A DNA stretch of 64,000 bases from Dehalococcoidia bacterium. Lineage in GTDB: Bacteria > Chloroflexota > Dehalococcoidia > Lucifugimonadales > Lucifugimonadaceae. The translations under genes were made by a program, and so were the position numbers. Positions 1 to 64,000 of the stretch are shown piece after piece. Under the pieces are notes generated by a model. That model saw only the letters and a program-made list of their open reading frames with translations, was not told the DNA's origin and did no database searches. The number at the start of each line of letters is the position of its first letter. The stretch's first letter is position 1. The stretch spans positions 1 through 64,000 of the forward strand of contig JAJEGY010000036.1 of the NCBI GenBank assembly GCA_022819585.1, in the 5' to 3' direction.

Positions 1-1825
1 CGACCCGGGCCCGCCGGGTTTCGATGGTGACCAGGGGATTGGCGGCGCTCACGTCCAGCGGCAGGAAGATGCCCGACAGGCCCAGGTACACGTTGTTGTT
101 GCTCGGCCCATGGCCGCCCTGGCTGATGGGGTTGTTGCCCGAGCCTCTGCCCCAGCGCACCATGCTGCCGTGGCCCAGGTGGTGATTGTGCTTCACCCCC
201 GCCGTGGCGTGGGTCGTGCCCGTCTGCGTGCCGGTGTTCGGACCCCGTTGGATGCTGGGGGCCACGCCGTTGGCGTTGCGCGCCGCGGTGTGGCTGTTGT
301 TGTCCCAGGTGCCGTCCCAGAAGTCGTTGTAGTCGTCGGCGACCTTGGGACCGTTGAGCCAGTGGATGGGGTGCGAGAAGGGCGTGTGGCCGGGCTCTCC
401 CGACACCATGATGCCCGTGGCGGTGTGCCAGGCCGCGTCCACGGCTCCGGTGCTCCCCACCACCCGGAAGGTGTCCTTGTACTGGCGGATGTCCGCGTGG
501 CCGGTGCTTGTGCCGCCGATCCGGTTGCGCACGAAGGTGTCGTAGTCGGCGATGTTGCCGGAGGATCCGTCGCGCTCGTTGTCCGTGCGGAACAGCAGCC
601 GGAACTGGTCCCCCGCGCTCACGCCCGAGGGCTTCAGCGCCCAGTTCTCCGGGACGAAGTTGACGTCCGCTATCTGGACCACGGCGTACTGTCCCTGGTT
701 CGTGGCGTCGCTCTGGGAGCCAATGGTGATCCCCGACGGCGATTTTTTGAAGCCCATGACGAAGGATTCGTAGCCCTCGATCTCGCCGTCCAGCGGCACG
801 GGCAGGCTGAAGGTGTGGCTGGTCACGCCCGCCGGCACCGTCACCGAGTGCACGGCGGAGAATGGATCTACTGACGCCCCGAATTGAGCGGTTGAGGCCT
901 TATCCACGCTGATGTCCTTGCGCAGGTCGGCGTTGCAATTATAGAAGGCAATCTCAAAGGTGCGCGCTCTCTTGGTGGGCGAGCTGAAGGTCAGCGTAGG
1001 CCGCAGCGGGTCGCCCTCCCGCACGTTGTAGTCGCCGCGGCTGAACTTCACCGTGTTGTCTGAGGCAACCGGTCCGATGGGACCGACTATCGTCGAGAAC
1101 ACGCGTTCAGTTCGCCCACTGCCGTCGTCGTGGAGGATCCGCGACCGGATGTAGCTGCCGACGTCCGCTTGCTGCGGGGTGTAGGACTGGGAATCCGATA
1201 TGGTAGTCCAGCCAGTAAGGCTCGAGGTCGAAGATCGCTCCCAACGGTGCGCGGACGTACCCTCGCCATCGGGGTCGGCGCAGACCTTTTGTACCGTCAG
1301 GGTGCCGTTCACCTGGGGCCGGCCGCCGATCCGAAAGGCGGGCCGGCCGGTTTCCTGGGAAATCGTCACCGTCATTGTGGATGAGGCGTTCACACCGTAG
1401 CCGGCACTGGCGGTGAAGGCCAGAATGACGGTTTCGCCGTGGTCCGAGACCGCGTCCTCCAGGATCGTGATTGAAAGTGGCAGAGAAGTAAAGCCCTGCG
1501 TCCCCGCCGGAATGGTTAACGTCCCGGTACGGGCCGCGTAGTCCGGGCTGCCGGTATGGATGGTGTAGTCCACTCCGGGCGTCGCCGTCCCGCCCATGGT
1601 GTAGCTGACGGTCAAGGGCGCTGACAGAGCCTTGCTGAGTTGAAGATTTAATACATGCCTTTGGGATTCTACCAGGGTTCCGGGTTCCAACAGAGCAGTA
1701 CTACGACTCAGCCAAAACACGTTCGGGACACTCTGAGCCTCGGCCCGCTCGGTGGGCGTCGCAACGACCACGATGGCCAGCAGCGCCAGGACCAGCAGCG
1801 GCAGCCGCCACCTCGCGCCGCGCAT
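1..1825 (-). CDS. Secreted Calx-beta-type surface protein, 3' end beyond the left edge
   Basis: Reading the minus strand from the ATG at 1825 gives one uninterrupted frame of about 608 codons that runs off the window edge, so the C-terminus is missing. A Sec signal peptide is evident (MRGARWRLPLL, then a leucine/alanine/valine core and cleavage near AEAQS). The next stretches (LTVSYTMGGTATPGVDYT; GTLTIPAGTQGFTSLPLSI; ILEDAVSDHGETVIL) have the shape of Calx-beta modules, which are extracellular beta-sandwich repeats. A second region (FSRGDYNVREGDPLRP onward) repeats the theme, followed by a His/Asn/Gly-rich segment near the edge. A good ribosome site (AGGTG) lies 5-6 bases before the ATG. Likely exported and surface-exposed. 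The ligand is not predictable. Confidence 0.8.
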   Translation of the reverse strand, partial: MRGARWRLPLLVLALLAIVVVATPTERAEAQSVPNVFWLSRSTALLEPGTLVESQRHVLNLQLSKALSAPLTVSYTMGGTATPGVDYTIHTGSPDYAARTGTLTIPAGTQGFTSLPLSITILEDAVSDHGETVILAFTASAGYGVNASSTMTVTISQETGRPAFRIGGRPQVNGTLTVQKVCADPDGEGTSAHRWERSSTSSLTGWTTISDSQSYTPQQADVGSYIRSRILHDDGSGRTERVFSTIVGPIGPVASDNTVKFSRGDYNVREGDPLRPTLTFSSPTKRARTFEIAFYNCNADLRKDISVDKASTAQFGASVDPFSAVHSVTVPAGVTSHTFSLPVPLDGEIEGYESFVMGFKKSPSGITIGSQSDATNQGQYAVVQIADVNFVPENWALKPSGVSAGDQFRLLFRTDNERDGSSGNIADYDTFVRNRIGGTSTGHADIRQYKDTFRVVGSTGAVDAAWHTATGIMVSGEPGHTPFSHPIHWLNGPKVADDYNDFWDGTWDNNSHTAARNANGVAPSIQRGPNTGTQTGTTHATAGVKHNHHLGHGSMVRWGRGSGNNPISQGGHGPSNNNVYLGLSGIFLPLDVSAANPLVTIETRRARV

Positions 1826-1850
1826 CAGAACACCTGCCGAACTTCTGTTC

Positions 1851-1865
1851 GGGGGGGGGGGGGGG
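1851..1865. repeat. 15-base G homopolymer upstream of the surface-protein start
   Basis: Fifteen consecutive G on the plus strand (C on the coding strand) lie 25 bases upstream of the surface-protein ATG, just behind an inverted GAAC-GTTC pair. Tracts of this length slip during replication and are a common basis of phase variation of surface proteins. An assembly artefact in a homopolymer is the alternative. Confidence 0.85.
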
Positions 1866-1983
1866 CATTGGAAGTCAAACGACCAATCACTGGTTTCATC
1901 ATACTATTCTCCAACGCGCTGTTCCTCTGCGTGCCTGGTCTTGCTCACGGCGGGCACATTCGTCGCTATAGTTCCCTTACCTT

Positions 1984-2025
1984 ACCAGCCAACCAAGCAT
2001 ATGAACCAGCCAACCAAGCATATGA
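1984..2025. repeat. 21-bp tandem repeat, two perfect copies
   Basis: The unit starting ACCAGCCAACC occurs twice head to tail (1984-2004 and 2005-2025) in the gene-free stretch between the surface protein and the hsdR fragment. No ORF uses it convincingly. The rest of 1866-2227 shows no gene. Confidence 0.85.
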
Positions 2026-2072
2026 GCAACCCGTTTGCGTATAGGGTACAGCTTAACTTAGCAACCCTCCGC

Positions 2073-2094
2073 TTTTCAAGGGGCCCCTTGAAAA
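2073..2094. repeat. 22-bp perfect palindrome
   Basis: TTTTCAAGGGG is followed immediately by its exact reverse complement, with no loop. It could be a protein-binding or recombination site. Without a loop it is a poor terminator. It lies about 150 bp before the point where the hsdR fragment begins. Confidence 0.8.
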
Positions 2095-2227
2095 AATCAA
2101 GAACTTTCATATTGACCCTCGTGCTGGACCTGTAGGCGGCGTCTGAGCCGTCACTACTCAGGAAAAGGCGTCCTGACCTCAATACTGTGATGGGACTGTC
2201 CAGCCCCGTCGTCGCATAGCAGCGAGG

Positions 2228-2647
2228 TTGCCCGGCCCTTGGGGAGAAGCTGACGTCGCAGGAACTGCTATCGCGTTGCTTGATATTACCAGGAAGTTGC
2301 TCATCGTTACCGACAAGCTGTTGACCGGCTTCGACGTGCCGCTGCTGTACTGCAAGTGCTTGGACAAGCCGATGCGCGACCACATGTTGCTCCAAGCCAT
2401 CGCGCGGGTGAACCGACCGTACGTGGACGGAGAAGGCCACAACAAGCCTATCGGCCTAATCGTAGATTTCGTGGGCGTGCTTCGTGATCTGAGAAATGCG
2501 CTGCAGTTCGACTCGTCCGACGTGAGCGGCGTGATTGAGGACCTTGACCTGCTGATGCACGACTTCCAGGACAAGATTGCCGAGGCAAAGTCGGTCTATC
2601 TCGACAGCGAAGACGGTGGCCGAGACGCGAGCGGTCTATGCCGTTAG
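2228..2647 (+). pseudogene. hsdR: Type I restriction enzyme HsdR, internal fragment
   Basis: The frame contains a clear piece of the HsdR helicase core: [17 protein letters not shown], then [20 protein letters not shown] (motif VI region) and [10 protein letters not shown]. HsdR proteins are usually about 1,000 residues; only about 115 residues are homologous here (roughly 2286-2630), with unrelated sequence on both sides. No hsdM or hsdS is visible. The open frame starts at 2228 but nothing before 2286 resembles the family. A decayed remnant of a type I restriction system is the simplest reading. Confidence 0.85.
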
Positions 2648-2673
2648 TGGAGGGAGCGCAGGAAAGCATCTTC

Positions 2674-2916
2674 ATGCAGGTGACTGATCTGAGTTGGCGT
2701 GAGCATATATCCGTCGATTCGAACGTCTGCCACGGACAGGCCTGGATCACTGGCACTCGTGTGACGGTACCAGTGATCCTCGACAACCTCGCTGCTGGAT
2801 TAACCGTTGAGGAAATTGTTGAGAGCTATCCGTCGGTTTCTGCCGATGCAATCGAGGCGGCTTTGCGCTATGGTGCCGAGCTAGCCAAGGAACGCGTTGT
2901 GCCGTTGAGTGCGTAG
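2674..2916 (+). CDS. DUF433 family antitoxin-like protein
   Basis: About 80 residues with the DUF433 signature: WREHISVDSNVCHGQAWI, GTRVTVPVIL, LAAGLTVEEIVESYPSV and a helical tail (AIEAALRYGAEL). The family is a small winged/helix-turn-helix fold that usually precedes a DUF5615 PIN-like toxin, as here (next gene starts 10 bases after the stop). An in-frame ATG at 2638 exists, but family members start just before the WRE motif, so ATG 2674 is preferred. Expected to bind and neutralise the toxin and to repress its own promoter. Confidence 0.8.
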   Translation: MQVTDLSWREHISVDSNVCHGQAWITGTRVTVPVILDNLAAGLTVEEIVESYPSVSADAIEAALRYGAELAKERVVPLSA

Positions 2917-2925
2917 GTACAACCT

Positions 2926-3348
2926 TTGCGTGTCAAGCTCGACGAGAATCTCCCGCTTCAGATCAAGGAACTATTCATAGATTCTGGACATGACGCGGAT
3001 ACCGTTCTCGACGAGGGAATGAGCGGTGCATCGGACCCGGAAGTCTTGGCGGCCTGCCTTGCTGAAGACCGCGTCTTGGTGACGCAGGATGCCGACTTCG
3101 CCGACATTAGGGCGTATCCGCCAAGGGAGAATCCCGGCATCATCGTTTTTCGACTTGCCGATCAAACGCGAGACACTCTGATGGAAGTGGGTTCCCGCTT
3201 GATTCATACGCTGGTCAGATCATCCCCAGAAGGCCATCTTTGGATTGTGGAAGATTCTAGGGGCCGTATACGCGATTGCCCCATGACCACGATCACCGAA
3301 GATGAAGTGGAACAACTGGCTCTTGGCTGGCTGAAGGGTGTTGGTTGA
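2926..3348 (+). CDS. DUF5615 PIN-like toxin-type nuclease
   Basis: A 140-residue protein starting MRVKLDENLP, followed by GHDADTVLDEGMSGASDPEV, then EDRVLVTQDADFADIR and GIIVFRLA. These are the conserved acidic positions (D6 and E7 near the N-terminus, the DAD/DF motif in the middle) of the DUF5615/Mut7-C-like PIN fold, a Mg-dependent RNase family. The start codon is TTG. It forms a two-gene unit with the DUF433 gene 10 bp upstream, the typical antitoxin-first order. The C-terminus is slightly longer than usual but the frame is intact, unlike most neighbours. Confidence 0.8.
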   Translation: MRVKLDENLPLQIKELFIDSGHDADTVLDEGMSGASDPEVLAACLAEDRVLVTQDADFADIRAYPPRENPGIIVFRLADQTRDTLMEVGSRLIHTLVRSSPEGHLWIVEDSRGRIRDCPMTTITEDEVEQLALGWLKGVG

Positions 3349-3402
3349 GAATCCGTCAATGGGGCAGACATCGCGCCCGATTGCCTTATGGCTTGTCGAC
3401 AA

Positions 3403-4074
3403 TCAAATCTGCTTGAACTCGGACAGCGCTACATCGCCCGTGCCCTTGATCTGGGCGATGTACAGCCTGTCCGACGTAGCGATACTGATCTGATGGTGGG
3501 TCAATAGATCGCATATTTTTCCCACCCACTCCGATACGTGCTGTTCATAGTATTCCAAGTCGTCATCCCGAGACCGGAACGGATTACGGGCATGCAGAAC
3601 ACCTCCTAGTCGGCCGTACACTTCACGAAACTCATCCCGCGACAACCACCGATTGTCGGTTCGTTCCTCCAATCGACCCACGTATTGCGATAAATTGTTG
3701 ATGCGAGAATCGTCGTCCCCATCGTCTTTGATCAGATTCAACGGCCGGGGATAGCAGTCGGGATTGATGCTTTCAAGCGCCGTCATTATCTGCTCCGCGT
3801 GGTATTCCTTCGTGATCCTGCGGGGCAGCTCTCTGTTGCCGTTTGCGGTCAGGCAAGCGTAAGCGACGCTTTCAAGTGTCAAGCGCAGCTGCAGGCACAT
3901 GCTCTCCACCCGAGTGCGAGTGTAACGCCCTGCATTGGTGCGATACATGTAGTCCACAAAATCCAAACGATAGCTGATTTCCAACATCAGCTGCTTGTAG
4001 CGTTCTTGTAAATCGGGATCGATCACCATCGAAACTATCTGCCTTAGTGCGTGTGACGCCATTGCGCAATTCAA
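3403..4074 (-). CDS. Uncharacterised 223-residue protein, possibly HEPN-like
   Basis: An intact frame with no family I can name. It is mostly helical by composition. RVESMCLQLRLTLESVAYAC followed much later by EVYGRLGGVLHARNPF resembles the arrangement in HEPN RNases, where a helix carries an R-x(4-6)-H motif (here R-LGGVL-H). That is only a suggestion. TTG 4074 gives the longest frame; ATG 4062 is equally possible and neither has a clear ribosome site. It faces the DUF433/DUF5615 pair tail to tail with 54 bp between the stops. Confidence 0.6.
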   Translation of the reverse strand: MNCAMASHALRQIVSMVIDPDLQERYKQLMLEISYRLDFVDYMYRTNAGRYTRTRVESMCLQLRLTLESVAYACLTANGNRELPRRITKEYHAEQIMTALESINPDCYPRPLNLIKDDGDDDSRINNLSQYVGRLEERTDNRWLSRDEFREVYGRLGGVLHARNPFRSRDDDLEYYEQHVSEWVGKICDLLTHHQISIATSDRLYIAQIKGTGDVALSEFKQI

Positions 4075-4191
4075 CGCGCGGTCGGTAAGGGGAGCGTCAA
4101 AGGCGGCAGCACATCACATCTCGCCACCCGGACGTGAAGTTCCTGTCCATTATCAAGGGAGCAAAAGCTTCACGCCACATCATACACAACT

Positions 4192-4600
4192 TCAATTCGG
4201 TTTGGCTCCGTAACGATTGGGTCCTTGGGCGCCCCGCATGAACCCCAAGTTGGTCAGCATGACCCATCCGCCGATAAACGGAACCAAGTACCGCAGCATC
4301 CACCCCGCCGACTTGCCCCTACCGTTCAAGCGTTTGATCTGCAACGCGATCAGGCACCTGAGAGCTGCTACTGCGACCCTTAAGATGGCGAGCGCACCGA
4401 CAAGCCCGCGCGATTGTACGATCCGTCCCGTTCCGCAGACAGACCGAGCATGTATCCCCCGCAGAAAAGCAAGGCGTATCCTCCAATGGTGAGGATGATG
4501 GTGTGGACCCGCCATGTGAGCGGGTCGATGCGTTACGTCGGGTGGAAGTAGAGTGCCGGCATCTGGTTGAAGACTGTCTGCCCAAGATTGAAGCCTGATT
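4192..4600 (-). pseudogene. DUF805 membrane protein, frameshifted
   Basis: The 3' half encodes LQIKRLNGRGKSAGW, LVPFIGGWVML and GPNRYGAKPN, the hallmark C-terminus of DUF805 inner-membrane proteins. The 5' half lies in a different frame (DPLTWRVHTIILTIGG, then FCGGYMLGLSAERDG, a membrane segment), with a TAA just before it. The two frames meet near 4400-4410. No single start gives a full-length protein, so the gene is broken by at least one frameshift and one stop. Confidence 0.7.
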
Positions 4601-4915
4601 TGCGATTCTGGAGAAAGACCGCGGGTCAAGCCCGCAACAGTCGGATGTCTACCTGATTTGCGTGAAACTGCTTCAGTCCGAGATTCACGAGACTCACGCG
4701 AATTGGAACGACACCGTGAAGCGCGCAATAGGACCTCGGGAGTTCTGAGTCATAGTCCCCACATCATAAACAACACCATCATTTAGTCCTGATTTCGGTC
4801 TATCTGGGTGCGTCAAACGGATAATTGCCTCGTCACTTGACAGAATGTTTCACCCGTTGTCGGGAATGACTTAGATACAATAACTCAAAAACAGGGATCA
4901 ACTAACCCATCGGCA

Positions 4916-7900
4916 TTGAACCTCCGACATAAGTCAACACCCGCCATATCGCTGGTCATCTTCGCCTGCTTGGCGCTTGTAACCGCCTTCGGCGTTTCAA
5001 GTGCAGTCAACCAAACGGCCGAAGCACAAAACGGCATATGCGACCGATCCCTCCCGGCCCGAGCCGCGATTCTGGCTGAACTCAATCTGACCGACTGTGC
5101 AGACGTGACAGATGCCCATCTGTCCGCCATCGACCATCTCTCCGTCATCTCTGGAAATGGGTTGATGGCCGGCGATTTGGATGGTCTAACGGGCGTTGAG
5201 GAACTCACCCTGAGGGGTTGGGGGTATTTTCCAACCCCCAATGGGATTTTCGCACAATTGACAAGCTTGAAATCTCTGGTCATTCTGGACTTTACAGTTA
5301 CAGGGGTCCTGGCAGCCGATTTCGATTCGCTCGAAAATCTCGCTCAGTTCGAGGAACTCGTGCTCTACGGTCCTCGCATTTCTAGCATCGAAACTGATTC
5401 GTTCGCTGGTTTGAACAACCTGAAGTGGCTTTGGATCTACGCTCATGCACTTACGACCATAGAAAGCGGCATTTTCAACGGCTTGGGCAATCTCCAATGG
5501 CTGCTGTTCTACGGCAACGCAGTCAACACTGTCGCCCCAGGCGCATTCGACGGCGTCGGCGAAGGTGTAAACGACGGCATGAGAGGCGATTCCGAATTCG
5601 GCGTGCTCTACCTGCGACTCAACGCACTCGAAACTTTGGGCGCAGATACCTTCACCGGCCTTGCCGGTCTAGAACGTCTCGCGTTACATAGCGATGCACT
5701 ATCTACGATTGAAGTTGGAGCATTCAACGGTTTGGACAGCCTCTACCTCCTTTATCTCAGCGCTGGAGCGCTCTCGAATTTACCGACCGGCACTTTCTCT
5801 CCGCTGGACGAGCTTGAAATTTTGAGGCTCAACAAAGGTGGCAAAGAGATTCTAGAAACCGAAGCGCCGGGAGAATTGACGTCAATCGTGACTCTCGATC
5901 TTTGGGATCAATCCGTCACGACTTTGAAAAGGACGTATTTCGACACATTGGGCCATTTGCAACGGCTCTTCGTGGACCACAACACCAAAGTCGAACGGGT
6001 CGAAAGCAGGGCTTTTGACGATCTGACCCAATTGAAACGTTTGACAATCTCCGACAACAAAATCCGATCCTTGCCCGACAGAATCTTCGAACCGCTGACT
6101 GAACTCGAACACCTGGACCTTAGCAACAACCTCATCACCACACTGCCCGACAGTTTCATCGCGTCGCCGCCTTGCTCGCTTCACACGCTGAACATCGGCG
6201 GCAACCGATTCAGGTCCGTGCCGGCTGCTGAGATCGATGGAATCAATTACAACATCCTCAGCACTCTCCCACAGCCTAACCGAAACGGTTGCGGACCCGA
6301 CGAAGGCATCAATCACATCCACTTGGACGACATCCCAATGACACAGGACGACCTCGACCTTATCGAGCCGTACAGGGTCGTCGAAACATTGTCGCTGGCC
6401 AACACTGGAATAACTGCTACTCAAGCCATCAACGTCAGAAGAGGGACGGATCTAGTAACCATTAAGCGACTCGATCTGTCTTACAACGATCTCAGCGGTC
6501 TGAACGACCATCACCAGCGCGCCGCGTTGCCGACCATCGTCGGACGATTGAACGTATTGGAAGAGTTGCTGCTTGCCGGTACGAAGATCGATGGCGAGAC
6601 GGCAATGATCATCGCGCAGAACCTGCCACCCAGTGTCAAGCGGTTTTCTCTCGCCGACAACGATCTCACAGATTGGAACAATCCAGATCTCGCCCCAGCG
6701 CTTAAAGCAGCATTCAGCGCAGTGAATAAACATTGGGAGCTGATGGACCTCTCAAACACTGGTCTGGATTCAACCGCTGCCGCTTCCATAGTTCCCAGCA
6801 TCTCTCGACAAGAAGCTGGTAGACCCGTCGGTCTCTATGAAGTCGACGAAAAAGCCCCTGAAGTCACGCTCGACTTGTCGAACAACCTTCTGACACGCTT
6901 CGAGCCCTCATGGATACGAGGGTGGGAACAAGCAATCACCATTGACCTTTCGTGTAACGACATTTCTTCTTTGAAACCCGAATGGTTCACTCGGTTGGCT
7001 ACGCATCTGAATCGTCTGTACTTGAACGGCAACTCATTGCCGAGGCAAGACATCGACGACTGGGACGATGTGCTCCCTAATCTGACTTCTATCGACAACG
7101 GTAGGGCATGTCATCGATCTGACTACACCATTCCCAAGAGCACCTCGCGCATTCTCAGCATCGAACCGAGCATCGATAGACTCGCAATCAATCCCGGCAG
7201 CATTGTGCGACTCGAGATAGATTTCTACGGCCGCCAGAAAGTCCTTGACAACGATCTTGCTGAACAAGCTCTGATTCTGTGGAGCGACGGACGGGCCGGT
7301 GGAAATTTCAGCGGCACTGGTCGGCAGATACACTACACTGCTCCCGAAGCTCCAGGCAAATACACCATTCTGGCGCGCGTACCGTCTTCGCAATGCTACG
7401 GCGATTTCGATCAGTGCGGCGCAGAGTTCCAAGTAGCCGTCATACGCAGGTCGAGCATCGACACCACCGCTGTGGAGCCGGTAAACCCGCAGGGCGAAAT
7501 CCCAAATGTCCTCACCGACAACGAGGGAACCGCCTATGAAGTCCTCACACCGGTCGACGGCGGCCAATACATCGGCGACGGGTTCACACTTGCCGCACCA
7601 ACTGGAGCGATTCAGAATGGCGAGTTTATCGGTATCAGCATAGAGAAAGGCGAGGCGGCATCGAATATCGGTCAGACTCACCTAAGCTACACCCTTGCTG
7701 GGCACTGGTATCGAATATCGACGATCGACGCCGACCGTCAACCGATATCCAACTATCAACTAAACGCGCCAGCGCAGGCATGCATCCCGTTGCCTGACGA
7801 ATTTAGGAGCAACATCGATGATTTAGCGATCATGGCTGTCGATTCCGAGAGCTTCGCGATACTCTCGAGCAGGGTGTACATCAAAGCCGACGGCTCGGTG

Positions 7901-8158
7901 CGCCTATGCGGCAATATCAGTGCGTTGCCCGCCGAGGTCGCCGCCGCCAAACGCGGAGCACCATCCGCACCGACCACGCCGGTTCCGCCAGAACAATCCG
8001 AAGAAATCAAGGCTCCTGATACCGGCGGACGAGAAGTCCCGAGCGGTTTCATGATCATCGCACTTCTTTTGGGCATCGGCATAGCGTATGCAGGGGTTCG
8101 GCACCTGAATCGCAATACGCATCTCCTACTCTCCCACGGTGGAAGAGGGACGGAATGA
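4916..8158 (+). CDS. Leucine-rich-repeat surface protein with PDTGG C-terminal anchor
   Basis: A 1,080-residue exported protein. Residues 10-40 form a signal peptide (LVIFACLALVTAF, cleavage near AEAQN). Residues about 60-400 hold bacterial LRRs of the LxxLxxLxL type (e.g. LTELEHLDLSNNLITTLPDS). A second LRR-like block covers about 460-740. Then come an Ig-like module (SRILSIEPSIDR to APGKYTIL) and a beta-rich module. The C-terminus reads APDTGG, a hydrophobic segment (FMIIALLLGIGIAYAGV) and a basic tail: the layout of a sortase-type signal. The start is TTG with no obvious ribosome site. The C-terminal third has a broken paralogue at 12216-13240. Confidence 0.85.
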   Translation: MNLRHKSTPAISLVIFACLALVTAFGVSSAVNQTAEAQNGICDRSLPARAAILAELNLTDCADVTDAHLSAIDHLSVISGNGLMAGDLDGLTGVEELTLRGWGYFPTPNGIFAQLTSLKSLVILDFTVTGVLAADFDSLENLAQFEELVLYGPRISSIETDSFAGLNNLKWLWIYAHALTTIESGIFNGLGNLQWLLFYGNAVNTVAPGAFDGVGEGVNDGMRGDSEFGVLYLRLNALETLGADTFTGLAGLERLALHSDALSTIEVGAFNGLDSLYLLYLSAGALSNLPTGTFSPLDELEILRLNKGGKEILETEAPGELTSIVTLDLWDQSVTTLKRTYFDTLGHLQRLFVDHNTKVERVESRAFDDLTQLKRLTISDNKIRSLPDRIFEPLTELEHLDLSNNLITTLPDSFIASPPCSLHTLNIGGNRFRSVPAAEIDGINYNILSTLPQPNRNGCGPDEGINHIHLDDIPMTQDDLDLIEPYRVVETLSLANTGITATQAINVRRGTDLVTIKRLDLSYNDLSGLNDHHQRAALPTIVGRLNVLEELLLAGTKIDGETAMIIAQNLPPSVKRFSLADNDLTDWNNPDLAPALKAAFSAVNKHWELMDLSNTGLDSTAAASIVPSISRQEAGRPVGLYEVDEKAPEVTLDLSNNLLTRFEPSWIRGWEQAITIDLSCNDISSLKPEWFTRLATHLNRLYLNGNSLPRQDIDDWDDVLPNLTSIDNGRACHRSDYTIPKSTSRILSIEPSIDRLAINPGSIVRLEIDFYGRQKVLDNDLAEQALILWSDGRAGGNFSGTGRQIHYTAPEAPGKYTILARVPSSQCYGDFDQCGAEFQVAVIRRSSIDTTAVEPVNPQGEIPNVLTDNEGTAYEVLTPVDGGQYIGDGFTLAAPTGAIQNGEFIGISIEKGEAASNIGQTHLSYTLAGHWYRISTIDADRQPISNYQLNAPAQACIPLPDEFRSNIDDLAIMAVDSESFAILSSRVYIKADGSVRLCGNISALPAEVAAAKRGAPSAPTTPVPPEQSEEIKAPDTGGREVPSGFMIIALLLGIGIAYAGVRHLNRNTHLLLSHGGRGTE

Positions 8159-8190
8159 GGGAACATTCAATCATTCATATCACACGAGAA

Positions 8191-8403
8191 TCAAAGCTCA
8201 TACGACAGCGGCAACACGATGTGGGACGGGCACTCAGTTGAATGCCATATCGTCTGATGCGCGATTTCGCAGCGTTGCTGGATCCCTAGCGGAGCGCCGG
8301 TGTTCGGGTTGACATCGAAACATGGCCAGTTGCTGATGATGAATCCAAGCAAGTCAGCTTCGCTTCTTGATGCCACGCTCGCTACCTCAGGGTGTGTGGA
8401 CAA
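8191..8403 (-). pseudogene. CocE/NonD-family hydrolase, C-terminal remnant
   Basis: The frame encodes FDVNPNTGAPLG, then CEIAHQTIWHS and CPSHIVLPLSYEL, which matches the very end of the X-Pro dipeptidyl-peptidase C-terminal (galactose-binding-like) domain of CocE/NonD hydrolases, where the usual text is VNPNTG...YHD..HPSHIVLP. Those enzymes are 500-700 residues long; here only about 50 remain and the catalytic alpha/beta domain is absent. It is a truncated remnant on the strand opposite to the LRR gene. Confidence 0.65.
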
Positions 8404-8599
8404 ATAATCAGGGAAAGGGACGGCTGCCAGTTTGCCCGTAGATATCGCAATGCTTCAAGCCGCCTCGTTCGAAGGCTATCGTAATAAAGCCTGCCGACAA
8501 ATTTCGAGGCGACGATCAGTAAATGTGTGGATTGGGCTTTGCCCGTTTTCGCACAATGGTCGTCATGCCGCACCACTCGTCATTTGAGACGGTCGTCCC

Positions 8600-10347
8600 A
8601 TGAGGGTAAGCGCCGTAATCTGGGCGGGGCTGGTGGCGCTGATGATCGTTGCGTTTGCGTGGACGATGCTTCTGCAGATTCCCGCAGACGCGCAGAGCAT
8701 TCCTTCCATCTCTCGTCGCCGATTCCGACTGCGTTGTTGGAGGGCAGTCGGCCGGCTTCACTCTGAGAGCCGACAGGACGTTGGGCAGCGGTTTGACGGT
8801 CCGATTGGAATCGGGGCGCAACTACCGAGTGATCGCCGACGCGCTGATTGATGGAGACAAGGCAGTCAATTTTCCTGCAAGGAGGGATTCGCACAGGTTC
8901 TAAGATTTCGACAAGAAACCCGGGAAGGGATGGCAAAGGTCGGGATCATACAGACGGCGATTACACATACCCGAGTGGAGACACGAGCAATTTCACTGTT
9001 CACCTTGTACACAACTCGAAATACTCCACCGGACGAAACAGGGCATATGTCGAGGTGTACCATCCTGATCAACAGGGTTCGTGTCGGGAGCCGGATCCCA
9101 CACCAACGCCAACACCGACTGATACGTCGACTCCAACTGCTACGCCGAACACCCAATCATTGGAACGCAGCACGCAGGTTCAAAGCGCGCCGGACCCTCC
9201 TCGCAGAGAACGAACCCCGACTCCGACCGCAACCTTCACCCTGGACCCTGATGTTTGGTCGAAACTGCCCGCTACGTCCACGCATACGCCGACCCCAACA
9301 TCTGAGTCTGTCTCGGCATTCATACCGGCTCCTGCATCGACGCGTGCAGCGTCTGAGCCGATTGCCGCACCTACATCCACGCCGACTCCTATCGCAGTTT
9401 CCGCTGAGATCGCAACTCCCGGCGATAAAGATGCAGTCGAAGCGGAACCTGCTCAGGAACCAGTTGCAAAGCCTGTCAACACGCCGGTTCCGAAAACAGA
9501 AATTGCCGCAACGCCGACAATGGCACCGGAGTTTTGCGGTGTGCATCTCACCGTCGCCCACGCCACAATGCGCGTTGGAGAAGCTACGACGCTCAAAGCA
9601 AGTCATTCGGGCACGATCGGATGGGGGATATTCAACAGCGGCAATTTGACAATCGGCGAGCCAAACCATGAATCGCCGGAACAGACGACTTTGATCGCCG
9701 TCGCAACCGAAACAGGCACGGGCACGGTGACTATCACGGCGAAATTCAGAAGAGACAGCCGACAGATCGGATCCTCAGCACACATTCGCATAGACCCCGC
9801 GCTCACCGTCGAGCTGATAGCAGCATCGCCCACCGCAACCCCTCACACGGCCGAGCCGAAAGAAATCGTTTTCATCGAGCCTACAGCAAGCACGGCTCCA
9901 GTTGCGGTCGTGCCAACCGTCACGCCGACCGCCATCGTGATTTCCACTCCCGAGTCCCCAACGCTGAACACGCCCACACCTTCGCCAACTGCCACCGTAA
10001 AACCCTCTTTAGCAACCGAAACGCCCGAAACTTCGGACGAAGAAACGACCGTCCCGATCGATCTGCAAGGCCCTGTTGATGGGGGATCTGCCAACGTCGA
10101 TGACAGAGACGGTTCGCCAGTCGATCGGGGGAGATCAGATTCGACTAATATGCCGACCATCATCGTCATTGCGTTCATAGCGTTACTCTGGGCCGTGCTC
10201 TTGTCAATTGGATCGCTCACCGTCAAATCGACGCGGCGAAGAGGGAGGCGGGAGCCGCTCGAGCAGTCGCCGGAAGCACCAACGACCAGGCTCGATCAAA
10301 CCCCTGCCGATTCAGTGATGGTCATGCATCCTACGCCGAAACGATGA
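8600..10347 (+). pseudogene. Thr/Pro-rich secreted membrane-anchored protein, twice frameshifted
   Basis: A signal peptide (MRVSAVIWAGLVALMIVAF, cleavage near ADAQS) starts at 8600. Sensible sequence then moves to a second frame (CVVGGQSAGFTLRADRTLGS, LTVRLESG) and, near 8890, to a third frame that stays open to 10347. The third part holds PTPTPT-type repeats, a beta-rich stretch (TLIAVATETGTGTVTITAKF) and a C-terminal membrane anchor (PTIIVIAFIALLWAVLLSIG) with a basic tail. Two +1 shifts are needed to join the parts. If these were sequencing errors, the product would be a surface protein of about 580 residues. Confidence 0.7.
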
Positions 10348-10356
10348 AGGCGCTTC

Positions 10357-10728
10357 TCAACCCCTCCCTTCGATCAATGCTCGACATTCAGGCGTGTTGA
10401 ACTCATCTCTGATCCGCCATGCGTACAGCTCCGCTCTATCTCTAGCAACATTGGCAAGTGATTCGTCTCGAATCCAGTCTACAGACCTATTTTCTCGTGT
10501 CAATCCCGCGAGCGTCAATGCATTCCCTTTGCGTCCGTTTCAGGGACGGCACAGCAGGATGCGATTGAGGATGTAGTTCTCGCCTCTGTCCGATTTTGGG
10601 GTAATGTGGTCGAGTTCGATGAACTCACGCTCAAGCACCCGCCCGCAACCCGCGCGCACCACACCGCCGGGTATGCTTTGGGCCACTACAAGGACGTTGA
10701 CGACCTGCCTGTGGGTGAGCGTTGCCAA
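10357..10728 (-). pseudogene. HNH endonuclease, interrupted at a zinc cysteine
   Basis: The minus strand encodes AGCGRVLEREFIELDHI, then TPKSDRGENYILNRILLCRP, followed by a TGA (10540-10542) and, in the same frame, NGRKGNALTLAGLTREN and about 40 further residues to a TGA at 10357-10359. The HNH core (LDHI, N-x-N, LLC-xx-C) is recognisable, and the stop falls at the position of the second cysteine of the CxxC pair (C-R-P-stop-N). The gene is otherwise in frame, so a single-base nonsense change of a Cys codon appears to have broken it. Confidence 0.7.
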
Positions 10729-11014
10729 CGCTCCTTAGGACGTTGCACACGCAACCTTAAACTCGGAGGCGCAACTTCGTTGTTATCTCTGTGTGCCTAG
10801 GCGGCTCTGTGATGACCTTCACCCGCTCAAGCGCGAAAATCCTCCGCTCAGATTCGAGGCGCTGCCTCTACGCAAGGGGACGAATTTCCGGGCCCAAAAC
10901 ATAGGGCGATAACCCTTCCGATAAAGTTGTAGTTAGTCGCAATCACGCACGTCCTGATCTACGACGTGGATGCTTCGGTATGTTCAGGATTTCTGCCCGC
11001 GCATGGGAGAACGA

Positions 11015-12219
11015 ATGGAAAAGTCGCCAGAGGCCGCCGTATCAGTTCGCAATGTCTACAAGCTGTTTGGCGGTGATGAGGAAGCCGGTTTGGCGATGGC
11101 GCGTGACGGCGCGAACAAGGCGGAGGTGCAGGGAGCGACGGAATATCGGTGATAGCGTTTTCGGATGTTTCGTTCGATGCTCAACGGGGTGAGATATTTG
11201 TGGTGATGGGATTGTCGAGATGCGGCAAGTCGACTCTCATTCGATGCATCAACCGGTTGATCGATCCGACGGCTGGCGAGATTTGGGTTGCTGATGCGAA
11301 CGTGACGGATTTGGATGAGGAAGGGATGCGAGATGTGCGGCGCAGTTCGCTCGCGATAGTGTTTCAGCACTACGGTCTACTGCCGCATCGCAGCGTGATA
11401 GACAATGTTGCGCTCGGACTTGAGATGAAGGGTGTCGCCACGGGTGAGCGTCGTAAACGGGCACAAGAGGCGCTCGATACAGTTGGATTAGGTGATTGGG
11501 GAGCAAGCAAACCGGACGAGTTGAGCGGAGGGATGATGCAACGGGTTGGCCTGGCAAGGGCTTTGGCGCATGACACTCCCGTGTTGTTGATGGACGAGCC
11601 GTTCAGCGCGCTCGATCCGCTGATCCGCAACGAGTTGCAGGATGAGTTGTTGGCGATGCAAGAGAAGCTGCACAAGACGATCATCTTCATCACGCATGAT
11701 CTCGACGAAGCCGTTCGGATTGGCGACCGCATCGCGATCATGCGAGACGGCGAGGTCGTCCAGATAGGGAGCCCGGTTGATGTGGTGCTGCACCCGGCGG
11801 ATGCGTACGTGAGGGAGTTCACCAGCAACGTGCGACAGCACGGGTTAGTGACGGCGGAGACGGTTATGAACGAGGCGGTGCATGTAGTCACAGCCGAACA
11901 ACGTGCTGACGAAGTGCTACGTGAGTTGATGCGGCGAGAGGAGAACTACGCGTTGGTCGTGGAACATGCTGGTCGATATATCGGAACCGCATCGATGCAA
12001 CGGTTGCAGAACTTGAATCCAAGCAATGGTGTGTCGGTAGGTGAAACTTCATTGTTAATTGAGCCCGGCGTAGGACGGGATGTGGTTCTTGACGAGCTAG
12101 TGCCGCTGGGATTGCGGTCTGAACATCCGATCCCGGTGTTGGACGATGATGGTGTTTTGGTCGGCGAGGTGTTGCTGGAGACGTTGGCCGAGGCTATGAC
12201 CGCGGAATCTGCTGAGTGA
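11015..12219 (+). pseudogene. proV: Glycine betaine/proline ABC transporter ATPase, frameshifted
   Basis: The C-terminal 356 residues form a typical ProV/OpuAA ATPase: Walker A GLSRCGKSTLIRC, Q-loop region FQHYGLLPHRS, signature LSGGMMQRVGLARAL, Walker B VLLMDEPFSALDP, H-loop FITHD, and CBS-like regulatory repeats at the end. The N-terminus (ATG 11015 after a GGGAGA site, VRNVYKLFGGDEEAGLAMAR) is in a different frame that stops at about 11150, where the second begins. One frameshift separates them. No permease or binding-protein gene follows; instead an unrelated surface-protein tail overlaps the stop codon, so the operon is lost. Confidence 0.75.
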
Positions 12220-13240
12220 ATTGTTCCGATCCTGACATTCTCCTTGGTCCCGCCCGCATCCTGCGCGTCGAGCCTTCGATCCGCTCGGCGACGGTGAGCG
12301 CAGGCGACTCGCTGCGTCTCGAACTGAGCGTCTACGGCCGCCAGAACATCTTGGACAACGACCTCGAGGACGTGTCCTACACGGTCTGGAGCGACGGCGG
12401 GGCAGGCGGTTCGTTCGACGGTTCCGGCCGCAGGGTGCTGTACACCGCGCCTCCGGCCCCAGGGGTCTACGCGGTGACCGCTGAACTACCGTCGACCGTG
12501 TGCCGGGGAACGCAGGATCAGTGCACGGCGAGGTTCGAGATCCGAGTGCGGCGATCTTCTGCTCCGGCGCTGGAAGAAGAAGCGCCGGTGGATCCGCCGG
12601 GCGGGATCCCGTCGGTCGTCGCCGACTCGGACGGCAACCAGTACGAAGTGTTCACTCCGGTCGAAGGCGGGACGTTCGGCGGGGAGGGCTACTCGATGAG
12701 CGCCGCGTCGAGCGCGGTTCCGAACGGCGAGTTCGTCGGAATCCGGATATCGGACGAAGGAGCCGCTTCGAACCTCGGCATGACGCACCAGCGATACACG
12801 CTCGGCGGCAACATGTACGCGGTTTCGGCCGTGGACGGTTCCGGCGAAGAGATCAGTTCGTACGTCCTTGACGACCCGGCGACGATCTGCATGCCGCTGC
12901 CGGACAAGCTGCGTCAAAACATCTCAGACGTGGCGGTGGTTGCGATCAACGGTGACGGTTCGCTGACGATCCTGTCGGCGCGGGTGCGGATAGGCACTGC
13001 CGGCACGATGGTGTGCGGCGGCTTGAGCAGCCTGCCTGCATCGGTGGCGGTGGGCAGTGCTGGAGCGCCGTCTCCGGAGCCGACCGCGGTGCCGGAGCCG
13101 ACGCCTGAAGCGCCGGACACCGGGGGCTGGCACCGTTGTCGTCGACCGCGCTGGTCTTGACGATGCTGTCCGGGCTGATTGGTCTAGTCCTGGGCGTCGC
13201 CGTTACGCGCTCACGGCGGGCCGGGCAGATGAAACGGTGA
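12216..13240 (+). pseudogene. Tail of an LRR-type surface protein, no signal peptide, frameshifted anchor
   Basis: From GTG 12216 (overlapping the proV stop by four bases) the frame encodes a paralogue of the last 390 or so residues of the LRR protein at 4916-8158: ARILRVEPSI, YGRQNILDNDLED, WSDGGAGGSFDGSGRR, then DPPGGIPSVVADSDGNQYEV and so on to EAPDTGG. By eye about half the residues match. No signal peptide or LRR block precedes it. After the five-G run at 13122-13126 the frame goes astray. Adding one G would restore LAPLSSTALVLTMLSGLIG, a membrane anchor with a basic tail ending at TGA 13238-13240. Clearly a 5'-truncated, frameshifted copy. Confidence 0.75.
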
Positions 13241-13605
13241 AACGCCGGGCAGATCGCAGGCGCTGAATCGCAAACGCGAAGCATACTGCGATGCGGCAGA
13301 TGCAAAACATCAGGCCCTCGGCTCATCCTACAATCACTCCATGCAGGTCGATTTCCTTGCAGGTCTGTCGCGGTTGGTTAACCGGAGTAGGAACGGACGG
13401 TGGCAAGCAGGATTTTTGCGGCGACGAGAGAGGGCGCGCACGTGGTCGGGCGGTTGGAGTCGAAGCGCAAAGGGGGCCGCATGGGACAGCGTCTTTAAGG
13501 GTCTTCGGGACACCTTCAGGAGTGCCGTGACGACGGATGCGGCCCTGTCGTAGTTTGCTAAGATGTTCGGGGCAATGGGCGAGTAGAGAGGGTCCGTTGT
13601 CAGCC
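13241..13605. other. 365-bp stretch without a recognisable gene
   Basis: Short frames exist (a 70-codon plus-strand frame from 13341 is the longest plausible one) but none has family motifs, a clear ribosome site or protein-like composition. No repeat or structured RNA was evident. Confidence 0.5.
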
Positions 13606-14833
13606 ATGCCGATGGTGTTCCGGCTCATATCTGCGTTCGTTTTGGTGGTTGCGGTCGTCGCTTGCGACGGCGGCGCTCCGGAGGAGCCGGTGGCGACGGC
13701 GCCCATGAAGATCGGCCTGATGCTGAGCTTCAGGGGACCCTCGGAGACTGCAACCGAAAGGCAGGGCGCCTTCGATCTGGCGATACGGCGTGTCAACGAG
13801 ACTGAAGGCGTGCTCGATTTGCCCCTGGAGGGCGTGGTGGCCGACTTCACGCGAGACCCGCAGACCGGGGTGTAGGCGGCGCGGCGTCTGGTGGAGACGG
13901 ATAGGGTCCACGCCATTGTGGGGCCCCACCGCCAGCGCGGTGTCGCTGCCTGTCGCGGAGACGGTCTCCGGGCCTGCCGGGGTGCCGACGATCAGTCCCT
14001 CGGCCACCTCTCCGCAGCTCACCGTGGCGGCAGACGATGGTTGCTTCTTCCGCACCGCCCTTTCCGACACCGCCCAAGGGCCGGTGCTGGCCCGCCTGAC
14101 CGGCGAGCGAGGCTTCGACAACGTCGGGCTGCTCTACATAGACGCCCCGTACGGTCAGGGGCTGGCCCGCAGCTTCGAGGATTCGTGGGAGGGGGCGCTG
14201 CGCGCCGTAGCGGTCGGCCGCGATCAGACGATCCACCTCGCGGCGCTGCGAGCGAGTGCGGGGTCGGGCACCCAGGCGTTGGTGGTCATCACCTTCGAGG
14301 ATCAGGCGCTGTCGATCGTGCGGGAGGCGCTGGAAGCGGGGATCTACAGCCATTTCGTCTTTGGCGCCGCGGCGAAGAGGCGCAGCCTGGTGACGGAGAT
14401 CGGCGGCGAGCGTATGGGCGGCATGTACGGCACCGCGGGAGCGCCAGCCCCGGCCGACGAGAGGACCGCCGCGTGGGAGGCGTCTTACGAGGCCGAATAC
14501 GGCGCTCCGCTCCGGTCCACCTACGTCAAGGAGACCTACGACGCGACCATCGCGCTGGCTCTGTCCGCCCAGGCGGCCGGCAGCCTCGAAGGCGACGCCA
14601 ACCGCAACCACCTGCGAGCCGTGGGCAGTCAGCCGGGGTAGCCGGTCATGGGAACTCCCGAGGGAGTCGCCTTCGGCCTTCGCCTGCTTGCCGATGGCAG
14701 TCGAATAGACTACGAGGGGGGCGCCAACTCTCTGGACCGGGACGAAAACGGCGATCTGCTCCATGGTTACATCGGCACCTGGCGGTTCACGCGGGACGGG
14801 CGGATCGAGGAGCTGGACACGATGCTCTTCTAA
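13606..14833 (+). pseudogene. LivK-like ABC transporter substrate-binding lipoprotein, nonsense and frameshift mutations
   Basis: ATG 13606 begins a lipoprotein signal (LISAFVLVVAVVAC, lipobox VVAC). KIGLMLSFRGPSETATERQG and the following text fit the type 1 periplasmic binding fold of branched-chain amino acid transporters (Peripla_BP_6). The frame is broken by TAG at 13873, by an extra base in the GGGGCCCC run near 13920 (after it, TASAVSLPVAETVSGPAGVP continues in the next frame), and by TAG at 14639. Past the last stop the same frame runs on to a sensible end (TWRFTRDGRIEELDTMLF). Three independent lesions make it a firm pseudogene. Confidence 0.85.
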
Positions 14834-15040
14834 TACTGACGACGCCGTGGTCGAGTTTCATGTTCAGTCCGCGTCGAAGGTTCGCAGCGAGCATCCGCTG
14901 TCAGGCCCACCCGAGAAGACTCGAATCGGCATTTGGAGCTGATCGGCGGATCGACCGTGAATTCACAGCGAAACCAGCACGGCAAACTTTCGCAGTTTCA
15001 CACCCTTAGGCCCACCACAACTATTAGGCTTTAGGAATCT

Positions 15041-15534
15041 ATGAGCGAGTGGGGAGGGTTTTCGGGGAGTGTGATTCGGGTATCTAGCTGTGGAGGCATC
15101 ACCAAGGATCAGATAGACGCGTGTGCCGCAATACTTAGGAGGCTTCCTGAGTGGTTCGGCGATGCAAAAGCCGTCGTCGGATACCTGAATGATCTGCATC
15201 GCCTCGACACGCATCTAGCCTAACGTGATTCAGAGGTTGTCGGCTTTGCTGCAGTAAATCGGATGGGTGCTCAAGTTGCCGAGACCCATATGATGGGCGT
15301 GGCAAGAGAGGACCAACGCAGAGGTATGGGACGGGCCATGATGAGTCGGATAATCGGGGACTTGAAATGTTCAGGAATCAAGTTGCTGAGCGTGCAGACG
15401 CTTGGCTCCTCCGACCCCAGTTGGGATACGCCGAGACTAGGGCATTCTACGAAGCTAGGGGATTTCTACCGCTTCTGGAGTTCCGCCAAGAAAGCTGGGC
15501 TGGGCCGACTCTGATCATGGTTCGGAGTCTATAG
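15041..15534 (+). pseudogene. GNAT N-acetyltransferase, nonsense and frameshift mutations
   Basis: The first part (ACAAILRRLPEWFGDAKAVV) ends at TAA 15221-15223. The same frame continues with SEVVGFAAVN, then THMMGVAREDQRRGMGRAMM, the acetyl-CoA-binding R/Q-xx-G-x-G/A loop of GNAT enzymes. Near 15430 it must shift frame to reach YAETRAFYEARGFLPLLEF and ESWAGPTLIMVRSL, the typical GNAT C-terminal strands. One stop and one frameshift; the enzyme would have been about 160 residues. Confidence 0.8.
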
Positions 15535-15609
15535 ATCTGATTTTGCAGGCTCCACGAATGGTCGCGGAGCCACTAGTGGACAGGCGGCGGGAAATTGGTA
15601 AAGGCCCGG

Positions 15610-16308
15610 TTACCCTCGCGTTCCGTAGGGGGTTTCTGCGATGCGCCATTGGCCTGAGAGTTTGCCTCCGTCGATGATGAGTTCGGTTCCGGTCATGTAG
15701 CTGGATTCGTCGGAGGCTAGGAAGAGTATGCCGTAGCCGATTTCTTCGGGGGTGCCCATTCGTCCCATGGGGCGGTTGAAGGCTTCGGAGTCGCCTATCT
15801 GTTCTTCGCTCTGGTGGAGCATCTGAGTGTCGATGGCTCCGGGGTGTACGGAGTTAGCGCGGATGCCGTCTTTGGCGTATTGGATCGCAGTCGATTTTGC
15901 GAGGAGGTGGACGGCGGCTTTGGATGCGTTGTAGGCGGCGGCCCATGACTGTCCGACGAGTCCAGCGCCGGAGGAGACGTTGATGATGGATCCGCCGCCG
16001 GCGCGTCTCATGTGCGGGATAACTTCCCTCGTTCCGAGAAAGGTGCCTTTGGCGTTGACCTCCATGACGCGGTCCAAGTCTTCGGCGGAGGTTTCCTCGA
16101 CAGTTGCGGCGTGGGGCATTGCGGCACAGTTGACTAGAACGTTGAGAAGTCGGTAACGACCGACGACCTTGTTCACTGCATCTGCCCATGCGTCCTCGCT
16201 GGTGATGTCGAGGTTTTGGAAGAAGGCATCGCCGCCGGATTCGGTGATGCTGTCGGCGACCTGTCTGCCCTTTGCCACATCGATGTCGGCGATGCAGACT
16301 TTGGCACC
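15610..16308 (-). pseudogene. Short-chain dehydrogenase/reductase lacking its NAD-binding N-terminus
   Basis: The C-terminal 230 residues are a classical SDR: LVNCAAM (NNAG-like), SIINVSSGAGLVG with the catalytic Ser, YNASKAAVHLLAKS with the YxxxK pair, and NSVHPGAIDT. Read upstream, the frame begins GAKVCIADIDVAKG straight after a TAA at 16309-16311. The essential TGxxxGxG loop, normally 25-30 residues before this, is absent. The gene is cut at its 5' end about 140 bp from the PKS start, so a rearrangement border probably lies near 16,310. A GTG at 16278 could start a short product, but it would not bind cofactor. Confidence 0.75.
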
Positions 16309-16448
16309 TTATTGACCGAGTATCATTTGAGGAAAGCGGTGTCGGCAACGAGTTGATTGGCGTAAATGAATTATGTTGCAGCAGGGTGATTTTGGGTTGA
16401 TTGTCTGTTCAATGCGAAGATCCGGCATTTAACGGGAAATGGAGCGTC

Positions 16449-19400
16449 ATGGCAACTGTAGAGAATAGAGCTACTGATGCATCGATAGGGTTGGAATCGA
16501 ACGGTAAATCTCGGTTTCGTGACGCAATGGAAGGCATTTTGAAGGAACCGATCGCCGTAGTCGGCATGGCGTGTCGTTTCCCTGGTGCGAATGATGTAGA
16601 GGCGTTTTGGCGGTTGTTGATGGATGGTGCGGATGCGGTGACGGAGGGTGTGCCTGGTTCGGGTGTCGGACGTATTGGTCAGCTGTTTTCGAATGCTGAT
16701 ATCCAGAATGATGCATGCAGGTTCGGGGGGTATCTGGACGAGGTTGACCTCTTTGACGCAGCGTTTTTTCGTATTTCGCCAGTTGAGGCGCAGTTTTTAG
16801 ATCCGCAACAACGGCTGATGTTGGAGACCAGTTGGGAGGCGTTGGAAGATGCGGCGATTGATCCGGAAGGTTTAATGGGCAGTCGCACCGGGGTTTACGG
16901 TGGCATCAGCACCAACGACTACCGCGGGATGATCATGGATTCGAGCGATACCTCGGAGCCGGCGGCGAGTCTCTACACGGTGAGCGGCACTTCGTATAAC
17001 ACGGCGATCGGACGAGTTGCGTATGCGTTGGGATTCAGAGGCCCGGCGATCGCCATCGATACAGCGTGTTCGTCCTCATTGGTTGCAGTTCATCAGGCAG
17101 TGACGGGATTGCAGCGCGGAGAGGCCGATTTGGCTCTAGCGGGAGGCGTTCACACTATTCTGAGCGCTCGGTTGTTGGAGCTTCGGGGCAACGCGGGGAT
17201 GTTGTCGCCGGATGGTCGTTGCAAAACTTACGATGCGTCGGCAAACGGGTATGTGAGAGGGGAAGGCTGCGGCATATTGGTCTTGAAGCGGTTGAGTGAA
17301 GCTGAGGAAGACGGGGACCGGATCTGGGGCGTGATCAGGGGATCGGCGTTGAATCAGGATGGGGCGAGTCAAGGCCTGACGGTTCCAAACGCCGATGCGC
17401 AACGGCAGGTTATCGAAGATGCGTTAGATAGTTCGGGGATTCGTGCTTCAGACGTGGATTACGTCGAGGCTCACGGGACGGGAACTCCAGTCGGCGATCC
17501 GATCGAGATGGAGGCCTTGGGTGCGGCGTTCAGCGCCGATCGCGATTCTAGAAATCCTCTGCTTGTCGGATCAGTAAAGACGAATTTCGGCCACTTGGAG
17601 GCAGCGGCGGGTGTTGCTGGAATGATGAAGGCGATCTTGGCGTTGAAGCATGGTGTGATCCCCAAGCACCTGCATTTCAAGGAGCCTAATCCTGAGATCG
17701 ATTGGGACAATATGCCGGTCCGCGTGACCGCAGAAGCGACTGAATGGCCGGATGTCACCAGTCGTAATCGGATAGCCGGAGTTAGCGGTTTCGGATGGTC
17801 GGGGACGAACGCTCATGTGATTTTGGAGGGGTATGGGGTTGATGATGGCTCGTCGGCAGGTTCGAACGGGTTAGATCCGAACGCGGGCAGAGCGCGGAAT
17901 GTGGACGTTTCGGTGCCGATGAATTTTGCCGTAGAGACGGCAATTTATGCCACAGACTTGCCGCGATCTAAGCGTTTTTTGCCGTTGTCCGGCAAAACTG
18001 CGGCAAGTTTGCATGATCAGGCCGAGAGTTACTTGTCGTGGTTGGAGAAACGGTTCCCGAATGAGGGATCAGGCGAACTTGGGGAATTTGCAGATATTGC
18101 TTGGACTGCTGGTGTGGGGCGGAGCCATTTCGAATATCGAGCGGGTGTGATGTTCAGCGATGCTGCGTCGCTGAAGGCAGCGTTGTCGGAGGTGATTGAA
18201 AACGGTGACGCGGCTGGTCCTGCAGCGGCGAAGAAGATCGCATTGGTCTATACGGGCCAGGGCAGTCAGTGGTTGGGGATGGGTGAGTCGCTTTACGAGC
18301 GGGAACCCGTTGTGCGGATGGTGCTGGATCGGTGTGAAGAGGTGATGATTGAAGAGCGAGGGGTTTCGTTGCTGGATGTGATGTTTGGTCGTAAGGAAGC
18401 GCGGGGTGATCTGCATGACACGGGTTGGACTCAACCGGCGGTTTATGCGTTGGAGTGTGCACTGACGGCGCTGTGGTCATCGATTGGTATCGAACCTAGT
18501 GTCGTGATTGGTCATAGTCTGGGGGAATTTGCTGCGGCCCGAACGGCGGGCGTGTTCGGTTTGGAAGATGGCTTGAGGTTCGTGGCGAAACGTGGCGCCT
18601 TATTGTCGTCAGTGCCGGAGTTAGGGGGCATGGCGGCGATATTTGCTCCCAAGAGAGAGGTATACGAGGCGGTTCGAGAGCACAATTCCGTTGCAGAAGG
18701 TCCGGGGCTGTGCGTGGCGGTTGATAACGGCGTGCATCAGGTTGTGAGTGGGCCCGTTGCGGATATCGAGGCGATATCGGAACGGTTTGAGGCTGAAGAG
18801 ATCAGGGTCCGGCGTTTGAGGAATCAGGCTTTCCATAGCGCGTTGGTCGAGCCTGCGCTGGATGAGTTGGAGGAAGCGTACGGGGCGGTTCGCTTTTCGG
18901 CACCAGGGTTGGAGCTTATCAGTAACGTCACTGGCAGTGTTATCAAGCCAGACGAGAAACTGGATGCTGGTTATTGGAGGCGTCATGCCAGACAGTCCGT
19001 CGAGTTTCAGTCGGGGATCGATACGATGGCAGAGCTGGACGTCGACCTAGTTATAGAGGTTGGTCCGAATGCGGTTCTAGGGCCGTTGGTGTCGATGGCT
19101 TGGCCGGGTATGACTGCGGGTGGTCGAGCAGCTAAGGAGCCGGCGGTGCTCGCGAGTCTGTTAAGGAACTATGATGAGCTGCCGTTAGACGAATATGACG
19201 ATGGATTTTTGACGGCCGTCGCGGGTGCTTACGAGGCGGGATTAGAGATCAAGTTCGAGGGGCTGTTTGCAGGCGAGACACGGCGGAGGGTGTCGCTGCC
19301 GTCGTATCCGTTCCAGCGCGAGCGTTTTTGGGTTGAGGCGCCGAGGCGCAAGCGAGCTGCCACAGACCATCCACTCCTAGGCTCGCGACATGAATCGCCC

Positions 19401-22400
19401 CGCGGCGAGGTGTTGTATGAAATCTTGATGTTCCCGACCGATCCGGCGTGGTTGGGCGATCATCGAGTATTCGGACGTGTGATCATGCCAGGAGCGATGT
19501 TCGGCGCAATGGCGGCTTCGGTTTCCTCAAGGGAAGTCGGTCAAACGGTTGAAGTTGAAGACCTCCAGTTGCACAATCCAATGGTTTTTGCCGAAGATGA
19601 CGGGGACGAAGAAGGGGGTGAGGTAGGACGCAGAGTCCAGTTGGTGTTCGAGGATTCGGATGTCGGATCAGGTAAGCGGCTGGAAATTTACAGCAGGGGC
19701 GAAGATGACGACGAGTGGACGCTTCATGCGGAAGGCGGCGTTGCGGATACCGGTCAGTCGCCTAGCAGTGGTCGGCGCATAGACCTTGCGGCTGAGAAAT
19801 CGCGGTTGAAGTCCCGGGATGTTGCGGAGTTTTACAAGGAAAAAGAGAGAGTCGGCATCGAATTTGGTCCGACGTTTCGCTCCGTAGACGCGTTGTGGTC
19901 TGGTGATGGAGAAGCGATTGGCGAGGTTTCGCTCGCGGAGTCTCTGCGCAGCAGCGGGTTGGAGGCGCATCCGGTCTTGCTGGATGGCTGTTTTCAAGTT
20001 TTGTCCGCAGCGCGAAACGTCGCAGAGGATGGTGATCAGTCAACATATCTGCCGTTCGGATGGGAACGGTTGTGGTTACGCGAAGCGTTGCCGGATCGTG
20101 TCGTCTGCCATGCTCGGATGAGGGAATCCGTGCGACGAAGCGAGGAGGAAGACGATCCTGCGTCAGTTATGGAGACCTTCACAGGTGACCTGCGTCTGTA
20201 TTCCACGGATGGAGTAGAGCTTGGGAGTTTTGAAGGGTACACAATCAAACGGGCGACTCGCTCCGCGTTGTTGGCAGATACCGAGGAGATCGACGATCTG
20301 CTGTACGAGGTTGTGTGGAGGGATCGCCCCCTCGAGACGGGGACAGTTCCGGCCGATTTTCTTCCGACACCTCGTAGCGTCGCGACGCGATCTCGGCGCT
20401 TCACAGAGTATTTAGCTGACGAAGGTGTCGATTCTGTCAGCAGACAGGAGCTGTTGACAGATCTTGAACGCCTATCTTGGTCGTTCGCGCTGGCGACGTT
20501 AGAGAAGTTGGGTTGGGAGCGCGAGAAGGGTACCAAGGTAGAACCGGAAGAATTGCGTGAACGACTCGGGGTGTTGCCTGAGCATTCGCGACTGTTCCGT
20601 CGGTTGTTCGAGCTGCTTGCGAGAGCGGGTGCGGCGACACCGTCGGGAGATGAATTTGTTGTTGTGGTTGGGCCGCAGGATCATTTGCCGGAGCTGATGC
20701 CTCTTAACGTTGACGAGTTTGCAGATGAGATGTTACGTAAGTACGAACACGGTTCGACGGAAGTTGGACTGTTTCGGAGATGCGCTGGTGCCTTGGCAGA
20801 TACAGTCCAAGGTAAAGCTGATGCTTTGACGTTGCTGTTTAGCAGCGGAGAACCCACAGCCGCAGATCTGTATTTCAATGCGTCGGCTTCCCATGCGTCG
20901 AACAGGATGCTCGGGGATGCTATGGCATCGATGTTGATGGAGTTACCTGAAGGCCGGCGGCTCCGGATTTTGGAGGTTGGCGCTGGGACGGGTTCGGCGA
21001 CGGCGTCGGTACTTCCTGAGTTACCGGACGGCCGGTTTGATTATGTGTATACCGACATCTCGGCGGGATTTTTCGCAGAGGCTGAAAGCAAATTCGGCGG
21101 TGCAGAGGCATCGATTGAGTATCGAGTGTTGGACATCGAGAGAAGCCCAATAAGGCAGGGATTCGACGCGCACAGTTATGACTTGGTGATCGCTTCCAAC
21201 GTGTTGCATGCCACGCGTTTTCTGAGTGAGACCTTGGAGAACTGTTTGGAATTGCTCGCACCTTCAGGAGTTTTGGTGGCGTTAGAGAATCTGCGTGGGC
21301 AAGGGTGGATGGATCTCACGTTTGGTGTGTTGGATGGCTGGTGGCGGTTCGCAGACGACATCCGGCCGCATCATGCATTAGCTGGCCCCGATATATGGAA
21401 GCGGGCACTGGGTGAGGCAGGATTTGTTGAGACAGCGGTTTTGGGTCCCGATGCGTCGGATGCCGGGCAGAGGCCCGATCGCGGCGTAATCATGGCGCAG
21501 GGACCAGCTGAAGTCGCGGAATCCCCAGGAGTTTGGATATTAGTGCCCGACGGATCGGGTGTGGCGCTGGATCTGGCAGCGGAGCTTGCAGGAAGGAACC
21601 AGACCGTTTTGCTGGCCAGTGAATCCGCGGATTCAGCTAGTTCGATCTACGACGAAACCTCAGGAGTGGTCGAGAGCCCTGTTGAGTTCAATAATCGTGA
21701 ATCTTGGCGATCCTTGCTTGCGGAATTGCCGGAGGAAGCGACGGTCAACGGCATCGTCCATATGGTCGGACTTGATGGACATGGAGCCGATGCGTCGACA
21801 GTTGAGTTTGGCGATGATACGAAACGGATATCCAGCACTGCTTTGGCCATGATCCAAGGTGCTATAGACGCCGATGTCAGTCCGCAGAATGGCGTATGGT
21901 TTTTGACTCGTGGCGCTCAAGTGCTGGAGCGTGAGAACTTGGGCGAGGTCGCAAGCGCCGTACTTTGGGGGTTTGGCAAAGTAGTGGACCGTGAGGCCCC
22001 TCAATTGCAACCTCGCATGATCGATCTAGATCCCGAGGATCGGGTGCCTATAACCGAGGTGGTCGATGAGTTGCTGCGTCCCGATGACGAGACTCATATC
22101 GCCTATCGGTACGAACGTCGGCGAGTAGCTCGTTTGGAGAGAACGGGGACGACAGATTACAGGTTGATGCTGCCCGACGATTCGGCTTGGGTTATCAAAC
22201 CTGACGAAAGCGGTGATATCGAACAACAGCGAGTTGAAAAGTTACCAGCACGCCCCTTAGCGCCAAGCGAAGTTCGTGTAGCGGTCGATGCTGTGGGTGT
22301 CAATTTCCGTGATGCTATGGTCGCGATGGGGATGCTCGACGACGATGTGTTGGGAGGAGAAGTGGTTGGTAGGGTGCTCGAAGTTGGCCCCGACGTGGTT

Positions 22401-25400
22401 GGGGTGTCGGAAGGTGATCGAGTCGTGGGATTGTGCTTCAGATCATTCTCTAGCGAGGTTGTGACACGCGCGGAGTTGCTGGCACCCGCGCCTCCAGGGT
22501 ATTCGGCATCCGCGCTTGCGACTATGCCCCTGACGTTTACGACGGTTGCCCTTTCTTTCGAGATTGCGAAGTTGAAATCCGGGGACAAGGTTCTTGTCCA
22601 CTCCGGCGCAGGGGGTGTGGGACTATCAGCGATCCAGATGGCGCATGCGATGGGCGCGGAGGTGTTCGCGACCGCGAGTACGAGAAAGCAAGAATATCTG
22701 CGCTCTATAGGTGTGAAACACGTTTTTGATAGCCGGCAAACGGATTTTGGTGCGGAAATCCTAGAAGCAACCGACGGGAATGGCGTAGATGTTGTGCTCA
22801 ACTCCTTCACTGGCGAGGGTTACATTGACGCGAGCTTGTCCTGTCTGACAGTCGGTGGCCGATGGATCGAATTGGCCGCAGGAGACATACTGAGCGAGGC
22901 GGAAATGGCAGCGGTGCGTCCCGATGTCGAGTACTCGATACTCGAGCTTGACTCGCTTAAGACGTATGATCCGGTACTACCTGGGAACGCTTTGAGGCGT
23001 GTGATGGAACAGGTATCTGAGGGAGAACTGCACCCCATTGCGCACAGCAGGTGGCCATTGGCAGAAGCGGGTTCTGCAATGCAACACATGCGCTCCGCGC
23101 GGCATATCGGCAAGCTGGTGCTCACTAAATCTCCGATGCAGACAGGCAGCTTGCGCGCGGACAGGACCTATCTGGTCACTGGAGGTCTGGGCGGCATCGG
23201 GATCGCGCTGGCTGAGTGGCTGGCGGATCATGGTGCCGGATGTATCGTGCTAAACGGCCGTCGTGAGCCGGATCGAGAGGCCGAGGAAGCTATTGACGCG
23301 TTGCGCAGCCGCGGAGCAAGGATCGAGGTTGAGCTGGCTGATGTGACCGACACCGCGGCAATTGACGCGATGTTGGAGCGTATCGATGCGAGGTTACCGA
23401 CCCTCGGTGGCATCATTCACAGCGTCGGAGTCCTTTCTGACGCTGCTCTTGCCAACCAGAGCTGGGAAAGGTTCGAGCAGGTTCTTTGGCCCAAAGTCCT
23501 CGGCGCGTGGCATCTCCACAGATCTACGATGGACCGAGACTTGGAGCTTTTCATCATGTTCTCGAGTGTGGCGGGAGTGCTGGGCAATGCGGGTCAGGCA
23601 AACCACGCGGCGGCGAACGCATTCTTGGATCAACTCGCAGGGCATCGCCGCGCGATGGGTTTGCCAGGACAGACGATAGCGTGGGGTGCTTGGTCGGAGT
23701 TGGGTGAGGCCGCGGAGCAGCGAGAGCGTATAGAGGGTCAATTGGAGTCAGTCGGAACTGGCTGGATAACACCTCGGCAGGGGATCAGGGCCTTTGAGCA
23801 TTTGGTCCGGCAAGACATCACGAGCGGCATGGTGGCGTCGGTGGATTGGCCGACATTCCAGAAGGCACACGAGGGTTCGTTCCCGTTGCTGGAGGAGTTG
23901 CTGTCCGTCTCTTCCGACGAGGAATCCACGGCCGAGAGATCGACTGAAACACTGTTAGAGCGATTGAGCGGGAAGCAGATGATAGATCGTGAAGAGATCT
24001 TGGTTGAGTATCTCCAAGAGGAACTTCAAGCAGTTATGCGTCTGCAGAGCGCGCCATCGTCGTCAGTGGGATTTTTCGATCTGGGAATGGATTCGTTGAT
24101 GGCGGTTGAATTGAGGAACCGGTTGAACCGTGCGTTTGAGGGTGAGTACGTTGCTTCAAATACGATCGTTTTCGACTATCCCAATGTATCTGAAATGGCA
24201 GGCCACCTTGCTGAGGAGCTAGGAGACGTCGGCGAAGAGAAGCAGGTATTTTCGATTGCTATCGCATCGACGCCGGAGCCTAGCGTAGATTTGCAGCGCA
24301 ACGAGGACGGGATCGCGATTGTTGGTATGGCTGGTCGATTCCCATTCGCCGATAACCTGTCGCAGTTCTGGGAGATGCTGGAGTCGGGCACAGACGCAAT
24401 AACCGACGGACGTCAGGGCATCGGATCGTGGGAAGGAGCAGTCGGCGATCCCAATGCTGACGATATTGCTTACAGACGCGGTGCGTTCCTATCAGATATC
24501 GATCTCTTCGATTCGAGGTTCTTCAGGATTTCTCCTATTGAAGCGAGGATGATGGACCCTTGTCAGAGGATGTTGCTTGAAACCAGCTGGGAGGCACTTG
24601 AAGACGCAGGAATCGATCCTGGTGTATTACGAGGGAGCCGAACCGGAGTTTATGCGGGGGTAGGTCATAGCGAATATCGAGACTTGATCGAGGCGAGCGG
24701 TCGGGCGGACAGCTATCTCGGAACAACGGGTAGTGTAACGGCGGGAAGAGTTGCCTTCGTTTTGGGTTTGGAGGGCCCAGCTTTGCCAGTGGACGCGGCG
24801 TGTGCGTCATCGCTGGCATCAGTGCATCAAGCCGTCGTCGGCCTGCGTCACGGAGAGGTTGATATGGCGCTCGCAGGTGGCGTTAACCTGGCTCTGTCAC
24901 GCTCGGTGTCGCGTTTCATGATGGATGTCGGCATGTTGTCGCCTACTGGGGTTTGTCGTCCTTTCGATGCCGCCGCTGATGGTTACGTTCGCGGAGAGGC
25001 TTGCGGAATGGTGGTGTTGAAGCGGTTAAGTGACGCTGAAGCCGACGGTGACCGAATCTGGGCGATAATTCGCGGCTCCGGGGTCAATCAGAATGGGACT
25101 AGCGCGGGTCTGACGGTCCCTAATGGCCAGGCTCAACAACGAGTGATGCGGGACGCGCTGGTTCAGGCAGGAATTGTGCCAACAGAGGTCGACTATTTGG
25201 AGACCCATACAACCGGATCAGAAATGGCTGACCCCATTGAAGTGAACGCTGCCGCCGCAGTTTACGGCGAAGGGCGAGAAATGGACCAGCCCCTGCTTCT
25301 CGGATCCGTCAAATCGAACCTTGGTCACACAGAATGGGCAGCTGGCGTCACAGCGTTGATCAAGACCGTGTTGTCAATGAACCAAGGCTTGATTCCAAAG

Positions 25401-26804
25401 CATCTGCACTTTGAAGATCCGAATCCTCACGTCGATTGGGACAATTTGCCTATAAAAGTGACAACTGACAACACTAAATGGCCCAACGGGAATGACCGAG
25501 CGCCAATCGCGGCTGTAAACGCGTTTGGCATGTCTGGGACCAACGCTCACATATTGGTCGAAGGCTACAGGGAGCCCGACGGGTCGAATGGCTTGACGAG
25601 GTTGCCGGTCGGAACCCCTCGCAACATATCGGTCTCGTCTAACGGAGTGCTTCAAGATTCTGTAACCAACGATGGACAGGAGACCGCGCCGCGCGCGGTT
25701 CGCCTCCTACCGCTGTCGGGCAGATCAGCTGGAGCACTTCGAGACATGGCGATTCGCTACATCGATCTGTTAAATGCGCAAGAAGACGCAGTATCCGACA
25801 ATTGGTTGTCTGATTTGGCGTGGACTGCGAGTGTCGGTAGGAGTCATTTCGAACATCGCGCTGGTGTTGTATTCGACGATATCGATTCTTTGGAGCGTGG
25901 GTTGAACCATGTGGTGGACAACAGCGTCTCCGATGACGAAAGCACCGAACGTGTGACTAGGAGAGTGGCATCCATCTATCTAGACAATGGAGTGCAGGAT
26001 CTCGACATCGCCAAAGCGCTTTACGAAACCGAACCAGTAGTTAGATCAGTTTTCGACCGATGCGAAGTCGCACACCAAGAACTGCGTGGAGCTTCATTGA
26101 TACAAGTGCTGAGAGGTCAAACTGAAACGTCCGATGCAGACGAAGATCTGGCGACGATAGTAGCCGCCATATATGCGTTCAATTGTGCCTTAACCGCGCT
26201 CTGGTTCAGCGTTGGAGTAAACCCCAGACTTGTGTTCGGTAAAGGATTCGGAGAGGTGAGTGCGGCACAAGCGACTGGAGCGTTCGATCTTGAGGATGGT
26301 CTGCGGCTATCGACGGCTCTCGGTACACTCGCCGCTGCGAGAGCGGGAGGCGAGTCGTTCGAGGCTGCGTCGGAAGCGTTAAACACGGTCTTGAGCCAAA
26401 TCGCGTGGTCGGAGCCGACGATCCCGTTATTCAGCGCCTCAACCGGAAAGGAAATCCGAAGAGAAGATTTGATGAATGTTAGTCACTGGTCCGCCGAGAC
26501 GGTTGCCGGACCAGGCGTTGACGAGATGCATCGCTTACGTTCATCACAGGTGGATTTAGTCCTCAAATTCGGTCAGGGGAGTGATGCTAGTTCGAAGGTG
26601 GATTGGCCGATCATAATTGGTGCCTTGGACGGTACAGGCGACTCCATAGATAGCCAGAATTCGAATCGCGCATTCGTGAGTGCATTGGCCGAGGCATACG
26701 AATCTGGCCTAGCTTTGACGTGGGACGGATTGTTCGCCGGTGAACAGCGGTGCCGAATAGGGTTGCCAACATATCCGTTCCAACGTCGTCGGCATTGGTT
26801 CTGA
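16449..26804 (+). CDS. Reducing type I polyketide/fatty-acid synthase, KS-AT-DH-MT-ER-KR-ACP-KS-AT(inactive)
   Basis: A 3,451-residue megasynthase from ATG 16449 (GGAG four bases before it; a TTG at 16401 would add 16 residues). Landmarks by nucleotide: KS1 Cys in DTACSSS at 17067, His at 17472 and 17593; AT1 GHSLGE serine at 18516 with AFHS (malonyl type) near 18826; DH HRVFGRVIMP at 19461 and Asp 19983; C-methyltransferase LEVGAGTG near 20970; ER HSGAGGVG near 22600; KR TGGLGGIG near 23175; ACP LGMDSL serine 24093; KS2 DAACASS Cys 24801, His 25206 and 25326; degenerate AT2 with GKGFGE near 26238. KR has GQANH where the catalytic Tyr is expected. No thioesterase. Predicted to make a reduced, methyl-branched chain. 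It resembles the small PKSs of sponge symbionts, but I cannot confirm that. Confidence 0.9.
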   Translation: MATVENRATDASIGLESNGKSRFRDAMEGILKEPIAVVGMACRFPGANDVEAFWRLLMDGADAVTEGVPGSGVGRIGQLFSNADIQNDACRFGGYLDEVDLFDAAFFRISPVEAQFLDPQQRLMLETSWEALEDAAIDPEGLMGSRTGVYGGISTNDYRGMIMDSSDTSEPAASLYTVSGTSYNTAIGRVAYALGFRGPAIAIDTACSSSLVAVHQAVTGLQRGEADLALAGGVHTILSARLLELRGNAGMLSPDGRCKTYDASANGYVRGEGCGILVLKRLSEAEEDGDRIWGVIRGSALNQDGASQGLTVPNADAQRQVIEDALDSSGIRASDVDYVEAHGTGTPVGDPIEMEALGAAFSADRDSRNPLLVGSVKTNFGHLEAAAGVAGMMKAILALKHGVIPKHLHFKEPNPEIDWDNMPVRVTAEATEWPDVTSRNRIAGVSGFGWSGTNAHVILEGYGVDDGSSAGSNGLDPNAGRARNVDVSVPMNFAVETAIYATDLPRSKRFLPLSGKTAASLHDQAESYLSWLEKRFPNEGSGELGEFADIAWTAGVGRSHFEYRAGVMFSDAASLKAALSEVIENGDAAGPAAAKKIALVYTGQGSQWLGMGESLYEREPVVRMVLDRCEEVMIEERGVSLLDVMFGRKEARGDLHDTGWTQPAVYALECALTALWSSIGIEPSVVIGHSLGEFAAARTAGVFGLEDGLRFVAKRGALLSSVPELGGMAAIFAPKREVYEAVREHNSVAEGPGLCVAVDNGVHQVVSGPVADIEAISERFEAEEIRVRRLRNQAFHSALVEPALDELEEAYGAVRFSAPGLELISNVTGSVIKPDEKLDAGYWRRHARQSVEFQSGIDTMAELDVDLVIEVGPNAVLGPLVSMAWPGMTAGGRAAKEPAVLASLLRNYDELPLDEYDDGFLTAVAGAYEAGLEIKFEGLFAGETRRRVSLPSYPFQRERFWVEAPRRKRAATDHPLLGSRHESPRGEVLYEILMFPTDPAWLGDHRVFGRVIMPGAMFGAMAASVSSREVGQTVEVEDLQLHNPMVFAEDDGDEEGGEVGRRVQLVFEDSDVGSGKRLEIYSRGEDDDEWTLHAEGGVADTGQSPSSGRRIDLAAEKSRLKSRDVAEFYKEKERVGIEFGPTFRSVDALWSGDGEAIGEVSLAESLRSSGLEAHPVLLDGCFQVLSAARNVAEDGDQSTYLPFGWERLWLREALPDRVVCHARMRESVRRSEEEDDPASVMETFTGDLRLYSTDGVELGSFEGYTIKRATRSALLADTEEIDDLLYEVVWRDRPLETGTVPADFLPTPRSVATRSRRFTEYLADEGVDSVSRQELLTDLERLSWSFALATLEKLGWEREKGTKVEPEELRERLGVLPEHSRLFRRLFELLARAGAATPSGDEFVVVVGPQDHLPELMPLNVDEFADEMLRKYEHGSTEVGLFRRCAGALADTVQGKADALTLLFSSGEPTAADLYFNASASHASNRMLGDAMASMLMELPEGRRLRILEVGAGTGSATASVLPELPDGRFDYVYTDISAGFFAEAESKFGGAEASIEYRVLDIERSPIRQGFDAHSYDLVIASNVLHATRFLSETLENCLELLAPSGVLVALENLRGQGWMDLTFGVLDGWWRFADDIRPHHALAGPDIWKRALGEAGFVETAVLGPDASDAGQRPDRGVIMAQGPAEVAESPGVWILVPDGSGVALDLAAELAGRNQTVLLASESADSASSIYDETSGVVESPVEFNNRESWRSLLAELPEEATVNGIVHMVGLDGHGADASTVEFGDDTKRISSTALAMIQGAIDADVSPQNGVWFLTRGAQVLERENLGEVASAVLWGFGKVVDREAPQLQPRMIDLDPEDRVPITEVVDELLRPDDETHIAYRYERRRVARLERTGTTDYRLMLPDDSAWVIKPDESGDIEQQRVEKLPARPLAPSEVRVAVDAVGVNFRDAMVAMGMLDDDVLGGEVVGRVLEVGPDVVGVSEGDRVVGLCFRSFSSEVVTRAELLAPAPPGYSASALATMPLTFTTVALSFEIAKLKSGDKVLVHSGAGGVGLSAIQMAHAMGAEVFATASTRKQEYLRSIGVKHVFDSRQTDFGAEILEATDGNGVDVVLNSFTGEGYIDASLSCLTVGGRWIELAAGDILSEAEMAAVRPDVEYSILELDSLKTYDPVLPGNALRRVMEQVSEGELHPIAHSRWPLAEAGSAMQHMRSARHIGKLVLTKSPMQTGSLRADRTYLVTGGLGGIGIALAEWLADHGAGCIVLNGRREPDREAEEAIDALRSRGARIEVELADVTDTAAIDAMLERIDARLPTLGGIIHSVGVLSDAALANQSWERFEQVLWPKVLGAWHLHRSTMDRDLELFIMFSSVAGVLGNAGQANHAAANAFLDQLAGHRRAMGLPGQTIAWGAWSELGEAAEQRERIEGQLESVGTGWITPRQGIRAFEHLVRQDITSGMVASVDWPTFQKAHEGSFPLLEELLSVSSDEESTAERSTETLLERLSGKQMIDREEILVEYLQEELQAVMRLQSAPSSSVGFFDLGMDSLMAVELRNRLNRAFEGEYVASNTIVFDYPNVSEMAGHLAEELGDVGEEKQVFSIAIASTPEPSVDLQRNEDGIAIVGMAGRFPFADNLSQFWEMLESGTDAITDGRQGIGSWEGAVGDPNADDIAYRRGAFLSDIDLFDSRFFRISPIEARMMDPCQRMLLETSWEALEDAGIDPGVLRGSRTGVYAGVGHSEYRDLIEASGRADSYLGTTGSVTAGRVAFVLGLEGPALPVDAACASSLASVHQAVVGLRHGEVDMALAGGVNLALSRSVSRFMMDVGMLSPTGVCRPFDAAADGYVRGEACGMVVLKRLSDAEADGDRIWAIIRGSGVNQNGTSAGLTVPNGQAQQRVMRDALVQAGIVPTEVDYLETHTTGSEMADPIEVNAAAAVYGEGREMDQPLLLGSVKSNLGHTEWAAGVTALIKTVLSMNQGLIPKHLHFEDPNPHVDWDNLPIKVTTDNTKWPNGNDRAPIAAVNAFGMSGTNAHILVEGYREPDGSNGLTRLPVGTPRNISVSSNGVLQDSVTNDGQETAPRAVRLLPLSGRSAGALRDMAIRYIDLLNAQEDAVSDNWLSDLAWTASVGRSHFEHRAGVVFDDIDSLERGLNHVVDNSVSDDESTERVTRRVASIYLDNGVQDLDIAKALYETEPVVRSVFDRCEVAHQELRGASLIQVLRGQTETSDADEDLATIVAAIYAFNCALTALWFSVGVNPRLVFGKGFGEVSAAQATGAFDLEDGLRLSTALGTLAAARAGGESFEAASEALNTVLSQIAWSEPTIPLFSASTGKEIRREDLMNVSHWSAETVAGPGVDEMHRLRSSQVDLVLKFGQGSDASSKVDWPIIIGALDGTGDSIDSQNSNRAFVSALAEAYESGLALTWDGLFAGEQRCRIGLPTYPFQRRRHWF

Positions 26805-26913
26805 TTTGATCCACGTCGGGCCGGCTTACATCCCAGTCGAACCCATCAAAACTTAGATAGTTCAGTGAGATCAGATATGATCACAGCGTTAAATTGCCGA
26901 TTGATGAAGAAAC

Positions 26914-26942
26914 AAGCATGATTACTTGCTAAAATCATGCTT
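26914..26942 (+). terminator. Hairpin between PKS and ACP genes
   Basis: A 10-bp perfect stem (AAGCATGATT / AATCATGCTT) with a 9-base loop lies between the PKS stop and the ACP ribosome site. The T-tract after it is short, so partial termination or mRNA processing is as likely as full termination. It could set a different ACP level relative to the PKS. Confidence 0.45.
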
Positions 26943-26977
26943 TAGCGCTAACCAAACAACAGGAGGATTGAAGATCC

Positions 26978-27214
26978 ATGGCATCCACAGCAGATCGAGT
27001 GCGCGAATTGGTCAACAGTAACTTGGAAGTCGACGGCAAGTCGGTAAGCGTTGGAGACGACTTGAACGTTAGCCTGACCTCTCTCGGTGTATCGTCGGTG
27101 GACATTGTGTCTTTCGGGAGGCTAGCGAACGAAGAGTTCGGCCTGTCCCTTACGGTCGAAGATTGTGCAAACATCGCGACCTTGCAGGAATTGGTTGATC
27201 GGATAGACGGCTAA
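26978..27214 (+). CDS. Free-standing acyl carrier protein
   Basis: A 78-residue acidic protein with the carrier-protein helix II motif TSLGVSSVDIVSF, in which one of the two serines (GVSSVD) would carry phosphopantetheine; the usual DSL is SSV here. The helices around it (DRVRELVNSNLEVDGK; ATLQELVDRIDG) fit a discrete ACP. AGGAGG at 26961-26966 lies 11 bases before the ATG. It sits 173 bp after the PKS, whose last KS-AT pair has no ACP of its own, and 122 bp before the PPTase gene, so it is probably the trans carrier for the terminal KS. Confidence 0.85.
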   Translation: MASTADRVRELVNSNLEVDGKSVSVGDDLNVSLTSLGVSSVDIVSFGRLANEEFGLSLTVEDCANIATLQELVDRIDG

Positions 27215-27240
27215 ATCCGACAACCCGACTGAAATTCGGT

Positions 27241-27295
27241 CCGTCGCAACGATTACCCTTCGCCGTTTACAGGTGTCTGCATAAGGTTGCGACGG
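27241..27295. repeat. 10-bp inverted repeat between ACP and PPTase genes
   Basis: CCGTCGCAAC (27241-27250) and its exact complement GTTGCGACGG (27286-27295) flank 35 bases. The spacing suits an operator or a long-looped mRNA hairpin. There is no T-run worth calling a terminator. Confidence 0.5.
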
Positions 27296-27336
27296 CACCG
27301 TTTGATTTCTCAGTATTGACTAGTTGATCCGCAGAT

Positions 27337-28041
27337 ATGATCCCCGTTGACGAGCGGTGGTGGCGGGAATACAGGTCGATCGATGATGTAGTTGTCTACC
27401 AGGCGGATGTGTCAGAGGACGATCGTCGCGAAGCACTAGCTGCACACATGCTCGACGAAGAGGAGTCTGAGCGTTCGCGAACGTTTATTTTCCCCGGTCC
27501 CAGACGCCGATTTGTTTTCTGTCGCGCCGCATTGCGTTCAATTCTGTGCCTACGCATAGGTTGCTCGAATGGTGATTTGCGATTCGGGACTACTGATCAG
27601 AACAAGCCGTATGCGCTCGTCCGAAACGAACCCATCGAATTCGGGTTCAATGTCAGTCATAGCGGGGAATATGGGTTAATCGCCGTCGGAAAACCATTGC
27701 TCCTAGGCGTGGATGTGGAACAGCGCAGACAAAGGCGGGACTTTGATCTTCTGATCTCGACAGTGTTCAGTGAGGAGGAGCGGAATACAATTTCGATGGT
27801 CGAGGCTGAACGAAAGCATGACGTATTTTTCGATTACTGGACTGTGAAAGAAGCAGTTCTCAAGGCGTTGGGTTTGGGGTTGTCATCTGTGGAGCCTTCC
27901 CTGATCGAAGTTCCGCAAGAACTGAGAGCAGGACAGAAGTCATGCTTGGCTGAGTTTCCTAAGATTTCTTCTGCGATTTGGCGGATCGAGGACATTGGAA
28001 ACGTAGCCTTCGCGGCGGCACTAGCTTTCAAAGTTGACTAA
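27337..28041 (+). CDS. Sfp-type 4'-phosphopantetheinyl transferase
   Basis: A 234-residue PPTase that moves phosphopantetheine from CoA to the serine of carrier proteins. The three family motifs are present: FNVSHSGEYG at about residue 105, LGVDVEQ at about 125 (Mg-binding acidic pair) and FFDYWTVKEAVLKALGLGL at about 164. Length is normal for the Sfp group. Its position directly after the PKS and ACP genes says it activates both the internal PKS ACP and the free ACP. No strong ribosome site is visible at ATG 27337. Confidence 0.9.
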   Translation: MIPVDERWWREYRSIDDVVVYQADVSEDDRREALAAHMLDEEESERSRTFIFPGPRRRFVFCRAALRSILCLRIGCSNGDLRFGTTDQNKPYALVRNEPIEFGFNVSHSGEYGLIAVGKPLLLGVDVEQRRQRRDFDLLISTVFSEEERNTISMVEAERKHDVFFDYWTVKEAVLKALGLGLSSVEPSLIEVPQELRAGQKSCLAEFPKISSAIWRIEDIGNVAFAAALAFKVD

Positions 28042-28126
28042 AAACCTTGAACAGCGCGGTACTGATCGTTCTGTAAACTGCATTGGGATGGATGATGCTG
28101 TGATTGACGCAACTTGGGTTTTGATT

Positions 28127-28151
28127 GGGATTTATGAGGACGACTACGCGT
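28127..28151 (+). repeat. Left terminal inverted repeat of the IS1595 element
   Basis: 25 bp, identical to the complement of 30808-30832. Target duplication TTTTGATT is directly outside (28119-28126). The stop codon of the small minus-strand gene (28144-28146) lies inside this repeat. Confidence 0.95.
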
Positions 28152-28284
28152 CGTTGACTTCTTCGTTGTCATCGCTTGCTTCGTCTAAGTAGTCTTCGGG
28201 AAAATCAGCAGGGTTGAGACTGAGTGCTGCTGAAGCAATCTCTTCGGGCGTAGCGTCGATGCGTTCAAGCTTCGGATCAGTCAT
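28144..28284 (-). CDS. Small acidic protein of the IS1595 element
   Basis: A 46-residue protein (MTDPKLERIDATPEEIASAA, acidic C-terminus ending NDA). ATG 28284 follows a GAGAG site, which is why it is preferred to a GTG at 28440 that overlaps the transposase stop and would give 98 residues. It lies downstream of the transposase on the same strand, and its stop is inside the left inverted repeat, so it belongs to the element. Function unknown; an accessory or regulatory role in transposition is possible. Confidence 0.6.
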   Translation of the reverse strand: MTDPKLERIDATPEEIASAALSLNPADFPEDYLDEASDDNEEVNDA

Positions 28285-28436
28285 TGATTCTCTCGTTTTC
28301 GTCGGATAAAATCGACTGCGGGGAGAATAAAATTGACCTAGCGTTTTTTCCTCTAGGCTTTCGGCTTCACGAACGCTAGACAAAGCCTCCCCGCGTTGTG
28401 TGTATTGTAGACACTGCGCAGGTGCAAATACCTGTG

Positions 28437-29366
28437 TCACTTCGTCAAGTCATCGTATGTGAGACGCTTCCCGACGCTCAGCATCACCATGACTGACATC
28501 TGATGTATCGGATCGAGCAGACGCAGATTGTTGCGTCCCACAAATTCATCCACGTATCTGTGCATGTGCTTGCCGCTCCACCAGTGGTACGTGCTGTATC
28601 CGCGTTTCAGCATCGCCCAGAACGCTTCGATGCTGTTCGTATGAACTGCACCGTTGACGTACTGCTTCGTTGAATGCTTGACTGTCCTGTGATATCGCGG
28701 CATTCTCCGGTATCCCGGATGCTCGTCTGTGTACACCCTGGTCTGCGGATCAGTTCGCGACAAGACAAAACGTTGCAACGTTGCTCGATTTGTCGAATGG
28801 ACGGGTCCCGCTGCTACGAATCCGTTGCGCCTGTAGACCATTCCGATTACCGGATGTTTGTCTACTGGTCCGCGTCCGATGTAGCGGCGTTTGTGAAGCG
28901 GTCTGTTTTTGATCTTGCCGCCGATGTAGGTCTCGTCGCACTCGACAACTTCAGGGACGCCGTTTCCCGGTGTCCCTCTTCCTATTTGAGCTTGGTTCCA
29001 CATCTGCCGTATGCGGTGCATCATGAACCAAGCTGACGGTTGCGAGATTCCGAGATGCTTGCTCATCTGCACGCTGCTCACGCCTTTCGAGTGAACAGAC
29101 ATGAGATACATAGCTATCAGCCACTTTCTGAGTGGTATGCGAGTTCTCGCAAACAACGTTCCGCTCGTTGCTGAGAAGTACCGTCGGCACCTGCGACAGT
29201 AGTACGGCATCGGCTTGCGATTGATGCGACGAGAAACGTCTTGTTTCGCGCACCGCGGGCAACGAACGCCGCCGGGCCATCGTTGCTCTGCGAACCAAGC
29301 CTCGGCTTTGCGTTCGTTTGAGAACATCTCCATCGCTTCTATGAGCGATGTTTGTCTGGTTTTCAT
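28437..29366 (-). CDS. IS1595-family (ISXO2-like) transposase
   Basis: A 309-residue DDE-type transposase. An N-terminal zinc ribbon (CPRCAKQDV ... YYCRRCRRYF) binds DNA. The catalytic domain shows VECDETYIGG, VYTDEHPGY and NSIEAFWAMLKRG, the D-D-N-K pattern seen in part of the IS1595 family. The frame is full length and undamaged, so the element may be active. It is transcribed away from the cargo genes. Confidence 0.95.
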   Translation of the reverse strand: MKTRQTSLIEAMEMFSNERKAEAWFAEQRWPGGVRCPRCAKQDVSRRINRKPMPYYCRRCRRYFSATSGTLFARTRIPLRKWLIAMYLMSVHSKGVSSVQMSKHLGISQPSAWFMMHRIRQMWNQAQIGRGTPGNGVPEVVECDETYIGGKIKNRPLHKRRYIGRGPVDKHPVIGMVYRRNGFVAAGPVHSTNRATLQRFVLSRTDPQTRVYTDEHPGYRRMPRYHRTVKHSTKQYVNGAVHTNSIEAFWAMLKRGYSTYHWWSGKHMHRYVDEFVGRNNLRLLDPIHQMSVMVMLSVGKRLTYDDLTK

Positions 29367-29421
29367 CGTGTATGACTTCTTTCTGGTCGTGTGGTTGCGA
29401 GCATTTGGAAGTAATGTACGT

Positions 29422-29451
29422 TGCTCGCAGGTTTAGTCTGTGTTAATAATC
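29422..29451 (+). promoter_or_regulatory. Candidate promoter for the cargo side of the IS1595 element
   Basis: TTGCTC at 29422-29427 and AATAAT at 29446-29451 are 18 bp apart and resemble sigma-70 -35 and -10 boxes. They point towards the structured stretch and terminator at 29544-29582 and the cargo genes. The weak -35 makes this tentative. Confidence 0.35.
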
Positions 29452-29454
29452 TCT

Positions 29455-29583
29455 TCTCGCTGTGTTAGTGTTTAATCAAGTCGCCGCGAGGCGATAAAGA
29501 GATTGCCCAAACAACTTCTTTCTGGTCGTGTAAGCGTCTCTCCGAAGGCACCTGTTGCGAGCAGGTGCCTTCTACTTTTTTCA
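29455..29583 (+). ncRNA. Candidate structured leader RNA in the IS1595 element
   Basis: Between the divergent transposase and cargo genes lies about 130 bp without an ORF, containing a TCGCC-GCGA-GGCGA hairpin (29481-29494), an 18-bp direct repeat (29514-29531, copy of 29375-29392, ACTTCTTTCTGGTCGTGT) and a strong terminator. A short transcript from the promoter near 29422 would end at the terminator, giving a small RNA or an attenuated leader. No known RNA family was recognised. Confidence 0.35.
29544..29582 (+). terminator. Rho-independent terminator inside the IS1595 element
   Basis: An 11-bp perfect stem (GAAGGCACCTG / CAGGTGCCTTC) with a 7-base loop is followed by TACTTTTTT. It is a strong plus-strand terminator located before, not after, the cargo genes. 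Confidence 0.85.
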
Positions 29584-29808
29584 CGCTATCACACGCGTAC
29601 GTTTGAACTTCTCGCTCTGTGGATTTCCTGCGCAACCCTCTCAATCGCAGTTTGCGTAGTAACGTTGAAGTGCTGTCTCACCGTGATTTCTCAGTCGCGT
29701 TGAATGCGCCGGTATGTCGGCAGGGCGTATCGCGCCCCCTCGTTCGGCGCGATTGAGCAAACGGTTGAGACAGCAAGCGACCACTGCCCATGCCGCGAGG
29801 GGGTATCC

Positions 29809-30078
29809 ATGCTCACGCGCGTTGTCCAGACGCTTCTAGTTGCTTGCGTCTCGTTTCTGATCGTTGCAGCTTTTACCTGCGAAGAAGATTTGCCGACACC
29901 TTTACCGACAGCTTCATCAACGCCGACAGTTGTTCCGACATCAACTCCTCTTCCGATCTTCGCAACTCGCGAAGCTGAGCGACCACCGACTGCTACTCCG
30001 ACTGCAACTTCAACTCCTTGGGCTGTGACTTGCTCACCTGGAGTTGACGACGAAGACTGTCCAGAGCTGTTCGATTGA
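29809..30078 (+). CDS. Small Thr/Pro-rich lipoprotein, IS cargo
   Basis: An 89-residue protein with a signal sequence (MLTRVVQTLLVACVSFLIVA) ending in a lipobox-like AFTC, so probably lipid-anchored after Cys cleavage. The mature part is rich in Thr and Pro (PTPLPTASSTPTVVPTSTPL), like spacer regions of the chromosomal surface proteins in this window, and ends with two Cys and acidic residues. GAGGGGG lies about six bases before ATG 29809. No known family. It is the first cargo gene of the IS1595 element. Confidence 0.65.
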   Translation: MLTRVVQTLLVACVSFLIVAAFTCEEDLPTPLPTASSTPTVVPTSTPLPIFATREAERPPTATPTATSTPWAVTCSPGVDDEDCPELFD

Positions 30079-30192
30079 AGTCTGATACACTTCCAGACGC
30101 TGTCTCAATTGTTGCTCGCATCTCGCAAGAAGATCGCGTTCGGCTGCTGATTCAGCAGTCGATTCTCAACGCGAACTTGAGAGGTGCATCAA

Positions 30193-30399
30193 ATGGAGCA
30201 GCACATCCCTGCCACAACTGTGACGAAGGAACACGCTCGAATATATCTAGGACTAGCCCACGTTTCGTCGATCAACGAATACGCGCAACAAGGCAAGCTC
30301 GAAGCTGTGAAAGTCAAGGGAATCCGAGCTCGACAGATCACAGTAGAGAGCTTGGAGAAGTTTGAACGCGAACGCAATAGATTTGGATCGTGTTTATAA
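30193..30399 (+). CDS. Excisionase-like helix-turn-helix protein, IS cargo
   Basis: A 68-residue protein with an HTH_17/excisionase-like layout: VTKEHARIYLGLAHVSSINE (helix-turn-helix), then YAQQGKLEAVKVKGIRAR and QITVESLEKFERER, the usual wing and closing helix. A GAGAGG site eight bases before ATG 30193 decides the start. Such proteins bind DNA and either regulate transcription or bend DNA during recombination. Here it could regulate the cargo or the transposase. TGCGAGCA motifs and their complements near 29394, 29424, 29556 and 30112 are possible binding sites. Confidence 0.6.
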   Translation: MEQHIPATTVTKEHARIYLGLAHVSSINEYAQQGKLEAVKVKGIRARQITVESLEKFERERNRFGSCL

Positions 30400-30420
30400 T
30401 TGCAAGCAAGCTGAGAGGGA

Positions 30421-30543
30421 GGCGACGTGTGGTTCTGAACTAGTGACGCATCGCCAATTACGCTTGCTAAGCGACCCCTTAGCCAACAAGGCAGGTTTTG
30501 GATCAGTGGTAGAACTTTGTCGCGATCCGCAACCTGCCTTGTT
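30421..30543. repeat. Hairpin cluster ending in a 20-bp imperfect inverted repeat
   Basis: Within the gap between the last two cargo genes, AACAAGGCAGGTT...GGATC (30485-30504) pairs with GATCC...AACCTGCCTTGTT (30524-30543) over 20 bp with a two-base mismatch and a 19-base loop. Directly before it, GCTAAG/CTTAGC (30466-30471 and 30478-30483) and GGCGA/TCGCC (30421-30425 and 30451-30455) form two further stems. It is either a structured RNA or a recombination-type site. Confidence 0.6.
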
Positions 30544-30575
30544 CTATGGTAATCCGAGAACGAAAGCAAGTAACG

Positions 30576-30800
30576 ATGGACGCTGAATTCCGAACTCGAT
30601 ATTACAGAGAAACTATTGCTGACTTGGTGTGTGTTATCTACAACCAAGAAGACTGGGACAAACAGACTGTCGCTGCGCAATTCCACATGGGCGATAAAAG
30701 TCTCGACTACACGTTTCCCGAAGGTGAAATTCCTGAAAAACTAACTAGAGAAGATGTGCTTGCAGCGATTGACAAGATTTTTGAGCGCGGCGGAGTTTGA
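30576..30800 (+). CDS. Uncharacterised 74-residue protein, IS cargo
   Basis: The protein starts MDAEFRTRYYRETIADLVCV and continues with YNQEDWDKQTVAAQFHMGDK and a final helix (REDVLAAIDKIFERGGV). ATG 30576 is chosen; an in-frame ATG at 30546 would overlap the preceding inverted repeat. The stop lies seven bases inside the right terminal repeat, so it is the last cargo gene. No family recognised. The mixed alpha/beta composition suggests a folded domain rather than a leader peptide. Confidence 0.5.
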   Translation: MDAEFRTRYYRETIADLVCVIYNQEDWDKQTVAAQFHMGDKSLDYTFPEGEIPEKLTREDVLAAIDKIFERGGV

Positions 30801-30807
30801 AGACCTA

Positions 30808-30832
30808 ACGCGTAGTCGTCCTCATAAATCCC
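30808..30832 (-). repeat. Right terminal inverted repeat of the IS1595 element
   Basis: 25 bp, exact complement of 28127-28151. Target duplication TTTTGATT follows at 30833-30840. Confidence 0.95.
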
Positions 30833-30897
30833 TTTTGATTTCTCGCGTGGAGGTCATTCCGTCGATCCGAACGAAGTGACGTAGGCGACAGATTGAT

Positions 30898-31809
30898 ATG
30901 ACACAAGTTTCTGACAAAGTATGGAATGTCCCTGAACCCCACTCGGTGGGCAAGGTTCAAGTCGACGACGAGACTGAAATCACGTTGCGACGCCACGGCA
31001 ACCCTGACGGTCCACGGTTGGTCTTGAGCCATGGCAACGGTCTCGCCATAGATCTCTACTATCCCTTTTGGTCTTTGCTGATGGACGATTTCGACTTGGT
31101 GAACTACGACTTGAGAAACCACGGTTGGAATCGCGTAACCAGCATGAAGAACCACACGATGCCGGATCTCGCTAGCGATCACGATCTCGTCGTTGACGGC
31201 ATCGACAGACTGTTCGGAGCGAAGCCTAAGATCGGGGTCTATCACTCGGTATCCGCACTTGCGATGCTTTTGACCCCAAACAAGGGTGCCCAATTCGATG
31301 GTTGGGTACTATTCGACCCGCCGCTCTGCAAACCTGGGCAAAGTTACTTAGATTTCGACGAAGTCGCTGAGAGGGTCTCAACGTTGACGAGGCAACGTGC
31401 TGCTCGCTTCAACACATTGGAAGACCTATCTTCAATTCTTCCTTATCTGCCCAATTTCCAAAAGGTTGTGTCCGGTTTGCCTGATCTGTTCGTGAGGACG
31501 ACACTCAGAGCCACAGATGATGGATCAGGTTTCGAGCTGCGTTGTCCGAGAGAATACGAGGCTCAAATCATCGAGTATGCAAGCGTGTACGCAGTGTTGA
31601 TCAATTTTGCATCTTACAGGTGTCCGATGAAGGTGATCGGCGCAGACCCCACTTTGCCGTACTCGTATCTACCGACCCTCGACCTCAGCGACGCAGTCGG
31701 TGTCGACTACGACTTTCTACCGGAGGCTACACATTTTCTTCAGTTCGAGCAGCCCGAGGAGTGTGTCGAGACGATGCTCGAGTTCGTTGATCCTATCTTG
31801 CGACCGTGA
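30898..31809 (+). CDS. Alpha/beta-hydrolase fold protein, possible PKS release enzyme
   Basis: A 303-residue alpha/beta hydrolase. LVLSHGNGLAIDLYYPFW is the oxyanion HG motif, GVYHSVSALAML the nucleophile elbow, GADPTLP the acid region and EATHFLQFEQPEE the catalytic His. The elbow reads YHSVSA instead of the usual GHSxGG, so the serine is kept but its flanking glycines are not. Removing the IS1595 insertion would put it about 150 bp after the PPTase gene on the same strand. As the PKS lacks a thioesterase, a release role is conceivable but unproven. Its end overlaps the convergent permease gene by 17 bp. Confidence 0.75.
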   Translation: MTQVSDKVWNVPEPHSVGKVQVDDETEITLRRHGNPDGPRLVLSHGNGLAIDLYYPFWSLLMDDFDLVNYDLRNHGWNRVTSMKNHTMPDLASDHDLVVDGIDRLFGAKPKIGVYHSVSALAMLLTPNKGAQFDGWVLFDPPLCKPGQSYLDFDEVAERVSTLTRQRAARFNTLEDLSSILPYLPNFQKVVSGLPDLFVRTTLRATDDGSGFELRCPREYEAQIIEYASVYAVLINFASYRCPMKVIGADPTLPYSYLPTLDLSDAVGVDYDFLPEATHFLQFEQPEECVETMLEFVDPILRP

Positions 31810-33526
31810 CGGTCAGGATGTCCACATTTTGATATTTCTGATGCTTGACGGAAGACCCGTAGTGTCGTAGCAAACGCAGAGAAACCTCCGAAGGATCGAC
31901 GATTTCGGGTTCATCCTCGAGATAGGCGAGGCGATCCTCGATGTTGGCTTCATTGGAGACCGCGGTGAATTCCAATTCCGCGTTTCCGTTTTCTGCGCGC
32001 ACCGAGATGACTAATCGTGACGAGTTGTCGTCTCCCTGTTCTGAGTGTGCGGATGACAATACTGCGAATGCTTCCTCACCGGCAGACCTGAGCCCCTGGG
32101 TTTCTTCGGTTTGCCAACCCATGTCGGTCGACACGCTTTTCAGGAACTCGTCAATTTCTCTTAATGCCGACGATTCCAAAATGGTTTCGAGGCGCCGTGG
32201 TCGTGGTCTGGAAAGATCTACAAATGTGGTTAGGACGATAGCTGTTGCGGCGCCTATGGTGATACCGTTGCCGAGGACAATGCCCCAAGGGTCTGGGAGG
32301 AAGTCGGCCAAGAGGTTGTATTGATGCATGGCGAGGCCCACCGCGAAGGATAGACCTGCAATCAACGATTTTTGGGGATCCAGTCCCGATCGCACGAAAG
32401 TTTGAATGCCTTCGATCAAAAGCAACCCGATCGCGAAGATGAGGAAACCGCCCATTACCGGACTAGGTATCGTGATCAACGCTCCTGTGACCTTCGGAAA
32501 AAGTGCCAGCAAGACCAGAACGACCGCAGCAGCGTAACCAGTCGCTCGGGCCGCGTTGCCAGTGACGTTCACTAGTGCCACGGTCAAGCTCGAATAGGTG
32601 CTCGTAGGTGGGGTGCCTGCAACTCCTGACATCAGAATCCCAGTGCCGTTGGCATAGATCGAGCCTTGGATCAATCGAAAATCGGTGGCTTGAGCATTTC
32701 TGCGAGAGATGCGTTGGACAATCATGCCGTCACTGATGTTCTTAATGGCTTGCAACAGCGTGACGATCAAAAAAAGTGGTACGAGGGCCCAAAAACTCCA
32801 ACCGGGCACAAGATCCAAACCTGGAAGATCCAAGTCAGGGACGCCGAACCAAGGCGCGGACAGCAAAGGTTGAATCTCGTAGATGCCCAAAAATGCAGCG
32901 GTAACGCATCCGGCAATGATGCCGAGGGAGATGGCCCAAGGACGGACAAGACTCGGCGAGCGTAACGCCAAAGCGATCGTCGCGAACACGGTGACTGCAG
33001 CGACGGCTGTACCGGTCGAAGGGTGTGCAGTTTCAGGTGTGTCGCGGATGAGTTTCAGCGCGAACGGAATTATGAGTGCCGCGATGAGCATGAGCACGGT
33101 TCCGGCAACGGTAGGGGTTATGATCCGACGGAGCAACGGCAACCACGTCGCGACGGCGTAGTAAAACACGGCCGAAACAACGATGAGGCTGGCAAGCATC
33201 GATGGTCCGCCTTCAGCGAGGGCAATAATCGATATTGCTATGTAGTTGGGCGTGACACCGCAAACGATCAAGTGGCCGCCTCCAAATCGCCCGATCTTGG
33301 AAGCTTGCAGCGCCATAGTGATGCCGACGACTACGAGCGTGGCGAAAGACGCCCATATGAGTAATCTGTCCTCTTGACCAGATGCGCGTACGGTTATCGC
33401 CACGATCAGAATCGTCATTGCCAAGACGAGGGTTACGGCTTGAATCGCAGTTCCGATCAGCATCAACGGCGGACATTTTTCGTCCGGTTCGTAGCGGATC
33501 GCAGAGTTTGAGGCGTTTGGTGCCAC
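31793..33526 (-). CDS. NCS2-type nucleobase permease with C-terminal ATPase-like domain
   Basis: A 577-residue protein starting with GTG. Residues about 20-430 carry 12-14 membrane segments with NCS2 (xanthine/uracil permease) features: GGGHLIVCGVTPNY, GVAGTPPTSTYSS and PSPVMGGFLIFAIGLLL. After the last segment about 140 residues form a soluble domain (ALREIDEFLKSVSTDMGW, LRSAGEEAFAVLSSA, then SLRLLRHYGSSVKHQKY) that looks like a GHKL/RsbW-type ATPase fold. Most NCS2 permeases (about 430-480 residues) lack it. Substrate is probably a purine or pyrimidine base; the role of the extra domain is unknown. AAGGA lies close before the start. Confidence 0.8.
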   Translation of the reverse strand: MAPNASNSAIRYEPDEKCPPLMLIGTAIQAVTLVLAMTILIVAITVRASGQEDRLLIWASFATLVVVGITMALQASKIGRFGGGHLIVCGVTPNYIAISIIALAEGGPSMLASLIVVSAVFYYAVATWLPLLRRIITPTVAGTVLMLIAALIIPFALKLIRDTPETAHPSTGTAVAAVTVFATIALALRSPSLVRPWAISLGIIAGCVTAAFLGIYEIQPLLSAPWFGVPDLDLPGLDLVPGWSFWALVPLFLIVTLLQAIKNISDGMIVQRISRRNAQATDFRLIQGSIYANGTGILMSGVAGTPPTSTYSSLTVALVNVTGNAARATGYAAAVVLVLLALFPKVTGALITIPSPVMGGFLIFAIGLLLIEGIQTFVRSGLDPQKSLIAGLSFAVGLAMHQYNLLADFLPDPWGIVLGNGITIGAATAIVLTTFVDLSRPRPRRLETILESSALREIDEFLKSVSTDMGWQTEETQGLRSAGEEAFAVLSSAHSEQGDDNSSRLVISVRAENGNAELEFTAVSNEANIEDRLAYLEDEPEIVDPSEVSLRLLRHYGSSVKHQKYQNVDILTVTVAR

Positions 33527-33771
33527 GTTCGTCCTTGGAAGGATGTTAGGCGGGCAGTTGTGTTGAAAAGTTCAATGAATCGGGAATTATATCTCTGAGT
33601 GCTGCCCTACAATGTCGCCTCGACACAGGCAGATCCCACTCTCGCAGATCCCAATGCAACGATAGAATACCGCTAACCGATACAACGGGCCAAATCCGCA
33701 TCGAGCAGCGTACGCTTCGCGGCTCCAAATACATACATCATCGCAAGTATGGCAGAGCCCGATATCCAACG

Positions 33772-36700
33772 ATGTACTTCGATCCGCGCCTATTCGAACT
33801 GACACGCGGCATAAGACTCCGAATAGTCTTCGCCGCCATACTCGGACTCGTCGCCGTCGGCGCAGGAGTCTCCCGACTCGCTGTCTCTGGCGTCATCATC
33901 TACCAGGTCCTTGCCGGAGAAGCCAGCTTCTCCGCCCTTGCTTTACCGCTCTTGACCATTGCCGCCCTCATCGTCATCCGCAGCACATTCCAGTACTGGC
34001 AGAACGCCGTCAGCCACCACACCGCAAACATCGTCAAGATCCGACTCCGCCGTGATGCCTACGAACATCTCATAGAACTCGGACCCGGATACGCCGACCG
34101 AAACCGCACTGGCGACGTCGTCCTCTCCCTGGTCGAGGGCATCGAACGTCTCGAGACCTTCTTCGGACAATACCTCTCTCAGATCATCGTCTCCGCTATC
34201 GCCCCCATCGTCATCTTTGCATACATGGTCACCCTAGACATCTACATCGCGTTTATCTTCCTCGCTTTCGCAATCTTCACTCTCCTAGTCCCATCGGTTT
34301 TCCACCGCTGGAACCGCAACAGCAGCTTCCGACGCCGCAGATCCTACGGACAACTAGGTTCGGACTTCCTAGATAGCGTCCAAGGTCTAGCGACGTTGAA
34401 AGCCTTCGGCCAAAGCAAAGCACGCGGCCAAGCACTCGCAACTCGCATTCACGACCTTTACCGCACTACCATGGGCGTTGTCGCGGCAAACCAAGCCACC
34501 AGCGGGGCATCCATCTTCTTCATGGCCACCGGAGCAGCCATCGCACTCGCCGTCGGCGCAATCCGCGTCAGCAACGGAGACATGGAACTCCGCCCGCTCT
34601 TGATCGTTCTCATGCTCGGCGTCGAAGTCTTCCGCCCTATGCGGGAACTAACCAACCTCTACCACCAGGGCATGGCGACGATGGCCGCAGCACAAAGCGT
34701 CTTCGACATCATCGACGAACCAGTGGCTGTACGAGACCCCGAGTCGGTTCCTGATGAACTGACACTGAAGATCGATCCCGAAATCAGATTCGAAGATGTC
34801 ACATTCGGTTACGACGGCGGACATCGAGAAGCTCTACAAGATGTGTCATTCAAACTTCAAAGCGGCGAGACTCTAGGAGTCGTCGGCGCAAGCGGAGCAG
34901 GAAAATCCACTCTCGTCTGGTTGATGTACCGTTTCTACGATCCCCAATCCGGATCCATCAAACTAGGCAACCACGACCTACGGGACCTACCCCTATCCGC
35001 AATCCGACAAAACATATCCGTAGTCACCCAAGATACATACCTCTTCCATGGAACCGTCGCTGACAATATGTGTTTCGGCAAACCCGACGCCACGCAGGAG
35101 CAACTCGAAGATGCCGCCCGCGCTGCCAATGCCCACGAATTCATCTCCCGACTTCCCCAAGCCTACAACACCGTAGTAGGGGAGCACGCGGTCCGTCTAT
35201 CCGGCGGTCAACGACAAAGGCTTGCCATCGCACGAGCCCTGTTGAAAGACGCCCCAATCCTACTCCTCGACGAAGCCCTTTCAAGCGTTGATGCCGAGAA
35301 CGAAACGCTCATCCAAGAGGCCCTAGACCGCCTCATGGAAAACCGCACAACTCTAGTCATCGCGCATCGGCTCTCCAGCGTCATCAACGCCGACCGCATC
35401 TTGGTGCTCGAAGACAGTAGGGCAGTGGAGATAGGCTCCCACGCCGAACTAATGGCCGCTGATGGAGCCTACGCCAGCCTCATGCGCCAGCAAACCGAGA
35501 TGAGCGAAACCATCCTTACCGACGACGCAGACACAACCGCATCCCAATCCGCCGCACCACCACTTCCAGAACTCCCAACAACGGGCCATCACCACGGACC
35601 AAGCACCTCTCACGCACATCACCACGAAGAGATAAACATACGCTCATGGGCCGTATGGGTGCGCCTTTTCGGCTTAGTACGGCCCGTCAAATGGCAGTTC
35701 CTCATCACTGTCGCGTTGGGGATGCTCAACCACGGCTCTGTCATCCTCCTCGGCGCAGCAACCGCGCTCCTCGTTGGGGCAGTCGTCAGAGACGAATCAC
35801 TGACCAACCTCGTCATCCTCGTCTGCACCCTCGCACCGCTCTCCGCACTCTTCTTCTACCTCGAATCGTGGCAAGCTCACGACATGGCCTTCAGACTCCT
35901 TGCCAAGATGCGTATCGACCTTTACGAGAAACTCGAACCCCTCGCCCCTGCTTACATGGTTCGACGCCGATCAGGTGACTTCGTCAGCGTCGTTGCTGGC
36001 GATGTAGAAACCGTCGAATACTTCTTCGGACACGCCATCACTCCTATGATCGTTGCCGTCCTCATCCCCGGTGGACTCCTCATCGCACTCCTCTTCATCG
36101 CTTGGCCTATAGCTGCTGTCCTCGCCCCATTCCTCGCCGCCGTAGCTATTAGCCCATTCTTCGCAAACACACGTATCGAACGCCTCGGTGACGAAATCCG
36201 AGGCCGCATGGGCGACATTCACGCCTTCATGGTCGATTCAATCCAAGGAATGAGAGAGATCGTCGCATTCGGACGGAGCAAAGCCCGTAACGAAGAACTT
36301 ACCCAACAAGGATGGGCCTATGCCGGACACCTCGTCCGATTTCAGAAATCCCAAGCCTTCCAAATCGGTTTCATGGAAGCAATGATGGGCCTCGGCGGTC
36401 TTGCCGTCTTGGCAACTGGTGTCTGGTTAGTCTTGGACGGTCAACTCGAACGCACCCAACTCCCCCTAGTGAGCGTCCTCGCACTAGCCTCCTTCAGTCC
36501 CATAACCGAACTCGCCCGAACAATGAAGCAGCTAATGGAGACCCTCGCCGCTTCTCGCCGCATCTTAGCTATCCACGACGAACCAATACCCGTACGAGAT
36601 GGCCCCGGAATCGCGGAGACCGAACAAGAAGCGGCCCTAGGACTCCCTTCCATCGAGTTCGGAAACGTCGCTTTCACATATGCCGAAGGCGACCCCCAAG

Positions 36701-37371
36701 CTCTGGCTGACGTCTCTATGGATGTGCCCACAGGCCAGACGGTTGCCATCGTCGGACGATCTGGCGCCGGCAAAACGACTGTCGCTTACCTGATGATGCG
36801 CTTCTGGGACCCGGATCAAGGCGAAATCGAACTCGAAGGAAACCTCCTCGATCAGTTCAAACTCGACGATCTCCGAGGTCGAATGGCCCTAGTCGCCCAA
36901 GATACATACCTCTTCAACGACTCCATCCGAGAAAACATCCGCCTAGGACGCCAAGACGCCACTGACGATGAAGTTGAAGAAGCCGCTAAACAAGCTAACG
37001 CCGCCGACTTCATCGAATCATTCCCCGACGCATATAACACCCTCGTCGGCGAACGGGGCATGCAACTCTCCGGTGGACAACGACAACGAATCGCCATAGC
37101 CCGCGCAATCCTCAAAAACGCACCTGTCCTCATCCTCGACGAAGCAACATCCCACCTCGACGCCATCAGCGAAGCAACCGTCAGGGAAGCCCTCAACCGT
37201 CTAATGATCGGCAGAACCACCGTAGTCATCGCCCATCGCCTGTCTACAATCCGCGACGCCGACAAAATCATCGTCTTGGACGAAGGGCAGGTCGTTGAGC
37301 GAGGTACCCACCGACAACTCCTTAGTCAACGCGGTCTCTACGCCCAGCTAGTCTCCGCTCAAATGGCATGA
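33772..37371 (+). CDS. Two-unit fused ABC exporter (CydDC/MsbA-like)
   Basis: A 1,199-residue fusion of two half-transporters, each with six membrane segments and an ATPase. Unit 1: Walker A GASGAGKST (about residue 374), signature LSGGQRQRLAIARAL, Walker B LLLDEALSSVD. Unit 2: Walker A GRSGAGKTT (about 995), signature LSGGQRQRIAIARAI, Walker B LILDEATSHLD. Both sites look competent. The linker between the units (about 605-620) is histidine-rich (GHHHGPSTSHAHHHEE). The fold fits export of a hydrophobic or thiol compound; the ATPases resemble CydC/CydD, but no cytochrome bd genes are nearby. Coding strand unusually C-rich compared with the PKS. Confidence 0.85.
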   Translation: MYFDPRLFELTRGIRLRIVFAAILGLVAVGAGVSRLAVSGVIIYQVLAGEASFSALALPLLTIAALIVIRSTFQYWQNAVSHHTANIVKIRLRRDAYEHLIELGPGYADRNRTGDVVLSLVEGIERLETFFGQYLSQIIVSAIAPIVIFAYMVTLDIYIAFIFLAFAIFTLLVPSVFHRWNRNSSFRRRRSYGQLGSDFLDSVQGLATLKAFGQSKARGQALATRIHDLYRTTMGVVAANQATSGASIFFMATGAAIALAVGAIRVSNGDMELRPLLIVLMLGVEVFRPMRELTNLYHQGMATMAAAQSVFDIIDEPVAVRDPESVPDELTLKIDPEIRFEDVTFGYDGGHREALQDVSFKLQSGETLGVVGASGAGKSTLVWLMYRFYDPQSGSIKLGNHDLRDLPLSAIRQNISVVTQDTYLFHGTVADNMCFGKPDATQEQLEDAARAANAHEFISRLPQAYNTVVGEHAVRLSGGQRQRLAIARALLKDAPILLLDEALSSVDAENETLIQEALDRLMENRTTLVIAHRLSSVINADRILVLEDSRAVEIGSHAELMAADGAYASLMRQQTEMSETILTDDADTTASQSAAPPLPELPTTGHHHGPSTSHAHHHEEINIRSWAVWVRLFGLVRPVKWQFLITVALGMLNHGSVILLGAATALLVGAVVRDESLTNLVILVCTLAPLSALFFYLESWQAHDMAFRLLAKMRIDLYEKLEPLAPAYMVRRRSGDFVSVVAGDVETVEYFFGHAITPMIVAVLIPGGLLIALLFIAWPIAAVLAPFLAAVAISPFFANTRIERLGDEIRGRMGDIHAFMVDSIQGMREIVAFGRSKARNEELTQQGWAYAGHLVRFQKSQAFQIGFMEAMMGLGGLAVLATGVWLVLDGQLERTQLPLVSVLALASFSPITELARTMKQLMETLAASRRILAIHDEPIPVRDGPGIAETEQEAALGLPSIEFGNVAFTYAEGDPQALADVSMDVPTGQTVAIVGRSGAGKTTVAYLMMRFWDPDQGEIELEGNLLDQFKLDDLRGRMALVAQDTYLFNDSIRENIRLGRQDATDDEVEEAAKQANAADFIESFPDAYNTLVGERGMQLSGGQRQRIAIARAILKNAPVLILDEATSHLDAISEATVREALNRLMIGRTTVVIAHRLSTIRDADKIIVLDEGQVVERGTHRQLLSQRGLYAQLVSAQMA

Positions 37372-37410
37372 ACAATGCGTCGCCCCAACCGGTTTTTGGT
37401 TGATGGCTAA

Positions 37411-37462
37411 CTAGGAGATGTCTTTGAGCGAAGCGAATGCGTCTCTTCGCACTGTCTCCTAG
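37411..37462. terminator. Two-level stem-loop between convergent genes
   Basis: CTAGGAGA (37411-37418) pairs with TCTCCTAG (37455-37462), and inside it GCGAAG (37428-37433) pairs with CTTCGC (37445-37450). It lies between the ABC exporter and a minus-strand operon, where a two-way terminator is expected. No long T-tract, so the role is tentative. Confidence 0.45.
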
Positions 37463-37503
37463 AAGTCCCTGCTATTGCCAAGACAAACAACCACTACAAG
37501 TGG

Positions 37504-37704
37504 TCATTCAACACCGCTATGCTTACCGATTAACTCCACTACACGGACGTCGACTTCGCCTTCAAAATCCCGCCCGGCATCCGACAGCGCGATTCCAAGG
37601 TGCGCATCCCGAAGCAGCTGGTCGTAGTCAGCGCTCCCACTGTAACGTTTTTCAAGCTCGCCGAACAACGCGTCGAGCGCAGGTTTCTCAAGCATCTCGT
37701 CCAA
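37504..37704 (-). CDS. Small protein downstream of the reductive-dehalogenase-like gene
   Basis: A 66-residue protein (MLEKPALDALFGELEKRYSG, then DYDQLLRDAHLGIALSDAGR). The TTG start lies two bases after the upstream stop; ATG 37695 is an alternative. Such tight spacing implies translational coupling with the Fe-S protein. No membrane segment, so it is not an RdhB-type anchor. Function unknown. Confidence 0.5.
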   Translation of the reverse strand: MDEMLEKPALDALFGELEKRYSGSADYDQLLRDAHLGIALSDAGRDFEGEVDVRVVELIGKHSGVE

Positions 37705-37706
37705 AG

Positions 37707-38954
37707 CTACTCGTCGGTGCGAGAGACACCCTCCTTAACGATGCGATTAAGTTCTTTGGCGAACTCCACAGCATCTTCAGACTTCGGGCCGCCGTTCTTC
37801 TCAACAGCATCCTTGAACTGCTCGAACAGCCACTCTTCCTTAGTCCCATGCGGGAACTCGAACATCTCACGATCAAAGTGGGGTAACTCGCCAGGCCCGA
37901 AATACCCCTTCTCTCGCAACTCGTATCCTTCCAGATTCGGCGTCCCCTTACCGAGAATCTCACCCGTCTCGACGTAATGCTCCATCACCGGCTTCATCCC
38001 ATATCGCTGTATAGGGCACACCTTCATGCAGACCGCGCAACCCTCATACGTGACCATCACTGGCCGACACCGGTCATACACAAGCTTGTTCTTCTGGACG
38101 CCCCGATACCAGACCTTCTCCCGCAACAGCGCCCGCGCCGGACACCTCACCACACAAACCTGACACTGCTCACAGAACTTGTTGATGCCGTAATCCACGG
38201 GCTCGTCATACTCCACTGGAGCATCCGTCGTGATCAACATCAAGCGCGCTCGTGACCCGAAATGCGGCGACAAAAGCTGTCCATTAGCCCCGAGCTGCCC
38301 AAGCCCGGCATTCACGAACAACGGAATAAACACCCCGCTGTTGTCGTTCGGACTGTGAACCTGCGCATAGTAGCCGAGCGACCTGATGTACTCCGCAAGA
38401 CGTAGCGCCAGCTCACCCGCAATCTCGTAAGTGCCGAAATGCGCGAACTCTGCCTCCAAACTCGGTATCGTCTGCGTCTGGTAATAGTCCTGCTCAAGCG
38501 CCAGACAGATTGCGTGAGTGAACTTCGCCCAACGCTTCTTGCTCTGATACGTGTAACGCCGATCGTACGGGGTAAAACCGACTTCCCCAAAACCAAGCTC
38601 GCGCGCCTTCGTACGGATATCTCCGGTGGGGTCACGGTCAGGATCGATTTCACCAGTCGGCGCGATCTCACCGGTAATCGCCGCCGCTTCAATCAACGGC
38701 TCGCTAACCTCGTCGTGCTTCTTGCGGTAGTCGTAGACCTCTTTGATGTAGACCGACCAACCCCACTCCCGGTCCGCTGATTTCTCAACCGTCTGCGATT
38801 CGACCGGATATTCCCGGCTGTAATAAGTCACATCTCCGTCGATGGTAGGAGAACCTGGGACGGTGACGAGATCCTCAGCAATTGGGATATTCGCATCGGG
38901 ATCACCGAGTTTTCGACCTGGACGCTTGACGACGTGATGTACAGGCTTGCTCAT
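37707..38954 (-). CDS. Cytoplasmic reductive-dehalogenase-like Fe-S protein
   Basis: About 415 residues. Two ferredoxin-type clusters near the C-terminus are clear: CEQCQVCVVRCPARAL and, after another Cys (YDRCRP), CAVCMKVCPI. The upstream region (LGFGEVGFTPYDRRYTYQSK; FVNAGLGQLGANGQLLSPHF) matches the corrinoid-binding reductive dehalogenase/epoxyqueuosine reductase (QueG) superfamily. No Tat signal, so it is probably cytoplasmic. ATG 38954 with an AAGG site is preferred to GTG 38981. Possible roles are reductive cleavage of halogenated or other substrates; QueG itself is shorter and differs at the N-terminus. Confidence 0.8.
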   Translation of the reverse strand: MSKPVHHVVKRPGRKLGDPDANIPIAEDLVTVPGSPTIDGDVTYYSREYPVESQTVEKSADREWGWSVYIKEVYDYRKKHDEVSEPLIEAAAITGEIAPTGEIDPDRDPTGDIRTKARELGFGEVGFTPYDRRYTYQSKKRWAKFTHAICLALEQDYYQTQTIPSLEAEFAHFGTYEIAGELALRLAEYIRSLGYYAQVHSPNDNSGVFIPLFVNAGLGQLGANGQLLSPHFGSRARLMLITTDAPVEYDEPVDYGINKFCEQCQVCVVRCPARALLREKVWYRGVQKNKLVYDRCRPVMVTYEGCAVCMKVCPIQRYGMKPVMEHYVETGEILGKGTPNLEGYELREKGYFGPGELPHFDREMFEFPHGTKEEWLFEQFKDAVEKNGGPKSEDAVEFAKELNRIVKEGVSRTDE

Positions 38955-39195
38955 GATAGTTGCCTTCGTGTTTGGACTCACTTAGTGGCGGATTATATCG
39001 CTTTATGTCGGTACAGGACGAATGATTCGACGCAGATCATCCACCTAACTCCTCGATATGATCCGAATTCGTAAAATCCGCCGTCACATCAGCATTTGCA
39101 GACCAAAGACATGACGCTTTGATATCGAGTATCATTCGGATTCGTTGTTAGTCGGAGTATCGGCACGAGAGAAAAGCGATTCCACGGGGGGCGCA

Positions 39196-39846
39196 ATGCT
39201 GAGATTTGCTGAGGAGGTCACTCTTCTTCTTTTGAACGATGACGATGGCCGGTTTGCCCGTATCTCGGACAGTTCCTTCAACTACGCATTGGCTGGTGGC
39301 GTCTTGATGGATCTGGCATTGGCCGACCGTATCGACACCGATCTCGAAAACCTGATCCTGATCGATTCGACACCGACTGGCGACAGCCTGTTAGACGAAA
39401 CCCTCGCAGAGATCGCAGCAGACGAAGGACACGACGCTCGTTACTGGGTCGAACGCACTGCGCTGCGTGGACCGCAACTGCGCGAAGATGTGCTCAGCCG
39501 ATTGGTCGAAAAAGGAATCTTGGAGCAGGTTGATGACCGATTCATGTGGGTCTTCAAATCCCGCCGATATCCCACAATCGATGGCGAAGCTCAACGCGAA
39601 GTCAAGCTTCGCATAATGGGGGTCCTTTTCAGCGACGAAATACCCGACCCAAGAGATATCGTCATCATCAACCTGGCCGATGCTTGTGGAATCTTCAGAA
39701 GCATTTTGAGCTCCGAAGAGGTGGAGCGCGTAACCCCCAGAATCGAGCAAGTCAAGCGCCTTGACCTTATTGGACAGGCTATGACACAGGCCATCCAAGA
39801 CATCGAGATGATCATCGCGTCATCGCTCCAGCCCCACATGTATTGA
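39196..39846 (+). CDS. GPP34 (Golgi phosphoprotein 3) family protein
   Basis: About 216 residues. LRFAEEVTLLLLNDDDGRFA at the N-terminus, NYALAGGVLMDLALADRID and LREDVLSRLVEKGILEQVDD are the conserved blocks of the GPP34 fold. In eukaryotes this family binds phosphoinositides at the Golgi; the bacterial role is unknown but a membrane-peripheral function is likely. ATG 39196 sits behind a GGGGGG stretch and matches the family N-terminus, so it is preferred to a TTG at 39145. The three following membrane-protein genes may be co-transcribed. Confidence 0.8.
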   Translation: MLRFAEEVTLLLLNDDDGRFARISDSSFNYALAGGVLMDLALADRIDTDLENLILIDSTPTGDSLLDETLAEIAADEGHDARYWVERTALRGPQLREDVLSRLVEKGILEQVDDRFMWVFKSRRYPTIDGEAQREVKLRIMGVLFSDEIPDPRDIVIINLADACGIFRSILSSEEVERVTPRIEQVKRLDLIGQAMTQAIQDIEMIIASSLQPHMY

Positions 39847-39925
39847 TCTACAGCGTACGGGACACTGTCGCGAAATTCGTGGCAGTCAACCTAGGTGACC
39901 GAATTGTCGGAAAGGAGGTAGAGAG

Positions 39926-40351
39926 GTGGTCACAATCAAGAGGTTGTTCGGTTATATCCACATCGTGCTGGGCTCCCTCGTCGCGGTCCAGTTCCTAGCA
40001 AGTGAGATCTATGCAGACGATGCGGTCGGGTCCGTATGGGACATACTGAACTACCTCATGGCGGTCGGTGTGATCGCCGCACTGGTGTTCAGCTATCTGA
40101 GATCACGAGAGGCAGACCGGTCAGACTTGGCTGAATGGATCGGCGCAACAACGATGTTGATCGCCGCCGCCGCATTATTCCTCCTCTACTTCGAGCAGTG
40201 GTTCGCATGGACGGTCTTCAAAGATGCGGACGACGAACTAGGCGATCATCGTTCAATGGTCTGGATCATCATCGACGTCGGTTTCCCAATCGTCAACTGG
40301 ATCGTCGGCAGTTATCTCTTGCGGTGCAGCGGATCAAGTTCAGGCGATTAA
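39926..40351 (+). CDS. Small four-helix membrane protein, paralogue 1 of 3
   Basis: A 141-residue protein with four predicted membrane segments (HIVLGSLVAVQFLAS; YLMAVGVIAALVFSYL; MLIAAAALFLLYF; WIIIDVGFPIVNWIVGSYLL). GGAGGTAGAGAG precedes the GTG/TTG-type start. The N-terminal pattern K-R/K-x-FGYIHI and the C-terminal GxYLLR motif recur in the next gene. No known family. First of a tandem triplet. Confidence 0.65.
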   Translation: MVTIKRLFGYIHIVLGSLVAVQFLASEIYADDAVGSVWDILNYLMAVGVIAALVFSYLRSREADRSDLAEWIGATTMLIAAAALFLLYFEQWFAWTVFKDADDELGDHRSMVWIIIDVGFPIVNWIVGSYLLRCSGSSSGD

Positions 40352-40369
40352 CGGAGAAAACAGCGATTT

Positions 40370-40786
40370 ATGGATAGCATCAGGAAGATATTCGGTTACA
40401 TCCACATCGCGTTGGCGTTGCTAGTGGCGTTGCAGTTCTTGGTGTCTCCGATGTACGGGGGTGATGTGAATGGAACGATCTGGGATATGGTCAGCATCTT
40501 GATGGCTGTTGGATGCATTCCTGCATTGATCTTCGCAGTGATCCGCGTGCGAGAAACCGAGGATCGGTCTGATTGGGGTGCAAAGGCGATGCTGATAGCC
40601 ACTTTGGTATTGTTCCTGCTCTTTTTCCGGTTGTTCTTCAGTTCTCAGGTATTCGACTCGGCAGAAAAACCGCCGTATGAGTTCCGACTGCTGATGTGGT
40701 ACGGGATCGACGTGTTGTTCGTGGTGGTGAGTCTCTTTGTGGGACGCTACCTGTTGCGCAGTGGAACAGGCCAAAGGAGGGCTTAA
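40370..40786 (+). CDS. Small four-helix membrane protein, paralogue 2 of 3
   Basis: 138 residues, same layout as its neighbour: MDSIRKIFGYIHIALALLVA, ILMAVGCIPALIFAVIRVRE, MLIATLVLFLLFFRLFF and a final segment ending GRYLLRSG. It starts 18 bp after the previous stop and ends 3 bp before the next start, so the three genes form an operon. By eye roughly a third to a half of residues match paralogue 1. Function unknown. Confidence 0.65.
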   Translation: MDSIRKIFGYIHIALALLVALQFLVSPMYGGDVNGTIWDMVSILMAVGCIPALIFAVIRVRETEDRSDWGAKAMLIATLVLFLLFFRLFFSSQVFDSAEKPPYEFRLLMWYGIDVLFVVVSLFVGRYLLRSGTGQRRA

Positions 40787-40789
40787 AAG

Positions 40790-41209
40790 ATGGATGGAAT
40801 TAAGCGGATAATCGGAGCGTTGTTGATTCTGGTTTCGATTGTGATCGCCGTGCAGTTCATTGCATGGAGGTTGTACGACTCCGGAGCGGTTTGGGGTGTT
40901 GTGAACTACGTCTCGCTAGTAGCGATCGCGCTGGCTTTCTACTTCAACTTGGAGCGGAAACGGAATAGCGACGCTAGTAGGGATGATGGGGTAACGCGAG
41001 AGTACCTGGAATCGAACGTGCTTTACTTCGCGACGATGGTGCTAGCTGCGTTGTTCCTGTTCAACTGGCTGAATGTGCTGGTCAATGGCGCGAAAGACGT
41101 TGGGGTAGAGGTGATGCACGATGTGGTGTGGGTAGTGGTGGATGTGATGTTGATCGTCGTCATGGGTGCAACTGGGGGGTATCTATTGAAGGCCGATTCG
41201 TCAGACTGA
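40790..41209 (+). CDS. Small four-helix membrane protein, paralogue 3 of 3
   Basis: 139 residues, the most diverged copy: MDGIKRIIGALLILVSIVIA, VNYVSLVAIALAFYF, YFATMVLAALFLFNWLNVL and a last segment ending GGYLLKADSSD. Same length and helix spacing as the other two. Its coding strand is G/T-rich where paralogue 1 is C-rich, so the copies have not been homogenised recently. Function unknown. Confidence 0.6.
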   Translation: MDGIKRIIGALLILVSIVIAVQFIAWRLYDSGAVWGVVNYVSLVAIALAFYFNLERKRNSDASRDDGVTREYLESNVLYFATMVLAALFLFNWLNVLVNGAKDVGVEVMHDVVWVVVDVMLIVVMGATGGYLLKADSSD

Positions 41210-41228
41210 TGATCGAATACCGAATCAA

Positions 41229-41251
41229 GGGGTGATCTCTTCTTTCACCCC
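41229..41251 (+). terminator. Hairpin after the membrane-protein triplet
   Basis: GGGGTGA and TCACCCC form a 7-bp stem with a 9-base loop, 20 bp after the last stop of the triplet and before the convergent enolase gene. The T-tract is lacking, so it is a candidate only. Confidence 0.4.
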
Positions 41252-41287
41252 AACTTCGCACTGTCAGTGACCTGAACGATCAGGATT

Positions 41288-42463
41288 TCAATCTACTAAC
41301 CAAGGCGCCTCTTCTTTACTCGGCGGCACTATAAACCGCCCGGCCCCTTCGCGCCTCGGGAACGGATTTCGCCGTCGCCGTCCCGGCTCAGGCGGGTTAG
41401 CTTGGAGATCCGCTAACGCCTCTTCATCAATCGTGATGCCCAACCCAGGCTCATCCGAGAGGCGTATGAATCCATCCTCAATCGTATGGTTGAAGTTGGT
41501 GCATTGCTCTCGGCCGGGGTCTACCACTTCCATCATCATGTGGTTGGGCAGGGCGGCAGCAAGGTGTGCCGCATAGTTCGCCTGACAGTTCATCATGGTC
41601 ACTGGTAGTTCATATGCGTGGCAGAGGTTGGCCACTTGCTTGCATCCGGTGAAGCCGCTGTGGCTGCCGGCGATGTTTACGACGTCTACGGCTTGTTGCG
41701 AGACGAGACCGTAGAAGTCACCGATGTGGTTGAGGTTTTCGCCGGATGCTACGGCGGCAGAGATGTTGCGTGAGACTTGTCGGAGTCCGTCGAAATCCCA
41801 GCGACGCGCGGGCTCTTCGGCCCATGTGATGTCGAAATCTTCTTCGATTCTCTGGATGCGGATGATTGCTTCTTTTGCGGACCAGTATTCGTTGCTGTCG
41901 ATAAGCAGGCGGGGACGGTCGGCTGCGATGCTCAGGGCTTCCTGCATGATGCCGAGTCGTCTGAGGTCGGCCTTCATGTCGAGTCCGACTTTGAGTTTGC
42001 CGGAGTCGACGCCGCGTTCGGCCATGCGTCGGTAGAAGGCGAAGATTTCGTCGTCGTCGAGGCAGAGGTCGATGCCGCTGGCGTATGCCTTTGTGATGCC
42101 TTCGCGTGCGCCGAAGGTCTGCCAGAGTGGTTCGTCGCTGATCTTGGCTTTGAGGTCCCAGAGAGCGACATCGATGGCGTTGATTGCGGCGTTCATCTCG
42201 CCTTCGTTTCCACCTTTGAAGACGAAGTCGACCGTTCGTTGCCAAAGTCCTATGACGGATCTAGGATCTTCGCCCTCAATGAGATGGAATAGGCGACCGA
42301 CTGCAGGGTTGCCCATCGGGGCGACGCCAGTGACGCCCTCGTCGGTCTCGATCCAGAGAACGGAGCCGCCAGAGATGTCCTCTCCGACAACGCCGTTGGC
42401 GTCGCCGATAGGGCGGTCCATCTTCATCTCGTATTGTTCTACTCGGTATCCAGTGATTTTCAT
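41288..42463 (-). CDS. Enolase-superfamily enzyme (mandelate racemase/dehydratase type), copy 1
   Basis: 391 residues from ATG 42463 (family start MKITGYRVEQ; a longer frame to 42502 is possible). N-terminal capping domain, then the barrel with K-x-K in GKLKVGLD, metal ligands in LLIDSNEYW, WAEEPARRW and ASGENLN. These are the general features of the superfamily that abstracts a proton alpha to a carboxylate. The late barrel position usually holding the second base reads NCQANYAAHLA. A substrate, probably a sugar acid or similar carboxylate, cannot be assigned. The C-terminal extension is Arg/Pro-rich. It is related to the adjacent copy at 42521-43747. Confidence 0.85.
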   Translation of the reverse strand: MKITGYRVEQYEMKMDRPIGDANGVVGEDISGGSVLWIETDEGVTGVAPMGNPAVGRLFHLIEGEDPRSVIGLWQRTVDFVFKGGNEGEMNAAINAIDVALWDLKAKISDEPLWQTFGAREGITKAYASGIDLCLDDDEIFAFYRRMAERGVDSGKLKVGLDMKADLRRLGIMQEALSIAADRPRLLIDSNEYWSAKEAIIRIQRIEEDFDITWAEEPARRWDFDGLRQVSRNISAAVASGENLNHIGDFYGLVSQQAVDVVNIAGSHSGFTGCKQVANLCHAYELPVTMMNCQANYAAHLAAALPNHMMMEVVDPGREQCTNFNHTIEDGFIRLSDEPGLGITIDEEALADLQANPPEPGRRRRNPFPRREGAGRFIVPPSKEEAPWLVD

Positions 42464-42520
42464 TGTTGGGAAATCTCGTTTCAGGTTTGGATGGGTGCGC
42501 ACTGCATGCGGGAGGTGGGA

Positions 42521-43747
42521 TCAGTAGGCGTGTCGTCCTTCAGACTGTCCAGTGATACCGCGGATAGCTTCGGCCTTTTCCTCTTTGGTTGGCGGGACTT
42601 CGTAGAGTCCAGCGCCGGGGCGACGTCCGAATGGGCTTGGACCAGCACCTGGCGGTATTCTGTCGACTTTCGCCTTTTCTAGCTCTTCGTGGTTGATTTC
42701 GATGCCAAGGCCAGGTTTGTCACCGAGGATGGCTTGGCCGCTTTTGAAGGTGATGTCGTGGGAAACGACTTTGTTGTCGGGTTCGGCGTTTCCCACTTCG
42801 ATAGTGATGTAGTTAGGGATGACGGTTGCGAGGTGTGCGTGGTGATGTCCCGCGGAGCCTCCGAGGGTTACTGGTAGGTTGAATCCGTATGCGGCATCAG
42901 CGATTTGTAAGGCGCAGGTGATGCCCGTCATACCTGATCCGACTTGGATGATGTCTGCGGACCGGTTGTGGAAGTAAGGGAGGAAGTCACCAAGAGTGTC
43001 GAGGTTTTCGCCGGCGCAGACAGGGGTTCGGACGGCGTCGCAGATGCGTCGTAGTCCGAGGAAGTCCCAGCGTCTTGCAGGTTCCTCGATCCACATCAGA
43101 TCGTATTGTTCTTCCATCTCGCGAACTTTGCGAATGGCCTGTTTTGGTGACCAGTATTCGTTGGCATCGACCATGAGACCGGGCTCGTCGGTGTTGATGC
43201 TGAGAGCGTCTTTCATGAGGCCGATGCGGTTGAGGTCGAAATCTTGATCGAGACCGACCTTGAGCTTTCCATCTTTGAAACCGTATTTCTCGGCCATTCC
43301 GCGGTAGAAACCGAAGATCTCGTCATCGGAGAGCGGCATGTCAAGTCCGCTGGCGTATGCATTGATGGGCTGTTTGACACCGCCGAGAGTTTTCCAGAGG
43401 GGTTCGTCGTTGTATTTGGCTTTGAGGTCCCAGAGTGCGATGTCTAGGGCGGATATGGCGTCGTTTGCGATACCGTCGTGTCCGCCTTTGAAGTGCTTGT
43501 TGACCATGCGCTGCCACAGGCCGGTGACACGTCGCGGGTCTTGTCCGATAAGGACGCCTTCAACGAGTGAGTTGATGATACCGATTGCGGCTCCGCCGCC
43601 GGTTGTGATGCCAGTGAGCTCGGTGTCGGTGTGAAGCTCGATTAGGCATCCGCTGGCGATTGCGCGGCCCATGGGAGAGTTTGCGTCGCCCATGCGGCGA
43701 GGCATTGTGTGTTGGAAGAGCGTAGAGGATACGCCAGTGATCTTCAT
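42521..43747 (-). CDS. Enolase-superfamily enzyme (mandelate racemase/dehydratase type), copy 2
   Basis: 408 residues, ATG 43747 after an AAAGG site. Barrel motifs as in copy 1: DGKLKVGLDQDFD (K-x-K), LMVDANEYWSP, WIEEPARRWDF and CAGENLDTLGD. Here the late position reads GGSAGHHHAHLA, with histidines available as a second base, unlike copy 1. Copy 1 lies 57 bp downstream on the same strand, so both are probably one operon. The pair may act on related acids or on different stereoisomers of one. The window's third enolase-superfamily gene (48261) is more distant. Confidence 0.85.
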   Translation of the reverse strand: MKITGVSSTLFQHTMPRRMGDANSPMGRAIASGCLIELHTDTELTGITTGGGAAIGIINSLVEGVLIGQDPRRVTGLWQRMVNKHFKGGHDGIANDAISALDIALWDLKAKYNDEPLWKTLGGVKQPINAYASGLDMPLSDDEIFGFYRGMAEKYGFKDGKLKVGLDQDFDLNRIGLMKDALSINTDEPGLMVDANEYWSPKQAIRKVREMEEQYDLMWIEEPARRWDFLGLRRICDAVRTPVCAGENLDTLGDFLPYFHNRSADIIQVGSGMTGITCALQIADAAYGFNLPVTLGGSAGHHHAHLATVIPNYITIEVGNAEPDNKVVSHDITFKSGQAILGDKPGLGIEINHEELEKAKVDRIPPGAGPSPFGRRPGAGLYEVPPTKEEKAEAIRGITGQSEGRHAY

Positions 43748-43989
43748 CTCGACCTTTCGGGTTTGACTCTGGTCGTTTAGTGATGCTCAAGTTGGGAAAC
43801 AGTATTCCAACGGCGTCGTGTCAAGGCTTGATTCTTGCACATTTTGGGCAAGGTATGTCAACCGCAGGGTTAGTTGGTTCGTATCAACGTGTGGTTAACG
43901 GTTCAACAGAGCAGGGAAGTCGATTCCAGTAAAATCAGAACGTTGAGCAGTCGATACGTCGGCTCAAATCCGATTCGCCGCAAATAGGC

Positions 43990-46173
43990 ATGATCAGCAC
44001 ACTTCCAAGACGCACCTCGCTAACGCTGTTCGCCTTCATTATTGTGGCAACGTACGCCGCCTGGGGATGGTCCGACGCCAACGCGATCCAAGCCCAAGTC
44101 AACCAGTCCAGCGGAGTCGGTTTCACCTTAGTCGCTTACGACACCTCCCTCCTTGACCCATCCGACATCGAAGCCGCCGATCTAGCCGCCAAGATGGTCT
44201 TATCCAATATTGATGAGGGACTGATCCTGGTCGGTCAATACTCCGACCATGCCGTAGAGCCCGAGACATTCGCCACCAGCGACCTCGCCAAAGCTGCCAT
44301 CGACGAATCGTCCGACCGCATGAGGTCCGATGCCGCAGATACACCGGCTGACCTCTCCGAAATGCTCGAAAGCTATGCCTCATTCATCGAACAATTGGGA
44401 GTTCCCGGAAAACTGTTCATACTCTCCGCAGGCAACTTCGCATTCCACGAATCCACAGGCGTCCGAGGCCTCGAAGGCCTCGCCGCGGACCTTTCTGCCC
44501 AAGGCATCACGATCAGCACTATCTCATTGGCCACAACACCAGCACCCGACCGCGATGTCCTAGCGACCATCAGCGACGCGGGCGGTGGCACACCATACGA
44601 CTTGGGCTTCCTAGATGGCGTTATCGAGTTCATTAACGGAGAACTCGGCGTCACCCTGACTCCATCGCTCCAGACCGAAAACACTAGTGCCGCTGGCGAG
44701 ACCATAGACATCGGCGTCCCTCCCCATTCGTCCTATCTAGTCGCAGGCTTCTCCTTCGAGGACCCCGAAACGATCAACGTCATCCGACAACCTAATGGGC
44801 AGGAGATATCCGATACTGTCGGTTCCGTGAATGCATTTGCGATCTCCGGTATGAAGTTCTTCACCGTCAGGAACCCGCAACCAGGCTTCTGGGCGTTGCG
44901 TTCCGCTAGCGGCTCCGGTCAGTTGACCATGTACAGCGACGTGGTAAACGACCTAAGCATTGTGATGCCACCCCAACCACCTTTCCCGTCAGCCAAGCCG
45001 TTCGTCTTGGAGGCTAACGCACTATCGGGCGACCTCCCGCTCATCGACGCCTCAGCAATGGTCGACGTCGTCATCACCGGACCAGACGGTACCGAGCACT
45101 CCTACATCCTGAATGACTTGGGCGAAGACGGCGACCTGTTCTCGGAAGACGGTGTCTTCTCCAGCACTGTCGCCGCCCAAGACACCATCGGCGTCAGCGA
45201 AGTCACACTCAGCATGAGATGGCCGAACCTCGCGACTACTATCGACGGCAATGGCACGTTCGTCGTCGAACCGTTCCCCGCTATCGAGATCGCAATCCAA
45301 GGCGATGGCTCCGTAAACAAAGGAGCAAGATCCCACCTAGCCACCGTAGATCTGAAATTCGACAACGCCGCGTACTTGGTCGCACAGGACGACATCGAAG
45401 TCTCGATGCTCAATGTTGCCGAAGGTTCGATCGTCGAGATCGAGTTGGAACCCACCGAGGTCATCGAAGAAAAGGTCTATCAACTGCGCGTTTTCGGCGT
45501 CTTACCCACGGAGGGTCAGTACGAATTCGCCGCAACATTGAGGAGCACCCACCTCGACAGAGACTTCGTCGCCGAGGCAGCATCCGCGACTCAAGACTTC
45601 GAGCTGATCACACCGACACCGGTTCTCTTGTATGCCGGCATAGGGGTGGCCGCATTCGTCCTTTTGATCTTCATCCTCCTCTGGTTGAGAGCCTTGCTGC
45701 AATCCAGTCCCTTCGGCAATCTTTATCGAGTGAGCTCAAACCGCGAACGTGAGTTGGTAGCTAACTTCCGCGACTACCGCGGATCAGCATGGGATCGACT
45801 CATGAACAAGCCCATCGTCCCAGCGGCTGCGATGCCGGGTATTCCCCTTCACGGCGGGCGCTTCATGTTCGCTGTGAGAGGCATTTCCATCAGCTACCGA
45901 CCTGACTCCGACGGTCTCCTAAACGTAATGGTCGGTGGCGAACCACTTCAAGCCGGTAAAACCCCCATCCCAGACGGCGAAGAATTCCAGATTGGTTCCG
46001 AAACATTCGTCTTCGACCGTACACCCGCCGGCTCCGATGTCCGGATGTCAGATCGACTCACCCAGACCCAAAGAACCCGCAACGAAGAGCTTGACACGTT
46101 TGCGCTCGATCCCATGACATGGGACGCACCATCAAGCGCAAGACCTACCCGCCGTTACTACCGCCCAGGCTGA
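43990..46173 (+). CDS. Membrane-anchored protein with extracellular vWA-like and Ig-like regions
   Basis: 727 residues. A signal peptide or anchor (LTLFAFIIVATYAAWGW) is followed by a vWA-like region (VAYDTSLLDPSD; GKLFILSAGNF; ITISTISLATTP), whose MIDAS motif is degenerate (D-T-S-L instead of D-x-S-x-S). A choice-of-anchor/Ig-like module follows (VDVVITGPDGTEHSYILND; DGDLFSEDGVFSS). A strong membrane helix near residue 560 (LLYAGIGVAAFVLLIFILLW) leads to about 150 cytoplasmic residues (FAVRGISISYRPDSDGLLNV; EEFQIGSETFVFDRT) that may be FHA-like. It could sense or organise something at the envelope. No partner gene is evident. Confidence 0.7.
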   Translation: MISTLPRRTSLTLFAFIIVATYAAWGWSDANAIQAQVNQSSGVGFTLVAYDTSLLDPSDIEAADLAAKMVLSNIDEGLILVGQYSDHAVEPETFATSDLAKAAIDESSDRMRSDAADTPADLSEMLESYASFIEQLGVPGKLFILSAGNFAFHESTGVRGLEGLAADLSAQGITISTISLATTPAPDRDVLATISDAGGGTPYDLGFLDGVIEFINGELGVTLTPSLQTENTSAAGETIDIGVPPHSSYLVAGFSFEDPETINVIRQPNGQEISDTVGSVNAFAISGMKFFTVRNPQPGFWALRSASGSGQLTMYSDVVNDLSIVMPPQPPFPSAKPFVLEANALSGDLPLIDASAMVDVVITGPDGTEHSYILNDLGEDGDLFSEDGVFSSTVAAQDTIGVSEVTLSMRWPNLATTIDGNGTFVVEPFPAIEIAIQGDGSVNKGARSHLATVDLKFDNAAYLVAQDDIEVSMLNVAEGSIVEIELEPTEVIEEKVYQLRVFGVLPTEGQYEFAATLRSTHLDRDFVAEAASATQDFELITPTPVLLYAGIGVAAFVLLIFILLWLRALLQSSPFGNLYRVSSNRERELVANFRDYRGSAWDRLMNKPIVPAAAMPGIPLHGGRFMFAVRGISISYRPDSDGLLNVMVGGEPLQAGKTPIPDGEEFQIGSETFVFDRTPAGSDVRMSDRLTQTQRTRNEELDTFALDPMTWDAPSSARPTRRYYRPG

Positions 46174-46346
46174 TTTCACGCAGACTGAGGCTGCCGCCAC
46201 AACACGCCCTTGTCGTGGGACGAATCAGACGGTATGGGTAGGTTTCAAACCTGGCCTGCGATGCGAGCGGAGGATATCCAAGGTGGTGGCGGCGAAGCCG
46301 CCCTGAACCAACACCCAGACAACCCCTATGCGATAATCCCAACATC

Positions 46347-47516
46347 ATGATCACCAAATTCGGAGTCCTATACGCCGGATGCGTCGACATGGACGACATC
46401 GGCTTCGCCGGCACCCCAGCAAACGAACGCTGGCTGCCAGACGACCAGCTCGCCACCGTCTTCGACAAGTCTGCATCATTCGCCAAGACAATGGACAAAC
46501 TCGGCTTCGACACCTTCTGGGGCGCCGAGCACCACTTCCAACGCGAAGGCTACGAGTGCATTCCTAATCTACTGATGCTCTTCGTCCATCTCGCCCACCT
46601 AACCAAGGACCTCCGCTTCGGTTGCGGCTTCAACATCAACCCTATGTGGCATCCCCTACGCCTCGCCGAAGACTACGCCACCGCCGACATCCTCACCAAT
46701 GGACGAGTCCGATTCGGCATCGGAAGAGGCTACCACTCACGAGAAGTCGAAGTCTTCGGTAACCCCATCATCAACCAAGACGCCAACCGAGAACTCTTCG
46801 AAGAGCAAGTCGAGGTTATGTGGAAAGCATTCAACGAGCCCGCATTCTCACATCATGGCAAACACTACGACATCCCCCCAGCCGTACCCTATCGCGGCTA
46901 CGAACTAGAGGAAATCACCCTCGTTCCCCGACCCAAATACCCGGTCGAATGGTGGCAACCCGTCGTCTCCGCCTCCGAACGCGGCCTCAACTTCATGGCC
47001 AAATACGGCATCAAGGGCATGATCGGAGGTGGCGCAGCGCCCGGCGGAGCTTCCGACGCCGTCGTCCACAAATGGCAGGAAGTCCAGGCCGAACACGGAC
47101 GCGAGCTCGACCTTGGCGGCGACCTCATCATCTCATTCTCTGTATACATCGCCGACTCCACCGAACAGGCCGTAGAAGAATCCCGCCTCTGGGCCGAAGA
47201 ACGCGTCAAGATGTTCGGACCCCTCGGATTCGTCCGCGGCCTCTCAGACGACCAAGTCGCCGCAATCAACTCCAACGACCCTGCCCAACTCCTAACCGCC
47301 AACCTCCCAACTATCGACCAAGATGTTGATTCCGGAGGCTTCTTCGCCGGCCCCGCCGACCTCGTAACCGAGAAACTCCTCGAAGTCCAAGACCGCTACC
47401 CAGGACTCGAAGAAGTCAACATCGGCATCACCGGCATGGGCATGCCCGAATCCGCAACCCTCGAACAAATGCACCGGTTTGCCGAAGACGTCATGCCCCA
47501 CTTCAGCGGGCACTGA
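46347..47516 (+). CDS. Luciferase-like flavin-dependent monooxygenase
   Basis: 389 residues of the LLM class (TIM barrel using reduced FMN and O2). Motifs: LGFDTFWGAEHHF, LRFGCGFNINPMWHPLRLAE, DILTNGRVRFGIGRGYHSRE and the late WWQPVVSASERGLNFMAKYG. Length and order are normal. Many SAR202-type genomes carry numerous such enzymes, thought to oxidise recalcitrant organic compounds; the substrate is not predictable here. The gene is monocistronic or leads into the FitAB pair 67 bp downstream. Confidence 0.9.
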   Translation: MITKFGVLYAGCVDMDDIGFAGTPANERWLPDDQLATVFDKSASFAKTMDKLGFDTFWGAEHHFQREGYECIPNLLMLFVHLAHLTKDLRFGCGFNINPMWHPLRLAEDYATADILTNGRVRFGIGRGYHSREVEVFGNPIINQDANRELFEEQVEVMWKAFNEPAFSHHGKHYDIPPAVPYRGYELEEITLVPRPKYPVEWWQPVVSASERGLNFMAKYGIKGMIGGGAAPGGASDAVVHKWQEVQAEHGRELDLGGDLIISFSVYIADSTEQAVEESRLWAEERVKMFGPLGFVRGLSDDQVAAINSNDPAQLLTANLPTIDQDVDSGGFFAGPADLVTEKLLEVQDRYPGLEEVNIGITGMGMPESATLEQMHRFAEDVMPHFSGH

Positions 47517-47530
47517 GGCGAAACATCGTG

Positions 47531-47555
47531 ATATCATCGCAATCAATGATGATAT
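47531..47555. promoter_or_regulatory. Candidate FitA operator
   Basis: ATATCATC and GATGATAT form a perfect 8-bp inverted repeat with a 9-bp spacer, 28 bp before the antitoxin start. FitA-type ribbon-helix-helix antitoxins bind such repeats to repress their own operon. Confidence 0.5.
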
Positions 47556-47583
47556 TGATGTCTGGACATCTGGAGGTGGAACC

Positions 47584-47829
47584 ATGGCCAGCATCACGAT
47601 TAGAAACCTTGACGATGAAGTAAAGCGCAAGCTTCGTATCAGAGCTGCTGAGCACGGTTGCTCAATGGAGGCGGAAGCGCGCGAAATCTTAGCTGAAGCG
47701 GTCAATAGTGAGCCGAAGCCGCGCAAAGGTTTGGGAACGCGTATCCACGAGCGTTTCAAGGCGATCGGTGGTATCGATCTCGAGTTGCCCGAACGCGATC
47801 CGATGCCCGAACCGCCGAATTTCGAATGA
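47584..47829 (+). CDS. FitA-type ribbon-helix-helix antitoxin
   Basis: 81 residues. MASITIRNLDDEVKRKLRIR followed by AEHGCSMEAEAREILAEAV is the classical FitA/Arc-like ribbon-helix-helix, with the C-terminal tail that wraps around the toxin. ATG 47584 is preferred because GGAGG lies seven bases before it and the family starts there; the open frame extends further upstream. The toxin gene starts six bases after the stop. An inverted repeat just upstream is a likely operator. Confidence 0.85.
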   Translation: MASITIRNLDDEVKRKLRIRAAEHGCSMEAEAREILAEAVNSEPKPRKGLGTRIHERFKAIGGIDLELPERDPMPEPPNFE

Positions 47830-47835
47830 CACGCA

Positions 47836-48264
47836 ATGGCAATTGTGGTCGACACTAACGTCGTTTCGGAGCTGATGCGCGAGTACCCAGATCCGAATGT
47901 TTATAGATGGTTCAATGATCAGGACGAATCCGAACTATTCCTGACCGCCGTGGTCGAGGCAGAGTTGCAAATCGGCATCTCCGTGCTACCTCTAGGACGA
48001 CGCCGATATGAACTCGAAACTACGCTCGAACAGACTATAGCCATCGACTTCAACAGTCGTGTTATCCCGTTCGACAGTGAAGCTGCTCGCGCTTACGCGA
48101 TGATCGGCGCTCACCGACGTTCGATCGGAAAGCCAATTACCGTGATGGATTGCCAAATCGCCGCCATTGCTAGATCAAATGAAGCAGCGGTCGCAACACG
48201 CGACATCAGTGATTTTCAAAATTGCGGCATCGAAGTCATCAATCCTTGGGACTACACTCCATGA
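47836..48264 (+). CDS. FitB/VapC-type PIN-domain toxin
   Basis: 142 residues with the PIN-domain acidic residues in order: VVDTNVVSELM (Asp), AVVEAELQIG (Glu), VMDCQIAAIA (Asp) and TRDISDFQ (Asp). It is predicted to be a Mg-dependent RNase inhibited by the upstream antitoxin. The frame is intact. Its stop overlaps the ATG of the enolase-superfamily gene (ATGA), an odd arrangement for a toxin, since translation of a metabolic enzyme would be coupled to it. Confidence 0.85.
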   Translation: MAIVVDTNVVSELMREYPDPNVYRWFNDQDESELFLTAVVEAELQIGISVLPLGRRRYELETTLEQTIAIDFNSRVIPFDSEAARAYAMIGAHRRSIGKPITVMDCQIAAIARSNEAAVATRDISDFQNCGIEVINPWDYTP

Positions 48265-49541
48265 AGATCACCGACATCCGCACCCGCAATATCTGCATTC
48301 CCCTTTCCACTCTAGGCAAACACGAGCCAGTGACCATGTGGTACGGCTCCCGATTCGCCGCCATCAAGACCATCATCTTCATCGACACCGACGAAGGCAT
48401 CACTGGCCTAGGCGAAACGAGCATAGGCGCCGGCGGCGATCAGCGCCTCTTCGAGCAGATCAAGTCCCGAATCATCGGACGCGACCCCCACGACATCAAC
48501 TCGATCGAACGCGGAATGAACCTCACCGGCCAGGTAACAACAAAGATCGGCCACCTCCTCGACACCAGCGCATCCTCCGCACTGAACATTACCGGGTCCA
48601 TCGACCAAGCCCTCTGGGATATCGTCGGCAAAGCCGCCAACCAACCCATCTACAACCTCATCGGCGGCAAGTACCGAGAACGCGTCGAAGCTCGTTACTG
48701 GATGGGAGCCAAACCACCCGACAAAGTCGCCGACGAAGTCAAACGTGCGGTCGCCCTTGGATTCAAGTCCTTCAAAATCAAGATCGGCCTCAACCCAGAA
48801 TTCGACGTCGAGTGCGTAGCCGCCGCCCGCGAAGCCGCTGGCCCCCGGATCGAACTTGGCTACGACTGCAACGGCTCATACTCCCAGCTGGAAGCCATAC
48901 GAATGCTCCGCAAAATGGAGCCCTACGACCCCTCGCATGTCGAAGAGCCCGTCGACTCGACCAGCGTCCGAGCCCTCGCCGAAGTAAATCGCCACACCGA
49001 TATCCCTATCCTCTGCGACGGACCAGCCAGAACCACCAAAGAACAGATCCTCGAACTCATCATCCAACGAGCCTGCGACGCCATCCACCTCGACGTCGTC
49101 ATCAACGGTGGCTTCCTCGAAACCCAACGATGCGCCGCCATCGCCGAAGCCGGTGGCCTCAAAGTCTCCTGCCACTCATCACCCGGCGAGACCGGCATCG
49201 CCACAGCAGCCCAACTCCATCTCGTAACTGCAACCCCCAACTTCATCTGGCCCGTCGACTCCGCCTACACTAAACTCCTACCCCCTTCCGAAGACATCAT
49301 CACCCAACCATTCACCTATGAAGACGGTGCTTTGACACCGCCGTCAGGTCCGGGATTGGGTGTGGAGATCGACGAGGATGCGATGTCTCGCGCCGAGGAA
49401 CGGTATGCGAACGAGTTACCTAAATGGCGGCATCGCTACGCGCCCGATCCAACTGTACCGTCGCGTCAGCAGTACTACTTCTTTGACTATGCGAGCAAGC
49501 GCGGGCATGACGACTCGCCCTGGCGCGCCATGTTCGACTGA
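48261..49541 (+). CDS. Enolase-superfamily enzyme (muconate-lactonizing/mandelate-racemase type), copy 3
   Basis: 426 residues from ATG 48261, overlapping the toxin stop by four bases. N-terminal capping domain (MKITDIRTRNICIPL), then FKSFKIKIGLN (K-x-K), GYDCNGSY (Asp/Asn ligands), VEEPVDS (Glu) and PILCDGPAR where the third ligand is expected (DG rather than the common DE). HLDVVINGG and SCHSSPGETG follow. It is only distantly similar to copies 1 and 2. The base composition changes sharply at about 49,320, from very C-rich to G-rich, while the protein reads on smoothly into an aromatic C-terminal tail (RQQYYFFDYASKRG). Confidence 0.85.
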   Translation: MKITDIRTRNICIPLSTLGKHEPVTMWYGSRFAAIKTIIFIDTDEGITGLGETSIGAGGDQRLFEQIKSRIIGRDPHDINSIERGMNLTGQVTTKIGHLLDTSASSALNITGSIDQALWDIVGKAANQPIYNLIGGKYRERVEARYWMGAKPPDKVADEVKRAVALGFKSFKIKIGLNPEFDVECVAAAREAAGPRIELGYDCNGSYSQLEAIRMLRKMEPYDPSHVEEPVDSTSVRALAEVNRHTDIPILCDGPARTTKEQILELIIQRACDAIHLDVVINGGFLETQRCAAIAEAGGLKVSCHSSPGETGIATAAQLHLVTATPNFIWPVDSAYTKLLPPSEDIITQPFTYEDGALTPPSGPGLGVEIDEDAMSRAEERYANELPKWRHRYAPDPTVPSRQQYYFFDYASKRGHDDSPWRAMFD

Positions 49542-49583
49542 GGCTTGTCTTTCGTGAGTTAAGCCGCTACTGGTGCCAAAAAT

Positions 49584-50126
49584 CTAACGTTCCCAAAGTT
49601 GCCGTCGTCGAGTCAGTCTACCCCGACGAATCCGGAGCGCGATGATTGAGACTGCGGTTAACAATGCAATCGGACCGGTGATGGATCCGATACCGGTGAC
49701 GATCTCGATGAGCCAGTTCAACCAGATGATGATAAGAACCGACTCGGCGAAGTGCAGGTAAATCGAGGTGCGCCTTAATTTCGGCACGTCGATGTAGTCG
49801 ACTGATTGGGCTCTTTTAAGGCTTAAGTAGGTTAGGAAGATACCGCTGCCTAGGGCGCCGAACGCGGAGATCAGGCCTATCAAGGCCAGTGGGAAGGGGA
49901 ACGGGTCGGGCAAAAGAATCTTGAATGCGGTGACCATTAGGACGATCATCACGAAGATCAGAGGCAAGGCGAAGCCCTGCATGTCGGTCAGGTAGCCTCC
50001 GCCGGTTGTTTGGCTGACCTCGGCGGCGTGGCGTCCTGAGGTTTCGCGAATGTCGGTGACGCGCCTCTGATGTTGGGCTCTTGGTGGTCTGACGTGCGGT
50101 CGTTGGGGTTGGCGGTTGCTGCTCAT
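49584..50126 (-). CDS. Membrane protein with four predicted helices
   Basis: 180 residues. A basic, Gln/Arg-rich N-terminal tail of about 45 residues is followed by segments FALPLIFVMIVLMVTAF, LALIGLISAFGALGSGIFLT, HFAESVLIIIWLNWLIEIV and ITGPIALLTAVSIIALRI, then a basic tail. No family recognised. It lies 31 bp after the cytochrome c gene on the same strand, so it may be part of the same electron-transfer unit, but contains no haem motif. Confidence 0.6.
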   Translation of the reverse strand: MSSNRQPQRPHVRPPRAQHQRRVTDIRETSGRHAAEVSQTTGGGYLTDMQGFALPLIFVMIVLMVTAFKILLPDPFPFPLALIGLISAFGALGSGIFLTYLSLKRAQSVDYIDVPKLRRTSIYLHFAESVLIIIWLNWLIEIVTGIGSITGPIALLTAVSIIALRIRRGRLTRRRQLWER

Positions 50127-50157
50127 GCGGTAACTCAGATGGTTTGTAACAGGGAAA

Positions 50158-50577
50158 TCAACAGGGTTGGCCGGCTTGTATGCTTTGGGCGCGTTGGAGG
50201 TCGCGGACGTGACAGATTATGGCGTCGATCTCGGCGGAGTCGACGTTGGGTATTGGTGGCATGTTGCCGAAGTTCCAGTGGTGGGCGATGACGCCGTTGT
50301 TGACGGCGTTGTGGAAGGAGAAGTTGGGGTGGTGACCGATCTCGTAGAGGCGGTTGACCAAGGGTGGGCCGGTTGCGGTGCCGTCGGCTTGTTGGCCGTG
50401 GCAGACTGCGCAACGGTTCTGGAATGATTCTTCGCCAGAGTATGTGGTTGGTTCGCGTTGAGTCGTGGGGGTGGGTGTTGGTGGTTCTGAGGAACAGGCG
50501 GTGATGACGGCGATCAAGATTGCCGAAGCGAACGCGAGGAGTTTGAAGGCATGGTAGTTGCTGGTTAAAGAAGACAT
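50158..50577 (-). CDS. Lipoprotein class I cytochrome c
   Basis: 139 residues from ATG 50577 (a longer frame to 50748 would run through the rRNA terminator and is rejected). The signal sequence ends in the lipobox VITAC. A Pro/Thr linker leads to a c-type cytochrome with CAVCH haem attachment (FQNRCAVCHGQQADGTATGP), an axial Met in FGNMPPIP and a C-terminal helix (IDAIICHVRDLQ). It is expected to be lipid-anchored on the outer face of the membrane and to shuttle single electrons. Its partner is unknown. Confidence 0.85.
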   Translation of the reverse strand: MSSLTSNYHAFKLLAFASAILIAVITACSSEPPTPTPTTQREPTTYSGEESFQNRCAVCHGQQADGTATGPPLVNRLYEIGHHPNFSFHNAVNNGVIAHHWNFGNMPPIPNVDSAEIDAIICHVRDLQRAQSIQAGQPC

Positions 50578-50610
50578 TTTGAGGGGCGCTGACGGGGATA
50601 AGGATAGCAA

Positions 50611-50638
50611 AAAGCGTGAGCCAGTTGGCTCACGCTTT
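50611..50638 (-). terminator. Rho-independent terminator of the 16S rRNA transcript
   Basis: AAAGCGTGAGCCA and TGGCTCACGCTTT form a 13-bp perfect stem with a two-base spacer, followed by TTTTT in the minus-strand direction. It lies about 320 bp after the 16S 3' end and before the cytochrome c gene. The 320 bp between (50639-50958) contain no 23S, 5S or tRNA sequence. Confidence 0.85.
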
Positions 50639-50953
50639 TGTGTGCTTGACAGCTGAAGAGCGGATTGAACAGACGTCGTGGTCCTTGGTTTGGTTCCGGA
50701 TTGTTTTTGCGGCCTGATCCGGAAAGGCCGTTTGGAACGTTCAACCATGGTCTAAGCGGCATCGTCGGCGTTTCCGATAAGCCCCTTGCCACTCGCCCGT
50801 ATCGTTTTGGCCAGGATCGGACTTGGTAGTCGGATGCTGACGATCGGGTTTGGGAATCTCGCTCGAATCGGATTTGTTTCGGATGCGGTTGAACGGTTAA
50901 TTTGGGTAGTACTGTTGCCACTTTCCTGTCGTAATGAAAAGTGGGCTAGCACT

Positions 50954-52460
<1,507 letters not shown>

Positions 52461-52553
52461 AACTGACGTCTGTTCGTTCCGCTCTTCAGTTGTCAAGATG
52501 CTTGCCGGGAATCGACCTCTCGCTGACGAGATTCCGTTTCTCGGTAACCCCCT

Positions 52554-52582
52554 ATTGTAAGACATGGTGGGTGAGTGTGCAA
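52554..52582 (-). promoter_or_regulatory. Promoter of the 16S rRNA gene
   Basis: On the minus strand, TTGCAC (52577-52582) and TACAAT (52554-52559) are separated by exactly 17 bp, a near-consensus sigma-70 promoter. Transcription would start near 52,546, giving a leader of about 85 bases before the mature 16S 5' end. Confidence 0.75.
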
Positions 52583-53606
52583 GAAAGTTTCGTTTTGAAC
52601 TAGGATGCGAAGGATTTTTAAGGATTGGAAGGATGGGTTGTGGTTGTTTGGGGTTTTGATTTTCGGGTTGGCGCGTTTAATTGGGGGCTTTGGCCCCTCT
52701 CCTTGCGTTTCCGATTTCTCGGGTCTTGGGTTTGCGCCTCTGCCGTCTTCAACGACAGAGGCTTGGTTGTTTGTTTTTGGGTGAGCCTGTTTCTAACAGT
52801 CTCGGTCCGGCGCAGTTGTCCCATGGATTCCCGCGTCCGCGGGAATGACGTTTGCGCCGGGGGTTGGCCCCGGAGGGTTCGGGATGCCGGGCAGCCGACA
52901 GATACCTTCCGCACGCGTCGCACGTCGCCATGACGTACGACATGACCATCGCCCGCGGTCGACCGATTGGTCAACCTATTGGTTATTTGGGCGGTGTCAA
53001 TCACTGGCTTGGACTCCAGCTCACGCCGTGGTCTCTCCCGTGCAACGATACGGGATCGACGTTACGCGTCCACGGATAACCGACCGCCCTCGACGGCCCG
53101 GGCTGGGCCGTATGGCTCGTGTTGCGAGGCCCCCACTGGGCGACGCGACGGTCTGTTCTGGGAAAACCGCTTCCCGCGCGACCTGCGGATGGCAACTCTT
53201 GCGAGTGGAGGCGACGTTGCCTACGCCTTGGGCCGGGCGCGACGAGTGACGGGCGGATGGTTCCCCCGTCGCGGTCACGGCTGGTTGCCGTGGCTCTCGT
53301 GTTGTCCGTTTGTGCCGTCAACGTACTGGTCGTTGTTCCTCTTGCCATTGCAGGCTTGGTAAAATGCCCAGATCCGTCGACCCGGGGCCAAATGTGTTAA
53401 CAGATACAAGTGTAGCATGGATGTTGGGGTTGTCAAGTTGTTGTCTGAACTGGGATTTCTGGGATTGGGGGGATTTTTGGGATTTTGTTGTTGTAGTTGT
53501 TTGGGGGATTGCGCTGGTGCGTGTGTTGAGGGGGCGGGGATGGGATTTATGATCGTGATGGTGATTCGAGGGTTGGTTCGCAGCGAATCTTAGATGGAGG
53601 TAACGC
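52583..53606. other. Gene-poor 1-kb stretch between 16S rRNA and the McrBC locus
   Basis: No protein family, tRNA, RNase P RNA, tmRNA or SRP RNA was recognised here. About 52,860-53,390 is more GC-rich than its surroundings. The best of several weak frames is a 47-codon single-helix frame from 53257 (SRLVAVALVLSVCAVNVLVV), which I do not regard as supported. A G/T-rich low-complexity patch covers about 53,440-53,560. The stretch also contains the REP-like palindrome at 52827-52846. Confidence 0.5.
52827..52846. repeat. REP-like palindrome
   Basis: ATTCCCGCG and CGCGGGAAT flank two bases. This type of palindrome is common as a dispersed extragenic repeat in many bacteria. Confidence 0.7.
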
Positions 53607-53684
53607 ATGGCTGGTCGTCGGGAAGTGAATGTTGATCGTCCGGAGCATAGCTGGATACCGTTTTATCGGGAGTTGGCACGATGA
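53607..53684 (+). CDS. 25-residue leader peptide overlapping mcrB
   Basis: ATG 53607 follows a strong GGAGG site at a six-base spacing. The peptide (MAGRREVNVDRP, then EHSWIPFYRELAR) ends at a TGA that overlaps the McrB start codon (ATGA). McrB itself has no strong ribosome site of its own, so its translation probably depends on the leader. The alternative is that the peptide is the N-terminal remnant of a longer protein. No close family known. Confidence 0.55.
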   Translation: MAGRREVNVDRPEHSWIPFYRELAR

Positions 53685-55570
53685 ATGATCAGTTTCGCGT
53701 TTGGGTGATCCGAGCAGATTATGGAGCTTCCAAGAATGCCTTCGCTGAAAACGGCTACATTGGTGTCGGTCATGGCATGGATGGTGTGGACTTGTCGAGG
53801 GTTACTTCACCTGAGGAAATTAGGAGGCTCTTTGTTCAAGAACACCCAGATGAACGGAACGAGCAGAGCATCGGCATTCGTTCATCTCAAGTGGCAAGAT
53901 TCCATCTCGAGATAAGGTCTGGAGATTATGTTCTAACGCCCGAGCTATATATGGATTGGGTACGCTATGGCCAGTTCGACAGCGATAATCGGTACTACGC
54001 GAATGAAGATGACGGGTTGCCGCATCGCAACCGACGGAGTGTGAATTGGTCATCGGAACGACTGAGGCGCGATGATCTTCCGGATGGATTGTTGCAGGGC
54101 GGGATAACATTGTATGAGGTAGCAGACACATCTAGGAAGGATGGTTTCTTAAGTTTGATTAAAACATTAGCTAACCCCGATGTCTGGATCATTCGAGGTG
54201 GTGCGAGTGGTGCTTCAGTTGATTACCAGTTGGAGAATGGGATTGCTGGCGTTGGGTTTAGTCTTCAGAAGATTGATTTGTCCATACTGAGAACTAGTGA
54301 TGATATCCGACGGGCATATACGGATCTTCACCCCGGAGCAAGTAGCAGAAGTGTTAGTCACAACGTTGCATCAGTTTCTAACTTTATTCTCGACATCAAG
54401 ATCAATGACTACGTGCTGATGCCTGACGGTGATAGAAAACGAATTCATTGCGGAAGGGTGATTTCGGATCCTTATCATGTTCCAAACGGTCCGTGGAAAA
54501 ACCGTAGGAACATAGAGTGGTTGGATCGCGTCGCTACGAAGTCGGATTTGCCGTCGTTGCCGGATCGTACACGGACTGTAGTTAAGGCTACTGATCGACT
54601 GAAAGTCGAGGTTCTCGAGTGGATGGAATCATCTTCTAAGCCTAAGCCCGGCGGTGAGGATGGAAATGAGGGTGCACGAGCATACACGATCTATGACATG
54701 CTCGACGATGACAATCTGTTTTTCGAGCCGGATGAGCTTAGACGGATACACAGCCGCTTCGAAGACAAGAAGAATCTGATTTTGCAGGGCCCGCCAGGCG
54801 TTGGCAAAACCTTCGTGACAAGACGGTTGGCATACGCGTTGATGGGCGAACAGGCGGATGGTCGGACTAGGAATGTGCAGTTTCATCAGTCGTATTCGTA
54901 TGAGGAGTTTGTGCAGGGGTATCGTCCGACTACGAACGCGAATGATGAGTTGAAGTTCGAGTTGCAGGGCGGGACGTTTTTTGAGTTGTGCGAGGAGGCG
55001 TGGGGTAATCCTAATGATCGGTATGTGATGGTTATCGATGAGATCAACCGGGGGAATCTGAGTCGGGTGTTTGGAGAGTTGCTGTCGATGATCGAGAAGG
55101 ACAAGCGGGGTGATGGATTCACAGTACGGTTGGCTGGTGGAAATGAGTTTTGGGTTCCTGAGAATGTTTACATCTTGGGGACGATGAATTTGGCGGACCG
55201 GTCTTTGGCGGGTATGGACTATGCGATGCGACGTCGGTTTGCGTTTGTGACTTTGGAGCCGCAGTTTGGGAAGGACGTGTTCGTGCGCTGGTTGGGGAAT
55301 AAGGGCGTGCCGGACACGATGATTGAGCGGATCAATTCTCGGATGTCGGCGCTGAATGAGGTTATTGCAAGTGACTCGTCGTTGGGTCGGAATTTCGCAG
55401 TGGGTCATTCTTATTTTTGCGACATTGCCGATGGTGGCGAGAGTGACTGGGATCGTTGGTATCGGGAGATCGTGAAAACGGAGATACAGCCTTTGTTGGA
55501 GGAGTATTGGTTTGACAACTTGGGGAAGGCGGATGAGGAGGTTGAGAAGTTGTTGGATAGGGTGGGGTGA
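53681..55570 (+). CDS. mcrB: McrB-type AAA+ GTPase with two EVE-like reader domains
   Basis: 629 residues. The N-terminal 310 residues are a tandem duplication: repeat 1 WVIRADYG..IGVG..DLSRVTSPEEIRRLF..GDYVLTPE, repeat 2 WIIRGGAS..AGVG..DLSILRTSDDIRRAY..NDYVLMPD. These look like EVE-type modified-base readers. The C-terminal AAA+ part has Walker A GPPGVGKT (about residue 371), SYEEFVQGYRP, Walker B VMVIDEINRGN (about 450), and TMNLADRS near 502, the McrB GTP-specificity motif. With McrC it would cut DNA carrying modified bases. Start overlaps the 25-codon leader. Confidence 0.9.
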   Translation: MNDQFRVWVIRADYGASKNAFAENGYIGVGHGMDGVDLSRVTSPEEIRRLFVQEHPDERNEQSIGIRSSQVARFHLEIRSGDYVLTPELYMDWVRYGQFDSDNRYYANEDDGLPHRNRRSVNWSSERLRRDDLPDGLLQGGITLYEVADTSRKDGFLSLIKTLANPDVWIIRGGASGASVDYQLENGIAGVGFSLQKIDLSILRTSDDIRRAYTDLHPGASSRSVSHNVASVSNFILDIKINDYVLMPDGDRKRIHCGRVISDPYHVPNGPWKNRRNIEWLDRVATKSDLPSLPDRTRTVVKATDRLKVEVLEWMESSSKPKPGGEDGNEGARAYTIYDMLDDDNLFFEPDELRRIHSRFEDKKNLILQGPPGVGKTFVTRRLAYALMGEQADGRTRNVQFHQSYSYEEFVQGYRPTTNANDELKFELQGGTFFELCEEAWGNPNDRYVMVIDEINRGNLSRVFGELLSMIEKDKRGDGFTVRLAGGNEFWVPENVYILGTMNLADRSLAGMDYAMRRRFAFVTLEPQFGKDVFVRWLGNKGVPDTMIERINSRMSALNEVIASDSSLGRNFAVGHSYFCDIADGGESDWDRWYREIVKTEIQPLLEEYWFDNLGKADEEVEKLLDRVG

Positions 55571-55628
55571 ATTTGCATGGATGGACGGGATAGACGGGAT
55601 GGTTGGTTTGTTGGATATGGGGCGTGTG

Positions 55629-55655
55629 CCCCCTTTGTCCTTCCGACATTTCCCC
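55629..55655 (+). repeat. Dispersed intergenic repeat, copy A
   Basis: A 27-bp sequence beginning CCCCCTTTGTCCTTC and ending GACATTTCCCC matches 57788-57814 with one mismatch. A CTTCGCGAAGGGGG block lies about 30 bp further on. Both copies are between genes and look like family members of a REP-type repeat. Confidence 0.7.
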
Positions 55656-55819
55656 CGTTCGCATCGCATCGCTGGCCCCCTTACACTTCGCGAAGGGGGC
55701 GGACCCTCCCTTCCTCCGCTGAGGTGAGCGGGGGTTGCGTGTTCGTGCAGTGCGTGATATAAAATAGAACGAATGATAGATATAGTGATCGATAGATCGG
55801 AGCGGAGAGGATTTTAGAT

Positions 55820-56182
55820 ATGGGATTGCCCCACGTTACTGCGACGGTTCGCAATCCCGCGGAACCGGAGAAGTCCTGGCAAGGGTTGTTTCTAGTTGAC
55901 ACTGGTGCGACCGATTGTCTTGTCCCGAGGCAGCACCTAGAGGAGATTGGATTGGCACCGAAAGGTGAGAGGATTTATAGTCTGGCCGATGGTAGTGAAC
56001 ATCGAATGTCTGTCACGACCGCGGATGTTGAGTTCATGGGAGAGGTGGTCGGTGCGACGATCGTGATGGCAGATGAAGAGTCAGAACCATTGCTGGGGGT
56101 GACGGCGTTGGAATCTGTAGGGATCGAGGTTGACCCTAGAAATCAGGAGTTGAAGCGGTTGCCGTTTGTGAGGTTGAGGTAA
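55820..56182 (+). CDS. Retropepsin-like (clan AA) aspartic protease
   Basis: 120 residues. FLVDTGATDCLVP is the D-T-G active-site motif and the later LLGVTALESVGIEVDP matches the second conserved block (hydrophobic-LG-x-x-x-L) of clan AA single-domain proteases, which work as homodimers. GGAGAGG precedes ATG 55820. It lies between mcrB and mcrC (250 bp after one, 113 bp before the other). Whether it belongs to the restriction locus is unclear; such proteases in bacteria have few known substrates. Confidence 0.8.
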   Translation: MGLPHVTATVRNPAEPEKSWQGLFLVDTGATDCLVPRQHLEEIGLAPKGERIYSLADGSEHRMSVTTADVEFMGEVVGATIVMADEESEPLLGVTALESVGIEVDPRNQELKRLPFVRLR

Positions 56183-56295
56183 ATCTAAGCAGGGACGTTA
56201 ACGTGTATGAAGTTCGATGGGTTTGAGGTGCATTGACGGTGGCATTGCAACGGGATTGACTAGGGCGCAATTGGAAATAGATCGGGCAGTCTTCA

Positions 56296-57429
56296 ATGAC
56301 GGTTGAATCGGGTGGCAAGGATCGCGGGGATGTGGTGGAAAAGATCCCGGTTCGCAACTGGTGGCATATGTTGCTGTATGCGTGGGATTTGGTGGATTTA
56401 AGGGATCGGCTTGAGGCGGAGGTGGAAGATGCGCCGGATTTGAAGGCTTTGTTGACGAAGATTCTGGTTTTTCTGATGAAGCATCAGGTGCGACGTGGGT
56501 TGCGTGGGGACTATGTCGAGAGGTCGGAGGAGTTGCGGGGGGTGCGTGGTCGGATTGATTTTGGTGAGACGTTGCGTGGGTTGTCGATGTATCGGGGTCG
56601 GTTGCACTGCGAGTTTGAGGAGTTCACGCTGAATGTGCCGCGGAATCAGATAATCCGGTCGACGTTGAACGACTCTTTGAATCGGGGGTTTACTCAAACC
56701 GAACGAGAGAGCAATCGAGACAAACATAAACGGTTGGTTTCGGATTTGGAGGCGTTGTTGAGGATGCTTTATGAGATTGATCGGGTGCGGGTTACGCGTC
56801 GGTTGATTGCTTCGGAATTGCGGTTGTTGGGTCGGAATGAGCGGGAGTATAAGTTGATGTTGAAGATTTGTGAGATGTTGCAGGATCCATCGATGCCGGA
56901 CTCGGGTGTGAGTTCGGAATTGGAGGTGGTCGATTGGATGCAACAGCGGGAACCGCGGATATTCGAGCTGTTTGTCGCGAATTTCTATAAGTTGCGGTTG
57001 GGCAATGATTGGAGTGTTTCAGCGCAGGAATGGCGATATTGGGTCACGAAAGAAGAACGAGGAAATCCGGGGGTTCGTCTTCCTGTGATGAGACCAGACG
57101 TTGTTTTAACGCGTAGAGATTCGGGTGCCGTGGTGGTCATTGATACTAAGTTTTATAGCTCTGTTTTGTATGACTCCGGCAGCGGCCCCACCGTTAATCC
57201 CGATCATGTCTACCAGTTGTATGCCTATCTTCAATCGCTTGATGGGAATGATGTGCGGGTTCGGGATTCGAGTGGGATTTTGCTGTACGGTGAACCGGAA
57301 AAGGAAGATGTGGATTTTTGCACTGAAATCGATGGGCATCCGTTTCGGGTTTACACGTTGGACTTAACGAAGGAGAAGTGGGAGGACATTGAGAAGGATT
57401 TATTGGAGTTGGTAAAGGAAACGGTTTGA
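56296..57429 (+). CDS. mcrC: McrC-type nuclease subunit
   Basis: 377 residues. PVRNWWHMLLYAWDL, then VERSEELRGVRGRIDF and LNVPRNQIIRSTL are typical of McrC, which binds the McrB ring. The PD-(D/E)xK nuclease core is MRPDVVLTRRDSGAVVVIDTK. Length is normal. It is separated from mcrB by the aspartic-protease gene, which is unusual, and overlaps the HicB gene at TGATG. It is expected to cut DNA after McrB translocation. Confidence 0.88.
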   Translation: MTVESGGKDRGDVVEKIPVRNWWHMLLYAWDLVDLRDRLEAEVEDAPDLKALLTKILVFLMKHQVRRGLRGDYVERSEELRGVRGRIDFGETLRGLSMYRGRLHCEFEEFTLNVPRNQIIRSTLNDSLNRGFTQTERESNRDKHKRLVSDLEALLRMLYEIDRVRVTRRLIASELRLLGRNEREYKLMLKICEMLQDPSMPDSGVSSELEVVDWMQQREPRIFELFVANFYKLRLGNDWSVSAQEWRYWVTKEERGNPGVRLPVMRPDVVLTRRDSGAVVVIDTKFYSSVLYDSGSGPTVNPDHVYQLYAYLQSLDGNDVRVRDSSGILLYGEPEKEDVDFCTEIDGHPFRVYTLDLTKEKWEDIEKDLLELVKETV

Positions 57430-57653
57430 TGCACAAGTACGAGGTCATCATCTGGTGGAGCAGTGAGGACGGGGTTTTCTTGGGAGAAGTTCCTGAGTTG
57501 CCGGGTTGTGTGGCGCATGGTGAGACGCAGGAGTCGGCGTTGAAGGCGGTGGGTGAGGCCGTGGAGTTGTGGCTGGATACGGCGCGGGAGTTTGGGGATG
57601 CGATACCTGAAGCTAAGGGTGAGAGGTTGGTGTCGGGGTTGAAGGACCGTTGA
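57429..57653 (+). CDS. HicB-like protein
   Basis: 74 residues. YEVIIWWSSEDGVFLGEVPE, LPGCVAHGETQESAL and a helix (KAVGEAVELWLDTAREFGD) form the partial RNase-H-like fold of HicB antitoxins. ATG 57429 overlaps the mcrC stop by one base, so it is translationally coupled. No HicA toxin and no C-terminal DNA-binding domain are visible, so it may be an orphan HicB or a small regulatory part of the restriction locus. Confidence 0.75.
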   Translation: MHKYEVIIWWSSEDGVFLGEVPELPGCVAHGETQESALKAVGEAVELWLDTAREFGDAIPEAKGERLVSGLKDR

Positions 57654-57787
57654 TTGTGTAGGTCGCTGGAATGGTGGGGTGGTGGTTTGCGTTTTGGGTT
57701 GGTGGTGGGTTGAGGTTTCCCGCCTCGGCGGGCATCCCCCGCTGTCGCTTCGCTCCCGCGCCCCCTTCGCTTCGCGAAAGGGGCGTT

Positions 57788-57814
57788 CCCCCTTTGTCCT
57801 TCGGACATTTCCCC
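57788..57814 (+). repeat. Dispersed intergenic repeat, copy B
   Basis: One mismatch to 55629-55655. It is preceded, rather than followed, by the related CTTCGCGAAAGGGG block (near 57,769), so the order of the two blocks is swapped between copies. Confidence 0.7.
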
Positions 57815-57876
57815 ATGAATGGGGGAACCCTGACCGCACGTCCGCCCTTGGGTTCTCCCTCGGAGATGGGGAGGGG

Positions 57877-58302
57877 TTAGATTTCGCGTTTTCGGGCTAG
57901 GGTTGCGGTGTGGATTAGGGATGGGATGTTGCAGGCGATTAGAGCGCCGAAGAATCCTGCGCCGGAGATGTCGCGGTTCAGGAGGTAGAGGTCTGTGTTT
58001 TCGAATAGGGCGCCGGCGATGAGGAGGGCGAGCCATGATCCGATGATGCCGAATAGGACTGATGCGAGGAGCAGGGTGATGGCTTGTCGGCGGGTTTCGA
58101 CGATGCCGAACCAGGCTACTCTTGATGCAGTAGCCGCGGTTATGGCGATGAATGCGATTCTGCCTGCGCTTCTGAGGGTGTCGGGGGCTTCGGTGCCGGA
58201 GACGATCATGGCGATGAGGAGCGCGCCGAAGAATGCTCCGATGGCGGCGCAGACCAGTCCGGCGAGTAAGCGGACGAGGACCTGCAGCAATGCTTCATTC
58301 AT
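57877..58302 (-). CDS. Membrane protein with four predicted helices
   Basis: 141 residues with segments LLAGLVCAAIGAFFGALLIA, RIAFIAITAATASRVAWFG, AITLLLASVLFGIIGSWLAL and GAGFFGALIACNIPSLIHTA, ending in a short basic tail. No family recognised. It stands alone between HicB and the DUF3500 gene. Confidence 0.6.
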   Translation of the reverse strand: MNEALLQVLVRLLAGLVCAAIGAFFGALLIAMIVSGTEAPDTLRSAGRIAFIAITAATASRVAWFGIVETRRQAITLLLASVLFGIIGSWLALLIAGALFENTDLYLLNRDISGAGFFGALIACNIPSLIHTATLARKREI

Positions 58303-58397
58303 GCGAGGAAATTAGGTTTACCAATTCGGAAATCCGGCGGTAGGGTAGTCCTAAACGCGTTGTGTGGACGGTCGTCAGGTGATGAGAAGTCGATGCG

Positions 58398-59417
58398 TCA
58401 GTGGGAATGTGCGGCTTTGTAGTGTGCGGCTAGGAGGTCTTCGCCGAAGTCGTGGGTGTAGTCACGGAGGACGGAGTGGATGTGGTTGGCGCCGTTCTGT
58501 GTATTGTCGTATTCGATGACGAATCGGTCGTGACGGATGTTGTAGTAGTGTCCCTGCCAGCGTTCCAAGGGGCCAGCCCATGCGAGGTGCAGGCTGTCCC
58601 ATCCTTCTCGCTCGAGCTGGTTCCAGTAGTTGTGAGCGGCTTCGTCGGCGGCTCTGAAGACGTAGTGTCGGATGAGCTTTATCAGGGCTTCGCGTTGGCC
58701 GTCGTAGAGATCGGAGATCGAGATGCCTTGGGGTGTCATCGAGGGATCGGTGACACGGACGACGGTAGTGAGGATGTCGGCCGGGGCCACGGGATCGACG
58801 ATGGCGGTTGCTTTTTGGTCGTCGGTCATGCCTTTGACTAGGGAGCGTGCCCAGTCCTCTTCCTCGGCTAGGGTTCTCATTCCAAGATGTTCGCCGTGTT
58901 TGACCTCTGCCGGATTTGATCCGAAGAAGAGGGGGTGAATGGAGAGTTCGGAGTTGTTGACGACGGTTGCGATGATGCCGATGTGGTGTCCGCCTACCCG
59001 CCATCCCCATGGCTTTTCGCTGCCGGGTTCTCCGAATACGCTGAACCAGTAGCGTTCCTCGAGGCGATCCCACGAGGACACGTTGCTGGTCATGGCCTCG
59101 TATTCGCCGAGGATGGTTTCCAGACGGATAATCTGGCGCGCCATCTGGTATCCGGATTCGCTGTAACCGGTCTCCATCATTTTGAATGCGAGGTCGGTTT
59201 GAGTTCCGTTCATATCGGAGATCAAGAGTCCGTTTCGTCCGACGGGGGTGTAGTGCCACTCGTATCGCTCGTCGCCGGCGAATGGGAAGGTTGCCTTGGC
59301 GAGTTCTTGTTTGCCGAGGGAAGCTAGGAATGCGGCTGCGGCGTCGGCCATGCGACTGATGGTGTCGGTTGCTTGAGATGGGACTGCGGTTGCTTTGCCG
59401 TTGGTGCTGACTGCCAT
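58398..59417 (-). CDS. DUF3500 family protein
   Basis: 339 residues. RMADAAAAFLASLGKQELAK, then WHYTPVGRNGLLISDMN, YWFSVFGEPGSEKPWGWRVG (GGHHIG follows) and NHIHSVLRDYTHDFGEDLL are characteristic of DUF3500. No signal peptide. The function of the family is unknown; conserved His and Trp residues suggest a metal- or ligand-binding enzyme. The gene is divergently arranged relative to the TIM-barrel isomerase at 59588. Confidence 0.85.
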   Translation of the reverse strand: MAVSTNGKATAVPSQATDTISRMADAAAAFLASLGKQELAKATFPFAGDERYEWHYTPVGRNGLLISDMNGTQTDLAFKMMETGYSESGYQMARQIIRLETILGEYEAMTSNVSSWDRLEERYWFSVFGEPGSEKPWGWRVGGHHIGIIATVVNNSELSIHPLFFGSNPAEVKHGEHLGMRTLAEEEDWARSLVKGMTDDQKATAIVDPVAPADILTTVVRVTDPSMTPQGISISDLYDGQREALIKLIRHYVFRAADEAAHNYWNQLEREGWDSLHLAWAGPLERWQGHYYNIRHDRFVIEYDNTQNGANHIHSVLRDYTHDFGEDLLAAHYKAAHSH

Positions 59418-59587
59418 TTTGAAACGCTCCGTTCGTTTTGGGCGCTGTTAGATATCGGATTGAACGTGATGATACTGCATTCGATAAGTGCCGAGTTTGC
59501 GTTGAGGGAATTGGGAGACGGCGATGTGGTGGTAGTCTTGCCGATGACAAATGAAAGATAGGTTCATCCGACGGGAGAATACGCCTC

Positions 59588-60427
59588 ATGATCAAGCTCA
59601 GTCTGCAATCGCTCTGCTACCGCGACACTTTTAACTCGGGGGAGATAGACCTTTTCGGGATGATCGAGAAGGCGAAGGAGTACCGGTTGGATGGAATTGA
59701 TATCCATTTCGCGCATTTTGCGTCTACGGAGCGTGACTACTTGGAATCGGTCCGCATGGCCTGCCTGAGCGCCGGTTTGCACATCTGCTACATCGGGGTT
59801 TCGAATAATTTCGGGATGGTTGGTGAGGAGCAGCGAGCGCAGGTCGAGAATATGAAGAAGTGGATCGATGTTGCACAGGTGATGGGGATACAGATGGTGA
59901 GGTCGTTTGGAGGTTGGGTGCCGGAGGGCGAGAGTGAGGAGAGCGTGTGGCCGAGGATTGTTTCTGCGACGAAGGAGGTTGCGGAGTATGGAGCGACTAA
60001 AGGTGTGATGGTCGGGTTGCACAACCATAATCACGGGTGCGCGCCGGCGACGGGGGAGCAGGTGTTGAGGATTCTGGATGAGGTTGATAATCCGTATTAC
60101 ACGCACATTCTCGATACGGGGCAGTATCGGGGATCACCGGGGGCTTCGAAGGGAGAGCGGGGAGTCGAAGATGTTGAGCACAACTTCTACGGATCGATTG
60201 AGGCGTCTGCGCCTCGGGCGGTGCATGTTCGGGCGAAGATCTATCGGATAGCTTCGGGATCAGAGGCTTGGTTGGACTATGACCGGATCATGAAGATCAT
60301 CAAGTCGGTTGGGTTCAATGGTTGGATGTCGGTTGTTTTTGAGGGTCAGGATGAGTTGGATGAGGTAAGTGCGGTGCCTTTGGCGGTGGAGTTTTTGCGT
60401 GGGAAGTTGAGGGAGTATGGGGTGTGA
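59588..60427 (+). CDS. TIM-barrel sugar phosphate isomerase/epimerase family enzyme
   Basis: 279 residues of the xylose-isomerase-like barrel family (AP endonuclease family 2). LDGIDIHFAHFA, ICYIGVSNNFGMVGEE, VMVGLHNHNHGCAP (metal His/Asn), THILDTGQYRG (metal Asp) and WMSVVFEGQDE (metal Glu) give the usual divalent-metal ligands. Its substrate is probably a sugar or cyclic polyol. It may share a divergent promoter with the DUF3500 gene. Confidence 0.85.
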   Translation: MIKLSLQSLCYRDTFNSGEIDLFGMIEKAKEYRLDGIDIHFAHFASTERDYLESVRMACLSAGLHICYIGVSNNFGMVGEEQRAQVENMKKWIDVAQVMGIQMVRSFGGWVPEGESEESVWPRIVSATKEVAEYGATKGVMVGLHNHNHGCAPATGEQVLRILDEVDNPYYTHILDTGQYRGSPGASKGERGVEDVEHNFYGSIEASAPRAVHVRAKIYRIASGSEAWLDYDRIMKIIKSVGFNGWMSVVFEGQDELDEVSAVPLAVEFLRGKLREYGV

Positions 60428-60436
60428 GGACGCTGA

Positions 60437-60697
60437 TCAATCGAGCGGGTCGATCCTTGGCGGAAATTCATAGTCAGTGGCGGCACGCCAAGCTGCCATG
60501 AGTTCGTTTTGGTGAAGTCGCGCCCACCGCAATACTCGACGCCTGACACCAGTAGGTAACTCGCCTTTATCGACATCCAAATGTTGGATGTCTACAGTGG
60601 CTTGAAAACCGGCGTATTCGACGTGAAAATGTGGCGGCGGGTGTTCGTCGAAATTGAAGATGATTCTGATGCCGCGAAATCTAGATACTTCAGGCAT
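60437..60697 (-). CDS. DUF4160 family protein
   Basis: 86 residues starting MPEVSRFRGIRIIFNFDEHP with PPHFHVEYAG, the conserved DUF4160 block, and a Trp/Arg-rich helix (RRVLRWARLHQNELMAAW). It overlaps the upstream DUF2442 gene by eight bases. These two families are commonly found together and are suspected toxin-antitoxin partners; experimental support for the activity is limited. Confidence 0.85.
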   Translation of the reverse strand: MPEVSRFRGIRIIFNFDEHPPPHFHVEYAGFQATVDIQHLDVDKGELPTGVRRRVLRWARLHQNELMAAWRAATDYEFPPRIDPLD

Positions 60698-60974
60698 GCA
60701 CTCCGAAAGTCCGAGAAAGGTCTTTGTATTCGTCGAGGGACATACCGGTTAGCCGCATATACAAAGCGTCGGGGCACAAGTCGATATCATCGCCCCAAGT
60801 AATGGATCCGTAGGGAGCAATGTAAACGGATTCGAAGAACTTACGATCGTTCCACGCCTTGAAGACACCTTTTCCCTCGAGGTGCGACAAGTCGATCTCG
60901 CCCTCCGCACCGTCTTCGTAACGGATCCAGATTCGAAAGCCTTCTCGGGATTCGACTGCTATGGGTTTGAGCAT
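60690..60974 (-). CDS. DUF2442 family protein
   Basis: 94 residues: VESREGFRIWIRYEDGAEGE, IDLSHLEGKGVF, YGSITWGDDIDLCPDALYMR and LTGMSLDEY, all typical of DUF2442. It is the upstream partner of the DUF4160 gene and overlaps it, so the two are translated together. Confidence 0.85.
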   Translation of the reverse strand: MLKPIAVESREGFRIWIRYEDGAEGEIDLSHLEGKGVFKAWNDRKFFESVYIAPYGSITWGDDIDLCPDALYMRLTGMSLDEYKDLSRTFGVHA

Positions 60975-61099
60975 ACGTTTTTGGTCGACTTGATTTTGGT
61001 TGCGGCTAACCTAGGCCAGGTTTCTTTGACGGGTTTGCCTGTAAGTTGCAATGACTTCATCTTACTGCAAGCGAGCAAGAGGTTTATTTGCATCAAAGG

Positions 61100-61513
61100 T
61101 CAGTCGATACCGCCGGTCGTTCCGTTGTCGAACGAAAATCCTTCATCAACCCAACCTGTCGCGCCGCCGATCATCTTCTTGACGGGTCTGCCTAATCGGG
61201 CGAGTCTGAGAGCGGCTTTGTCGGCGCCGTTGCAGTGTGGGCCGGCGCAGTAGACGACGAAGAGGGTGTCTTGGGCCCATTGCGTTAGGTTGCGCTCGAC
61301 GATACGCGCGTGAGGAAGGTTGATTGCGCCGGGGACGTGACTCTCTTCATAGGCGTCGGGGCTGCGGACATCGAGGAGGACGAAATCAGTGGCGCCGCGA
61401 GATAGGGCGTCGTGGACGTCCCAGCAGTCGGTTTCGAAGGCTAGGAGATTTGCGAAGTGTTTTTTCGCGTCGTTGGACGGGGCGGCGGGGACTTCGGTTA
61501 CGTTGTTGGGCAT
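61100..61513 (-). CDS. Rhodanese-like sulfurtransferase
   Basis: 137 residues with a single rhodanese domain: FVLLDVRSPDAYEESHVPGA, INLPHARI, then VVYCAGPHCNGADKAALRLA with the catalytic Cys (YCAG) and a second Cys nearby, and MIGGATGWVDEG at the C-terminus. It transfers sulfane sulfur to a thiol or cyanide in the cytoplasm. No signal peptide. Probably transcribed with the crotonase gene 62 bp upstream. Confidence 0.9.
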   Translation of the reverse strand: MPNNVTEVPAAPSNDAKKHFANLLAFETDCWDVHDALSRGATDFVLLDVRSPDAYEESHVPGAINLPHARIVERNLTQWAQDTLFVVYCAGPHCNGADKAALRLARLGRPVKKMIGGATGWVDEGFSFDNGTTGGID

Positions 61514-61574
61514 GCGCTAATCCTCTCAATGATTCATCGTGGTCACGACGCCGCGTTTGGTGAAAATCTCGATT

Positions 61575-62363
61575 CTATTTGCCGTGGAAATCTGGTCGAC
61601 GCTTCGCTTTGAACGCTTCCACGCCTTCGCGGAAATCGGCGGAGTCGAATACTCGGAATTGGAGGTTGAAGTCTTCTTCGCTGAGGGTTTCGGTGTTGGG
61701 TTCGACTGATAGACGCTGGATCATGATTTTGTGATCGCGGGCTGATAGGGGAGCGCCAGAGGCGATCTGAGAGGTGAGTTTTTTGATGGTGGGTTCGAAT
61801 TCGTCGTCTTCGACTGCCGAAGTTACTAGGCCGAAGCGTATGGCGTCGTTGATGTCGATGATGGCTCCGGTTAGGAGGAGGTATTTGACAGCTGGGACGC
61901 CTGCTACGGCGATCATTCTGCGGAGTTCGTCCCAGCCGGCGGTGAGGCCTAATCTGTTGACGGGGACGCCGAAGCGGGATGATTTGGTGGCGATGCGGAT
62001 GTCGGTTGACGCGGCTAGCTCCAACCCTCCTCCAACGCAGAATCCTTGGATTGCGGCGATGGTTGGACAGCGGAGTTTTTCGACGCGGTCGAGGGCAGAT
62101 TCGAATGCTTTAGCGTATCGGGCGGCAGAAGTTGAGTCGTATCGGTGTTCGTCGAAGTCCTTGATGTCGGCACCGGCGGAGAATGCTTGGTCTCCTGCGC
62201 CGCGGAAGACGACGCAGCGGACGGCGGTGTCGGCATCGAGATCGGACAGGATGTCGCCTAGTGACTGCCACATCTCGTAGGAAATGGCGTTTCGTTGGTC
62301 GGGGCGGTTGAAGGTGATGGTGGCGACGTGCTTGGAGCGGTCTACGAGGATAGGTTGGTTCAT
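61575..62363 (-). CDS. Enoyl-CoA hydratase/isomerase (crotonase) family enzyme
   Basis: 262 residues. VATITFNRPDQRNAIS, GAGDQAFSAGADIKDF (oxyanion loop 1) and IQGFCVGGGLELAASTDIRI (oxyanion loop 2) place it in the crotonase superfamily, which stabilises a CoA-thioester enolate. The position of the first hydratase glutamate (FGxPE) reads FGVPVN, so it may not be a plain enoyl-CoA hydratase; another crotonase reaction is possible. It begins downstream of the binding-protein gene on the same strand. Confidence 0.85.
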   Translation of the reverse strand: MNQPILVDRSKHVATITFNRPDQRNAISYEMWQSLGDILSDLDADTAVRCVVFRGAGDQAFSAGADIKDFDEHRYDSTSAARYAKAFESALDRVEKLRCPTIAAIQGFCVGGGLELAASTDIRIATKSSRFGVPVNRLGLTAGWDELRRMIAVAGVPAVKYLLLTGAIIDINDAIRFGLVTSAVEDDEFEPTIKKLTSQIASGAPLSARDHKIMIQRLSVEPNTETLSEEDFNLQFRVFDSADFREGVEAFKAKRRPDFHGK

Positions 62364-62400
62364 CGGATTGGGTGATTAGGGTTGTGCTCAAACGCGAATC

Positions 62401-62431
62401 GAGGGCGCTATCTGAACAAGATAACGCCCTC
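62401..62431 (-). terminator. Hairpin after the binding-protein gene
   Basis: GAGGGCGCTATCT and AGATAACGCCCTC form a 13-bp stem with one G-T type mismatch and a 5-base loop, between the binding-protein stop and the crotonase start. The T-tract is weak in both directions. Confidence 0.55.
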
Positions 62432-62485
62432 GATGTTTAGGCGTCACGCTGATGCATTGACGCCTATGCTGTCAAACGCTTCAGA

Positions 62486-64000
62486 CTACTGTGCCTTCGA
62501 GACGTTCAGGATCTCGAGGAGGAAGCCTGCCCACAGGCTGTAGGGTGCGACGTACGGGTTGGAGTTCGTCGCGAAGCCGCGCCAGTAGGTGTTGTTGAAC
62601 GTCACAACGTGGCGCTCTTCCGCGAGGGTGATTTCGATCACGTCGTCGAGGAAGATGTCGAGCGCGCGGTTGGCGAGGTCCATGTAAACAGGGTCTTCAG
62701 TTGAGGGCAGCACGGAGTCCATCTCGTCGATGATTGCATCGAACTCTGGGTTGTTGTACTGGCTGTTGGCCCAGAGGTACTGGTTCTGCTCACCTTGTGT
62801 CGGCGAGTTGAACTTGGAGTGGAAGTGCTGCATCGTGCCGTGCGGCTCGCGTGAGCTACCGCAGTGGACGAGGATCCACATGTCTGCGAGACCAGTTCGG
62901 ACTTCGGCCCAGAGCGGTGCCGTGTCGGGGTCGTGCAAGACAAAGGAGACGTCGAAACCGGCGTCCTGTAGCTGCTTCTCGACTACGGGACCCATCGGCC
63001 TCAGCCAGCCGGGAACGTGGAGGTCCATGGCAAGTGCCTCGCCGTCTTTCTCCCAGTAGCCGCTGCCGCCCATTGTGTAGCCGGCTTCCGCCATGTACTG
63101 CTCGACCTCGGCTTGGCCTTGGCCTTCCCAGTTGTATTTGGCGATGATGTCGGCTTGCGCGTCCTCGTAGGCTTTTAGACCACCGTAGGTGGAGTATGGG
63201 ACTGAACGGGTGACGGTTGAGTCTTCGTAAGCCAGCGATACGAGCTGGTCGCGGTCAACGGCAGCCTGGACTGCGCGGCGTGCGTTGACATCAGACATGG
63301 GGCCGTACTGCGTGTTCACGCCGAGGGTGTACATGCAGGCGTCAGCGGCGCCGTATGACGGGCCGTCGGTGTCCCAAGAAATGATGTTCTTGTTGCGGTT
63401 GTGCGCGGTTACGAAGACGCCGGGCTGCATGATCGAGCCAGTGTCGAACTCGTTGTTGATCATGCGAGCGACCATGGTGTCGGGAGATCCAGGCGGGATG
63501 TATGCGACACGGAGGGGTTCTGGTAGCTCTTTGAACCCGACCTTAGCGGCCCACCAGTTGTCGTTTCGGTCGAAGATCTGACCTTGCGCGTCGGCGCGTG
63601 TTGCGACGAACGGGCCGGTCCCAACAGGCCAACCCTTGTCTAGGTCGAAGTTCGGGAACTCAAGCGGGTCTTGGCCTTCCCAAACGTGCTTCGGCAGGAT
63701 CGGGAGGTGGATCTCCGAGTTCTCCTGGAAGTAGAAGTAGAAGAACCGGGCGTTTGGCTTGTTGTAGTTGATGCGGAAGTTGCGGTCGTCAATGATCTCG
63801 ACGTCTTTCACCCATTCTTGGATGTCGCCGGCGAAGACCATGTCGGGGTTGCTCTGCAGCAACTCGATAGTGAACTTGACGTCCTCGCTGGTGAAGGGCA
63901 TTCCGTCGGACCACTCGATGCCGTCGCGCAATGTGACGCTGACGCCCATGAAGTCGTCATCGACTTGGCTGCTCTCTGCGAGCCACGGGATCACTTCACC
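62486..64000 (-). CDS. Peptide-type ABC transporter substrate-binding protein, 5' end beyond the right edge
   Basis: About 505 residues of an SBP_bac_5 (DppA/OppA-like) protein remain; the signal sequence lies outside the window because the frame reads straight through the edge (GEVIPWLAES). WSDGMPFTSEDVKFTIELLQ, WVKDVEIIDDRNFRINYNKP, VDRDQLVSLAYED and the late GFLLEILNVSKAQ are typical. Family members deliver peptides, sugars or other solutes to an ABC importer; SAR202-like genomes have many. No permease genes are visible in the window. Confidence 0.9.
   Translation of the reverse strand, partial: GEVIPWLAESSQVDDDFMGVSVTLRDGIEWSDGMPFTSEDVKFTIELLQSNPDMVFAGDIQEWVKDVEIIDDRNFRINYNKPNARFFYFYFQENSEIHLPILPKHVWEGQDPLEFPNFDLDKGWPVGTGPFVATRADAQGQIFDRNDNWWAAKVGFKELPEPLRVAYIPPGSPDTMVARMINNEFDTGSIMQPGVFVTAHNRNKNIISWDTDGPSYGAADACMYTLGVNTQYGPMSDVNARRAVQAAVDRDQLVSLAYEDSTVTRSVPYSTYGGLKAYEDAQADIIAKYNWEGQGQAEVEQYMAEAGYTMGGSGYWEKDGEALAMDLHVPGWLRPMGPVVEKQLQDAGFDVSFVLHDPDTAPLWAEVRTGLADMWILVHCGSSREPHGTMQHFHSKFNSPTQGEQNQYLWANSQYNNPEFDAIIDEMDSVLPSTEDPVYMDLANRALDIFLDDVIEITLAEERHVVTFNNTYWRGFATNSNPYVAPYSLWAGFLLEILNVSKAQ

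Follow-up and report, generated by a model that had tools for sequence, protein, structure and literature searches.

An IS1595-family cargo transposon of a Dehalococcoidia bacterium with a putative accessory protein and a candidate Shine-Dalgarno-controlling leader RNA

Transposons of the IS1595 family (PF12762 / NF033547) include members such as tISCpe8 and MTnSag1 that carry extra genes; tISCpe8, for example, carries lincomycin resistance (PMC5704250). Leader RNAs with a pseudoknot that sequesters the Shine-Dalgarno sequence (SD) form a general class, in which a structured 5' UTR ends in the SD and contains an anti-SD strand and pseudoknots. A structured RNA from the same phylum as the locus described here, the Chloroflexi-1 RNA, is listed for Chloroflexus aggregans among the candidate motifs of PMC2864571 and forms an Rfam family (RF01698). 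The locus studied here probably brings such features together: we read it as a cargo transposon with an accessory protein and a cargo operon headed by an SD-controlling leader RNA, whose family also precedes many chromosomal exported-protein genes of these Chloroflexota and is absent from Rfam.

The window, that is the whole stretch of 64,000 nucleotides analysed, is taken from contig JAJEGY010000036.1 of a Dehalococcoidia bacterium, a SAR202-type member of the Chloroflexota which, judging from its set of metagenome-assembled genomes (MAGs), would be a sponge symbiont. A compact, cargo-bearing IS1595-family element of 2,706 bp occupies positions 28127-30832, with the following features.

28119..28126, no strand: left copy of the 8-bp target-site duplication, TTTTGATT, read from the sequence
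28127..28151, plus strand: terminal inverted repeat, 25 nt, perfect
28144..28284, minus strand: 46-aa putative element-bound accessory protein, core ERIDATPEEIASAAL
28437..29366, minus strand: IS1595-family DDE transposase, 309 aa, intact, above the cut-offs of PF12762, PF12760 and NF033547
29544..29581, plus strand: GC-rich hairpin with a T run after it, resembling a terminator by sequence and fold, separating the divergent transposase gene from the leader RNA
29672..29803, plus strand: structured leader RNA, about 132 nt, supported by fold z-score, model R2, covariation and pseudoknots
29809..30078, plus strand: RNA-led 89-aa exported Thr/Pro-rich protein with a hydrophobic N-terminus, lipoprotein-like
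30193..30399, plus strand: helix-turn-helix (HTH) protein, 68 aa, weakly excisionase-like
30485..30543, plus strand: second stable hairpin by fold, directly 5' of the last cargo gene
30546..30800, plus strand: orphan protein of 84 aa (first ATG) or 74 aa (ATG at 30576)
30808..30832, minus strand: terminal inverted repeat, 25 nt, perfect
30833..30840, no strand: right copy of the 8-bp target-site duplication, TTTTGATT, read from the sequence

The exact borders proposed in an earlier sequence-only reading are confirmed: the two terminal repeats are 100% complementary over 25 nt, the 8-bp duplication flanks them, and 20 of 20 repeat bases match in our border test, compared to a maximum of 13 of 20 in shuffled loci (n=46). 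All open reading frames (ORFs) of that reading are present within the element and, as it held, the enclosed genes would move with the element. The insertion was also called recent, which the perfect repeats and intact duplication fit, but no empty target site was found: when the two flanks are joined into 646 positions, similarity to relatives begins only at position 401, within the hydrolase gene. The insertion site itself is intergenic and lies in a polyketide region, with a phosphopantetheinyl-transferase gene on one side and an alpha/beta-hydrolase gene on the other. The element is present once in its own genome (a 2.47-Mb assembly of 42 contigs), which also contains, on contig C35, a diverged IS1595 relative with 54% transposase identity.

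Assignment to the IS1595 family stands on curated models. The transposase scores 106 bits against the DDE domain PF12762 (curated cut-off 27), 30.5 bits against the N-terminal zinc ribbon PF12760 (cut-off 25.4) and 170 bits against NF033547 (cut-off 75); its residues D144, D214, E247 and K254 are invariant among relatives. Together with the 8-bp duplication and terminal inverted repeats, the element thus has the DDE domain and zinc ribbon expected of the family. The MAGs that hold the best 80 transposase relatives belong to many phyla, among them Chloroflexi, Binatia, Alpha- and Gammaproteobacteria and Gemmatimonadetes, with the reservation that binning may misassign short mobile contigs, such as L139 in a Gemmatimonadetes bin. 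Many of their bin names presumably denote sponge metagenomes.

Complete elements with an 8-bp duplication were recovered for 59 of these best 80 relatives, a complete element being defined by at least 15 of 20 matching terminal bases plus the 8-bp duplication (0 of 46 shuffled loci pass). They range from 1,235 to 5,438 bp (median 2,799, n=59), and 57 of the 59 exceed 1.6 kb and therefore have extra DNA aboard. Cargo, previously described as something that some members of the family carry, is consequently the norm in this clade. Among 111 mechanically predicted cargo ORFs from the complete relatives and from elements of the order, 21 match DNA methylase families (24 by PADLOC) and 9 match HNH nucleases, with one or a few matches each to HaeIII, BglII, MvaI and Mrr-type restriction enzymes. 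The clade thus resembles the IS1595 family at large in the domains of its transposase, in the 8-bp duplication, in inverted repeats that start with GGG and in passenger genes, and differs in spanning many phyla, in the size of its complete elements, in the frequent presence of restriction-modification genes and in a conserved tiny accessory protein. The arrangement in the window is itself uncommon: 58 of the 59 complete relatives have the larger free space downstream of the transposase, whereas in the window element and in L109 this space is upstream, with cargo divergent from the transposase.

The first clue to the leader RNA was a short block upstream of the lipoprotein-like gene that matches the genome's other IS1595 element. 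Both copies fold far more stably than their shuffled versions (z=-5.5 for the window copy, z=-4.8 for the copy in the other element). BLAST and exact pattern searches returned only two clear copies, and a covariance model was needed to go further. Model R1, built on the window copy alone, picked up copies both at chromosomal loci and within further IS1595 elements. Eleven of the copies found by R1, not including the window copy, went into model R2, which recovers the window RNA with 127.9 bits (E=1e-26). Of 250 genomes of the order, 51 carry the RNA at E<=0.1, with as many as 8 copies in one genome, and so do 11 of 400 genomes spread over the phylum at E<=0.001. Minus-strand model matches at the window and a second match at L213 were left out as palindrome mirror images. 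The sequence-only reading had missed this RNA. Searches with the Rfam covariance models, read to E=5 for the window and to E=1 for eight further loci, gave nothing plausible, and the RNA was not found in the literature searched; absence from both is not proof that it is undescribed. The structural parts of the window copy, all on the plus strand, are as follows.

29672-29684 with 29761-29774, plus strand: helix P1
29691-29706 with 29741-29756, plus strand: helix P2
29723-29727 with 29733-29737, plus strand: small C-rich hairpin P3
29719-29723 with 29784-29788, plus strand: pseudoknot PK1
29735-29742, plus strand: anti-SD strand, complementary to 29796-29803
29796..29803, plus strand: SD, CGAGGGGG, the conserved 3' end of the leader RNA

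We assessed covariation on an alignment (A7) of 75 distinct rows, one of which is a mirror-image match (L213, plus strand). Standard pairs fill 89.7% of helix pair cells, compared to 59.8% after shuffling, and both sides change at 33 of 34 helix pairs. The covariation score is 0.640, compared to 0.173 for shuffled alignments and 0.07-0.085 when partners are slid by 1-3 columns; because A7 was fitted to the model structure, this measure leans towards P1-P3. Strong sequence conservation is limited to two places, the P3 hairpin, which contains CCCCCU, and the AAGGGGG box. An RNAalifold fold from a plain MAFFT alignment of the two copies proved wrong. We rejected a Twister-like ribozyme, to which CACUGCC..GCCGCGAGGGGG of the window had pointed, since covariation of PK1 gives L036 a CUGUUC at this place and no Rfam family matches.

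The two long-range pairings are independent of the model because neither was part of it. PK1 joins the 14 nt preceding P3 to the segment that separates P1 from the SD; the other pairing joins the strand that follows P3 to the SD region. In permutation tests, which take no account of relatedness among the sequences, complementarity is better within sequences than with permuted partners for both PK1 (z -9.1, 0 of 2000 permutations) and the anti-SD:SD pairing (z -9.5, 0 of 2000 permutations). The latter extends to up to 13 contiguous pairs, and compensating changes in the anti-SD strand match SD variants, for example GCCCTCCTGTTG/CGACAGGAGGGC and GCCTCCTTGGGG/CCTCAAGGAGGC. Taken in isolation, the window SD is computed to pair with its own anti-SD strand at -21.9 kcal/mol, compared to -12.3 kcal/mol with the 16S tail. 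P3 and the SD pairing partly share the same C's, an arrangement compatible with alternation or with coexistence. Relative to the general class of SD-sequestering leaders, this RNA shares the structured 5' UTR ending in the SD, the anti-SD strand and the pseudoknots; it is set apart by two long variable stems combined with two pseudoknots, by the diverse exported-protein genes that it precedes, and by its lack of an Rfam match, which separates it from Chloroflexi-1 as well.

The position of the RNA relative to genes is equally constrained. A mechanically called ORF of at least 60 aa starts close by at 60 of 74 distinct RNA copies, and in 53 of these 60 the start lies within -2..+1 of the RNA end. 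A hydrophobic N-terminus is found in 37 of the 47 led ORFs of at least 100 aa (79%), compared to 70 of 514 other ORFs at the same loci (14%, p=8.5e-21), and a lipobox-like motif in 21 of the 47 versus 27 of the 514. Thr/Pro-rich linkers recur among the led proteins. These are otherwise diverse, with no shared pathway pointing to a ligand, and by our reading some are not exported, for example DNA methylase-like and DUF262-like proteins. The window gene had been called a Thr/Pro-rich lipoprotein; the gene and its hydrophobic N-terminus are present, but the context of its Cys, AFTC, is not a textbook lipobox. The RNA has the conserved covarying structure and the fixed 5' UTR position, with the SD inside, that characterize a cis-regulatory leader RNA, and since the conserved C-rich strand can pair with the SD, we infer translational control.

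An element that acts constitutively on translation, such as a standby site or an enhancer exposing the SD for exported proteins, would involve no switch. It would account for the tight placement before the start codon and the bias towards exported proteins, as well as for led genes without a shared pathway. We nonetheless consider it unlikely, if deserving of serious attention, since a conserved SD-complementary strand with up to 13 contiguous pairs and compensating changes would occlude the SD rather than expose it.

The cargo genes call for a different alternative, namely an ordinary IS1595 element that captured genes by chance, with the tiny protein and the RNA playing no role in it. Passenger genes are indeed known in the family, as in tISCpe8 (PMC5704250), and two genes of the window element are orphans. 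The HTH protein reaches 18.7 bits (E=0.002) against HTH_17, below the Pfam cut-off of 27, and E=0.006 against PHROG 7735 (excisionase); its earlier description as excisionase-like therefore has matches of the right kind, but weak ones, and no excisionase family scores above its cut-off for 30193-30399. The 84-aa protein has a low-confidence single-sequence AlphaFold model (pLDDT 65) with a helix, three strands and a helix. Neither protein has a relative in 120 related genomes, so that both genes are truly unrecognised, in line with the earlier reading, which recognised neither as a typical passenger.

What makes chance capture rather improbable is the 46-aa protein, together with the deep conservation of the RNA as a structure. 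The stop of its ORF lies inside the left repeat, 17 bp from the element end. Iterated profile search yielded a family of proteins of about 50 aa with the core P-I-D-A-T-P-E-x-x-A-R-A-L-L, often with an N-terminal, AT-hook-like RGRP; a cleaned profile that leaves out the window copy recovers the window protein at E=4e-7. The profile matches 41 of 57 complete elements, exactly once each, compared to 2 matches in 397 kb of flanks, and the gene is usually the last of the element, with its stop usually 5-40 bp from the end. Searches of Pfam, NCBIfam and the PDB with representatives of the family gave no relative. This acidic protein had been counted as cargo; its distribution instead argues for placing it with the tiny, element-bound accessory proteins of an undescribed family rather than with passengers, and it may perhaps serve in end binding or transposase control.

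Two further possibilities appear very improbable. The 132-bp palindrome could act as DNA, as a folded recombination or insertion site similar to integron attC that places cassettes before genes, in keeping with its patchy spread, several copies per genome and presence in mobile elements. In P1 and P2, however, G-U pairs far outnumber A-C pairs (203 versus 39), a strand-specific excess which indicates that this strand is selected as RNA and sets aside a DNA palindrome alone. The fixed distance to the start codon and the SD inside the conserved core also speak against a DNA site, as do apparent orthologues that keep the leader in two species of the genus (L228, L225); the conserved outer core box of attC is absent, because the outer stem P1 varies freely with compensation. 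The RNA could also belong to the transposon's own mechanism, for example by guiding or regulating transposition, given that at least nine complete IS1595 elements enclose a copy (window, L036, L046, L118, L138, L167, L175, L238 and L257) and that, of 60 loci that the genome searches yielded, 8 include an IS1595-type transposase match, but a transposase is missing from the surroundings of most copies, and most clade elements have no RNA. The same distribution bears on the lipoprotein-like gene, which had been taken as element cargo with the proviso that its occurrence at unrelated loci without the repeats would count against this: for the module of gene and leader this applies, as the leader RNA does lie at many such loci.

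We therefore return to the reading of a cargo transposon whose operon is headed by an SD-controlling leader. The transposase, whose gene is followed by that of the tiny accessory protein, would mobilise the element and make the 8-bp duplication. Divergent from the transposase, the cargo operon would comprise the leader RNA, the exported Thr/Pro-rich protein, the HTH protein and the 84-aa protein. In the leader, the long stems P1 and P2 would present the small C-rich hairpin P3, whose 3' strand and flank (CCCCCUnG) could either reside in P3 or pair with the SD (CnAGGGGG); PK1 would position the P3 strand and the SD relative to each other, and the balance between P3 and SD pairing would set translation of the exported protein. 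The borders, the family, the covarying helices, both pseudoknot complementarities, the fixed position before the start codon and the bias towards exported proteins all come out of the computation directly. That the leader switches, and what it would sense, are proposals from sequence, and the roles given to the tiny protein, the HTH protein and the 84-aa protein are likewise putative.

For the biology of these bacteria, the locus contributes a family of structured RNA that Rfam does not contain, from a widespread uncultured marine group with little-known gene regulation. The family shows strong covariation and two pseudoknots, and the genes that it leads follow a clear rule. It also brings into view an IS1595 clade in MAGs of many phyla that routinely carries genes, often for restriction-modification, and appears to have a tiny accessory protein family of its own. 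Tentatively, the leader might represent a new class of signal-responsive switch, a riboswitch or a protein-responsive element, for surface and exported proteins in SAR202-type Chloroflexota, spread between bacteria by a cargo-carrying IS1595 clade with a dedicated tiny accessory protein.

Within the 5' region of the transposase gene of the window element, an exact 18-bp direct repeat, ACTTCTTTCTGGTCGTGT, is found at window positions 29375-29392 and 29514-29531. Read on the minus strand, each copy contains the ribosome-binding-like motif AGAAAGAAG, placed immediately 5' of the transposase start in one case and 5' of a possible 12-codon leader ORF in the other. Farther along the element, a very stable hairpin (30485-30543; -35.6 kcal/mol when folded over 30478-30550) adjoins the 5' side of the orphan 84-aa gene and is possibly a second control element; no clear T run was seen at this hairpin.

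The flank immediately upstream of the insertion (window 16401-28041) encodes a modular polyketide synthase of 3,467 aa, together with a carrier protein and a phosphopantetheinyl transferase. Among 40 relatives, no DNA match to this flank was found.

In the elements of two loci from related genomes, L155 and L169, three cargo ORFs match IS66 transposase and near-identical small proteins are common to both, a pattern suggestive of nested elements.

The structured leader RNA also occurs at other loci. At L258 (499-636), a copy lies immediately 5' of a truncated IS1595-type transposase ORF. Three matches fall within 6 kb at L265 (G058 C1:2021584-2027471, a contig of a related genome), the last two scoring identically, and possibly represent a tandem family of led genes. 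The leader RNA heads non-exported proteins at L240 (3942-4070; reading like a DUF262/GmrSD-type protein) and L261 (4018-4159; reading like a DNA methylase), suggesting that its use extends past exported proteins.

Finally, at L234 (1676-3870), inverted repeats GGTACTGACTCATTTTGAAA (19/20 matching) and an 8-bp duplication enclose a leader-RNA gene, random positions having likewise yielded some repeat pairs in the inverted-repeat test. No IS1595 transposase is present in this interval, and a second transposon family may carry leader-RNA modules too.
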